Source of the DNA: Pseudomonadota bacterium
GTDB lineage: Bacteria; Pseudomonadota; Gammaproteobacteria; Burkholderiales; Sulfuricellaceae
Length of the DNA: 44,146 nt
Direction of reading: 5' to 3'
NCBI GenBank assembly: GCA_021792335.1
Contig: JAJYUW010000003.1
Span: forward strand, 11,721 to 55,866
Position numbers and translations under genes: made by a program. A model generated the notes under the pieces. It was not told where the DNA came from, ran no database searches, and saw nothing but the letters and a program-made list of their open reading frames with translations. Below, piece after piece: positions 1-44,146 of this stretch; positions within the stretch are counted from its first letter, which is position 1; each line of letters begins with the position of its first letter.

Positions 1-1389
1 AACATTCCCGGGCGGCAAGACCTTTGCCTGCAGGCGGATGCTGCCGGCCTCCTGCCGGCAGTGGCGCCAGGCGTTGCGGCAGAGGTTCCACAGTACCTGA
101 TCGAAATGCTGCCGGTCGAAGCATGCAGTCAAGTCCTCTTCCACCCTCAGGACAACGGCTTCGGCAGGGATGTTCTCAGTCTGGCGGAAGCGATTCACGA
201 ATTGGTGCAACACCGTGCCCAGTTCTATCTTTGCCGGCACAGCGCGATCCCTGCGATTAAGCTGCAAAACATCCTGCACCATCCGGTCAAGCCGGTGTGC
301 ATTGTCGAGAATGATTTGCAGCAGCCGGACACGGGTTGCGTCCTGATCCGGTTCTTCCTGCAACAGTTGTGTTGCGTGGCTGATCGAGCTGAGCGGATTG
401 CGGATCTCGTGCGCGATATTGGCCGTCAGTCTGCCCAGTGCCGCCAGCTTCAGTTGCTGCGCACGTTCCTGCATCCGGCTTAAATCCTCCAGGAAGATCA
501 CCGCACCCAGCCCCTCATCCCCGCTGATCGCGGTAAAGCGGGCCTGGATCCGTTTTCCGGTAGCCGGCGCGACCAACTCAAAAAGATCGTTGCGTGGATT
601 TTCAAGCCACCGCCGCAGGCATTCGGACAATGCCGGCAAATAGTGGCCGAGCAGCGGCTTGTCCCAAATCGCCGGCGGCTTGCCCAGCAGCCGTTCCACC
701 TCGGCATTGCGCTGGCGGACTCTTCCCTGCTCGTCCACCACCAGCACGCCATCCGGCATATCCTGGATCACCAGTTGGTTGACCTGGGCCAGGTTGGCAA
801 GGTCGATGCTCTGTTTCTGCGCCAGGCGCTCGGTCGCCATCAGGCGTTTGGTCAGCACATAGGCCAAACCCGAGGTGGCGAAAAACCCCATGCTGGTTAG
901 ACCGGCCAGGATAAAGCCCCTGGCATCCCCATCCAGCAGAACGACCTGAAATGAATGTTCCAGCAGGAGGGCGATCGTGGCCAGCGCGGCAAGGAACATG
1001 GCGAGGCGTCCGCGGCTGAGCATGCCGGTCGCTGCCAGAGGCGCCAGCAACAGCAAACCGAGACCGCTGTAGATGCCGCCGCTGGCATGTATGAGCAAAG
1101 TAACGAACAGCACATCGGCGGCCACCTGGACGCTCAACAGTAGATTCAGGCGCGGCCAATGGACATCGATAGGCACGATCATCAGGCTTGCAAAAATGAC
1201 GTACCCCACGCTGACCGAGAAAAACAGCTTGGGATCGGATGCTCCGAAAGTATAGATGACCCCGAACATCGCATAGGAAACGGCAAAAGTGCCGGCGACG
1301 GTGAGGCGGAAAAGATTGAAATAGCGCAGCGAACGCCAGTATGCCTCGGGTTGGGACGTAGCCCGAACCTGCAGCAATCCGTTCAGCAT
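1..1389 (-). CDS. pilS: PilS-like membrane sensor histidine kinase (3' end outside window)
   Basis: Reading the minus strand from an ATG at 1389 gives 463 residues that run open to the window edge. About six hydrophobic segments fill residues 20–190, then a PAS-like region at about 205–300, then a HisKA dimerisation helix with the motif AHEIRNP (phospho-accepting His about 327), then the start of the HATPase N-box (WNLCRNAW). The G boxes lie beyond the left edge. The architecture and the wording around ELVAPATGKRIQARF match PilS, the sensor that with the sigma54 activator PilR controls pilin transcription. pilR would be expected further left but cannot be seen. It lies 51 nt downstream of the PP0621-like gene on the same strand, probably in one transcript. 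A NtrB/AtoS-like kinase is the alternative; the six-helix N-terminus favours PilS. Confidence 0.85.
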   Translation of the reverse strand, partial: MLNGLLQVRATSQPEAYWRSLRYFNLFRLTVAGTFAVSYAMFGVIYTFGASDPKLFFSVSVGYVIFASLMIVPIDVHWPRLNLLLSVQVAADVLFVTLLIHASGGIYSGLGLLLLAPLAATGMLSRGRLAMFLAALATIALLLEHSFQVVLLDGDARGFILAGLTSMGFFATSGLAYVLTKRLMATERLAQKQSIDLANLAQVNQLVIQDMPDGVLVVDEQGRVRQRNAEVERLLGKPPAIWDKPLLGHYLPALSECLRRWLENPRNDLFELVAPATGKRIQARFTAISGDEGLGAVIFLEDLSRMQERAQQLKLAALGRLTANIAHEIRNPLSSISHATQLLQEEPDQDATRVRLLQIILDNAHRLDRMVQDVLQLNRRDRAVPAKIELGTVLHQFVNRFRQTENIPAEAVVLRVEEDLTACFDRQHFDQVLWNLCRNAWRHCRQEAGSIRLQAKVLPPGNV

Positions 1390-1440
1390 TTGTGGCAAGG
1401 CAGAATCTCGCCGGGCATGGATTGCCGGCCGAGCGCAAGA

Positions 1441-1692
1441 TTACTTCTGGTGAAGTTGGCGATGCTCATTCGTGCAAAAAAATTCGCCGCCGCTCTTGTC
1501 CTCGGGTGATTTGGCCGAGGAGACAACGGCTTCGCTTCTCGGCAGATGCACGCCGCAATGGGCACAGCGCACCATGTCCTCGCCAGGCACATTTTTTGGC
1601 GCCTCATCCTGCCGGATACTGCGGCCATAGCTCTTGAGCAGCCGGTAGATAATCCAGGCGCCAAAGGCAAGAAGCAACAGCTTGATCAACAC
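1441..1692 (-). CDS. PP0621-like small membrane protein
   Basis: This 83-residue protein has one N-terminal membrane helix (about residues 3–19), a charged linker, then a small cysteine/histidine site: C43-x2-C46 and C73-x3-H77, which could bind one zinc. It resembles the PP0621 family of small proteins encoded just upstream of pilS in many beta- and gammaproteobacteria, and that is its position here. The start is a GTG at 1692 with a G-rich stretch upstream; a TTG one codon later is possible. The function is unknown. Its constant link to pilS suggests a role in the pilus or membrane sensor system, but that is inference. Confidence 0.75.
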   Translation of the reverse strand: MLIKLLLLAFGAWIIYRLLKSYGRSIRQDEAPKNVPGEDMVRCAHCGVHLPRSEAVVSSAKSPEDKSGGEFFCTNEHRQLHQK

Positions 1693-1887
1693 CGCCCAGC
1701 CCCTGTAGAAACGAAAAAAACGGCACTTTGGACGCGGGAATACGCATTAAACCGAACTTCTCTTGACACGATACCCTAACTGTATAAAAAAAGTGGCGAT
1801 AGCCAGAGAAAGCAAGTGTACTGATTTGCGCACCGCGTGTCACCACCGCAAGCCGCCGATCTGCGTTCCGGCAAAATCCTGCAATCC

Positions 1888-2049
1888 TTACCGTTCCCGC
1901 CCCGCCTCATGAAACGCCTTCCGCACCGGCGAGAGCAGGTATTCCATCACCGTGCGCCGCCCGAGCAGGATCTCGGCTGAAGCCTGCATCCCTGCCCCGA
2001 GCTGGAAGCGCTCCCCGTCCGTCTCCAGGCGCATCGCCTTGACGCTTGA
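1888..2049 (-). pseudogene. HlyD-type secretion adaptor, C-terminal fragment
   Basis: The last about 53 codons of a type I secretion membrane-fusion protein remain: an LGAGM segment, AEILLGRRTVMEYLLSP and the terminal HEAGRER before a stop, the usual end of HlyD/LapC-type adaptors. The rest of the gene is missing. Upstream the reading frame runs into an out-of-frame ISL3 transposase fragment at about 2045–2050, so an insertion followed by a deletion removed the body of the gene. No start or expression signal belongs to it. Confidence 0.75.
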
Positions 2050-2227
2050 TCTGGGTGTCGTGCACAGGATGTGCTCCCTCGACACCGGGATAGGCGAAAC
2101 GGCTGCCCGCGACGAAATCAATACGAATCGCCAATGCCTTCCGGGCCGCATCGAAATCAACACCCTGGACGTACCAGGGCTCGGCAATGCCCAGAGCGGC
2201 TTCAAACAGTTGGTTCTGCATCGTCAT
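2050..2227 (-). pseudogene. ISL3-family transposase, N-terminal fragment
   Basis: About 59 residues from the ATG at 2227 match the N-terminus of ISL3-family transposases: the ALGI..PWYV segment, IDFVAGSRF, then a PVHDT motif that in full proteins lies in the zinc-finger region. The frame then jumps into HlyD-derived sequence. The cysteine-rich finger, the HTH and the DDE domain are absent. It is a dead remnant outside the tRNA-Pro island. Another ISL3-like end lies at the right edge of the window. Confidence 0.7.
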
Positions 2228-2669
2228 ACTCTCACAAGAAACAGGGAATGCAATCATGTCTCATCAGCCGCCTGAAATGAAGCATTACCCACTCGAAATT
2301 CAAAAGAGGCAATAATTTACTGTTTGATAGGATGTGGCGGGGAGGCTCCGCTTTTGGGGGGAGAACGTATAGACGGATTCCGTGGCATCACGCCGGATGG
2401 CGGGATGATGGGCTGCGTGTAGCAGTGAAAGGTAACGGTTCGCAGGCTGGAGGAGTCCGGGAACTCCGGCAAGCAGCCCGAGCCCATCCTGAGCATGGCC
2501 GGAGGGCCCGACAGGAACGCTTCCCGATGATTTTCATCACGCTGTTAAACCGGGGTAAAGCGCTTACGAATAAGGCGGAAATCGTATCCGAATGGGGTTA
2601 TCTGAACTTCGGCGAAGCCGCCGATCGTTGCTGTAGACGAAAACGACCGGGAATCTCTGACTTTAAAAG
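2228..2669. other. Gene-free stretch left of the island
   Basis: No credible gene was found. Open frames here do not resemble proteins, and the one crossing 2670–2715 reads through tRNA antisense sequence. A short hairpin (GGAGT…ACTCC near 2454–2469) is visible. The stretch looks like decayed mobile DNA between the ISL3 remnant and the attachment site. Confidence 0.5.
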
Positions 2670-2715
2670 TGGTCGGGGTGAGAGGATTCGAACCTCCGGC
2701 CTCTGCGTCCCGAAC
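2670..2715. repeat. Distal attachment site (46-bp copy of the tRNA-Pro 3' part)
   Basis: The sequence is identical over 46 bp to 22391–22436, running from the encoded CCA end through the T-arm to the anticodon loop. It diverges directly after GAAC. It has no acceptor 5' half or D-arm, so it is not a functional tRNA. Confidence 0.95.
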
Positions 2716-2821
2716 CCGTTCCAGAGCCTTTTGCCCACCGGTAAAAAAATTAATAATGCATAAAAATCAGGATATTATTATGCAGCAACGCGCAACAACA
2801 TGCAACTAGAAACAGTGTTTT

Positions 2822-2849
2822 TTGGCGCATTTGGCGCACGATTGGCGCA
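2822..2849. repeat. Three TTGGCGCA repeats, probable recombinase arm sites
   Basis: TTGGCGCA occurs at 2822–2829, 2831–2838 and 2842–2849 (9- and 11-nt periodicity). The last two form a 19-mer that recurs exactly at 22302–22320 near the other island end. Their position between attachment core and xis gene fits arm-type integrase or Xis binding sites (inference). Confidence 0.7.
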
Positions 2850-2942
2850 CAAATAACCTTTCATCTTCACTTTATCTGTCGGTATTTTACGTAACGATGG
2901 GTGATTTGCCTATACTCCTCTTTGGACTTTTCCACAGAGCGC

Positions 2943-3278
2943 ATGACCACCCTCTATCACCCCATCACAAAAGAGAAGGCAGCCGAAATTCTCTCTGTTT
3001 CCAAACGCACTATCGACAACTGGATTTCGGACGGCACCCTACCTGAACCGACGAACATCGGCCGCCGTGTTTATTGGCACCCAGCGACCTTTTTCGGCTG
3101 GCTTGACCAAAGGCTGGGTATTGCGCCAGTAACAAGCGACCCCTTGCCCCAAAGCAACCGTCCTCGCGGCCGCCCACGTACAACCCTGGAGCAGCCGCCC
3201 CAAAGGATGCACTGGTCACGGCAATTTGACCGTTTTCCCACTCATTCTGGTAAGGCGAACTTCCTTACCCGACCCTGA
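2943..3278 (+). CDS. AlpA/Xis-like helix-turn-helix protein
   Basis: A 111-residue protein read from ATG 2943. Residues about 5–55 form a winged-helix fold of the MerR/AlpA excisionase type: KEKAAEILSVSKRTIDNWISDG followed by a basic wing and a WHPATFFGWLDQRLG helix. A basic RPRGRPR patch (AT-hook-like) follows, and then a tail of unclear origin. Such proteins act as recombination directionality factors or as activators of integrase genes on P4-like islands. A −10-like TATACT lies at 2911–2916 with only a weak −35. The three TTGGCGCA repeats sit about 95 bp upstream. With the integrase truncated, it may now have no partner. Confidence 0.75.
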   Translation: MTTLYHPITKEKAAEILSVSKRTIDNWISDGTLPEPTNIGRRVYWHPATFFGWLDQRLGIAPVTSDPLPQSNRPRGRPRTTLEQPPQRMHWSRQFDRFPTHSGKANFLTRP

Positions 3279-3765
3279 ACGGCCCTCCGGCGGTGGCGCT
3301 ATCAACACCCGTGGTTCTGGGCCGCCGCACCGGTAGCCATGGCGCTGATTACCTTTACTATGGCCATGCCCCCCCGGGAATCCAAGCCCATGATCAAACT
3401 GGCAATGATTTCGCCATGCCCCGTGCTCTTCGCAGGGATCTATTCGTAATGATATGAAAACAATAACAATTCTATCGAGAAGATGTCCCGCCATCTTGGC
3501 GCGGGGAGTTTGACTTAAGACAGATTCTTAGAAATCGGGTGATACAATATAAAGAAAAATGTGTAAGAATTTTTGGAAGATAGACTTCCTGCCGATAAGC
3601 AAGCAAAAATCGCGTGTCCGCACCTGCGAAAGACTGCGAGAGAAAGGTTTGGCGATGGCCTGTGTCTACGCGTCGCACCTCGTTCACGAGCGCAGACATC
3701 TGCAATACACCGCTTTTCCCCATTCGCCACTGGCGAGGTTCTCCAGTAGCCGGTAGAATCGCAGC
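3279..3765. other. Leader region upstream of sspB
   Basis: This 487-bp stretch holds no gene I can recognise. A 36-codon frame at 3339–3449 encodes a hydrophobic peptide without a clear ribosome site and was not accepted. The right half is AT-richer and holds the probable sspB promoter. A CTCG-TTCA-CGAG hairpin lies near 3680–3692 in the presumed 5' leader. Confidence 0.45.
3540..3548 (+). promoter_or_regulatory. Candidate extended −10 promoter of the sspB operon
   Basis: TGATACAAT at 3540–3548 is a good extended −10 element in an AT-rich patch; a −35 is weak or absent. It would give a leader of about 210 nt before the sspB ATG at 3766. Confidence 0.4.
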
Positions 3766-4689
3766 ATGAAAAAAACAAACCCTCAGGTTGGCCATGCCTC
3801 CCACTTTTCAGGACATGAGACCTTTCCGCTCCGGCAAATGTGGCTAAAGAAGGCGTTTGATCAGGCCGGGTCGGATTGGACAGTCCCCAAATCGACCTTC
3901 ACCGACGCCGCCGCGATTTCCGAGTTCGGTGTCGGCAAGAACATGGTGGCGGCTATTCGCCATTGGGCTTTGGCATGCGATGTCCTGCACGACGATTTAC
4001 CCGGCGCCTACTCCGTGTCGCCGACCGCGATTTCGATTTTCACCAACGACGGATTGGATCCCTACTCCGAGAATCCCTCCACCGCTTGGTATGCCCATTG
4101 GTGGCTTGCCGGCCGTGGAAACCGCGCAACGACTTGGTTTTGGCTCTTTAACCACGTCACGATGCCAACGTTTTCACGCGACGAATTGGAAGCACCGTTG
4201 GCCGACTACGCCCGCCGCATAGAGCCCAAACGCAAGCTCTCGGCCTCCACGCTATCGCGTGACATCGAGACCTGCCTTCGCAGCTATGCCCCGCGATTAG
4301 TAGGCGGCTCGCCCGAGGACTTCGCCGAGCCGATGCTCGGGGAGCTCGGTCTCATCAGTGAGGAGCGCAAGGGACATTTCGCATTCCGGCGCGGCCCAAA
4401 GGCGACGCTGCACGACGCCATGTTCGCCTACGCCCTGCTCGACTATTGGGACAGGGCGTCTCCCGGCATCAGCTCAATGGCCTTCGAGACGATTGCCTAC
4501 GGTGAGGGGTCGCCGGGCCGTGTCTTCAAACTCGACGAGGACTCCGTCGCCGAGCGACTGTTCGCGCTCGACGAGCTTACCGGCGGAGTCCTTTCATGGA
4601 CCGACACCGCAGGCCTCAGGCAAGTCCACAGAAAGACATTTGAGAACGAGGGACTATCCTCACTGATGATTAAGAAGTCCTATGGCTGA
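3766..4689 (+). CDS. sspB: SspB-like DUF4007 protein (phosphorothioation nickase subunit)
   Basis: A 307-residue protein that begins with the DUF4007 signature FSGHETFPLRQMWLKKAFD (about residues 14–32), followed by the conserved GVGKNMVAAIRHW segment (about 61–73). In characterised Ssp systems the DUF4007 protein SspB nicks DNA and works with SspC and SspD to install a phosphorothioate in one strand. The gene opens a tight operon: its last 8 nt overlap the ATG of sspC. The start is the first ATG of the conserved block; no strong Shine–Dalgarno precedes it. The family call is secure from the motif; nickase activity is by analogy. No cysteine desulfurase (SspA) gene precedes it. Confidence 0.88.
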   Translation: MKKTNPQVGHASHFSGHETFPLRQMWLKKAFDQAGSDWTVPKSTFTDAAAISEFGVGKNMVAAIRHWALACDVLHDDLPGAYSVSPTAISIFTNDGLDPYSENPSTAWYAHWWLAGRGNRATTWFWLFNHVTMPTFSRDELEAPLADYARRIEPKRKLSASTLSRDIETCLRSYAPRLVGGSPEDFAEPMLGELGLISEERKGHFAFRRGPKATLHDAMFAYALLDYWDRASPGISSMAFETIAYGEGSPGRVFKLDEDSVAERLFALDELTGGVLSWTDTAGLRQVHRKTFENEGLSSLMIKKSYG

Positions 4690-7600
4690 GAGCCCAAACC
4701 CTATGCTTTCGGACATCGTCCGAATCTCACGCCATTACCAACGCTCGATTCGCATCGATGTCGACTTGGGGCGGCCGGACGCTTTGGAGGGATACATCTG
4801 TCATGGCACTGCCATGGCCGCTCTCGACAGCATGTCCAAGCAACTGCGCGACAGCAATCAACGCGCCTTCACATGGACCGGGCCATTCGGAGGCGGCAAG
4901 TCCTCCTTGGCTGTGGCACTTGCCTGTGCACTTGACCCTGACAAAAAACTGCGGGCCAAAGCACGCCAGATTTTGCCATTGGACCGCCTGCCCGCCTTTG
5001 AGAAGGCCCTACCCACCCGTCGCGGGTGGCTGACAGTTCCGGTGGTTGGCAAGCGGGCCAGTGTCGTTCAGGAGATACACAAGGCGCTGATCAAGGGGCT
5101 CGGATTGGCATCCGATTCACGCAAAGTTTCAGCCTCTTCCGTCATTGCCGAGCTGTGCTCCGCCGCCGAGGAAAACCACCTCGACGGAACTCTGCTAATC
5201 ATCGACGAGATGGGCAAGTTCCTAGAAGCCTCGGCATTGGGCTCAGGCGACGATGTCTATTTCTTCCAGGAGCTTGCGGAGGCTGCTGCGCGGGCCAAGG
5301 GAAAGGTTGTCGTCGTCGGCATCCTCCATCAGTCCTTTGGACAATACGCCGCCCGGCTTGGAATCGACACTCGCGACGACTGGTCGAAGATTCAGGGCCG
5401 CTATTCCGACATTCCGCTTGTCGCGGCAAGCGACGAAGTTGTAGAGCTAATTGGCAGGGCAATCGACGCAGATGAGAAACCACAATGGTCTCGCCAAGCG
5501 TCTGAGGCGATAGCCTCCTCGATAAGAACCCGCCGCCCCGCCGTTGGCGAGGGCTTTGCCCGCGCCCTTGACGTCTGCTGGCCGCTGCACCCTGCTATGG
5601 CAGCTCTGCTGGGCCCCATATCAAAGCGTCAGTTCGGCCAGAACGAACGCAGCACCTTCGGCTTTTTATCGTCGGTCGAGCCTTATGGCTTCCGCTCCTA
5701 TTTGCAATCGACACCGAAGATGGACGCTACTTGGTATAGGCCCTCCGACTATTGGGATTACCTGCGCGCCAACCTTGAGCCCGCGATTCTTTCCTCTCCC
5801 GACGGGCACAGATGGGCTCAGGCTGTGGAGGCTGTGGAGCGCGCTGAGGCCAAAACCGACGACCCGCTTCATGTCGGCCTCATAAAGAACATTGCGGTCA
5901 TCGATCTGTTTAGAAACGGGTCGGGACTAGCGGCTGAGTCGGATGTTCTGCGTGCTATCTCCGTCGGCAAGTCGCAGGAGGAAATCGACGCGGCTCTCGA
6001 GCAGCTCGCCAAGTGGCGGGTAACCCTGTTCAAGAAGCATACTGGATCTTGGTCGGTGTTCGAAGGAAGCGACTTCGACATCGACGCGGCGGTGGCCCAA
6101 GCCCGCGCGACTTTGCCGGGTGTCGATTTCAAGCTGCTGTCGAGTCTGTCCGACCTTTATCCGGTCATAGCCAAACGGCATTATCACGAGACGGGAACCT
6201 TCCGCTGGATGGATGTCGCCTTGTGCCGTGCGGAAGACGCCAAGCATGCTGCCGAGAACTTCAAGCCTCAAAAGGGTGAGTTCGGTTTGTTCCTCTTGGC
6301 TCTGCCAGGGAAGACAAAAAGCCTCAAAGCGGCCCTGCGCGAGTGCGGCGCCCATTCAAGGATGAAGCCTTGGCCTGTCGTCATAGGGGTTCCTCCCAAC
6401 CACGCCCGCATCGATGATCTCGGGGCTGAGCTGCTCTCGCTTCAATCCGTCCAGTCACGGCATGAGCTAGGCGGGGACCCGGTCGCGAGACGTGAGGTCC
6501 AAGCCAGGATATCGGCCGTTCGAGCCAATCTTGAGGAGCAGCTTGCCGCCGCTCTCTCGCGCGCGAGCTGGATGGCCGACGACGTAGAGATGCCTTCTGG
6601 CTCACATCTCTCGCAGCTTGCGTCAAGTTTGGCAGACAAGGTCTACTCTGATGCTCCCGGAATATGGAGCGAGCTGGTCAACCGCGACAGCCTATCAAGC
6701 AACAGCGTCAAGGCCCGCCGCGATCTGCTGTGGCGGATGCTCGCCAACGATGAGGAGGAGAACCTCGGCATAGCCGGGTATCCCGCCGAGCGAGGCCTCT
6801 ATGAGACGTTACTGGGAAGCACGGGCCTCCATCGTCAGGATTCAAATGGGGTCTGGCGGTTCATGCCGCCTGACTCCAAGAACGCTCCCGCGTTTCTGAA
6901 ACTTTGGCAGGCGACCCGGGATTTGTTCTCGGATTCCGAGGCCAGAATCAGTGTCGCCGATATTCACGATTTGTGGTCGGCACCCCCGCTTGGTTTGAGG
7001 ACCGGCGTGACACCGGTTATTCTCACGGCCTTCTTGCTCGCCCACAAGGGGAATGTCGCCGCCTACAAGGACGGGATGTTTGTCCCGCGCCTCACCGACG
7101 CCGACATCGACGAGTATCTCCAAGACGCCCGGCGTTTCTCGTTGCGCTGGGTGACCATAGACGAGGAGAAGACGAAAATCCTCTCAGGCATCTCAAAGAT
7201 TCTCAGCGAGGTCGGAGCCTCCTCCGCCGCAAAGGACCCCTTGGAAGCCGCTCGCGGACTTGTTGCTTTGGTTCTTGGATTGCCCGCATGGGTTCAGAGA
7301 ACAGGTTGCCTGAGCCCTGAAGCCCGTTCTGTACGCGACACGCTGCTCAAAGCAAGCGATCCCCACAAGGTATTGTTCGTCGATTTGGCGGCGGTCTTCG
7401 GCGGTGCCGACGGTAAGGAATATGTGAAAGCTCTGCGCGGTCCGGTTCGGGAACTCGCCGAAGCCTATGATGCGCTGCTGAAAAGAATCGAGTCGAGCAT
7501 GCTCGAAGCTCTGGACGCCCCGGCCGACGACTTGGAACGCTTGCAGGTGCGTGCCGAGGCCGTCGCAGGAGTAACCGGTGATCTGCGCCAAGACGCTTTC

Positions 7601-8014
7601 TCCGCCCGTCTTGCCAAGCACGACGGAGGCAGGGAGAGCGTTGAGGGAATTTTGAGCCTTGCCGCCAACAAGCCGCCACGCGACTGGAACGACCGCGACA
7701 TTGATTCCGCCCTGCTTGAAATCGCCCGCTTCGCCCTGCGCTTCCGCCAGTCCGAGGCGTTGGTCTCCGTGAGGGGACGCAAACCCACAAGCGAGGCCTT
7801 CGCCGTTGTGATCGGGGCCGGCCGCCAGACCCAGACGATTTCGCGTGAGTTCGACGTTCCAGACCGCCATCGCGCGAAGGTAGACAGCCTTGCCGCCGAA
7901 CTTGTTGAAAAGCTAAACGCGCAAGGGTTGAGAACCGACGTTCTGATGGCTGTTCTGGCGAAGACTGGGCTGCGACTGGCTCAGGACGAAACCCGGGAGA
8001 AGCCGCTTGGCTGA
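4682..8014 (+). CDS. sspC: SspC-like large P-loop ATPase
   Basis: An 1110-residue protein. A Walker A motif, GPFGGGKSS, sits near residues 67–75 and a Walker B, LLIIDEMGKF, near 170–179, so the N-terminal third is an AAA+/STAND-type ATPase; the rest is mostly helical and not recognisable by eye. Size, operon position between DUF4007 and PP-loop genes, and the early P-loop match SspC, the ATPase of the SspBCD modification complex, which hydrolyses ATP during strand-specific sulfur insertion. It overlaps sspB by 8 nt and sspD by 8 nt, so the three are almost certainly translated together. Codon use and GC resemble the sspFGH genes but not the 9–12 kb genes. Confidence 0.85.
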   Translation: MAESPNPMLSDIVRISRHYQRSIRIDVDLGRPDALEGYICHGTAMAALDSMSKQLRDSNQRAFTWTGPFGGGKSSLAVALACALDPDKKLRAKARQILPLDRLPAFEKALPTRRGWLTVPVVGKRASVVQEIHKALIKGLGLASDSRKVSASSVIAELCSAAEENHLDGTLLIIDEMGKFLEASALGSGDDVYFFQELAEAAARAKGKVVVVGILHQSFGQYAARLGIDTRDDWSKIQGRYSDIPLVAASDEVVELIGRAIDADEKPQWSRQASEAIASSIRTRRPAVGEGFARALDVCWPLHPAMAALLGPISKRQFGQNERSTFGFLSSVEPYGFRSYLQSTPKMDATWYRPSDYWDYLRANLEPAILSSPDGHRWAQAVEAVERAEAKTDDPLHVGLIKNIAVIDLFRNGSGLAAESDVLRAISVGKSQEEIDAALEQLAKWRVTLFKKHTGSWSVFEGSDFDIDAAVAQARATLPGVDFKLLSSLSDLYPVIAKRHYHETGTFRWMDVALCRAEDAKHAAENFKPQKGEFGLFLLALPGKTKSLKAALRECGAHSRMKPWPVVIGVPPNHARIDDLGAELLSLQSVQSRHELGGDPVARREVQARISAVRANLEEQLAAALSRASWMADDVEMPSGSHLSQLASSLADKVYSDAPGIWSELVNRDSLSSNSVKARRDLLWRMLANDEEENLGIAGYPAERGLYETLLGSTGLHRQDSNGVWRFMPPDSKNAPAFLKLWQATRDLFSDSEARISVADIHDLWSAPPLGLRTGVTPVILTAFLLAHKGNVAAYKDGMFVPRLTDADIDEYLQDARRFSLRWVTIDEEKTKILSGISKILSEVGASSAAKDPLEAARGLVALVLGLPAWVQRTGCLSPEARSVRDTLLKASDPHKVLFVDLAAVFGGADGKEYVKALRGPVRELAEAYDALLKRIESSMLEALDAPADDLERLQVRAEAVAGVTGDLRQDAFSARLAKHDGGRESVEGILSLAANKPPRDWNDRDIDSALLEIARFALRFRQSEALVSVRGRKPTSEAFAVVIGAGRQTQTISREFDVPDRHRAKVDSLAAELVEKLNAQGLRTDVLMAVLAKTGLRLAQDETREKPLG

Positions 8015-8846
8015 GAAGCACGTCCTCGGCATTTCCGGTGGTCGCGACAGCGCGGCTCTAGCCGTGTTCATCCGACAAACCAGACCCGAGCTCGATGTCG
8101 ATTACTTCTTCACAGACACAGGCAAGGAGCTTCCGGAGGTCTACGAGTTCCTGGGCCGGTTGGAAGGTTTTCTAGGCAAGCCAATTGCCCGCTTGAACCC
8201 AAGGCGCGGCTTCGATTTCTGGCTCCGCGAATACAACCACTATCTGCCTTCTGCGCAAACCCGCTGGTGCACCCGCCAGTTGAAACTAGCACCGTTTGAG
8301 CAGTGGATTCGCCCGATGCTTGCCTCTGGCGACAAGGTCACGACCTATGTCGCCATTCGCGCCGACGAGGAGTATCGCGAAGGTTACAGCTCAAAGCACG
8401 AGAGGCTGATCGTCAGCCTTCCCTTCCGCGAGGCAGGCATCGACAAGCGCGGCGTGCTGGACATTCTTGACTCATCAGGTGTCGGCCTGCCGAAATACTA
8501 CGACTGGCGTTCACGCAGCGGATGCACATTCTGCTTCTTTCAGCAGAAGATCGAGTGGGTAAGGCTAAGGGAACGCCATCCGGAAGCCTATGAGGAGGCC
8601 AAGGGATACGAGAAAAGCGCCCTTGAGCATGGCTCTCCGTTCACATGGTCGCAGGGCGAACCCTTGAGTGACTTGGAAAAGCCAGAGCGCATCCAGCAAA
8701 TCATTGGGGATTACGAAAAACGCAAGCTGCGTGATCTAAAAAAACGTCCGGTGAATCCGCTACGCCCAATCGAAAACATCGTCGACATCGACGATCTATA
8801 TGGCGAAGACGAAGGCGGCGGCGCCTGCGTGGTTTGCCATAAATGA
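8007..8846 (+). CDS. sspD: SspD/DndC-like PP-loop sulfurtransferase (PAPS-reductase family)
   Basis: A 279-residue protein. The ATP-pyrophosphatase P-loop SGGRDS is at residues 10–15. Cysteines at 88 (RWCTRQLKL) and at 173/176 (SGCTFC) match the arrangement expected for a DndC-like Fe–S or sulfur-handling site, and a further C-x2-C pair lies at the extreme C-terminus (274/277). SspD and DndC adenylate the DNA backbone and transfer sulfur from a cysteine desulfurase. The start is a TTG at 8007 that overlaps the sspC stop by 8 nt and is preceded by GGGAGA; no better start exists. As no SspA is present, the persulfide donor is probably the host IscS (inference). Confidence 0.88.
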   Translation: MAEKHVLGISGGRDSAALAVFIRQTRPELDVDYFFTDTGKELPEVYEFLGRLEGFLGKPIARLNPRRGFDFWLREYNHYLPSAQTRWCTRQLKLAPFEQWIRPMLASGDKVTTYVAIRADEEYREGYSSKHERLIVSLPFREAGIDKRGVLDILDSSGVGLPKYYDWRSRSGCTFCFFQQKIEWVRLRERHPEAYEEAKGYEKSALEHGSPFTWSQGEPLSDLEKPERIQQIIGDYEKRKLRDLKKRPVNPLRPIENIVDIDDLYGEDEGGGACVVCHK

Positions 8847-8886
8847 CCGGAATCCGGCATTCAGATTTTGACGCCCTGATGGCCAC

Positions 8887-8924
8887 CAAGATTCTAATCT
8901 TGTACCTAGAAATGCATTTTGCAT
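8887..8924. promoter_or_regulatory. Two operator-like palindromes before the GIY-YIG/dndB-like pair
   Basis: A perfect palindrome, CAAGATT-CT-AATCTTG, occupies 8887–8902. A second, ATGCA-TTT-TGCAT, is at 8912–8924. Both sit just upstream of a −10-like TACAAT (8926–8931) with TTGTAC at 8900–8905 (spacer 20 nt, too long for an ideal promoter). The downstream operon encodes a DndB-like protein, a family known to repress dnd operons, so autoregulation here is plausible. Confidence 0.45.
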
Positions 8925-8956
8925 CTACAATTGCTCCATAATTAGGAGCCACAATA

Positions 8957-9478
8957 TTGGATCTCACGTCACTTATTGACTTCGCCGACGAAGCGGAGGC
9001 CGAAATCGGGAAGTATCGCGTTGAGTTGACCCTTTCACCAAGCAAGCTGGGCTTCAGCCCGTATTGCGTGCCTAATCTCACTTGGCAAAGCATTAAATAC
9101 GGAGAAGCTGAACTACATCTCGTTCCAGACGACAAACGAGGCATATATGCGTTCGCCATTTGCGAACCAAGCGCAGTGCTTCCACCACATGGTTACATTC
9201 TTTACATTGGGATAGCGGGAAGAAACTCTACGCGGTCTCTGCGTGATCGTTACAAAGATTATCTCAATGCAAAGAAGGTAATGAAGCGCGCTCGCATCGC
9301 TTACATGATTGGAACATGGCATAAAGTCCTGCGCTTCTTTTTCGTTCCCGTTGATGACGCGATGACGTCAGCCGATTTAGAGACACTAGAGAAGCAGCTT
9401 AATACGGCCCTCCTTCCTCCATTCTCCCAAGGCGACCTCGAAGCAGAAACTAAGATCAACCGAAGGGCATTCAAATGA
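8957..9478 (+). CDS. GIY-YIG-fold putative nuclease
   Basis: A 173-residue protein with a GIY-YIG-like core: GIY at residues 62–64, YIG at 83–85 after a β-strand, a basic SLRDRYKDYL helix (about 94–103) with candidate catalytic arginines, and a glutamate in LEKQLNTALLPPF (E145), the usual order of the superfamily. Residues 1–60 are not recognised. The start is TTG 8957 with AGGAG spaced about 8 nt upstream. The stop overlaps the next gene's ATG by 4 nt (ATGA), so it is coupled to the DGQHR gene. GC is clearly lower than in sspBCD. It may be an added restriction nuclease. Activity is unproven, and the fold call rests on motifs only. Confidence 0.7.
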   Translation: MDLTSLIDFADEAEAEIGKYRVELTLSPSKLGFSPYCVPNLTWQSIKYGEAELHLVPDDKRGIYAFAICEPSAVLPPHGYILYIGIAGRNSTRSLRDRYKDYLNAKKVMKRARIAYMIGTWHKVLRFFFVPVDDAMTSADLETLEKQLNTALLPPFSQGDLEAETKINRRAFK

Positions 9479-10731
9479 CAAACACTGCCGGAAAACTTAC
9501 TCTGCCCGCGCTTCGCGGAATCATGGGCGATTGGGTTTATTACTCATGCCTGATGAATCTTGTAGAGCTGGGCAAGCGGGTTCACTATGCCCAAGATATC
9601 CATAAGAGCCAGCAACTGTCAGACTTGATTCAAAGGCAGTTGAAAAAAAGTAGAAGCGTCCAGATTGCCAGTTATTTGAAGACCCAACCAGAGCGCTTTT
9701 TCAATTCTCTTGTTATCGCGACATATGGCGGTCAGCCCAACTGGCGCGCGATATCCAGTGTCAGGTCCAAATCTGCAAATGATGATCTTGGCGCGCTAGA
9801 ACCAGAAACGCTAGAGTCAGTCGGATTTCTAACGCTGCGTGGAGATGAAAATCTCTTCGCGCTTGATGGGCAACACAGACTTGCTGGAATTAAGAAAGCT
9901 ATCTCGGATGGCTTGGACCAGGATCCGGTTGACGAGGTATCAGTGATATTCGTCGCGTACAAAGCCAATTCAAAGGGGCTTGAGCGAACTAGGCGGCTAT
10001 TCACAACGCTAAATAAGACAGCAAGGCCAGTTTCGAAAGGCGACATTATCGCGTTAGACGAAGATGACGTTATGGCGATCTGCGTAAGGCGGCTTATTGA
10101 AGAGACTGAACTCTTTTCTGGCAACAAAATAGCTTTCACAGCGAGCAACAACATGCCCTCTACCAATACGGAAAGCTTAACGACTATCGGTAATCTCTAC
10201 GACGTCTTGACGATTCTATTTACCGAAGTGCAGTCGGATTTGCGGAAACAAAGGAGCGAACTCCTGAAGGCTCGGCCAGAAGATGAAGACCTAGACAAGT
10301 ATTTCAAATTCGCACACAACTACTTTGTTCTCATGCGCAAGAGCTTCGCTGAAATCGACGAATTCTTTGCGGCGGACAACCCTGAGGTTGTTGTCAAGAA
10401 ATATCGTGGAAGTCATGGAGGAAAAGCGATCTTCAGGCCACTCGGACTCGAAATGTATACTCGCATTATTGCGCGACTGACGAAAGAGATGTCACGTGGT
10501 GAAGCGGTGAAGGTTGTAGCCAAACTTCCTCGAGATCTGACTGTTGCTCCATTTCTCGGCCTGATGTGGGATTCAAATAACAACACTATTAGCAATGCTC
10601 ATAAGGTCACATTGCGTGAAGTTCTCTTGTATATGACGGGCTACTCGAAGTATTCCGACGCCAATCTGCTTGGGCGGTATCGCAAGGAACTTGGCGACGA
10701 AAAAGCCGTATTGCCTAAAAAGGTAATTTAG
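9475..10731 (+). CDS. DndB-like DGQHR-domain protein
   Basis: A 418-residue protein containing the family signature LDGQHRLAGI (DGQHR at residues 131–135) and the downstream hallmark RRLFTTLNKTARPVSKGDIIALDEDD. DGQHR proteins include DndB, the transcriptional repressor of Dnd phosphorothioation operons, and relatives scattered through mobile islands. SspABCD systems normally lack DndB, so its presence beside an SspBCD module is unusual. It is coupled by a 4-nt overlap to the GIY-YIG gene and ends head-on against the nuclease gene on the other strand, 36 nt away. It could repress its own cassette or the whole island, or may act on DNA as another DGQHR subfamily; the sequence alone does not decide. 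Confidence 0.82.
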   Translation: MTNTAGKLTLPALRGIMGDWVYYSCLMNLVELGKRVHYAQDIHKSQQLSDLIQRQLKKSRSVQIASYLKTQPERFFNSLVIATYGGQPNWRAISSVRSKSANDDLGALEPETLESVGFLTLRGDENLFALDGQHRLAGIKKAISDGLDQDPVDEVSVIFVAYKANSKGLERTRRLFTTLNKTARPVSKGDIIALDEDDVMAICVRRLIEETELFSGNKIAFTASNNMPSTNTESLTTIGNLYDVLTILFTEVQSDLRKQRSELLKARPEDEDLDKYFKFAHNYFVLMRKSFAEIDEFFAADNPEVVVKKYRGSHGGKAIFRPLGLEMYTRIIARLTKEMSRGEAVKVVAKLPRDLTVAPFLGLMWDSNNNTISNAHKVTLREVLLYMTGYSKYSDANLLGRYRKELGDEKAVLPKKVI

Positions 10732-10732
10732 A

Positions 10733-10749
10733 AGAGGTCATGAACCTCT
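10733..10749. terminator. Short hairpin between convergent operons
   Basis: AGAGGT-CATGA-ACCTCT forms a 6-bp stem with a 5-nt loop exactly in the 36-nt gap between the two convergent gene ends. It has no U-tract, so it is only a weak bidirectional terminator candidate. Confidence 0.35.
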
Positions 10750-10767
10750 AAGTAGCGAAACTGCCCC

Positions 10768-12204
10768 CTAAATTTCCCGTTCCTTTTGAACAACAAGATC
10801 AGAAAAACGGGCAAGCAAATCGAGATTAAGTCGAAGCCTTGACTCAATCTGCGCGCGATCCCACCAGTCGGTCCAAGTCCCGCGACGAGCTAGAGCGACA
10901 AGGTGTTCTACAAGCGAATTAGCAGGCTGGGGGAACGCTACAAGGAAATAGCCTTCGGCGTCGTGGCGCTCGATGGTGTCCCGAATGTCGACCACTTTGG
11001 CCTTGCCCACTGAGGGCTGGTGTGCCTTTACCTGCACGACGATGCTCTTCAGTATCGCAGGTTCAGGGATACCATTCGATGCGGAGCCATCCAACCCGTG
11101 CCCAGAAGAAATTAGCCAACGCGCAATAAAGTCCCGCCCCCCATCGCGTTCACGAGTAGGGCCAGCTTGCCGAACCCAAGCCACGCCTTTTTCTCGCTCT
11201 AGGAGCGCGTAAACAAGGTCTTCAAAGCGTCCGCCGTCGATTCTTTCTGTCCACTCAAATGCATAGTCGACCGAGAATACGGCATTCTCAGCAGATCGTC
11301 GCACAAGAAACTTTGTCCGTTCCGTTTCGAATGAGCGGATGCCGCAATCTGCCGCAATAGCGACGATAGATTGCATCCCGACAAAGACGCAATGAGATTC
11401 AAGCGGTATGAGCGCTATGGCCTTATCAAGAGGGGCTGATCCCGCTCCTTTCCATGGCAGCGAGGATTCTGGCTCGATACTTCGCAGCAACCGCAGACCG
11501 CTAGAAATAGTCCGATGCGCGACAGCGTTCTTCAGCCCGCTTCCGACGATTGACACTCTTGATCGTCCACTCACACATACTGGATCGTAAGCTGCAAGTG
11601 CCACGCGGAACGCGGCAGCTCTTGCCGGAGGAAGAATTGCAACCGTAATGCCATTGGCGAGCGATTTGGCGTAATACCAGTCGGGACACTCACGAATCCC
11701 TGCCATGTCATCAAAGTCAGTAAAACTCCCACTGGAATTCAGAGCATCAACAAGCTCCTTGGCACCGTTAGTCCACCTAGCCTGTGGATACATGATGTCG
11801 CCCCACCCTACGACGTCATCTAGGGCGTGGAAAGCGAACGCCGTATGCGCAAGAATTTTCGCCTTAGGTGGATTTGGATCACTTAAATCGCCAACCTGAT
11901 CAAAGATCAGCCATCTAGCGTAGATCTCACCCGGTATAGGGACAAACCCAGCCTCATCCACCAGCCTCGTTGATGCCGCGCCATTGGCCCTTAAAACACA
12001 CGCCCAAAACAACGATAGCAGATCGTGTGCGTCGGTGCGCCCTCCGCAGCCGTCCATCTGGTATGAATTCGTTCGCAAATATCCAAATGTTATCGAACCC
12101 TGATCAGTCTGTTGCTCTGCCACTTTTAGCGGATAGTGGTCCTCCTGCGCACACGGCTGCTGCATCACATAAGTATGCAGGCGGGAGAACATTTTTTCCT
12201 TCAT
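10768..12204 (-). CDS. Mrr-like restriction endonuclease
   Basis: A 478-residue protein. The C-terminal region (about residues 315–430) carries a PD-(D/E)XK nuclease of the Mrr_cat type: a helix with FEDLVYALLE, then RDGGRDF (about 352–358), then VVQVKAH with the Q-x-K form (about 387–393). A closing WWDRAQIESRL…LARFSDL helix follows. Residues 1–310 are not recognised and may be the target-recognition part. The ATG at 12204 overlaps the sspH stop by 4 nt (ATGA), so it is the fourth gene of the sspFGH operon by translation. Its GC content is visibly lower than that of sspH and changes abruptly at this overlap. A fourth restriction subunit or a modification-dependent nuclease are both possible. 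Confidence 0.78.
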   Translation of the reverse strand: MKEKMFSRLHTYVMQQPCAQEDHYPLKVAEQQTDQGSITFGYLRTNSYQMDGCGGRTDAHDLLSLFWACVLRANGAASTRLVDEAGFVPIPGEIYARWLIFDQVGDLSDPNPPKAKILAHTAFAFHALDDVVGWGDIMYPQARWTNGAKELVDALNSSGSFTDFDDMAGIRECPDWYYAKSLANGITVAILPPARAAAFRVALAAYDPVCVSGRSRVSIVGSGLKNAVAHRTISSGLRLLRSIEPESSLPWKGAGSAPLDKAIALIPLESHCVFVGMQSIVAIAADCGIRSFETERTKFLVRRSAENAVFSVDYAFEWTERIDGGRFEDLVYALLEREKGVAWVRQAGPTRERDGGRDFIARWLISSGHGLDGSASNGIPEPAILKSIVVQVKAHQPSVGKAKVVDIRDTIERHDAEGYFLVAFPQPANSLVEHLVALARRGTWTDWWDRAQIESRLRLNLDLLARFSDLVVQKEREI

Positions 12205-15200
12205 CCGGGGGGCAAAACTTCTGGCGCGCCATCTGAACGAATCGCCTCTACGGCTTGGGCGATGTCGTCGTCGCTGAGGAATGGAGCTTGGGCGAACACC
12301 AGTCCCTGCTCGCCATTCAACTTTGCGGCCAGGTGTCCCTTGCCTAGTAATAGCTCAGCTCCCGGTCGGTCGAGCGCGATCTTCGAAGTCGCCTCGCTAG
12401 CAACTTTCAGAATCAGACGGTTGCCAAGGTTCTCCCGCAGCTGCATCGGCATCACGTCCTTGTCCGGCCGCTGTGCTGCGAAAATCAGGTGGATGCCGGC
12501 GGCCCGCGCCTTGACGCCAAGCCTCTGGACAGCGGAGCTGACTGCGTTCTTGTAGGCGTCGTCGAACATCCAGTCAGCGAATTCGTCGTGTATTAGAAAT
12601 ACCATCGGCAGCCGGTTTTCAGGAGCTGATTTCGCGTTGTATGTCGGCAAGTCGCGAGCCCGCGTCTCAGAGAAGATCCGATACCTGTTCTCCATTTCCT
12701 CGACAAGGCTTGCCAGGATCTCGGCCGAGCGTTCCTTAGTCGTCACAATCTTCTCGCGCATGTGCGGAAGGTCTTCTAAGGCCGAGTAGTCGACACCCAT
12801 CTTGGGATCGATGAGTACCATCTGGGCGAGCTCCTTTGGATTGGTGGCCGCGATATCGAGAATCATGGCCTGGATGAGGACCGACTTTCCGCTGCCTGTC
12901 GTTCCGGCCACAAGCGAATGCGGGTCGTGGGCGGCCAATCCGCCGAATTCTCCGCCGAGGTTGAGATAGAGCAACGCTCCATTGATTTCCTGCACACCAA
13001 GCAAGATGGAGGTATTGATGCCGGCGGCGTTTCTGTTCAGGGTCCGCCTTGCCCACAAGCCCCAAAGCGAGACAGACTGCCTCTTGGAGCCGGCGATGGT
13101 GATGACGATCTCTCCCGGCTTTGGCTGGACGGTGACCAGGTTGATGGCATGCGTGGTCAATAGCTGCATGCGTTTGGCCTCGACGTCCTCGACGCGCAGG
13201 CGATCCGAACCTGCGAGCCTGACCAGACATCCGTTCGGCGTGAGCCGAGTCGCAAGTACCGCCGCTTGAAGCCCGTATCCGTTGAGGGCGGCTTTGAGCT
13301 TGCGCGTTGTCTCCTGCGCCCACTCCTCGCGCTCGTCGGTGGCGGCCGACAGTCCCGCCGTCTTTGACGCGACAAGGGTATTGAGGCTTGCGCCGAATGC
13401 GGTGGCCTCCGGCTGTGCATGCGCGCTGATTGGCGCTTCCAGTTCGGTGGCCGGCGCCTCGGAAGTCGGGGTGGCAGGCGGCATCACTTCCGTCGGCGCG
13501 ACATCCGCGGCAAGCGCGGGGCTTGTTGCAAGAAGCTCGATCATCGCACCCCAGGCGACACGCGGTGCAGGAAGTTGGGGCGTGGCGGAAAGCCAAGGCT
13601 GCGCGGGTCCGAGCTTTGAGCGGATTGTCGTCGGATCTTCCTTGCGGGCGTAGGACTCGACCAAAAGCCTGAGCTCGTTGCGCTCGAAAACCTCCTGCCA
13701 TGCTTGGATGCCGTCGGTGTCGTCGACCAGGTGCTGCTCGGAGGCCGAAGGCCCGGCGGGGTCTGTGGAATGGACGAAGACATGCGAATAGCCGCGCAGG
13801 GAGATTCCGGCTTCCCCGTCGCGCAGCTTCGCCCGCGCCCGCTCCAAGAGGCCCGAGCAACCGGGTGGGATGTCGGCATCGACGAGCAGGTCGGCAAGCC
13901 GCGAGAGCCAAACGTCGCGGTCGAGCCGACCGGGATCGCCGAACAAGGCTGCCCGAAAAGTAGAGAGCGTCGCCATCAACTGCGCCTTCGAGGAACGCCG
14001 GGCCTCAGCTGCTCCGTTGGCCGCGACATATTTTGACTCGATGACGGCCACATGTAGTATCGGCCCCTCCTCACCTTCCTCAACGCAAAGGCCCAGGATA
14101 TCGGCGATGCGGCTTTCCTTTTGCGCGAGCCAGTCTGCATAGTCGTCCAGGAGGAAGAAGACGCTGAAAGCCGCCCGTTTTCTGGAGCCTGATATGACCT
14201 TGAACTCCTCTTCGAGGAGATGACGGCTCATGACAAGCCCAATCATCTCCCCGGCCGAAATGCCGCGCTTTGCGGCCCGCAGAACGATGTCACCAGACAC
14301 CGACAGGGCGTCTTTCTTCATCCGGTCGGCCAGGGCCGAGAGTTCTTCGCCGGACAGTGGAAGGCCCAACTCGCCGAGCCTGCGCCTGGCGAGAACCCCA
14401 AGCAGCCGAAGTTCGGATGTGGAGCTGACGATGGTGTTGCGGCCGTTGGTGGAGGTCCTGCGGTAGCGGACTACCGTGACTCCGTTTGCTTGAAGTTGGC
14501 GCTTGTCCAAAAGCTCGTCGTAGGTGGCGACCCATTCGGCGAGGGCGTGCGCGTCGTCGAGGGTGGCCTTCAATGTCTCGTTTTGAAGCGAGATGCGCCG
14601 CGCCGGCAACAATTGCGTTCCGGCCGTGGCGTCGGTCTGCCGCACCACCGACGCGACAGCTCCGACATAGGCCCAGCCTGAGGCTGTCTGACGCGGGCAG
14701 GTCAGGAAGGTCGTGGATTTGAGCTCGTTCTCGCCTGACACGCTACGGTATGACCAACGTGACGGAGCATGCTCCAGAGTGGGCCGTTCGTTGGTCCAGT
14801 CGACTGGGATCCATTCCACCGCTGCGGTTCTCGAAACGACATCGTGGAGGAAGGCGACATCGAAGGCCCGGAATCCATCGCTTGCCCGAGGAGGCGTTGA
14901 AGAAGGCGGAGCAACCGAGATGCGAAGTTTCGACATGAAGTTCTGGCTCGTCTCGCTCACCACCGGCAAGTCCGGGTCATCGCCGGTCTTGGTGACAAGC
15001 TCAGCGTAGACGCGCCTGAGCTTTGCAGGGTCGCGGTGGCGCACAGAGACATTGCACTGGAAATCAGTCTCAGTCTGCATGCCCGACAGCTCGCGCACGA
15101 CCGCCAGCGGCAGCTCTGCAGCGTCTGCGTTGTAGAGAAGCACGCTCAGATTCGACGCCTCGTGTGGCTGCAATCCGATATACCGCTCCATCAACTCGCG

Positions 15201-17591
15201 CGCTTGCTTAGCAGCGGCGGCCGGATCGACATCGGTGAGGGAGTCGTCGGAGCCGCGCACTGGCCGCTCAAGCAGGCTGTATCCGTTGACGGTGCTGCTC
15301 TCGCAGACGAGGATCGGAGTTCCGCCCTTGTTGGCCGCCGCTATCTCCGGATAATACGGATGGGCGAGCTCCTCCGAAAACTCACGGAAGAAGATCCCCC
15401 TGTCGCCGAAGAGCACTTTCTTCCCGTTGAGGATGTGGGTCACAAGACCCGCGACGCGGCGGGTTTTCACCGCGAGGGCCTTCATGCGCTCGGGATGCCA
15501 GGGCGGGATGATCACCGACGGCTGCTCGCCTGAGACTTTCACCGTTCCGATGGACAGCACCTCGGCGACAAGCTCCGAGCGGCATATGTCACCGCGCGCG
15601 TGGATCGCCAGCGCGCGAAGCAGCGCAGCGAAGGAGTCGGCCTGCCGCAACACCGCCTCGCCATGGAGTCCCGTTTTTATGAAGTCTTCCAAGGCAAGGA
15701 TGTAGTCTTCCTCGAAGGTTTCCCATGAGGCCCGAAGCTCGGCGCGCTGCTCCTCGGAAATGCGTCCCTTGACGGCGAGATCGTCTATCCTGCGCTTAAT
15801 GTCGGCCCGCATGCTTTTCAGCTGCTTCGACTGCGGAACCAGTGAACCGGCGTCGTGCGAATAGGTGGCCTCCAAAGTGGCGGTGTCCAAAAGGGACACG
15901 CTCTGCACCCCACCCTTCTTGCTGACAAGGCGTCTTGGAACCTCTGTACAGCCCACGGAACCCTTCTCTTGGAGACGCCGCATGTCGTCGATCAGCGAAA
16001 GCCCTATGGAGTCAGGACGGTATAGCCACAGCAGCTGCGTCTTCTCCAGGATGGTCTCGTCTGCGCCCTTCTTTTCAACAAGGGAGACTTCAAACTTTAT
16101 CTGGACGGAATTTTTCGCAAGCGAGGTGCATGGCTTGAACTTGTCCTTGCGGATTTCCTTCTCGCGGACCAAAAAAGCGGGATGATCGAACAGTGGGTCG
16201 GGCAGGTTTCCCGCCCCCATCCGTTCGACGCGCCATTCGACGCGTCCGTTCATAAGCTCTTTGAGGCCGCGATACATCGCCGAGAAGAACGCCCCGACGT
16301 CCTGGTTGTGGCGCTCTCTCCAAACGGTGCGGCCTTTGGTGACGGTGAAACGCAGTACACGCTCGCCCTGCGGCTCCGCTGCCCCTGCCACAAGGTGGTG
16401 AGCGACGCTGGCAAAGCCGTCGAGGAAATCATGGCATTCGATGGGCTTGCCGAATACCACCTTTTCCCAACGTGCGTGCAGCTTCGTGTTTTTCTCTATG
16501 TAGCGGCGGTGGAGCTCGAAGAACACCTCATCATCATCGTTCCAGTCGGATCGCTTTTCCCGGGCGCGCAATCCTTCAAGGTGTTTGCGCCATTCGGCGT
16601 CGAGCACATCTGGGTCGTCGCAGTCGTGGTCGAAAAAATAGATGGTTGCGTCGGCTAGGCCCTGCTGGCGCTCACGGGGCTTGTCGAAGATGAGGTGGAC
16701 TCCGTCCTTTTCCCACTCAAGGGCCATGACCTCAGCGGAGGTCAGCTCGTCGCCTGGCTGCGCGTTGATGAACGCGAGAAGGACTTCCCTTGCGTGATCC
16801 TGTATAGCTTCGGCGTTCTCGTCGAGGCGCTGGCGCAGCTCCTCTGGATCAAGCGGCTGGCCGTTAGGCCGCATCTTGGAGAGAAGCGGGAAGCGGTTCG
16901 CGAAGAGTTTCTCGAACACCTTGCGCCAAGGCGCGACGGCCGCCCCATAGGTCTTGGAGCTTGAGAAAAACGATGTGTCGCGGGGCAGCCCGACATAAGG
17001 CAAAGCCCAGCCGATGGCGTCGCGAATCGGATGTCCATGGGCCGTGGTGGCCTCCCCGGCCAAAGCACAAAACTCTCCGAGCTGGTTGAGCGAGAGCTCC
17101 GAGGCGCCCATCAGGCCCCTGAGGGCGGCGCGAAAGACAGCCCGGTCCTCAGGCGTCGGGGCGATGCCGGCAACATGGCAGGTCGCCTCCACCCAGGACT
17201 CCTCGTGCGACCTGAACTCCTTGGCGCCCAATGCGGTCACATGCCCCAGCGTGTCCGCCAGATTGTGCTCGTTGCCGTTGGCGGTGAGCAGCGCCTCCTT
17301 GGTGGTGCCAGAGTTGCGAACCTCCCCTGCATTCATCTGTGTGAGGGCCTCAGGCGGAAGCCCCTCGTCCTTGACCAAGGGTTCTGGAATCTTCAAATCC
17401 ACCCGCGCGGCAAGGTCCGGGTTGTCGAGGATCTCGCGGACTATCGACGCTATCTGGGCAGGTGCAAGCTTGTCGAGACGAAACATGGCAGCGGAGTCAG
17501 GCAGCGAGCCGTCGCTTTGCCGTGAGTCGGCGAGGCGGCGCTGAAGGATGTCCGCGCCGACGCGGCCGATGATTCTATCTGTCCGCATCAT
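12201..17591 (-). CDS. sspH: SspH/DptH-like restriction protein with FtsK-type motor
   Basis: A very large protein (1796 residues) whose only recognisable domain is at the C-terminus: an FtsK/HerA-type translocase with Walker A GTTGSGKS near residue 1563, a DPKMGVDYSALEDL segment, and a Walker B-like LIHDEFADW near 1665. Length, C-terminal motor and position after two overlapping genes match DptH/SspH, the motor subunit of phosphorothioate-dependent restriction. The start chosen is ATG 17591, which overlaps the sspG stop as ATGA and has GGGAGAGG just upstream; a longer frame to 17633 lacks such a site. The N-terminal 1500 residues probably hold DNA-binding and assembly parts but show no motif I can name. 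Confidence 0.85.
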   Translation of the reverse strand: MMRTDRIIGRVGADILQRRLADSRQSDGSLPDSAAMFRLDKLAPAQIASIVREILDNPDLAARVDLKIPEPLVKDEGLPPEALTQMNAGEVRNSGTTKEALLTANGNEHNLADTLGHVTALGAKEFRSHEESWVEATCHVAGIAPTPEDRAVFRAALRGLMGASELSLNQLGEFCALAGEATTAHGHPIRDAIGWALPYVGLPRDTSFFSSSKTYGAAVAPWRKVFEKLFANRFPLLSKMRPNGQPLDPEELRQRLDENAEAIQDHAREVLLAFINAQPGDELTSAEVMALEWEKDGVHLIFDKPRERQQGLADATIYFFDHDCDDPDVLDAEWRKHLEGLRAREKRSDWNDDDEVFFELHRRYIEKNTKLHARWEKVVFGKPIECHDFLDGFASVAHHLVAGAAEPQGERVLRFTVTKGRTVWRERHNQDVGAFFSAMYRGLKELMNGRVEWRVERMGAGNLPDPLFDHPAFLVREKEIRKDKFKPCTSLAKNSVQIKFEVSLVEKKGADETILEKTQLLWLYRPDSIGLSLIDDMRRLQEKGSVGCTEVPRRLVSKKGGVQSVSLLDTATLEATYSHDAGSLVPQSKQLKSMRADIKRRIDDLAVKGRISEEQRAELRASWETFEEDYILALEDFIKTGLHGEAVLRQADSFAALLRALAIHARGDICRSELVAEVLSIGTVKVSGEQPSVIIPPWHPERMKALAVKTRRVAGLVTHILNGKKVLFGDRGIFFREFSEELAHPYYPEIAAANKGGTPILVCESSTVNGYSLLERPVRGSDDSLTDVDPAAAAKQARELMERYIGLQPHEASNLSVLLYNADAAELPLAVVRELSGMQTETDFQCNVSVRHRDPAKLRRVYAELVTKTGDDPDLPVVSETSQNFMSKLRISVAPPSSTPPRASDGFRAFDVAFLHDVVSRTAAVEWIPVDWTNERPTLEHAPSRWSYRSVSGENELKSTTFLTCPRQTASGWAYVGAVASVVRQTDATAGTQLLPARRISLQNETLKATLDDAHALAEWVATYDELLDKRQLQANGVTVVRYRRTSTNGRNTIVSSTSELRLLGVLARRRLGELGLPLSGEELSALADRMKKDALSVSGDIVLRAAKRGISAGEMIGLVMSRHLLEEEFKVISGSRKRAAFSVFFLLDDYADWLAQKESRIADILGLCVEEGEEGPILHVAVIESKYVAANGAAEARRSSKAQLMATLSTFRAALFGDPGRLDRDVWLSRLADLLVDADIPPGCSGLLERARAKLRDGEAGISLRGYSHVFVHSTDPAGPSASEQHLVDDTDGIQAWQEVFERNELRLLVESYARKEDPTTIRSKLGPAQPWLSATPQLPAPRVAWGAMIELLATSPALAADVAPTEVMPPATPTSEAPATELEAPISAHAQPEATAFGASLNTLVASKTAGLSAATDEREEWAQETTRKLKAALNGYGLQAAVLATRLTPNGCLVRLAGSDRLRVEDVEAKRMQLLTTHAINLVTVQPKPGEIVITIAGSKRQSVSLWGLWARRTLNRNAAGINTSILLGVQEINGALLYLNLGGEFGGLAAHDPHSLVAGTTGSGKSVLIQAMILDIAATNPKELAQMVLIDPKMGVDYSALEDLPHMREKIVTTKERSAEILASLVEEMENRYRIFSETRARDLPTYNAKSAPENRLPMVFLIHDEFADWMFDDAYKNAVSSAVQRLGVKARAAGIHLIFAAQRPDKDVMPMQLRENLGNRLILKVASEATSKIALDRPGAELLLGKGHLAAKLNGEQGLVFAQAPFLSDDDIAQAVEAIRSDGAPEVLPPG

Positions 17592-19108
17592 ACCTCTCCC
17601 TTGGAGACGAACGGATTCTCGACAAAGGAGCACGAATCTGAGAGCCTTCTGACCAATCCAAGCCCGACAAGGCGGGTTTCAAGGTTTCCGCGGTTGTCGC
17701 TGAGAGCGTCCTGGTCTACTGTCTTGGCGCGCACCAAGTGGGCTCCTTCGGCATCGCCGATGACAAGGCCGTAGCGGGCACGGACCTCGTGGAGAAACTC
17801 GTCAAACTGCATGCGGTCCTCGACGATGGACACGACCAATGTCTTCAACAGGCGGTCGTTCGGCGCGTATCGGTTGCGCCTCGACAGTCGCCGGGAGCTC
17901 AGGCCTATTGAGCGCGACCAGGCTGCATGGATCTTCCCGAAATGGCCTTCGTGGCGGGTTTCCGCCTTGTCCGCAAGCATCCGGACAAGCTCGTCTCCTG
18001 TCATTTTCTCGTAGTCGGTCTCATCGTCGGTGTCCACAGGAGGCCACTGAAACCAAGCCCTCATCAAACAGAGGCGCTCGCCGTCAGGATCGTCGGTCTC
18101 GGCAGCTTTTGCCCATTCGTCGCAGAGCCTGATTTGCTCGACCGCAGCGCGCACGGCGCGAAGCGACAATGATTGGTTTGCCTGGTAGGAGTCGCCTGAG
18201 AGCGCCCTGACTTTGGTGCGCTCTCGGGAGACGATTTCGCACACGAGCTCCACTGGCTCAGCATCCCCGACTTGCGTCTTCGCTCGTTCCAAGAAATACA
18301 GGAGCATATTGAGGCCGGCGCTGGCGATCAGATGCTCCAGCGCGTCATATATGGGCATGTCCCGCGAGAGGATCGCAAGCCAGTCGTCACAGAGCCTGTC
18401 AAAGCGGGGGTTGGATGCCTGGGGGAGATATCCGACATCCTTGGCTTCGGAAAATTGCGGCTTTCCTTGCAAAGTCCTGGCAAGGCGGTTCATCGGGGCA
18501 GACACGTTAAAGAGCCGCCCGATAAGCTTTTCTCCAAGCTCCGATCCGCGCTCTGCCCGGCAAAGCATCAAATACAAGAGCTCTCCGGTGCGCCCAAAAA
18601 ACAGCCTGTCGTTGGAGGCTTTTCCACCGACGACCCTCAAATCCTCGTATAGGGCGTCCGGTCCGAAGGGGAAGACGAACTTTGAGCTCCAACGTTTGTT
18701 GCTGCGCGCTTCGAAGGCCGAAGAACGCAGCAGTTCGATGGCCTTGGCGAAATCGTCGAAGGAGAGAAACGCCCGGCGCAGGTATTCCATGTCGGCGTCG
18801 TCGATCTCGGTGGCGTCCAAGGCGAAACGGGTCTTCCACTCCCTCCACTTGTCCTCATCGGGCAAAGACTTCTCGCGAATCGACTCCACATATGGGTTGT
18901 TGAACAACAGCCCCCGCAGCTTCATCTGCCGCTGCGGCCGATAGCTCACCTGCTCGTTGGGCGCCGCCTTCAGCGGGTTGTCGGCGTTAGAACCGAGCAC
19001 CCCCAGAAATTCCAGAACCGTGAGATGTGGAAGCTGGGCGTCGTGGAGACGATGGCCCCAGATGTGCTCGTCGACCGCGTAGTCGACTCCGTCAATCTTT
19101 GGTCTCAC
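17588..19108 (-). CDS. sspG: SspG/DptG-like restriction subunit
   Basis: A 506-residue protein with no clear catalytic motif. It is charged and mostly helical, with a conserved-looking core YLPQASNPRFDRLCDDWLAIL and several cysteines that do not form an obvious metal site. The call rests on gene order: it overlaps sspF by 4 nt upstream and sspH by 4 nt downstream, exactly where DptG/SspG lies in known systems, and its length fits. In those systems this subunit is needed for DNA damage in unmodified DNA. Identification from context is fairly strong, from sequence alone weak. Confidence 0.68.
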   Translation of the reverse strand: MRPKIDGVDYAVDEHIWGHRLHDAQLPHLTVLEFLGVLGSNADNPLKAAPNEQVSYRPQRQMKLRGLLFNNPYVESIREKSLPDEDKWREWKTRFALDATEIDDADMEYLRRAFLSFDDFAKAIELLRSSAFEARSNKRWSSKFVFPFGPDALYEDLRVVGGKASNDRLFFGRTGELLYLMLCRAERGSELGEKLIGRLFNVSAPMNRLARTLQGKPQFSEAKDVGYLPQASNPRFDRLCDDWLAILSRDMPIYDALEHLIASAGLNMLLYFLERAKTQVGDAEPVELVCEIVSRERTKVRALSGDSYQANQSLSLRAVRAAVEQIRLCDEWAKAAETDDPDGERLCLMRAWFQWPPVDTDDETDYEKMTGDELVRMLADKAETRHEGHFGKIHAAWSRSIGLSSRRLSRRNRYAPNDRLLKTLVVSIVEDRMQFDEFLHEVRARYGLVIGDAEGAHLVRAKTVDQDALSDNRGNLETRLVGLGLVRRLSDSCSFVENPFVSKGEV

Positions 19109-21009
19109 GAGCCTGTCCTCACGGTGATGGGCCGCGAGAATCCGTGGCCGTTTTGCTCTATCTCGATGAAGTTGAGTGTCAGGGCTCCATTATCCTCACT
19201 GGGCTCCTCGTCGTCATGTGAGAGTCGCTCAATACGCAGCAGCTCGGCCTTGCGAAGCAGCTTCGCTTTGAAGGCGAGCATGTCCTCCAAGCACTCGTTC
19301 GAAAAGCTTCCCGGCAGCGCGCCTTCAGCGACCCGGCAGAGAAACTCGAAACGCACAGGGGAAAGGTTGAATGTCGTCGAACCGCCCTCTCCCTGCGCAA
19401 GCGACACGCCCAATGCCGGTCTCTCGGTCAGGGCGTCGATCTTGACGGACATGCCAACACCACCGACGCGACGTGCAGGAGCCTCGGTGTCGCAAAGGAC
19501 ACTGATCCTCGACTGGGTGAAGCCGCCGGAGCTCGCGACGAAAACCCTGTCGTTGTTCTCGATGAGAAGGCCGGTCATCACGCGATTGAGCCCCCGCACC
19601 ATGCGAGCCCGCACTGTCTCGTCGACTGGCTTGCGCTCAGCGAGCGCGGCGGACATGTTCAGGTAGTCGCCAGCGAAACGGAACGCCGTCATGTCCCAGA
19701 ACGGATAGTCGCGCTCGTCATCGGGCAAGGTAAAAAAAAGCCTGCGTCTTTGGGTCTCAAGGCGCGCGAGGAAATCTGCCGCGCCTCCGTCGATTCGGGC
19801 GATCTCTTCGCCTTCAAGATATCGCAGCTGCGCTGCCAGATAGGATGGGGTAGCGCCGTATGCGGAATCTGCTTTGACCAGCCTGTTGAATGCATCCAAA
19901 AGGTTGCCGTCGTCGGCGCCGTATACGAGCAAGCCGTCGGCCCCGTTGGATGTTTCCTCGCCGATGCCGAAGGTGGCAAGGGCCCGGAACACCTGATGGT
20001 CGTTCGCGCGCTTGCGCGGCAGGTTGACTCCGAAAACATTGTCGTAGATGGAACCGTTTTCAGTCTTTCCGGCTTCCTGGATCTTGGCCACATCGGCGCA
20101 AGACAAAAGACCCTCCCGTGCGTCCTTGTGGCCGAGGATCATGTTCGCCGTCAGAGCGAGCAGGTCACGCACGGGAAGGTGCCAGCCGTTGAGCCTTGCG
20201 ACTTCGACGAGATCGCCAAGGCGTCTCACGAAGCGTCCCCTATCAGTTGCGCCAAGCAGCCGTTCCCTGTTCTCGTATATTGGACACAGGCGCTCAGGAG
20301 AGCGCAGAGAACATTTGGCGCAGTTCTCCCATTCCGCGTGTCCCGCGACTGCAGAGAGAACCTCGTCGAGCGAATGCCTGCGTGCGGTCCGGCTCAAATC
20401 GAATATAGCAAGTCGCTCAGGCGCTTTGCTGGCAAGCAGGAAGGCGTCCTGTAAAGGTTTTCTGAGAGGATGGACCCGCCCCTGCCGCAGTCCGAGGTTC
20501 CGAAGGCGCTCCAAGATTTGGCCATGGTTGGCGGCCACGACCAGGAACTGCTTGTTCTCCTCGCCAAGGACTGAGCGTTCTAGTAATTCCAGAACTTCGT
20601 CGCTTTTGCGCTCGTCGCTGACTGCGCTGAGGTCTTTCACAAACACGGCGATGCGCCCGTCGGCCAGGGCCAGCGTTTTCACGGGAGCGGAGATAAGCCA
20701 TTCACAGGGGTCGCCACCAAGTGCTCCCCACAGGCTGCGGCAGTGGTAGGTCTTTCCATCCCCGGCGGTTCCCGCAATGAGAAGCGAACCGTGTGCACCC
20801 GATTCCACCCTTAGCCGCATTTCTTCAAGCTGTGGGCTATCAAGGGTTATCGGCTGAACCTTTGCCCGGCCAATGGCTCCGACGACATATTCGTCAAAAA
20901 GTGTGAGGTCGTTTGGCGTGGGGCCGTATGAGCGCAGAAAGCGCACCCACGCTCCGGCAGGGACGGCACCAGCATCTTGGCTGGAAGGAGTAGCACTCAT
21001 CGGCAACAT
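19105..21009 (-). CDS. sspF: SspF/DptF-like ATPase of phosphorothioate-dependent restriction
   Basis: A protein of about 634 residues opening the restriction operon. Walker A GTAGDGKT lies at about residues 80–87 and a hydrophobic strand ending in VFVKDLSAVSDERKSD follows. A C-x2-C…C cluster (NCAKCSLRSPERLCPIY) sits near the middle, as in DptF-type ATPases. It probably senses or licenses the SspGH complex. The start is uncertain: ATG 21009 is followed by another ATG at 21000, while the open frame extends to a TTG at 21078. None has a strong ribosome site. The stop overlaps sspG by 4 nt. A −10-like TATAAT lies about 95 bp upstream of the chosen start. Confidence 0.8.
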   Translation of the reverse strand: MLPMSATPSSQDAGAVPAGAWVRFLRSYGPTPNDLTLFDEYVVGAIGRAKVQPITLDSPQLEEMRLRVESGAHGSLLIAGTAGDGKTYHCRSLWGALGGDPCEWLISAPVKTLALADGRIAVFVKDLSAVSDERKSDEVLELLERSVLGEENKQFLVVAANHGQILERLRNLGLRQGRVHPLRKPLQDAFLLASKAPERLAIFDLSRTARRHSLDEVLSAVAGHAEWENCAKCSLRSPERLCPIYENRERLLGATDRGRFVRRLGDLVEVARLNGWHLPVRDLLALTANMILGHKDAREGLLSCADVAKIQEAGKTENGSIYDNVFGVNLPRKRANDHQVFRALATFGIGEETSNGADGLLVYGADDGNLLDAFNRLVKADSAYGATPSYLAAQLRYLEGEEIARIDGGAADFLARLETQRRRLFFTLPDDERDYPFWDMTAFRFAGDYLNMSAALAERKPVDETVRARMVRGLNRVMTGLLIENNDRVFVASSGGFTQSRISVLCDTEAPARRVGGVGMSVKIDALTERPALGVSLAQGEGGSTTFNLSPVRFEFLCRVAEGALPGSFSNECLEDMLAFKAKLLRKAELLRIERLSHDDEEPSEDNGALTLNFIEIEQNGHGFSRPITVRTGS

Positions 21010-21101
21010 CCAATTCTTGTTATGAAGGAGGAAGCCTCCCCGGCTTGCTCGACTGTCCCTCCGTCCGCACGCCGTCAAACATTTGGCTGAGACAATGGCA
21101 T

Positions 21102-21107
21102 ATTATA
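21102..21107 (-). promoter_or_regulatory. Candidate −10 box of the sspFGH operon
   Basis: Consensus TATAAT on the minus strand, about 95 bp before the sspF start, in an AT-rich gap. No good −35 stands at 16–18 bp, so the promoter is tentative or needs an activator. Confidence 0.35.
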
Positions 21108-21291
21108 GCGCGATTTGGCAAAGATTTACTCTGGCATTGACATTAGGGAGACCGGCATGAAAAATCGAACTTTCGTACCCATTGCTTGAGCCGCAAATTC
21201 TATTGAGACGGCTATTTAGAGCTCTTTTACTGCTATTTTAAGGCATCCGAAGGCTCGTGAGATGAGCCACTGCATTTTGAATTTGGAGGAT

Positions 21292-21591
21292 TCAGCCTTT
21301 GCCTGTTGCCGGAGTTGGCTGCGGATGGGAAGCGCCTAGTGTCGCGTCACGCATAATTTGTCGTATATATAGTGTTGAACTACAGCAATTTTTATCAATA
21401 AAATTATAGCGTTGCAATGTAACCTCATATCCGACATTTGAGGCGTGACGCGACACTAGCAGGCTTACAACATATCCAGAAGAGCGGACATCAAGCATGC
21501 CGAACATGTCCATCAGTCGCAGCAATTCGAGGATAATGGATAGGTGTCCATCGCTGCCTTTTTTGTAACTACTCAGGTACATGTCAGGCAC
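21292..21591 (-). CDS. Doubtful small ORF interrupted by a MITE
   Basis: A 99-codon frame between sspF and the IS66 remnant, with no recognisable family. Its middle 40 codons are the MITE at 21336–21459. Removing the element and one CTAG copy leaves a continuous frame of about 59 codons, because element plus duplication is 120 bp. The first 44 codons (with KKGSDGHLSIILELLRLMD) look protein-like. It may be a fragment of a lost island gene. Low confidence that it is expressed. Confidence 0.25.
   Translation of the reverse strand: MPDMYLSSYKKGSDGHLSIILELLRLMDMFGMLDVRSSGYVVSLLVSRHASNVGYEVTLQRYNFIDKNCCSSTLYIRQIMRDATLGASHPQPTPATGKG
21336..21459. mobile_element. MITE with perfect inverted ends and CTAG duplications
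   Basis: CTAG at 21336–21339 and 21456–21459 flanks a 116-bp AT-rich element. Its ends begin TGTCGCGTCACGC in perfect inversion (13 bp, 17 bp with CTAG), and the similarity continues imperfectly for about 15–20 more bases. It carries no transposase, so it must have been moved in trans. A CTAG target is used by some IS5- and IS1182-like families; the parent IS is not in this window. Confidence 0.8.
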
Positions 21592-21619
21592 ATGGCACGC
21601 CTCGTGCTTTTAAGTTGGC

Positions 21620-21899
21620 ATGGACGAACTTCCCGACCTTGCCCGACTGAGCGTTGCCGAGAAAGATGAACTGATTCGCGAGCTGTGGCCCTTGCGTGCG
21701 CTGGTTCGCGATCTGGCGGCACAAGTGACTGCACTTCAGGCAAAGGTCACGGAACTGGAAGCCCGACTGGCGCAGAACAGCCGCAATTCGAGCAAGCCAC
21801 CCTCCTCGGATGGGCTGAACAAGCCAAAGCCCAAGTCGCTGCGCAAAGCGGGGCAACACCCGAAGGGCGGTCAGAAGGGCCATGTCGGTCACACGCTCA
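21620..21899 (+). pseudogene. IS66-type transposase, N-terminal fragment
   Basis: About 93 residues from ATG 21620 match the N-terminus of IS66 transposases: a leucine-zipper-like coiled coil ([20 protein letters not shown]), the hallmark [16 protein letters not shown], then [14 protein letters not shown]. At about 21900 the sequence switches to the reversed integrase gene. The zinc-finger and DDE parts are absent, and no IS66 end or tnpA/tnpB gene is seen. It is a deletion remnant. Confidence 0.85.
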
Positions 21900-22197
21900 A
21901 GAAGGTGACCGACAGGTTCGCCTCGATGTGCAGCCGGGCCTGCTCGGCCTCTTCCCACGTGTCGAACGTGATGTGCTGGAGGGGCACCCCCTTCCGGCGC
22001 ACGCGCAGCTGGAAGGCAGTCTCGAGCTGGGCGAGCTTGGCCTTGATGCCCCGCGCGCTGAGGGCTGCGCAGTAGCGCTCTGCATCGGGCGATTGGGAAA
22101 AGCGAAAGCGTTTGTCGAGGTCCGGCTGAGTGCGGACCCGGACCAACCAGGGGGAACGGTTTTGGATGTTGCTGTTGACAGCGGACTTGGAAGACAT
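21895..22197 (-). pseudogene. Tyrosine integrase, N-terminal fragment
   Basis: About 100 residues from ATG 22197 resemble the N-terminal arm-binding part of an island integrase: [40 protein letters not shown], then an [31 protein letters not shown] segment. The SAM-like core-binding domain and the catalytic R-H-R-Y domain are gone; at about 21900 it is fused to an IS66 fragment reading the opposite way. A good AGGAG lies about 7 nt upstream of the start. Its place next to tRNA-Pro, reading inward, marks it as the integrase that placed the island. As it stands it cannot catalyse excision. Confidence 0.78.
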
Positions 22198-22228
22198 ACG
22201 GTGCTCCTGATGGTAAGGAGTACCGTAT
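22196..22228. promoter_or_regulatory. Hairpin covering the integrase ribosome site and start
   Basis: ATACGGTGCTCCT-GATGGTA-AGGAGTACCGTAT gives 13-bp arms with one mismatch (a wobble pair in RNA). On the minus strand the structure buries the AGGAG and reaches the ATG of the integrase remnant. It may be a translational control or a protein operator. Confidence 0.55.
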
Positions 22229-22301
22229 AGGCGAGAAGCGGCGAAATTCGAAAAAAATATTTCGCGCGGCATGCTCTGGAAACTGGAGCATGCCCTGGAA
22301 A

Positions 22302-22343
22302 TTGGCGCACGATTGGCGCATAACCGTGTTTCTTATGCGCCAA
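22302..22343. repeat. TTGGCGCA arm-type sites at the tRNA end of the island
   Basis: TTGGCGCA at 22302–22309 and 22313–22320, plus an inverted copy at 22336–22343; TTGGCGCATAA at 22313–22323 and its inverse at 22333–22343 form a perfect 11-bp palindrome with a 9-nt loop. The first two repeat the 19-mer of the distal end. Confidence 0.7.
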
Positions 22344-22390
22344 CGCCCCGCAATGCAAATCCTAACAGGCTGATTCGTATTGCTTAATTA

Positions 22391-22467
22391 TGGTCGGGGT
22401 GAGAGGATTCGAACCTCCGGCCTCTGCGTCCCGAACGCAGCGCTCTACCAGGCTAAGCTACACCCCG
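22391..22467 (-). tRNA. tRNA-Pro (anticodon CGG)
   Basis: A full cloverleaf on the minus strand: acceptor CGGGGTG pairs with CACCCCG, D-arm GCTTAGCCTGGTAGAGC, anticodon stem CTGCG/CGCAG around the loop TTCGGGA (anticodon CGG), T-arm with TTCGAAT, and an encoded CCA. It is the integration target; after insertion the gene is still intact because the island carries the replaced 3' part (22391–22436). It lies 52 nt downstream of ispB on the same strand. Confidence 0.97.
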
Positions 22468-22481
22468 TTTTGACTTTTGCG

Positions 22482-22506
22482 GGCTTTCGCCTTGGGGCGA
22501 AATGCC
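22482..22506 (-). terminator. Hairpin between ispB and tRNA-Pro
   Basis: A stem TTTCGCC-TTGG-GGCGAAA (22485–22502), flanked by GGC/GCC with one bulged base, lies just after the ispB stop on the minus strand. It lacks a strong U-tract and could be a terminator or an RNA-processing site. Confidence 0.35.
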
Positions 22507-22519
22507 TGCTTACACCATT

Positions 22520-23488
22520 TCAGTAACTTCGCGTGACGGCAAAGTCGGCCAATTGTAGCAAAGATTCCTTGTGTTTTGAATGCGGCAGGTGCGAAATGGC
22601 ATCGCACGCCACTTTAGCTTCTATTTTCGCCCGGGCTCTTGCGTAATCCAGTGCGCCGGTATCCCGGATTGCGGCCATTACCGCACCCAGTTCGCTCAAG
22701 CCCCCCTGCTCGATCGCTTTGCGGATCACCTCCGCCTGCTGCGTTGTGCCGTTCTTCATGGCGTAAATCAGGGGCAGCGTCGGCTTGCCTTCGGCGAGGT
22801 CGTCGCCGACATTTTTCCCGGTCTCGGCATGGTCGCCGGAATAGTCCAGCACGTCGTCGATCAACTGGAACGCCGTTCCCATCCGCATGCCGTAGATGGC
22901 CATGGCTTCCTCATCGGCAGCAGAGGCATTGCCCAGGATCGCGCCGAGACGGGTGGCGGCCTCGAACAGCTTGGCGGTTTTGTAGTGGATGACTTTGATA
23001 TAGCGCGCTTCGTCGATATCCGCATCGTTGCAGTTCAACAGTTGCAGCACTTCGCCCTCGGCGATGATGTTGGTGGCGTCCGCCAGCACTTCCATCACGC
23101 GCATGCTGCCTGCCCCGACCATCATCTGGAAGGCCCTGGAATAGAGAAAATCGCCCACCAGCACGCTGGCGGCATTGCCGAACAGGGCGTTGGCGGTGGC
23201 GTTGCCGCGCCGCAGGTTGGATTCGTCCACCACGTCGTCGTGCAGCAGGGTGGCAGTGTGGATGAACTCGACCACCGCCGCCAGCTCGTGATGATACTTG
23301 CCGGAATAGCCGAACGCGCCCGCGGACAGCAGTACCAGCGCGGGACGCAGGCGCTTGCCGCCGCTGTTGATGATATATTCGCTGATCTGGCGGATCAGCA
23401 CGACTTCGGAATAGAGGCGCTTGCGGATGACATCATCCACTTCCAGCATGTCCGGCTCGATAGGGCTTCGAATCGCTTCCAGTGACAC
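22520..23488 (-). CDS. ispB: Polyprenyl (octaprenyl) diphosphate synthase
   Basis: A 322-residue trans-prenyltransferase that builds the ubiquinone side chain from farnesyl and isopentenyl diphosphates. Both aspartate-rich motifs are present: HDDVVDE near residues 82–90 and DDVLDYSGD near 210, with GGKRLRP near the N-terminus. The GTG at 23488 gives the usual protein start (VSLEAIRSP) and the usual family length; a longer open frame reaches 23737 but would overlap the rplU promoter and gene. It is divergent from rplU–rpmA, an arrangement common in proteobacteria. Chain length (C40) is inferred from family and context. Confidence 0.93.
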   Translation of the reverse strand: MSLEAIRSPIEPDMLEVDDVIRKRLYSEVVLIRQISEYIINSGGKRLRPALVLLSAGAFGYSGKYHHELAAVVEFIHTATLLHDDVVDESNLRRGNATANALFGNAASVLVGDFLYSRAFQMMVGAGSMRVMEVLADATNIIAEGEVLQLLNCNDADIDEARYIKVIHYKTAKLFEAATRLGAILGNASAADEEAMAIYGMRMGTAFQLIDDVLDYSGDHAETGKNVGDDLAEGKPTLPLIYAMKNGTTQQAEVIRKAIEQGGLSELGAVMAAIRDTGALDYARARAKIEAKVACDAISHLPHSKHKESLLQLADFAVTRSY

Positions 23489-23588
23489 AGAAAATCCAGC
23501 GTGATTGGGTGAAAAGGGGCAATGGTAGGAACGAGTACAGCCAAGTGTCAAGCCCGCCCCAGCCCGGCCCATGATTTCTAACAATATT

Positions 23589-23617
23589 TTGACCCGCGAA
23601 AAGGGTTCAGGTATAAT
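23589..23617 (+). promoter_or_regulatory. Sigma70 promoter of rplU–rpmA
   Basis: TTGACC at 23589–23594, a 17-bp spacer, then TATAAT at 23612–23617, near consensus, 35 bp upstream of the rplU ATG. It fits strong expression of ribosomal protein genes. Confidence 0.88.
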
Positions 23618-23651
23618 CGCGTTCCTTTCTAAAGCAAGTGTGGAGCTTAAC

Positions 23652-23966
23652 ATGTATGCGGTCATAAAAACCGGCGGCAAGCAGTATCGCGTAGCCGCCG
23701 GCGAAAAATTGAAAATAGAACAGATACCGGCAGACATCGGCAGCGAAATCGTACTGGATCAGGTATTGATGATTGCAGACGACGGAGCGGTTACGGTGGG
23801 CACGCCTCTGGTAAGCGGTGCGACGATCAAGGCGACGGTGCTCACGCACGGTCGCGGCGAGAAGGTGCAGATTTTCAAAATGCGCCGCCGCAAGCACTAC
23901 CAGAAGCACCAGGGTCATCGTCAGAACTATACCGAGATCCGCATCGACGGCATCGCGGCGAAGTAA
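23652..23966 (+). CDS. rplU: 50S ribosomal protein L21
   Basis: A 104-residue protein beginning [14 protein letters not shown] and ending with the basic [21 protein letters not shown] region, a full-length bacterial L21 that binds 23S rRNA in the large subunit. The ATG at 23652 is the family start; an open extension to 23571 covers the promoter and is not used. rpmA follows after 12 nt in the usual L21–L27 operon. Confidence 0.98.
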
Positions 23967-23978
23967 GGAGAATCAGCA

Positions 23979-24239
23979 ATGGCACATAAAAAAGCAGGCG
24001 GCAGTGTACGCAACGGCCGCGACTCTCATTCCAAGCGCCTGGGCGTGAAGCGCTACGGCGGCGAACTGGTTTCCGCCGGCAGCATCATTGTGCGCCAGCG
24101 CGGCACCCAGATGTACGCGGGCGACAACGTCGGCATGGGCAAGGATCACACCCTGTTCGCCAAGGTGACCGGCACGATCAGCTTCGCCGTCAAGGGCGCC
24201 GCCAGACACAAAGTGGTTACCATTACTCCGGCCGTCTGA
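23979..24239 (+). CDS. rpmA: 50S ribosomal protein L27
   Basis: An 86-residue L27 starting [22 protein letters not shown], whose N-terminal tail reaches the peptidyl-transferase centre. It has a strong AAGGAG ribosome site 8 nt upstream of the ATG. There is no N-terminal cleavage extension of the Firmicute type. It is the second gene of the L21–L27 operon; a terminator follows 24 nt after the stop, so obgE is probably also served by its own promoter or read-through. Confidence 0.98.
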
Positions 24240-24263
24240 ACTCAGCCTAAGAGTAGATCACAG

Positions 24264-24290
24264 GCCCTATCGGACGATAGGGCTTTTTTA
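24264..24290 (+). terminator. Rho-independent terminator after rpmA
   Basis: GCCCTAT-CGGACG-ATAGGGC (stem extendable inward) followed directly by six T: a textbook intrinsic terminator. Confidence 0.9.
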
Positions 24291-24295
24291 TTTAG

Positions 24296-25444
<1,149 letters not shown>

Positions 25445-25455
25445 AAATTAACAAT

Positions 25456-26574
25456 ATGAATTCCGTTATCGAAAATTCCAAACGCCTGGTCGTGAAAGTC
25501 GGCAGCAGCCTGGTCACCAACAGCGGCGCCGGGCTCGATCATGCCGCGCTCGACAACTGGGCGGCGCAGATTGCCCAGCTCAAGTCCATGGGGCGTGAAG
25601 TGGTCCTGGTGTCCTCCGGCGCAATCGCCGAAGGGATGCAACGCCTCGGCTGGAAGAAGCGCCCGCGTGCCGTGCATGAGCTTCAGGCCGCTGCCGCGGT
25701 CGGCCAGATGGGGCTGGTGCAGGTCTATGAAACCTGCTTCCGCAAACATGGCTTGCACACCGCGCAGATACTGCTGACCCATGACGATCTGGCTGACCGC
25801 AAACGCTACCTGAATGCCCGTTCCACCCTGCGCACGCTGCTCCGGCTCAATACCATCCCCATCATCAACGAAAACGATACCGTCGTCACCGAGGAAATCC
25901 GCTTCGGCGACAACGACACCCTGGCCGCGCTGGTTACCAACCTGATCGACGCAGATGCGCTGGTGATTCTCACCGACCAGTCCGGCCTGTATTCCGCCGA
26001 TCCGCGCAAGGATCCCGGCGCCACGCTGGTGGCGGAAGCGCAGGCCGGCGATGCGGAACTGGAAAAAATCGCGGGCGGCGCCGGCAGCGATATCGGCAGC
26101 GGCGGCATGCTGACAAAGATCCTCGCCGCCAAGCGCGCTGCGCGCAGCGGAGCGCATACCGTCATCGCCTCCGGCCGCGAACATGACGTGCTGGTACGAC
26201 TGGCACGGGGTGAAGCGATCGGCACCCAGCTGCTCGCCGGAAAAATCAAGACCGTGGCACGCAAGCAGTGGCTGGCAGACCATCTGCAAGTCGGCGGCAA
26301 ACTCACGCTCGACGCCGGCGCCGTCAAGGTGCTGCGCAAGGAAGGCAAAAGCCTGCTGCCCATCGGCGTCACCGCGCTCGCCGGTGACTTCGAGCGCGGC
26401 GAAGTGGTCACCTGCCTGGACGAGCATGGCCAGGAAGTCGCCCGCGGCCTGGTCAACTACAGCGCACAGGAAACCGCAAAAATCCTGCGCCGGGCGAGTT
26501 CGGAAATCGAGTCCATCCTCGGCTACATCGACGAGCCGGAATTGATACACCGCGACAATCTGGTGCTGCTCTGA
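25456..26574 (+). CDS. proB: Glutamate 5-kinase
   Basis: A 372-residue enzyme that phosphorylates glutamate in the first step of proline synthesis. The amino-acid kinase domain (residues about 1–260) shows [11 protein letters not shown], the [10 protein letters not shown] loop and the NENDTV substrate loop; a PUA domain (about 275–355) follows with [11 protein letters not shown] and [15 protein letters not shown]. Feedback inhibition by proline is typical for the family. It starts at ATG 25456, 86 nt after obgE with a palindromic repeat between. proA is not in the window. Confidence 0.97.
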
Positions 26575-26630
26575 ACCCAGATTATCCCTTCGCGTAGGCG
26601 CAAAGCGCCGCCTCATGGTTAATCTGGGTT
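26574..26630. repeat. Nested inverted repeat after proB
   Basis: Perfect 11-bp arms AACCCAGATTA / TAATCTGGGTT (26574–26584, 26620–26630) enclose a second hairpin GGCGC-AAA-GCGCC (26597–26609). No U-tract follows. It may end or stabilise the proB transcript, or may be a dispersed repeat. Confidence 0.6.
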
Positions 26631-26698
26631 GAAAAGCGGCACTCGCTTCCGAGCCGGGTGAACTATGCTGTAATCACCACCCGCACAGGAGAATCGCA

Positions 26699-27127
26699 AT
26701 GAAGAACAGCAATCTTCACCTGGCAGCAGTCCTTCTGCTCGCCGCCTCTACCACAGCAAGCGCAGCCCCGAATATCCAGGACGGCCTGTGGGAAATCACC
26801 ACCAGGACTGAAATGCAGGGCATGCCCATGGCCATGCCGACGGTGAAACACACAGCCTGCCTGAGCCAGAAGGACGCAGTGCCACAAAAGCCGGAAAAGG
26901 ATCAGAAGTGCACGATCACCAGCAACAAAATTGAAGGAAACACGGTGTCCTGGGGCATGGAGTGCCGCGACAAGGGGCAAGTGATCAGGAGCAGCGGCAA
27001 GGTAAGCTATTCCGGCAGCAGTTTCAGTGGCACCAGCCATACCACCATCGAACAGCCGGGCGAAGGAAAGATGCAGATGACCAATCAGATGAGCGGCAAG
27101 CGCATCGGCAACTGCAAACAGCCTTAA
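26699..27127 (+). CDS. DUF3617-family exported protein
   Basis: A 142-residue protein with a Sec signal peptide (hydrophobic residues about 7–22, cleavage near ASA-AP), then the DUF3617 pattern: GLWEITTRTEM near the mature start, two conserved cysteine-bearing segments (HTACLSQKD and MECRDKG), and a final GNCKQP. It is probably periplasmic; the family's function is unknown. ACAGGAGAATCGCA before the ATG gives a good ribosome site. It stands alone on its strand and converges with the CNP1-like gene. Confidence 0.85.
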   Translation: MKNSNLHLAAVLLLAASTTASAAPNIQDGLWEITTRTEMQGMPMAMPTVKHTACLSQKDAVPQKPEKDQKCTITSNKIEGNTVSWGMECRDKGQVIRSSGKVSYSGSSFSGTSHTTIEQPGEGKMQMTNQMSGKRIGNCKQP

Positions 27128-27131
27128 AAGC

Positions 27132-27632
27132 TTAGCGGAACGGCCTGAACCCGCGTGTAAGCAGCTCCACCGCCTGCTGCGAATCTTTCACGATCAGGTC
27201 GCCAGGACAGAAGAAATCGTCATAAAGCACATGATGATGACGGTTGATATCCTGATAGCGGATCGGCTCCCACCTGGAAACGCGCGCCCTTGACCAGGAC
27301 CCTTCCTTGCGCCCGAACGCGTAAAGCTTCTTTTCCCGGGTAGCGCAGCGGATGCCCTCGAAGCTTACATTATCGGCGCCGGCAGGCGACTTGACGATCA
27401 TGGTGTAGCGCACCACGCCGTCCTCGCCAACGCTGATGGAAGCGGCATCGACGAAGAATTTGTTGTCGCTGGCGGCGCTCACGAACAGCGGCAGCAGATT
27501 CTCTTCCTTGGGGTAAGGCGGAAGCTTGGCCTCTATTTCTGTCCAGGATTTTTCCTCCTCGAACTGTCCCGGTTCGGCGGCGGAAGCCGCAAGGGGGAGA
27601 GCGAACAAAAGCAGTGCAAGAAATTTTTTCAT
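27132..27632 (-). CDS. CNP1-like family exported protein
   Basis: A 166-residue protein with a signal peptide (KKFLALLLFALPLAASAAEP) and a single domain with SWTEIEAKLPPYP, FVDAASISVGEDGVVRY and a closing DDFFCPGD motif, as in the CNP1-like family found mainly in betaproteobacteria. It is predicted periplasmic; the function is unknown. The start is ATG 27632; a TTG two codons upstream is possible. It converges with the DUF3617 gene with only a few bases between. Confidence 0.78.
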   Translation of the reverse strand: MKKFLALLLFALPLAASAAEPGQFEEEKSWTEIEAKLPPYPKEENLLPLFVSAASDNKFFVDAASISVGEDGVVRYTMIVKSPAGADNVSFEGIRCATREKKLYAFGRKEGSWSRARVSRWEPIRYQDINRHHHVLYDDFFCPGDLIVKDSQQAVELLTRGFRPFR

Positions 27633-27714
27633 GGGCAAAAATCTGGTTTGCGGAAGACGAAATGATATACCGCCATAATCATGCCACGCGAAAAATTTTT
27701 GCCCGTTGTCCCTG

Positions 27715-28923
27715 CTATCTTTCGTACACGTGCTCGCGCGTCAGCGGATAGGATACAACGCCGCTCTCCTGGGGTTTGGCAGCAAGCACCTGGAACACGG
27801 ACAACCAGCCCCGCTCGAAGGCATACGCCGAACCGGCCATGTATATCCGCCAGATCCGGAAGCGGTCTTCTCCGACCATGCTCCTTGCCTCATCCTGCCT
27901 GGCTTCCAGGCGATCGACCCAGTGCCACAAAGTCTTCGCGTAATGGGGGCGCATGCATTCCACATCCCAGCACTCCAGCTTCTGCCGCGACATCTCCTCG
28001 GTCACCGCGGACACATGCGCAAGCTCGCCGCCGGGAAAGACATAGCGGTCGATGAAGTCGCCGATATCACTGCCCAGCTCGACACTGCCCACTGCCGCCA
28101 GGGTGATGCCGTGATTCAGTACCAGCCCGCCAGGATGCAGCAAGCGGTTGATTTTGCCGAAGTAGGCGGGCAAGTTTTTCCTGCCCACATGCTCGAACAT
28201 GCCAACGCTGGCGATTTTGTCGAACGGCTCGGTTTCCGGCAAATCGCGGTAATCCAGCAGCCGGACGCGGCAGCGCCCTTCCAGGCCGCGCGCCTGGATC
28301 TGGCCCTGGACATATTCGTACTGATTCCGGCTCAGGGTAATGCCCTCGGCACGCACGCCGTGGTGTTCCGCCGCCCAGAGCATCAACCCGCCCCAGCCGC
28401 AGCCGATATCGAGGAAGCGTTCGTTTTCCTTTAGGGCGAGCTTGCGGCAGATATGCTCCAGCTTCTGCTCCTGCGCCAGCTCCAGGCTGTCGTCGGGCCG
28501 GCGGAAATAGGCGCAGGAATACACCCGGCGCCGGTCCAGCCACAACGCATAGAACTCGTTCGAGACATCGTAATGGTAGCTGATTGCGTGGCGGTCGGCG
28601 GAGCGGGTATGCCGCAGCCAGTTCAGGGAAAAACCGTTTTTTTTGGCAATTCGGCTGGACGCTTTGCACAGGGATTCGCCCAGCCGGATGATTTCCCTGG
28701 CACCACCGGTCAGATCGATGTGCTGCTCGACATAATTGCGAGCGAACTTGCCCAGGGTGGGCCTGATCAGGGAAGACAAACCCTTGGCCGTGCGCACGCT
28801 GACGGTCACGCTCGGCGAATCGGACAGCCTCAGTGCCTTGCCATTCCAGAACTCGAAGTTGATCGGCAGGCTCTCGCGACGCAGGCGCCGCTCGACCTGC
28901 TTCAATATCCGACTTTGCAACAT
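27715..28923 (-). CDS. cfa: Cyclopropane-fatty-acyl-phospholipid synthase
   Basis: A 402-residue SAM-dependent methyltransferase that adds a methylene bridge to unsaturated acyl chains of membrane lipids. Visible marks are the SYHYDVSNEFYALWLD substrate region (about residues 112–128), the SAM loop FLDIGCGWGG (about 169–178), GITLSRNQYEYV, and the catalytic-region segment FDKIASVGMFEHVG. The length is normal. The start is ATG 28923. It stands as a single gene; rppH lies downstream of no promoter of its own on the same strand, 80 nt upstream of cfa, so the two could share transcription. Confidence 0.93.
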   Translation of the reverse strand: MLQSRILKQVERRLRRESLPINFEFWNGKALRLSDSPSVTVSVRTAKGLSSLIRPTLGKFARNYVEQHIDLTGGAREIIRLGESLCKASSRIAKKNGFSLNWLRHTRSADRHAISYHYDVSNEFYALWLDRRRVYSCAYFRRPDDSLELAQEQKLEHICRKLALKENERFLDIGCGWGGLMLWAAEHHGVRAEGITLSRNQYEYVQGQIQARGLEGRCRVRLLDYRDLPETEPFDKIASVGMFEHVGRKNLPAYFGKINRLLHPGGLVLNHGITLAAVGSVELGSDIGDFIDRYVFPGGELAHVSAVTEEMSRQKLECWDVECMRPHYAKTLWHWVDRLEARQDEARSMVGEDRFRIWRIYMAGSAYAFERGWLSVFQVLAAKPQESGVVSYPLTREHVYER

Positions 28924-29003
28924 TTTCCTTCTCCTCGCGCCAGAACGATGCCTGCATGACAGGCAGGCATTATCAGCATAGACGATCCGGAAAGCGCTCG
29001 ATC

Positions 29004-29483
29004 TTACCCCGCTTTATTGAGATAGGCCGCCAATTCGTTCAGCGCCAGGCGATATACATCACGCTTGAATTCAATCACCGACTCCAATGGCACCCAGTAG
29101 TGGTGCCAGCGCCAGGCATCGAATTCGGGATGGGGCGAGGCACGCAACGACACATCGCTGTCGCGCCCGGTCAGACGGAGCAGAAACCAGATCTGTTTCT
29201 GACCCCTGTAGCTGCCGCGCCACTCCCGCCGCACCCAGTTCTGGGGCACATCGTAGCGTAGCCAGTCCTTGGTGCGGCCGAGTATCCTCACATGCTCAGG
29301 GTGCAACCCGACTTCTTCCTCCAACTCCCGAAACATTGCCTGTTCGGGAGACTCCCCGGCCTTGATGCCGCCTTGCGGAAACTGCCAGGAATGCTCTTTG
29401 ATGCGCTTGCCCCAGAAAACCTCATTTCTTGCATTGCTTAAAATGATGCCGACATTGGGGCGATAACCGTCCCGGTCTATCAT
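29004..29483 (-). CDS. rppH: RNA pyrophosphohydrolase (Nudix)
   Basis: A 159-residue Nudix hydrolase that removes pyrophosphate from mRNA 5' ends and so starts RNase E-dependent decay. It begins [13 protein letters not shown], the typical RppH start, at ATG 29483; the frame extends to 29636 but without similarity. The Nudix box occupies residues 38–60 (G38, E44, R52-E53, E56-E57, G59), complete. [21 protein letters not shown] near the end is also family-typical. Confidence 0.95.
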
Positions 29484-29646
29484 TTGCGAAACACCTCTAA
29501 TTCGATAAGTTGACGTAATTTTTTCACATTTCACCCGGCAATGAAAGCCAAACAGAAAACTTCCATGGCTTGACCCCTGTTTTTGGCGTGAAAAAATATT
29601 TAACTTAATGACATAAATATGCCACGCAAGTTCCATGCGGAGGCAA

Positions 29647-30435
29647 TTATATTAAAAGGCGCTTTTCCGTGTGAGCGTTGAGGTCATGCAGATTTTCCAC
29701 GAACTTGAGGAACTCCAGGCCGTATATCCGCTCCAGCTCCTTTGCCCGCTGGCGCAATCCATCCCAGCGCGGATTGCCGGGACTGCGCTTGAAACCCAGG
29801 ACAACGATATTGCCGTGTTTTTCCGTAGGCAGGCACAGTGTCAGGCCATTGAAACTGGTTTCGATGCGCTGCAAATACACGTCGAAATTCGGGTCGCTTC
29901 CCCACAGGTTGACGGCCAGCACGCCTCTGTCGCCCAGGGCGGCGGCGCAATCGTCATAGAAGCGCTGGGTGACCAGCGAATCGGCCAGGGAAACGCCATC
30001 GAAGCCGTCCAGCATCAACACATCGGCGCTGTCAGGGTGATCGGCCACATACTGACCGCCCTCGGCAATTTCCACTTCGAACCTTTCATCCTCGGCAGGC
30101 AGGTAAAAATAGGCGCGGGCAGCGGCAACCACCCGCGGGTTGAGCTCCACCGCCGTGATGCGGGCAGCCGGCAAGCGGTGATAAACAAATTTTGCCAGCG
30201 ACCCCCCGCCCAGGCCTATCATCAGAAAGCGGGCGGGCTCGGGATGGAACAGGAGGAAACTCATCATGCCGCGGGTATAGGCAAGCTCGAGCTCGTTGGG
30301 CGCGCTGATGCGCATCGAGCTCTGCACCGTCTTGCTGCCCAGGTGCAGCGACCGCACGCCGTCAAGCTCGCTCACATCCACCACATCACCGGCCTCTACC
30401 GCTTTGTGGATACGCCGCCGAGAGAAAAAACCCAT
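29647..30435 (-). CDS. Spermidine-synthase-like methyltransferase-fold protein
   Basis: A 262-residue protein with the polyamine aminopropyltransferase fold: a nucleotide loop [12 protein letters not shown] (about residues 71–82), an acidic [11 protein letters not shown] (about 92–102), and [10 protein letters not shown] where SpeE carries its catalytic Asp. It is shorter than SpeE and lacks a clear N-terminal β-domain, as is common for spermidine-synthase-like proteins of unknown substrate. It is 163 nt upstream of rppH on the same strand and divergent from proS. Polyamine synthesis is possible but not established. Confidence 0.75.
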
Positions 30436-30541
30436 CTATATATTCCACCCCAAATAAATCTTTACATTATAACGTCCGGCCTGTCATCCAGCCCGTTTTC
30501 AAAGTAAAATTAGCCGCTTTGAAGATTTCGGACTCAAGATC

Positions 30542-32257
30542 ATGCGCGTATCCCAATTTTTCCTCTCCACCCTCAAGGAGGCTCCGGCCGAAGCGGAGCT
30601 GATCAGCCATAAGCTGATGCTGCGCGCCGGCCTGATAAAGCGCCTCGGCAGCGGCCTCTACACCTGGATGCCGCTGGGTCTCAAGGTATTGCGCAAGGTC
30701 GAGACGATCGTGCGCGAGGAAATGAACAGGAGCGGCGCGGTCGAACTGCTGATGCCGGCCGTGATTCCGGCAGAGCTGTGGCAGGAAACCGGGCGCTGGG
30801 ACGTGTTCGGGCCGCAGATGCTGAAGATCAGGGACCGCCATGAACGCGACTTCTGCTTCGGGCCGACCCACGAGGAAGTGGTCACCGACGTCGCCAGGCG
30901 CGAAATCAAGAGCTACCGCCAGCTGCCGGTGAACTTCTACCAGGTACAGACCAAGTTCCGCGACGAGATCCGCCCGCGCTTCGGGGTGATGCGCGCACGC
31001 GAATTCGTGATGAAGGATGCTTATTCCTTCCACGCCGACTACGCCAGCCTGGAGCAAACCTATTGGCAGATGCACGAGACCTATAGCCGCATTTTCACCC
31101 GGCTGGGATTGAAATTCCGCCCGGTGGCGGCGGATACCGGCGCGATCGGCGGCACCGGCTCGCATGAGTTTCATGTGCTGGCCGATTCGGGCGAGGACGC
31201 CATCGCCTTCTGCCCCGGCTCCGGCTTTGCCGCCAACGTCGAACTGGCGGAAGCAGTTAGCCCCGCAAATTCGCGCCCAGCGCCGGCAGAGGAAATGAAA
31301 AAAATCGCCACGCCCGGCAAGCACAGCATCGAGGAAGTGTGCGAATTCCTCAAGGTCGCGGCGGACAAAACCGTCAAGACCCTGCTTCTGGAGGGCCGCG
31401 ACGGCGGCGTGGTGGCGCTGCTCTTGCGCGGCGACCACCAGCTCAACGAGGTCAAGGCCGGCAAACTGATCCAGCTTGCCCAGCCGCCACGCTTCGCTTC
31501 CGACGCCCAGATACGCGCCGCGGCTGGCTGCAATGCCGGCTCGGTGGGCCCCGTCGGCTTGAAAGCAACCCTCATCGCCGACCGTGCCGTCGCCGTCATG
31601 AGTGACTTCGTCTGCGGCGCCAACGACAACGGCTACCACCTTACCGGCGTCAACTTCGGCCGCGATCTGCCTGAACTGAAGGAAGTGGTTGATATCCGCA
31701 ATGTGGTGGAAGGCGACCCCAGCCCCGACGGCAAAGGCACGCTGGAACTGTGCCGCGGCATCGAAGTTGGCCACATTTTCCAGCTGCGCACCAAGTATTC
31801 CGCAGCGATGAACGCCTCCTTCCTCGACGAACACGGCAAGGAGCAAGTCATGGAAATGGGCTGCTACGGCATCGGCGTGTCGCGCATCGTTGCCGCAGCC
31901 ATCGAGCAGGGCCACGACGAGCACGGCATCATCTTCCCGCTGGCGATGGCGCCGTTCCAGCTCGCCATGGTACCGATCGGCATCAACCGCAGTGCACTGG
32001 TAAAGGAAACCGTCGAAAAGCTCTACGCCGAACTGACGGCTGCCGGCATCGAGGTGCTGCTGGATGACCGCGACGAGCGCATCGGCGTCATGTTTGCCGA
32101 CATGGAATTGATTGGCATCCCGCACCGCATCGTGGTCGGCGAGCGCGGCCTGAAGGAAGGCAACATCGAATATCAGGGTCGCCGGGACGAGAAGGCCAGC
32201 ATTATTCCCTTGCAAAATGTAGTGGGCCACATAAAATCGGCGGTATGCGGAAAATAA
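30542..32257 (+). CDS. proS: Prolyl-tRNA synthetase (bacterial type)
   Basis: A 571-residue class II synthetase that charges tRNA-Pro. Class II motifs are visible: motif 1 around [24 protein letters not shown], motif 2 around [27 protein letters not shown], and motif 3 in [18 protein letters not shown]. The YbaK-like editing insertion (about residues 230–395) is present, which removes misacylated alanine. The C-terminal anticodon-binding domain is complete. It starts at ATG 30542. The last 13 nt overlap the ATG of the lytic transglycosylase, so the two genes are probably one transcript. Confidence 0.97.
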
Positions 32258-32973
32258 AAGATTATTTACCACGGATTAACACGGATTTTCATGGATTATC
32301 CGTGTTAATCCGTGTTAATCCGTGGCTAAAAAGCCTTTTCGCGATTTCCACCCTGCTGGCCGCTTCCTTCGCCCACGCTGGTGCTCAGGTTTACGAGCCC
32401 TTGAGCGCCAGTGTCCAGGCGGTGTTAAGCAAGAATGTCAGCGATACCGCCGCGCCGCGCCTGGCCTTCGCCTCGCAAACGGAGGCCTACAACTGGCTGG
32501 CGGACATGTCGCTGCGTCTGGAGAAGCGCATCCCGGACAAGGGCAGGCGCCTCGACTTCCTCAAGACCGTACACTACGAAGCCACCCGCGCCGGACTCGA
32601 TCCGCAGATGGTGCTGGGCTTGATCCAGGTGGAAAGCGGCTTCAAGAAATACGCTGTTTCCGGCGCCGGGGCGCGCGGCTACATGCAGGTGATGCCATTC
32701 TGGACCAGGCTGATCGGCAAGCCGGAGCAGAACCTGTTCCACATCCGCACCAATCTGCGCTACGGCTGCACCATCCTGCGCCACTACCTCGACATCGAAA
32801 AAGGCGATCTGTTCCGCGCCTTGGGGCGCTATAACGGCAGTCTGGGCAAGCCCGAGTACCCCAACCTGGTTGTGGCCGCCTGGCGCAACCGCTGGTCTTT
32901 GCCAGCAGGCAAGGTCGGGCAGGGCAACGGCGAAAAGAAAAGCCCGGCAGGGAAAAACAGCGCACCCAGCTAA
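32245..32973 (+). CDS. Lytic transglycosylase (SLT domain)
   Basis: A 242-residue exported enzyme that cleaves peptidoglycan. The SLT/lysozyme-like domain holds the catalytic glutamate E130 in [16 protein letters not shown], then [12 protein letters not shown], then [13 protein letters not shown] and [10 protein letters not shown] signal peptide core ([16 protein letters not shown]) starts only near residue 32: the first about 30 residues are encoded by a palindromic repeat (32269–32325) inserted in frame, so the n-region is unusually long. The ATG at 32245 overlaps proS by 13 nt; a GTG at 32302 would give a shorter, more normal signal peptide. Confidence 0.85.
32269..32325. repeat. Palindromic repeat of the CCACGGATTAACAC type
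   Basis: CCACGGATTAACACGG at the left faces its inverse ending in CCGTGG at 32325, with an extra internal unit. It lies within the coding start of the lytic transglycosylase. The family recurs at 40574–40701. Confidence 0.8.
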
Positions 32974-33017
32974 CCGATGGGGAAATCGGCGATTTCATGA
33001 ACCTAAAAACGGCGTTT

Positions 33018-33147
33018 CAGCGCAGAGGACGCGGAGGACACCGAGGAAAATCAAGGAATTGGTAAGTTATGGCAAGTCACCCGCTGGCTGAGTACGTTGC
33101 ATTCCCTAACCATTTGAATTCCTTTGCGTCCTCTGCGTCCTCTGCGG
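33018..33147. repeat. Palindromic repeat of the CCGCAGAGG type (second copy)
   Basis: The left arm (CGCAGAGGACGCGGAGG, 33020–33036) faces the right arm (GCGTCCTCTGCGTCCTCTGC, 33126–33145). It occupies the gap between the convergent transglycosylase and adaptor genes. It is preceded by AACCTAAAAAC (33000–33010), a motif shared with the 40.4 kb repeats. Confidence 0.75.
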
Positions 33148-33180
33148 TTCAATAGCTTTTTCCAGGATGAAACATCCCGG

Positions 33181-33948
33181 TTACGGCAGCGTCACGAGCG
33201 CCGGGGCGCCCGCCCGCAGGATGGCATCCCCGCTCGGGAAAGCAAAATCCACGCTGTAAATTGCCCCGTCCTTACCCCCGCTGCCAGCGGCAGGTTCCAG
33301 GCCGATATTTCTGACACTGCCGGCATATTTCTGTTTGGCGACGGTCACGCTGACCGCCTGCCCCGGCTTCAAGCGCCCGGCCTGCTCTTCCGTCAGGCCG
33401 GCCTGTGCCAGCATCTCTCCCGCCTTGGCCAGAACCAGCACAGGCTGGGGCTGGAGGCCGACCGCGACGTACTGGCCCGGCTCCACGAGCCGCGCCACCA
33501 CCACGGCGTCGAAAGGCGCACGCAGCGCGCTGTCCGCCAGATCTTTCTGCGCCCGCGCCAGTTGCGCCCGGGCGCCATCCCGTTGCGCCCCGGCGCGGGC
33601 GAAGCGCAGCTTGGCCTGGTCCAGCTCGGTCATGGCAATCACGGTGCGGTCGAAGAGCTCCTGGGTGCGCTTGAGATCCCGTTCGGCCTCAAGCAGTTCC
33701 TCGCTGTAGCGGGTCACTGCGGCACGAGCCTGCATTACCCCGGCCTCGTAAATGCCCGTATCCAGGGCGAGCAGCACTTGACCCTTCTTCACCCGGTCAC
33801 CGGTCTTCACGCCGACTGCGCGCACGATGCCGGATACCCGTGGCGATAGCTCCACCCGCTGAGACCATTTCAGCGTTGCGGCCACATCCGCTGCCATGAC
33901 AGTTGCCGCAACAGCCCACAAGACACCCGCCCATATCCATTTATTCAT
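33181..33948 (-). CDS. Periplasmic efflux adaptor (membrane-fusion protein)
   Basis: A 255-residue adaptor with a signal peptide (about residues 1–20), half-motifs of a lipoyl domain (SPRVSGIVRAVGVKTGDRVKKGQVLLAL and its partner ALRAPFDAVVVARLVEPGQYV), a helical hairpin of about 80 residues between them, and a short β-barrel. It is shorter than standard AcrA-type adaptors. The ATG at 33948 overlaps the upstream TolC-like gene by 4 nt. No inner-membrane pump follows; the next thing downstream is a repeat and the convergent transglycosylase gene. Confidence 0.85.
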   Translation of the reverse strand: MNKWIWAGVLWAVAATVMAADVAATLKWSQRVELSPRVSGIVRAVGVKTGDRVKKGQVLLALDTGIYEAGVMQARAAVTRYSEELLEAERDLKRTQELFDRTVIAMTELDQAKLRFARAGAQRDGARAQLARAQKDLADSALRAPFDAVVVARLVEPGQYVAVGLQPQPVLVLAKAGEMLAQAGLTEEQAGRLKPGQAVSVTVAKQKYAGSVRNIGLEPAAGSGGKDGAIYSVDFAFPSGDAILRAGAPALVTLP

Positions 33949-35237
33949 TTCAGCACCCGTCCTTCTTCCTCCAGCGGTTTGCCCAGCAAAGCCTCCAGGC
34001 GCGCAAAAGCCAGCGCCAGCTGATACTCGGTTCTGCGCTCGCGCAGTTTTGCCTCCATCGTTGCCGCCATGGCATCACCCAGATTGGTCTTCAACTCCAC
34101 CTCATACTGTCCGCGTGCCCTGTCCAGAGCCAGGTCGCGATACTCGGCCTGTTTCCTGGCCGCCGTACGCACGCTGCCCTGCAATTGCCCCAGCTCCGAC
34201 CATACCTCAAGAAGCGTTTCGGCCAGGTCCATCCTGAGCTTGTCGGCCTCGGCCTGAAGCTTGTGAAACAAGGCCTGCTCCCGCGCCAGCTGCGCCGACA
34301 CGCGCCTGCCCTGGTATAGCGGCCAGGTCAGCACCACACCGGCACGCACATTGTCGCGGGTGGCCGTTTCCCGGCTGTAGCCAGCCGCTTCGATTTCGGC
34401 GTCCAGCATCGGGGAGTTATCGGCGCGCAGCGCTTGCATGCGCTGCCGCGCGGCATCGAGCAGCGCCAGCTGGGCGCGAATGCGGGGGTTGTGCTCCTGC
34501 ATCACGGGCAGCAAGGCTTCGTATTCCGGCAAGCTCCGGTTGTTGGTCGCGAGTTTCGGATCTTCCAGCTCTGCCGCCAGCTGGCCGGGCTGGTTCATGG
34601 CGCTGGCCAGTTGCGCACGGGCAAGACGGGCGCGCGCCTGGCTGGCGTTGCGCCTGACTGCTGATTCCCGGTAACGGTGTTCCAGCTCCGCTATGTCCAC
34701 CGCGGAAACCTGGCCGACCTCGGCGCGGTCGCGGGCGTTCTCGGCGCTGACATAGGCCACCGCCGTGAACTCGCTGTCCGAGGCAAGCTGCAAATCCGCC
34801 GCCAGCACATTGAAAAACCGCGCCATCACCTCGATCCGCCGCCGGTCACGCGCCGCCAGCAGCCCGTTCTCGCGCGCCTCCACCACCGCCTTGGCCGCCT
34901 GCTCGGACAAGGCGGTACGGCCGAAGTCGTAGAGGTTCTTGCGCGCATTGAGCTTGAGGGTATTGTCGGCAAGGCTGCTGTCCGGTCCGGTGGAGGGACG
35001 CGCACGGCGCAGTCCCGCTTCCAGGTTGACGGAGAGATCGCTGCGCGAGGCGGCCGCTTCCTGCTCGGCCAGTGCCATAGCCCGCTCGGCCTCGGCCAGC
35101 ACCAGGTCGGGATGCGCCGAGTCCACCGCGGCAAGCGCCTCGGCGAGCGTAAGGCGCTTGCCGGCAGGCGCAGCCAGACTATCGGGCATCAGCCAAACCA
35201 CTAATGCCAGAGCGACTCCGAATCGGGCAAGCATCAT
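33945..35237 (-). CDS. TolC-family outer-membrane channel
   Basis: A 430-residue outer-membrane efflux protein with a signal peptide and the two internally similar helical halves of the OEP family (LTLAEALAAVDSAHPDLVLAEAERAMA at the start of the first; long coiled coils around residues 150–250 and 300–410). It would connect the adjacent adaptor to the outside. It overlaps the thioredoxin gene by 4 nt and the adaptor gene by 4 nt. The substrate is unknown. Confidence 0.88.
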   Translation of the reverse strand: MMLARFGVALALVVWLMPDSLAAPAGKRLTLAEALAAVDSAHPDLVLAEAERAMALAEQEAAASRSDLSVNLEAGLRRARPSTGPDSSLADNTLKLNARKNLYDFGRTALSEQAAKAVVEARENGLLAARDRRRIEVMARFFNVLAADLQLASDSEFTAVAYVSAENARDRAEVGQVSAVDIAELEHRYRESAVRRNASQARARLARAQLASAMNQPGQLAAELEDPKLATNNRSLPEYEALLPVMQEHNPRIRAQLALLDAARQRMQALRADNSPMLDAEIEAAGYSRETATRDNVRAGVVLTWPLYQGRRVSAQLAREQALFHKLQAEADKLRMDLAETLLEVWSELGQLQGSVRTAARKQAEYRDLALDRARGQYEVELKTNLGDAMAATMEAKLRERRTEYQLALAFARLEALLGKPLEEEGRVLK

Positions 35238-35746
35238 TTCACGGCTTGCTGCCTGTACTTGGCAAAGGACATGGATTTCCAGGCACCCTCCACAACATAG
35301 CGGCCCAGCTGCATGAATTCGTTTGCGTCCCTGGCCGTACCGGTGAAGCGTGTCATCTGCCTGCCCTCTAGATCGTAAAAGGCGAATACCGGGGTGGCGC
35401 GCACCCGCTGCTCGGCGGAAAATTTCTTTTCGGTGGTCGCCTTGCCGGCAAAATCCACCAGGGCGTTGTCACCGTTTATGTCTATGCTAAAAATGGTAAA
35501 TTGCTGGCGGAAATAGTCCTGCACTTCCGGCTGGATGAGAATGGTTTCCTTCATGCGGTGGCAGAACGGGCAATCGTCTATTTCATACATCAGCAGGATG
35601 CCGGTTTTTCCCTCTTTGCGCGCCGCGGCGAGTTCCGCCTTGAAGTCGCCCAGGTTCTGGTCGAAAAAAAGCTGCGCATCGCGCGTTTCGGCCAGCCCGC
35701 TTCCCGCGAAAAGCAGCAGCAATACCATGATGAAGTGTTTCAACAT
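35234..35746 (-). CDS. Periplasmic thioredoxin-fold protein
   Basis: A 170-residue exported protein with a signal peptide (LLLLFAGSGLA) and a thioredoxin-like active site CPFC at about residues 59–62 in EIDDCPFCHRMKE, followed by RVRATPVFAFYDLEGR with the cis-proline. It resembles SoxW/DsbC-like thioredoxins that reduce periplasmic disulfides. It is the second gene of the operon TlpA-like – this – TolC – adaptor and overlaps the tolC-like gene by 4 nt. Confidence 0.82.
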   Translation of the reverse strand: MLKHFIMVLLLLFAGSGLAETRDAQLFFDQNLGDFKAELAAARKEGKTGILLMYEIDDCPFCHRMKETILIQPEVQDYFRQQFTIFSIDINGDNALVDFAGKATTEKKFSAEQRVRATPVFAFYDLEGRQMTRFTGTARDANEFMQLGRYVVEGAWKSMSFAKYRQQAVK

Positions 35747-35759
35747 GCAAGCCTCCTTG

Positions 35760-36215
35760 CTATTTGTTCCTGGCGATAAAGTTCTCCACCGCTTCCTTCG
35801 TCACCGAGCCCACGTTGTGCGCCACGATCTTGCCTTGCGGATTGAACAGATAGGTCGTCGGCAGGCCTTCCACGGGGCCGATCTGGGCCGCAATTTTGTC
35901 ATTGCCCAGCACCACGGGATAGGTAATCCGCCTGCTCCTGGCAAAATCGGTCACCAGCCCGGGGTTGCTGTATTCCATGGCGATCCCGATCACTGCCAGG
36001 TCCTTGCTCTTATGCTGGTCGTGCAGCGCGATCAGGTCTGGAATTTCAGCCAGGCAGGGCGGACACCAGGTTGCCCAGAAATTCACCAGCACCCACTTCC
36101 CCCGATAGTCGTCCAGGTTATGCTGCTTGCCCGCGATATCCTTGAAGGAAAAATTTTCCGCCATCGCGGCACTTGCAAAAAATATCATGCACAGTGCTAC
36201 TACTATGCGTCGCAT
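35760..36215 (-). CDS. TlpA-like periplasmic thiol-disulfide protein
   Basis: A 151-residue protein: signal peptide (residues 1–19), then an AhpC/TSA/TlpA thioredoxin domain with W-C51-P-P-C54 and a VEGLPTTYLF cis-Pro segment. Such proteins reduce apocytochrome c or other periplasmic substrates. The start is ATG 36215, which gives a clean signal peptide and follows GAAAGGAT; a longer frame to 36275 is unlikely. It heads the four-gene operon (13 nt before the next gene) and is 4 nt downstream of a small membrane ORF. Confidence 0.88.
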   Translation of the reverse strand: MRRIVVALCMIFFASAAMAENFSFKDIAGKQHNLDDYRGKWVLVNFWATWCPPCLAEIPDLIALHDQHKSKDLAVIGIAMEYSNPGLVTDFARSRRITYPVVLGNDKIAAQIGPVEGLPTTYLFNPQGKIVAHNVGSVTKEAVENFIARNK

Positions 36216-36219
36216 CGAG

Positions 36220-36462
36220 TCAATCCTTTCCGTGTTTTGTTTCAGCCCGCTCCGCCCCGTGGCTTTCCGCCGCATGGGTAAAATAAAGCGCCAACCCGAT
36301 CGGGGCTATGCTGCTGCCGAGATAAAGCAGATCCAGCGGTGAATTCGTTTTCATTTTGAGGGCCTGTTCGAACAGGGTGACGACCAGTATCTTGGGCAGC
36401 ATACGCCAGAGCGCAGGATAGCCTTTTATCCGGAAACGTGCCAATGTACTCAGCACAGGCAT
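36220..36462 (-). CDS. Small hydrophobic protein, unknown
   Basis: An 80-residue frame from ATG 36462 with basic N-terminus, a hydrophobic stretch (MLPKILVVTLFEQAL) and a second one (LYLGSSIAPIGLALYF), ending in a charged tail. I do not recognise a family. It ends 4 nt before the TlpA-like gene and may be the first gene of that operon. No strong ribosome site is visible; the coding call is moderate. Confidence 0.45.
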   Translation of the reverse strand: MPVLSTLARFRIKGYPALWRMLPKILVVTLFEQALKMKTNSPLDLLYLGSSIAPIGLALYFTHAAESHGAERAETKHGKD

Positions 36463-36695
36463 CGCTGACAGCGCAAATCCCGTACAATAACTCAATTCTG
36501 CGCAAGCACAGGAGCACCCCGCAGAACGATGGATCAGCAGCACTTCTACCGCGGTAGCGCAAACGCCTCGATTCGCCTGCATTTCAACCTTGCCGCTTGG
36601 TCACGGCTATAAATGTTTATTTTACAAAAAAGCCGATTGTTTCTAAAATCCCCTTACCCAGCAAGAAAAATCGCAAATCACGGGGAATTCCTACT

Positions 36696-38255
36696 ATGCC
36701 GTTAACGCTGACCGTACCTGCGCTCAATCAGGTTGAAGACCTGACCGTCGAAACGCGTCCGAAATACCTGAAAGAATGGCTGGACACCCTGCCCCTGACC
36801 AATCTGCCCGAGGTCTCAGGTACCCTGAAAGATGAGCTCGGCGCGTTGAACCAGCAGAAAGTCGCGATGGAAACGCGTCTCAAACTGCTCGAATTATACC
36901 GTGATGTCATCCTCAAACTGCTGCCGGCCATGGAAGAACAGTTTGTCGCCGCGCGCCTGCCGCTGCCGGATAAAAACCGGCAGATGGCTGAGCGGGCACG
37001 TCAACTGCAGATCGAGTTGGCCAACGGCTACAAGATCATCCTGCTGGATTACCAGAATAAACGCATCACTTTCGGCACGGGGAAAATCCCGCAGATGGCA
37101 GCGCAACGCGCCATATCCGCTTTAAGCCGGATACTGGCCATCTGCTACCAGACTTATGCGCCGACACCCTCCGGCATCTGGTTCGAGATTCACCAGATTT
37201 TTCGCTTCGGCATCGAACAGGGAATCGTCACCGAATCCGTCGCGGACGGGGACGGGGAAAGCAGCATCGGCCTGATTTACAAGCAAACCCTGCTGCTCTC
37301 GCTGGCAAACCCTTACCACCTGAATCAGGGCGAAGTCGAACAAATTCTGGGTTACCTGGCCTTATTCGGCGATCTGGCGCAACTTCAGACTTTGGTACAA
37401 AGCGCCAATCCTGTCGGCTTGTTCCTGGTAAAAACCAACAGCGACAGCCCTCCCAAGAGCGCCCCGCAGAACCTCAACGAGGTCGACAATCGCAACGACA
37501 TACTGCTCAACACGCTGGAATTGGCGCACGCACTGCACCACCACCTCGAAAGGCTGAAAGCGGGGGAATCACTGAAAGCCCTGCGTCTTCCCGAAGCCGC
37601 AAAAGGCCCCGGCTACCAGAAGCTGCTGCAGCACCTGCTCAAGCACTGGTCGGCGGCCCCTAAACGCGTTTTCAACCGCACGCCAAACATTTCCAGCACC
37701 GAAGTATGCGTCGGGCTCCCGGCGCTGCACCATTTTTTAGGCGGGCGCAATGCCGGCAACGAAACCGGTCTCTCGTCAATCCAAACGGCCAAGGGCCCGA
37801 GATTTGCCTCCGACAAGTGGCTGGTCGTCAATGAAAGTGCTGGCGGCTTGTCACTGCGCGGATCTTCCGTGATCGTGGGACACATCCGTCCAGGCTGCGT
37901 CATTGGGCTGAAGGAAGCAGGCGGCAACGAATGGCGCATCGGCGCTGTGCGCTGGGCGAAGAGCGAAAAAGCCGACCATCTCGAAATCGGCACGCAGCTC
38001 CTGGCCCCCAAAGCCGATCCGGTCAGGGTCATGCCGTCCATCGCCGGTCCTGCGGAAACTTTCCAGGCGGCCCTGCTGCTGCCCGAAACCCCCCTGCTCA
38101 AGCAGCCGGAAACCCTGATTGCACCGCGCGGGACTTTCAGCCCGCAGCGCGAGTTGCTGCTTGAATTCGGCGGCGGCGCGACCCGGACCATCCGCGCCGT
38201 CAAGCTGGTAGAACAAGCCGCGGGTTTCGAACGTTTCGAGTTCAGCCGGAGCTAA
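36696..38255 (+). CDS. Conserved protein with PilZ-like C-terminus
   Basis: A 519-residue cytoplasmic protein starting MPLTLTVPALNQVEDLTVETRPK at ATG 36696 (an in-frame extension to 36597 lacks similarity). Residues about 30–370 are helical and resemble a family conserved in betaproteobacteria without known role. Residues about 370–480 look like a β-barrel of PilZ type (WLVVNESAGGLSLRG, PGCVIGLKE, WRIGAVRWAKS, IGTQLLAP), the usual fold for c-di-GMP binding, but the RxxxR motif is not clear. It converges with YihY and the two genes overlap by 3–4 nt at their stops. Confidence 0.6.
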   Translation: MPLTLTVPALNQVEDLTVETRPKYLKEWLDTLPLTNLPEVSGTLKDELGALNQQKVAMETRLKLLELYRDVILKLLPAMEEQFVAARLPLPDKNRQMAERARQLQIELANGYKIILLDYQNKRITFGTGKIPQMAAQRAISALSRILAICYQTYAPTPSGIWFEIHQIFRFGIEQGIVTESVADGDGESSIGLIYKQTLLLSLANPYHLNQGEVEQILGYLALFGDLAQLQTLVQSANPVGLFLVKTNSDSPPKSAPQNLNEVDNRNDILLNTLELAHALHHHLERLKAGESLKALRLPEAAKGPGYQKLLQHLLKHWSAAPKRVFNRTPNISSTEVCVGLPALHHFLGGRNAGNETGLSSIQTAKGPRFASDKWLVVNESAGGLSLRGSSVIVGHIRPGCVIGLKEAGGNEWRIGAVRWAKSEKADHLEIGTQLLAPKADPVRVMPSIAGPAETFQAALLLPETPLLKQPETLIAPRGTFSPQRELLLEFGGGATRTIRAVKLVEQAAGFERFEFSRS

Positions 38256-39466
38256 GTAATTGCAAATAAATCTTTCAGGGAAAGGCCCAATGCTTCATCG
38301 AGCCTCGCCATGAGGCCCGCCAATACAACGCCTTTCTGCTTGTTCCCTTCGCCCAGTACCGCACGTGCCTGATCGGGATCGAACACGAAAGCGCGGTAAA
38401 CATCGGCGATCCTGATCGCGTCCGCGCTCCGGAACAGCGTCCAGCCGCCGCCTTCCACACTGCCCACCCAAGCGCAAACAATCAGCCGGTCGAGAACGTC
38501 CTCGACATCATCCGGCCCCAACTCCGACTCAGCTTGCAAGCGCAGCAGGCTGACAGTGTCGCCGCTTTGCTGCGCCTTGCACAACGCCCGAAGAATGGAC
38601 AGTGCGGCGAAAAACTCCTGCCCGGCAACGGCCTCGCCCTGGCGGACAGTTCTACCCCAGCTAGGAAGCGCTGCGGTTATCACCGCACCGGACAGCACCA
38701 CCAGCCAGGAAAGATAAACCCAGATAAGAAATATGGGAACACTGGCGAAGGCCCCGTACACCAGAGTATAGGTGGGGAAATGCGTCACATAAAGCGTAAA
38801 TGCCTTCTTCATCAGTTCGAAGGCGAGCCCCGCCAGCAAGCCGCCGATCAAGGCGTGGCGCGGCGATACGGAGCGGCTTGGAACTATCATATAAAGCAGC
38901 GCGAAGGAAACGATGGTCAGTACTACCGGCACCATCTTCAGGGTAATGATACCGATCAGAGGGATGTCCTTCACCAGTCCCAGGGAAAGGCTCACCAGGT
39001 AGGACATCAGGGAAAGGCTGGCCCCGATCAGCAGCGGCCCGAGGGTCAGCGCCGCCCAGTAGATCAGGAAACGCTGAACCAGCGGGCGCTTGCGGCGCAC
39101 GCGCCAGATCACATTGAAGGCCTGGTCGATGGTGTGCATCAGCATGAACGCGGTCACGCCCAGCAGCACGATCCCCAACGCGGTGAGATTCGCCACCTTC
39201 TCGGAGAATTGCTGCATATACACCGAGATGATCTTGCCCGCCGAGATCGGAACAAAATTGCTCAGGATGAAGAGCTTGAGCTGGGTCATCAAGCTGGTGA
39301 ACACCGGAAACGCGGAAAACACCGTCAGGGCGATGGTGATGACAGGCACCAGCGCCAGCAGTGTCGTGTAGGTCAGGCTCGCGGCAAACTGGGTACTCCG
39401 GTCTTCCTTGAACCGCCGCTGCACGAAACGCAGAAAGGGGATGAGGTGAGAAAAGTTCTTGCGCAT
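38252..39466 (-). CDS. YihY/BrkB-family inner-membrane protein
   Basis: A 404-residue protein with six predicted membrane helices in the first about 290 residues and the family signature FAASLTYTTLLALVPVITIALTVFSAFP near the start, then LMHTIDQAFNVIWRVRRKRP and VYGAFASVPIFLIWVYLSWLVVLSGAVI. The C-terminal about 110 residues form a winged-helix-like cytosolic domain, a common extension in betaproteobacteria. Once misnamed ribonuclease BN; it is a membrane protein, possibly a transporter. It starts at ATG 39466. Confidence 0.92.
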   Translation of the reverse strand: MRKNFSHLIPFLRFVQRRFKEDRSTQFAASLTYTTLLALVPVITIALTVFSAFPVFTSLMTQLKLFILSNFVPISAGKIISVYMQQFSEKVANLTALGIVLLGVTAFMLMHTIDQAFNVIWRVRRKRPLVQRFLIYWAALTLGPLLIGASLSLMSYLVSLSLGLVKDIPLIGIITLKMVPVVLTIVSFALLYMIVPSRSVSPRHALIGGLLAGLAFELMKKAFTLYVTHFPTYTLVYGAFASVPIFLIWVYLSWLVVLSGAVITAALPSWGRTVRQGEAVAGQEFFAALSILRALCKAQQSGDTVSLLRLQAESELGPDDVEDVLDRLIVCAWVGSVEGGGWTLFRSADAIRIADVYRAFVFDPDQARAVLGEGNKQKGVVLAGLMARLDEALGLSLKDLFAIT

Positions 39467-39503
39467 GAATTACGTTATTATATTGGAAAAGGAGATATCC
39501 ACC

Positions 39504-39572
39504 ATGCATGAAATACGCAATCAACGCCGCCCCGGCTCAACCAGCGTGCCGGCGGCAAAGGCCCTTCCATGA
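39504..39572 (+). CDS. Possible 22-residue leader peptide before the HugZ-like gene
   Basis: ATG 39504 follows a near-ideal ribosome site (AAGGAG, 8 nt upstream). The 22-codon frame begins MHEIRNQRRPG, is strongly basic, and ends in a TGA that overlaps the ATG of the next gene as ATGA. The layout suggests translational coupling. A real small protein or a regulatory leader are both possible. No family is recognised. Confidence 0.4.
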   Translation: MHEIRNQRRPGSTSVPAAKALP

Positions 39573-40273
39573 CATCACCCGCATCCGTCACGAAACAGGC
39601 GCGCAGGCTGCTGCGCGCAGAGCATACCGGCCTGCTCTCCACGCTCTCCCACAAACTCGGCGGCTACCCATTCGGCTCGGCGGTATCCTGCCTGACCGAT
39701 CATGAAGCCAGGCCGATGTTCCTGATCAGCCGGCTGGCGGAACATACGCTCAACATCGAACAGGATCCGCGCGCGAGCTTGCTGGTGCATGAGCAGTCGA
39801 ACGACGTCCAGGCCGGTGAGCGTCTCACCCTGGTGGGTGAAGCGGTGCGCATTGAAACCACGGCAATGCTCAAGGCACGCTACCTGCGCTTCTTCCCCAG
39901 TGCGGAGCAATATTTCGCGCTGGATTTCGGTTTTTACCGCCTCGAGCCCGTCACCCTGCGCTATATCGGCGGTTTCGGTGAAACGCGCTGGATCGCGCCC
40001 GGCGACATCCTGCCGCCGCAAAATTCCCTGGCACGGGAGGAAGAAGCATTTCTTGTCCGCTTCAATCGTGAACAGGCCGGGGACCTGCAATTCTTCTGCC
40101 GCACCTACTACGGCATGGGCACCGGTGACGCCGCCATGGTGGGAATCGACTGCGATGGTTTCGACATCCTGGCAGATGGCCAGCTGCTGCGTTTCGACTT
40201 TCCCGATACCGTCATCAATGCCGCGCAAGCCGGAGCGGTGCTGTCGAAAATGATGCAGGAAAATGTCGCGTGA
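39569..40273 (+). CDS. HugZ/pyridoxamine-oxidase-like protein
   Basis: A 234-residue protein of the split-barrel FMN-binding fold (residues about 1–150: LLRAEHTGLLSTLSHKLGGYPFGSAVSCLTD, LISRLAEHTLNIEQDPRASLLV) with a C-terminal DUF2470-like domain (about 155–230: GDAAMVGIDCDGFDILADGQLLRFDFP). The pair is typical of HugZ-like heme-utilisation or heme-oxygenase proteins and of related oxidases. The start at 39569 overlaps the 22-codon leader frame. Its stop overlaps a GTG-started 35-residue membrane peptide gene. Confidence 0.85.
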   Translation: MTSPASVTKQARRLLRAEHTGLLSTLSHKLGGYPFGSAVSCLTDHEARPMFLISRLAEHTLNIEQDPRASLLVHEQSNDVQAGERLTLVGEAVRIETTAMLKARYLRFFPSAEQYFALDFGFYRLEPVTLRYIGGFGETRWIAPGDILPPQNSLAREEEAFLVRFNREQAGDLQFFCRTYYGMGTGDAAMVGIDCDGFDILADGQLLRFDFPDTVINAAQAGAVLSKMMQENVA

Positions 40274-40377
40274 ACAGAACCGCAACACTCCACTATGGCA
40301 GCATCATCAGCCTGATCGCGCTCAGCCTGGTTTTTTTCCTCAGCGCCATTTTCTACGCACGGTTGAGCCGCGCATGA
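40270..40377 (+). CDS. 35-residue single-helix membrane protein
   Basis: The GTG at 40270 overlaps the HugZ-like stop as GTGA. The frame reads (M)NRTATLHYGS, then a clear membrane helix IISLIALSLVFFLSAIFYA, then RLSRA and a stop. It is polar–helix–basic, as small membrane proteins are. Translational coupling and the clean helix support a real gene; no family is recognised. Confidence 0.55.
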   Translation: MNRTATLHYGSIISLIALSLVFFLSAIFYARLSRA

Positions 40378-40410
40378 ACCTAAAAACCGCGGCTGGCAAA
40401 CTGCCAGCCC

Positions 40411-40514
40411 TTCGATACACCCGCTGCGCGGGCTACTCAGGGCGAACGGGGTATTCACCCGCTGGGTGAGAAGCCGTTCGTGGTGAGTAGCCTTGCGTAG
40501 CAAGGCGTATCGAA
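40411..40514. repeat. Large palindrome of the TTCGATACACC type
   Basis: The 40-bp left arm (40411–40450) is an imperfect inverse of the right arm (40474–40514); both end in TTCGATAC at the outside and in GAACGG at the inside. Together with the next repeat it fills the 343-bp gap 40378–40720, which contains no gene. It is bounded on the left by AACCTAAAAAC (40377–40387), and AACCTAAAAA recurs at 40553. Confidence 0.8.
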
Positions 40515-40573
40515 CCATGAATGGCCTGCAACTGCCGAATTTAGGATGAATCAACCTAAAAAAAGCAATTCAG

Positions 40574-40701
40574 CCACGGATTAACACAGATATACACAGA
40601 TTATCAATGAGTTACCATTCTCATTCCAATCACCTTTTGGGTGAGGTGAAAATCCTCAATAACACCTTGTTTTATCTGTGTTAATCCGTGTTTATCTGTG
40701 G
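40574..40701. repeat. Palindrome of the CCACGGATTAACAC type (second copy)
   Basis: The left arm CCACGGATTAACACAGATA (40574–) faces TATCTGTGTTAATCCGTG… ending in CTGTGG at 40701. Related to the copy inside the transglycosylase gene at 32269–32325. Lies just after leuA on its downstream side. Confidence 0.8.
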
Positions 40702-40720
40702 ATAAAAGAGGTTTTAAGGA

Positions 40721-42256
40721 TCAAACCTGCGGATTCATCCGCTCCAGCTTCGCAGCCAGTTTGTTCAGGGCGTTGAGGTAAGCCTTGGCCGAGGCAATCA
40801 CGATATCGGTATCCGCCCCCTGGCCGTTGACGATGCGCCCGCCCTTGGACAGCCGCACCGTCACTTCGCCCTGGGCATCGGTGCCGCTGGTGATGTTGTT
40901 GACCGAGTAGAGTTGCAGCTCCGTGCCGCTCTTGACAATCGCCTCGATCGCCTTGAACGAGGCATCGACCGGACCGCCGCCATCGGCTTCCGCGCCTTTT
41001 TCCTTGCCGCCATCGCTGATGGTAACGCGGGCATGAGGCGTTTCGCCGGTTTCGGAACAAACCCTGAGCGCAACCAGCTTGAACTGCTCCTGCACCATCG
41101 CCTGCTCCTCGTCGCTTACCAGCGCATGGATATCCTCGTCGAAGATCTCGTGCTTCTTGTCGGCGAGATCCTTGAAGCGGGCAAAGGCGGCATTGAGGGC
41201 CTCTTCCGATTCGAGCTGGATGCCGAGCTCCACCAGGCGGCTGCGGAAGGCATTGCGGCCGGAATGCTTGCCCATCACCATCTTGTTCGCGCTCCAGCCA
41301 ACATCCTCGGCGCGCATGATCTCGTAGGTTTCGCGGTGCTTGAGCACGCCGTCCTGATGGATGCCGGACTCGTGGGCGAAGGCATTGGCGCCGACAATAG
41401 CCTTGTTGGGCTGCACCGCGAAGCCGGTAATGCCCGCCACCAGGCGGCTGGCCGGCACGATCTGGGTGGTGTCGATGCCGGTATCGCAGGGAAAAACGTC
41501 CTGGCGCGTACGCACCGCCATGACGATTTCTTCCAGCGCAGCGTTGCCTGCGCGCTCGCCCAGGCCGTTGATGGTGCACTCCACCTGGCGCGCGCCCGCC
41601 AGCACCGCCGCAAGGGAATTGGCCACCGCCAGCCCCAAATCGTTATGGCAGTGCACCGAGAAGATGGCTTTGTCGGAATTGGGAATGCGCTCGCGCAGGG
41701 TGGCGATGAGGCTGCCAAACTGCTGCGGCAGGTTGTAGCCGACGGTGTCGGGAATATTCAGGGTCGTGGCGCCGGCCTCGATCACCGCTTCCAGGATGCG
41801 GCACAGGAAATCGGTCTCGGAGCGTCCGGCGTCCTCGGGCGAGAACTCGACGTTGTCGGTCCATTTGCGCGCCCATTTCACCGCTTTAACCGCCTGTTCG
41901 ACCACCTGATCCGGGCTCATGCGCAGCTTCTTTTCCATGTGGATCGGGCTGGTGGCGATGAAGGTGTGGATGCGGCCGGAAACGGCCGGTTTGATCGCCT
42001 CGCCGGCGCGCTCGATGTCGCGCTCCAGCGCGCGCGCCAGCCCGCACACCGTGCTGTCCTTGACGCTGCTCGCGACCGCCTTGACCGACTCGAAATCGCC
42101 GTTGCTGGCTGCCGGAAAGCCGGCCTCGATCACATCCACGCGCATGCGCTCCAGTTGCCGCGCAATGCGCACCTTTTCTTCCTTGGTCATCGATGCGCCG
42201 GGGCTTTGCTCTCCGTCGCGCAAGGTGGTGTCAAATATGATCAGCTTGTCTGTCAT
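40721..42256 (-). CDS. leuA: 2-isopropylmalate synthase
   Basis: A 511-residue enzyme that condenses acetyl-CoA with 2-oxoisovalerate in the first committed step of leucine synthesis. The catalytic TIM barrel shows [13 protein letters not shown] (residues 8–20) and the metal motif [13 protein letters not shown]; the C-terminal LeuA regulatory domain (about 390–500: [34 protein letters not shown]) that binds leucine is complete. It starts at ATG 42256 with GGAG upstream. It is on the same strand as psd–pssA but separated by a 300-bp gap. Confidence 0.97.
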
Positions 42257-42556
42257 GATGTGCTCCGCTTCAAGGTCTTGAATATGGCTACACCAACCGT
42301 AGAGTTTCCGGTTGTCGGGTGATGCTGGATTGTGGGGTGGAAGTTTTTAGCGCCAGCGGCGCAGCAGCAGGCCGGCCAACAGGATGTGGGCCGGATGGAG
42401 AACGAAGGATGCTTGGGATGCGAGACTCATGGTGTCGAATATAAATGGTTTTTTTTATGAGTGCAAGCGAAAAGCCTATCCACCCCGCTCCGCCTCACCG
42501 AGCCGTAGCCCGGATGCAGCGCAGCGGAATCCGGGGAACGTGGAAGCCCACGGACC
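42257..42556. other. Gap between pssA and leuA
   Basis: No gene found. The right half is filled by a palindromic repeat (42504–42580). The left part holds the presumed leuA promoter region; no convincing −35/−10 pair was recognised. Confidence 0.5.
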
Positions 42557-42580
42557 TCACTTCGTTTCATCCGGGCTACG
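42504..42580. repeat. Palindrome of the CGTAGCCCGGATG type
   Basis: CGTAGCCCGGATG (42504–42516) is inverted by CATCCGGGCTACG (42568–42580). A widespread proteobacterial intergenic repeat type. The right arm lies within the end of pssA and supplies its last codons and stop. Confidence 0.85.
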
Positions 42581-43342
42581 CTTTCTCCGCCGAAGTACAC
42601 CCCACAACCAGTCCGCGTAGGCAGACAGTGCATACAGCGCGAAAAAGCCGAAGAGAACCCGCGGCGGGTCGGAAGAGATAAGGATAAAGGCCAGAACGAT
42701 CAGCAGGATAAAGATGAATGGCACGCTCTTGCGCAGGTTGATGTCCTTGCCGCTGTAATAGCGCAGATTGCTGACCATGGTCAGCCCGGCAAACAGCGTC
42801 ACGCCCCACACCAGCCAGCGGATCTCGCTGCCTCTCACTTGGTAGTCGTTCATGACCCACACCAGACCGGCCAGCAGCGCAGCCGCAGCGGGGCTGGGCA
42901 TGCCCTGAAAGAAGCGCTTGTCGACCACCGCCTCCAGCTGGGTGTTGAAACGCGCCAGGCGCAATGCCGCGCCCGCACAGTAAACGAAGGCAGCGATCCA
43001 GCCCAGCTTTCCCATGTCCTTGAGCGCCCAGACGTAGACGACAAGGGCGGGCGCCACACCAAAAGAGACCATGTCGGAAAGGGAGTCGTATTCCGCGCCG
43101 AATGCGCTCTGGGTGTGGGTGAGGCGTGCGACGCGGCCATCCAGGCCATCCATCACCATGGCAATAAAGATTGCCACCGCAGACTGCTCGAAGCGCCCGT
43201 TCATGGCCTGGACTATGGCGTAAAACCCGGCGAACAGCGCCGCGGTGGTAAACATGTTGGGCAGCAGATAAATGCCTCGGCGCCTCAGCCGGTTGTCCAG
43301 CAGGGGCTTATGACTGACGTGATCGAAATCTTCTTCATTCAT
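42557..43342 (-). CDS. pssA: Phosphatidylserine synthase (CDP-alcohol transferase)
   Basis: A 261-residue membrane enzyme that makes phosphatidylserine from CDP-diacylglycerol and serine. The CDP-alcohol phosphotransferase motif DGLDGRVAR…GAEYDSLSD is complete near residues 65–90, and six or more hydrophobic helices follow. The start is ATG 43342 (GGAG upstream). The end, RRRKRSPDETK, is encoded by the arm of a palindromic repeat, so the native C-terminus was replaced. It follows psd by 17 nt on the same strand, an operon for phosphatidylethanolamine synthesis. Confidence 0.95.
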   Translation of the reverse strand: MNEEDFDHVSHKPLLDNRLRRRGIYLLPNMFTTAALFAGFYAIVQAMNGRFEQSAVAIFIAMVMDGLDGRVARLTHTQSAFGAEYDSLSDMVSFGVAPALVVYVWALKDMGKLGWIAAFVYCAGAALRLARFNTQLEAVVDKRFFQGMPSPAAAALLAGLVWVMNDYQVRGSEIRWLVWGVTLFAGLTMVSNLRYYSGKDINLRKSVPFIFILLIVLAFILISSDPPRVLFGFFALYALSAYADWLWGVLRRRKRSPDETK

Positions 43343-43359
43343 CGCGCAGCTCCCCGATC

Positions 43360-44016
43360 TCAGCCCGTATTGAGCGGGCACTCGGCCAGCACCGTTTCAC
43401 CGGCTCGCACCTTGTCCCCGATGGCAACCCGGATCTGGGCCGGCAAGGGCAGATACACGTCCAGGCGCGAGCCGAAGCGGATGAAGCCGTAGCGCTGACC
43501 GCGCTCCAGCCAGTCTCCCGGCTTGGCGTAGCACAGGATGCGGCGGGCGATCAGCCCCGCCACCTGCACGCAGGTCACATCCCAGCCGCCCTCGGTGCGC
43601 ATCCATAACGCGTTGCGCTCGTTTTCCGTCGAGGCCTTGTCGAAGTCGGCGTTGATGAATTTTCCCGGGGTGTACCAGATCTCCTCCACCACCCCATCCA
43701 CCGGGCTGCGGTTGGAGTGAACGTTGAACAGGTTCATGAAGATGCTGATCTTTTGCGCTTCACGGTTGAGGTATGGATCCTGCGCACGTTCCACCGCAAT
43801 CACCCTGCCATCCGCCGGCGCAATCACCAGATTCGGGCTTTCCGGCGCCAGCCGCGGCGGATCGCGGAAAAACTGCAGCACGAACAGGCTGATCAGCCAC
43901 AAGGGCAGCGCCCACAGCCAGCCGGCAAGAAACGTCGCCGCCAGGGAAATCGCGGCAGCAATAGCCAGGAAAGGCCAGCCCTCACGGGCGATGATCGGAT
44001 GAGGATATGTCTTCAA
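43360..44016 (-). CDS. psd: Phosphatidylserine decarboxylase proenzyme
   Basis: A 218-residue short-type decarboxylase that converts phosphatidylserine to phosphatidylethanolamine. It has two N-terminal hydrophobic segments (residues about 13–47), [13 protein letters not shown], the [16 protein letters not shown] stretch, and the self-cleaving serine in RFGSRLD (near residue 181), which yields the pyruvoyl cofactor. It starts at ATG 44016. The next gene on its strand is pssA, 17 nt on; together they make the membrane phospholipid pathway. Confidence 0.95.
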
Positions 44017-44048
44017 TTTGGGCTCTTTTGAAAAACGAGTGGGTTAAG

Positions 44049-44146
44049 TTAAGCGGCATGAGGGTTGAGCCTGTGGAAATCGAGCTTGCCGGCGATGAGG
44101 AAGATCACCGTGCGCATTGTATTGATGTTGGCATAGCCACGGGCCC
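44049..44146 (-). pseudogene. ISL3-like transposase C-terminus at the window edge
   Basis: The last about 31 codons before a TAA at 44049–44051 read ARGYANINTMRTVIFLIAG, KLDFHRLNPHAA, resembling the end of ISL3-type transposases. The rest lies outside the window, so it may be an intact element or a remnant. Confidence 0.5.

Follow-up and report, generated by a model that had tools for sequence, protein, structure and literature searches.

Two overlapping genes, encoding a GIY-YIG-fold protein and a DndB-family protein with a DGQHR motif, form a conserved pair that lies in a phosphorothioate (PT) defence locus of the window, i.e., the whole 44,146-nt stretch of DNA analysed here. We propose, with a probability of about one half, that the pair encodes one two-subunit anti-phage effector, an optional accessory of PT systems in which the DGQHR NTPase would gate the GIY-YIG nuclease. 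The cassette is probably an uncharacterised anti-phage add-on, recurring with unrelated PT systems and in prophages. Among publications on DGQHR and on DndB with GIY-YIG, searched mostly outside the subscription journals, no description of this pair was found.

The locus around the pair

The window contains an SspBCD-SspFGH PT defence locus, in which all six Ssp proteins, recognised with PADLOC profiles, are encoded together. The features are as follows.

3766..4689, + strand: SspB (DUF4007; PADLOC SspB 1e-112, PF13182 4e-89)
4682..8014, + strand: SspC, ATPase (PADLOC SspC, 1440 bits)
8007..8846, + strand: SspD, PAPS-reductase-like sulfur transferase (PADLOC SspD 3e-137)
8945..8951, + strand: putative Shine-Dalgarno-like AGGAG 5' of the TTG start of the GIY-YIG gene, read from the sequence
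8957..9478, + strand: GIY-YIG-fold protein, 173 residues; predicted catalytic residues Y64, Y83, R98, Y102, and E145, with S157 at the position of the UvrC Asn
9475..10731, + strand: DGQHR protein (DndB family, ParB/Srx-like), 418 residues (PF14072 2e-25, TIGR03187 5e-33, alignments)
10768..12204, - strand: putative restriction endonuclease with an Mrr_cat domain, 478 residues, grouped with sspFGH on the opposite strand (PF04471 2.5e-7)
12201..17633, - strand: SspH, with an FtsK-like C-terminus (PADLOC SspH, 2435 bits)
17588..19108, - strand: SspG (PADLOC SspG 2e-213)
19105..21078, - strand: SspF (PADLOC SspF 5e-232)
22391-22467: tRNA-Pro gene

The genes sspBCD are thus followed by the GIY-YIG/DGQHR pair on the + strand, and the Mrr_cat gene and sspFGH lie beyond it on the - strand. 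The mrr gene is located directly 3' of sspH, on the same strand and with a 4-nt overlap, giving the order sspF-sspG-sspH-mrr. No sspA gene was found in the window or in the 11.7 kb upstream; the published system of Vibrio FF-93 likewise has no sspA and works with the housekeeping IscS (PMC8092258).

The GIY-YIG gene starts with TTG, preceded by the AGGAG at 8-9 nt and by an in-frame stop at 8939. The 110-nt gap that separates it from sspD harbors imperfect inverted repeats, TTGTA...TACAA, around AAATGCATTT at 8893-8945. These repeats are a possible promoter or operator, and they show no obvious conservation in other loci.

The GIY-YIG protein

The first-pass annotation had read GIY at residues 62-64, YIG at 83-85, a basic helix, and E145 in this protein, and all four are found at these positions, with R98 and Y102 in the helix. 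An alignment of 20 family members (the window protein plus 19 relatives taken from public genomes; 25-72% identity) displays G62, Y64, Y83, G85, L95, R98, Y102, E145, and P154 as invariant. When prophage copies and UvrC are included, the invariant columns are Y64, Y83, G85, R98, Y102, E145, and P154, with R98 and E145 kept in every GIY-YIG member, those of prophages among them.

Curated models (Pfam, NCBIfam, PADLOC) gave no match for the window protein, and GIY_YIG_2 reached a sub-threshold E-value of 0.049 for one of its relatives. A PDB search with the single sequence returned noise only, and a profile search with the family brought up UvrC at an E-value of 0.39. Aligned directly by hhalign with the UvrC GIY-YIG domains of related genomes, the family profile matched at 93% probability (E 2.6e-7), against 0.05% for the reversed profile and 0.08% for the DGQHR profile used as controls. 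The motif pattern therefore exceeds what is expected by chance. In this alignment, GIY is matched by GVY and YIG by YVG, and the Arg and Glu of UvrC stand opposite R98 and E145, respectively. Small GIY-YIG proteins of the YhbQ type were considered as relatives and discarded, their profile match being absent (about 1% in hhalign).

The AlphaFold2 model has a mean pLDDT of 78, with most core blocks above 80. It shows strands at residues 62-68, 80-87, and 125-131, helices at 95-103 and 112-124, and a helix carrying E145 at 138-152; the three-stranded GIY-YIG core, on which the initial reading depended, is thus present in the predicted fold. Among the PDB matches listed, the only one above 0.1 probability is T4 endonuclease II (T4 EndoII), a GIY-YIG enzyme (0.77, E 0.13). 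The named viral structures matched with high probability are mostly phage or intron-associated endonucleases, together with one GIY-YIG domain protein. Comparison with known GIY-YIG nucleases hence gives the same answer from the UvrC profile and from the structures, and the GIY-YIG fold of the 173-residue protein is established at the level of sequence profiles and predicted structure.

The predicted active site is intact, except for the usual Asn. At this position, which follows the Glu helix in UvrC, the window protein has Ser157, and its relatives have Asn (L003, L004, L020, L024, L028), Ser, Thr, or, in the prophage copies, Cys.

The DGQHR protein

The partner belongs to the DndB family (PF14072 2e-25; TIGR03187 5e-33), far below the cut-off of the DndB equivalog model TIGR03233 (57 versus 328 bits). 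Its signature is that of PF14072/TIGR03187 with DGQHR, not that of DUF262 with DGQQR. The family alignment displays three invariant motifs, I52-Q53-R54, D131-GQHR-135, and F176-xxx-N180. GmrS is described as carrying the same three motifs, QR, a DGQHR-type motif, and FxxxN, and DUF262 as homologous to DGQHR domains (Machnicka et al., PMC4619093); DndB itself is presented as a ParB-type enzyme in PMC10853773. The predicted structure of the window protein is of limited quality and its match to ParB is weak (probability 0.33), so that the ParB assignment relies on the motifs and on this literature.

Coupling of the two genes

The overlap of the two genes noticed at first pass is real: it comprises 4 nt (ATGA) and leads into the ORF 9475-10731. 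Junctions overlapping by 1-4 nt are found in 22 of the 24 loci checked, and the stop and start codons overlap in both prophage contigs as well. From either gene as query, the GIY-YIG gene lies directly 5' of this DGQHR subfamily in all 27 loci found. Searches based on the GIY-YIG protein found a DGQHR gene next to it in every locus, and searches with DGQHR only reached an integrative element of Salmonella Infantis, IMG/VR prophage contigs, and a Mesorhizobium genome, all with a GIY-YIG gene directly upstream. Furthermore, 299 genomes contain 17 places with DndB-family genes, two of which belong to this subfamily and have the GIY-YIG gene; the other 15 are devoid of it. A pair that the first-pass annotation called unusual is thus, across the genomes surveyed, a fixed one, restricted to one DGQHR subfamily. 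Pairwise distances of the two proteins are closely correlated (r=0.95, n=19 loci). Fixed pairing, translational coupling through the gene overlap, subfamily specificity, and this correlation are together strong signs that the two proteins constitute one functional unit.

Two loci have one gene of the pair split. In the Salmonella Infantis element (L028, 15001-16198), a frame change near 15135 breaks up the DGQHR gene, so that this pair may be inactive; DndI and most of the dnd genes seem intact. In L014 (7338-7890), the two parts of the GIY-YIG gene lie in different frames, reflecting an assembly error or a pseudogene, next to an intact DGQHR gene.

Occurrence of the pair

Because the survey relied on a single restrictive peptide pattern and a single draw of genomes, its counts are lower bounds. 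It yielded 27 loci, 15 with Ssp and seven with Dnd modification genes near the pair (22/27 together). The remaining ones are two loci with an SspD-like protein and a cysteine desulfurase, one short contig that does not allow a judgement, and two P2-like prophages. Eleven of the 15 Ssp loci have the pair immediately 3' of sspD, on the same strand and at most 110 nt away.

The pair is accompanied by SspFGH in the window and in L003, L007, and L009, by a helicase/HATPase/PLD trio in L002, L005, L008, L013, L015, and L024, by PbeA/PbeC-like genes in L006 and L011 (PbeC in L022), and by DndI in the Dnd loci L023 and L028. This last coexistence rules out the pair as a strict replacement of SspE. No DUF262 protein was found within the retrieved stretches of the Ssp loci that carry the pair. 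Because nearly all loci possess another restriction module (SspFGH, Pbe-like, or PLD-HATPase-helicase), with DndI in two Dnd loci, the pair is not needed as the sole effector.

Several of these neighbourhoods display features of their own. The trio, a DEAD/DEAH helicase, a HATPase protein, and a PLD-family nuclease (L002, 11477-15901), adjoins the Ssp genes and the pair in all six loci and seems to constitute an additional restriction module in Ssp loci. L019 (8261-9793) contains a 510-residue ORF, beside DndC, DndD, and the pair, with an N-terminus matching DndE and the rest matching DndH/HerA, a possible DndE-HerA fusion. L016 (12083-14655) and L017 (10685-13260) each encode an SspD-like protein of 471 residues and a cysteine desulfurase, with no recognisable SspB or SspC, and may represent a variant PT system. 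The two genes of L017 are adjoined by a PDC-M33A-like gene.

Among 11 sspD loci sampled from 399 genomes, a single one, that of the window, carries the pair no more than 1.5 kb away. Most sampled sspBCD loci have no pair, which therefore is an optional accessory and not a core part. Known effectors are also rare among 2,678 published sspBCD loci, with sspFGH at 7.3% and sspE at 7.4%, most loci having neither (PMC8092258).

Distances among SspB, SspC, and SspD are tightly correlated with each other (r 0.91-0.98). Those of the pair to SspBCD are correlated at r 0.31-0.42, not significantly, with L024 included, and at 0.57-0.72 without it. Full independence of the pair from SspBCD, which seemed clear with L024, no longer holds once L024 is left out, and no more than a partial exchange of the pair is proposed.

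In E. coli, the pair occurs in 2 of 5,426 genomes. The prophage pair is inserted between the portal gene (gpQ) and the replication gene A (gpA) of a P2-like prophage, an interval known as an antiviral hotspot (Rousset et al., PMC9122126). PT modification genes are absent within the stretch retrieved around the two prophage copies. A PT role was considered and set aside for the PAPS-reductase gene beside gpA, a gene present in 44 E. coli genomes versus 2 with the pair. Scans of viral contigs gave no match with the GIY-YIG profile, and matches were found with the DGQHR profile. The earlier suggestion that the pair might be a separate module thus holds if a portable accessory cassette is meant, as the P2-like prophage copies without a PT system nearby illustrate, but not if a free-standing one is meant, since the pair of the window follows the sspBCD genes of a PT locus.

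Proposed function and alternatives

According to the two-subunit effector model, the DGQHR protein, with a ParB/Srx-type fold and with QR, DGQHR, and FxxxN motifs that have counterparts in the DUF262 NTPase domains of GmrS, SspE, and DndI, would bind and hydrolyse NTP and read the PT state of DNA. It would associate with the GIY-YIG nuclease to restrain or recruit it, and the latter would nick or cut DNA judged non-self, restricting the phage. This mode would be similar to that of SspE and DndI, in which a DGQQR NTPase is fused to an HNH nickase, but with two chains and a GIY-YIG nuclease. In these two proteins, a ParB-like DUF262 domain with DGQQR hydrolyses NTP, senses PT, and controls the nickase (PMC9646914; PMC11662687). 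The same two predicted activities can be assigned to the pair because the DGQHR family keeps QR, DGQHR, and FxxxN and a DUF262-DGQHR homology has been reported. The PT-sensing residues are Y30/Q31 in SspE (PMC9646914) and Y25 in DndI (PMC11662687); in our own reading of the sequences they appear to lie within or beside the QR motif, and YQR is visible in the 9jfl alignment. PT sensing may not be general, since PT modification genes are missing from the stretch retrieved around either prophage copy. In favour of the effector model are the GIY-YIG assignment, the fixed pairing and its subfamily specificity, the Ssp or Dnd context, the precedent of SspE and DndI, and the antiviral hotspot of the prophage copies. 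Counted against it are the other restriction modules of nearly all loci, the weak ParB match (0.33), the Ser at the UvrC Asn position, and the rarity of the pair among sspD loci.

Other functions may be envisaged. DndB has been reported as a regulator of PT modification (PMC10853773; PMC4507180), and the pair forms the tail of the sspBCD operon in most Ssp loci instead of being part of the restriction module. It might thus be regulatory, the DGQHR protein repressing or limiting PT insertion in a DndB-like, ATP-modulated manner and its GIY-YIG partner nicking DNA or removing over-modified strands, which would tune PT density. We consider this unlikely: three Dnd loci with the pair (L004, L021, L028) encode a canonical DndB as well, the scarcity of the pair among sspBCD loci misfits a needed regulator, and the prophage copies have no PT genes nearby. 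It is rather improbable that the GIY-YIG protein is a back-up or suicide nuclease, degrading DNA once the main PT restriction module fails and inhibited or triggered by the DGQHR protein. A role as suicide effectors has been suggested for standalone URI (GIY-YIG) nucleases lying at the boundaries of Dnd loci (PMC10853773), and the pair does co-occur with other restriction modules, but its GIY-YIG gene is one half of a fixed, coupled pair, not a lone boundary gene.

The prophage copies of the gpQ-gpA hotspot, together with the pair of L024, which does not track its SspBCD, bring up a PT-independent, type IV-like defence module merely travelling in defence islands and prophages. This is the most doubtful of the readings, given the modification genes near the pair in 22 of 27 loci, its same-strand position immediately after sspD in 11 of 15 Ssp loci, and the correlation with SspBCD (r=0.57-0.72) without L024. 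The effector model, if true, would describe a conserved pair of nuclease and NTPase moving between Ssp and Dnd systems and into prophages, and would imply that different nucleases can be driven by a ParB-like NTPase that senses PT. The pair is a small target of two genes, in which nuclease and NTPase residues can be tested singly.

Comparison with known systems

The GIY-YIG protein shares its fold and the catalytic residues Y, Y, R, Y, and E with the N-terminal GIY-YIG domain of UvrC and with T4 endonuclease II. It differs from them by its N-terminal region (residues 1-56), longer connections between strands, and the Ser at the Asn position. The URI/GIY-YIG nucleases of Dnd neighbourhoods belong to the same superfamily and are also found near PT modification genes; they are, however, standalone genes at locus boundaries, and the accessible text of PMC10853773 mentions neither a fixed DGQHR partner nor an Ssp context for them. 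The DGQHR protein, for its part, shares with DndB the PF14072 family and the motifs QR, DGQHR, and FxxxN, but the two are only about 20% identical and canonical DndB has no adjoining GIY-YIG gene.

The two-gene form of the type IV system GmrSD also has separate ParB/Srx-like NTPase and nuclease subunits. In contrast to the pair, its nuclease is of the HNH type, its NTPase is a DUF262 protein, its target is glucosylated hmC, and it has no link with PT. SspE (SspABCD-SspE) and DndI (IscS-DndBCDE-DndI) are, like the pair, PT-linked, lie beside sspBCD or dnd genes, and couple a ParB-like NTPase domain carrying DGQ-x-R and QR to a nuclease. Each of these is a single polypeptide, DUF262 (DGQQR) followed by a C-terminal DUF1524 HNH nickase, whereas the pair consists of two genes, one of the DGQHR/DndB type and one GIY-YIG. 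Tentatively, the pair might represent a third class among the effectors that sense PT. It would be a split GIY-YIG counterpart of SspE and DndI, could be attached to PT systems of the single-strand (Ssp) as well as the double-strand (Dnd) type, and would serve as a stand-alone weapon in P2-like prophages.
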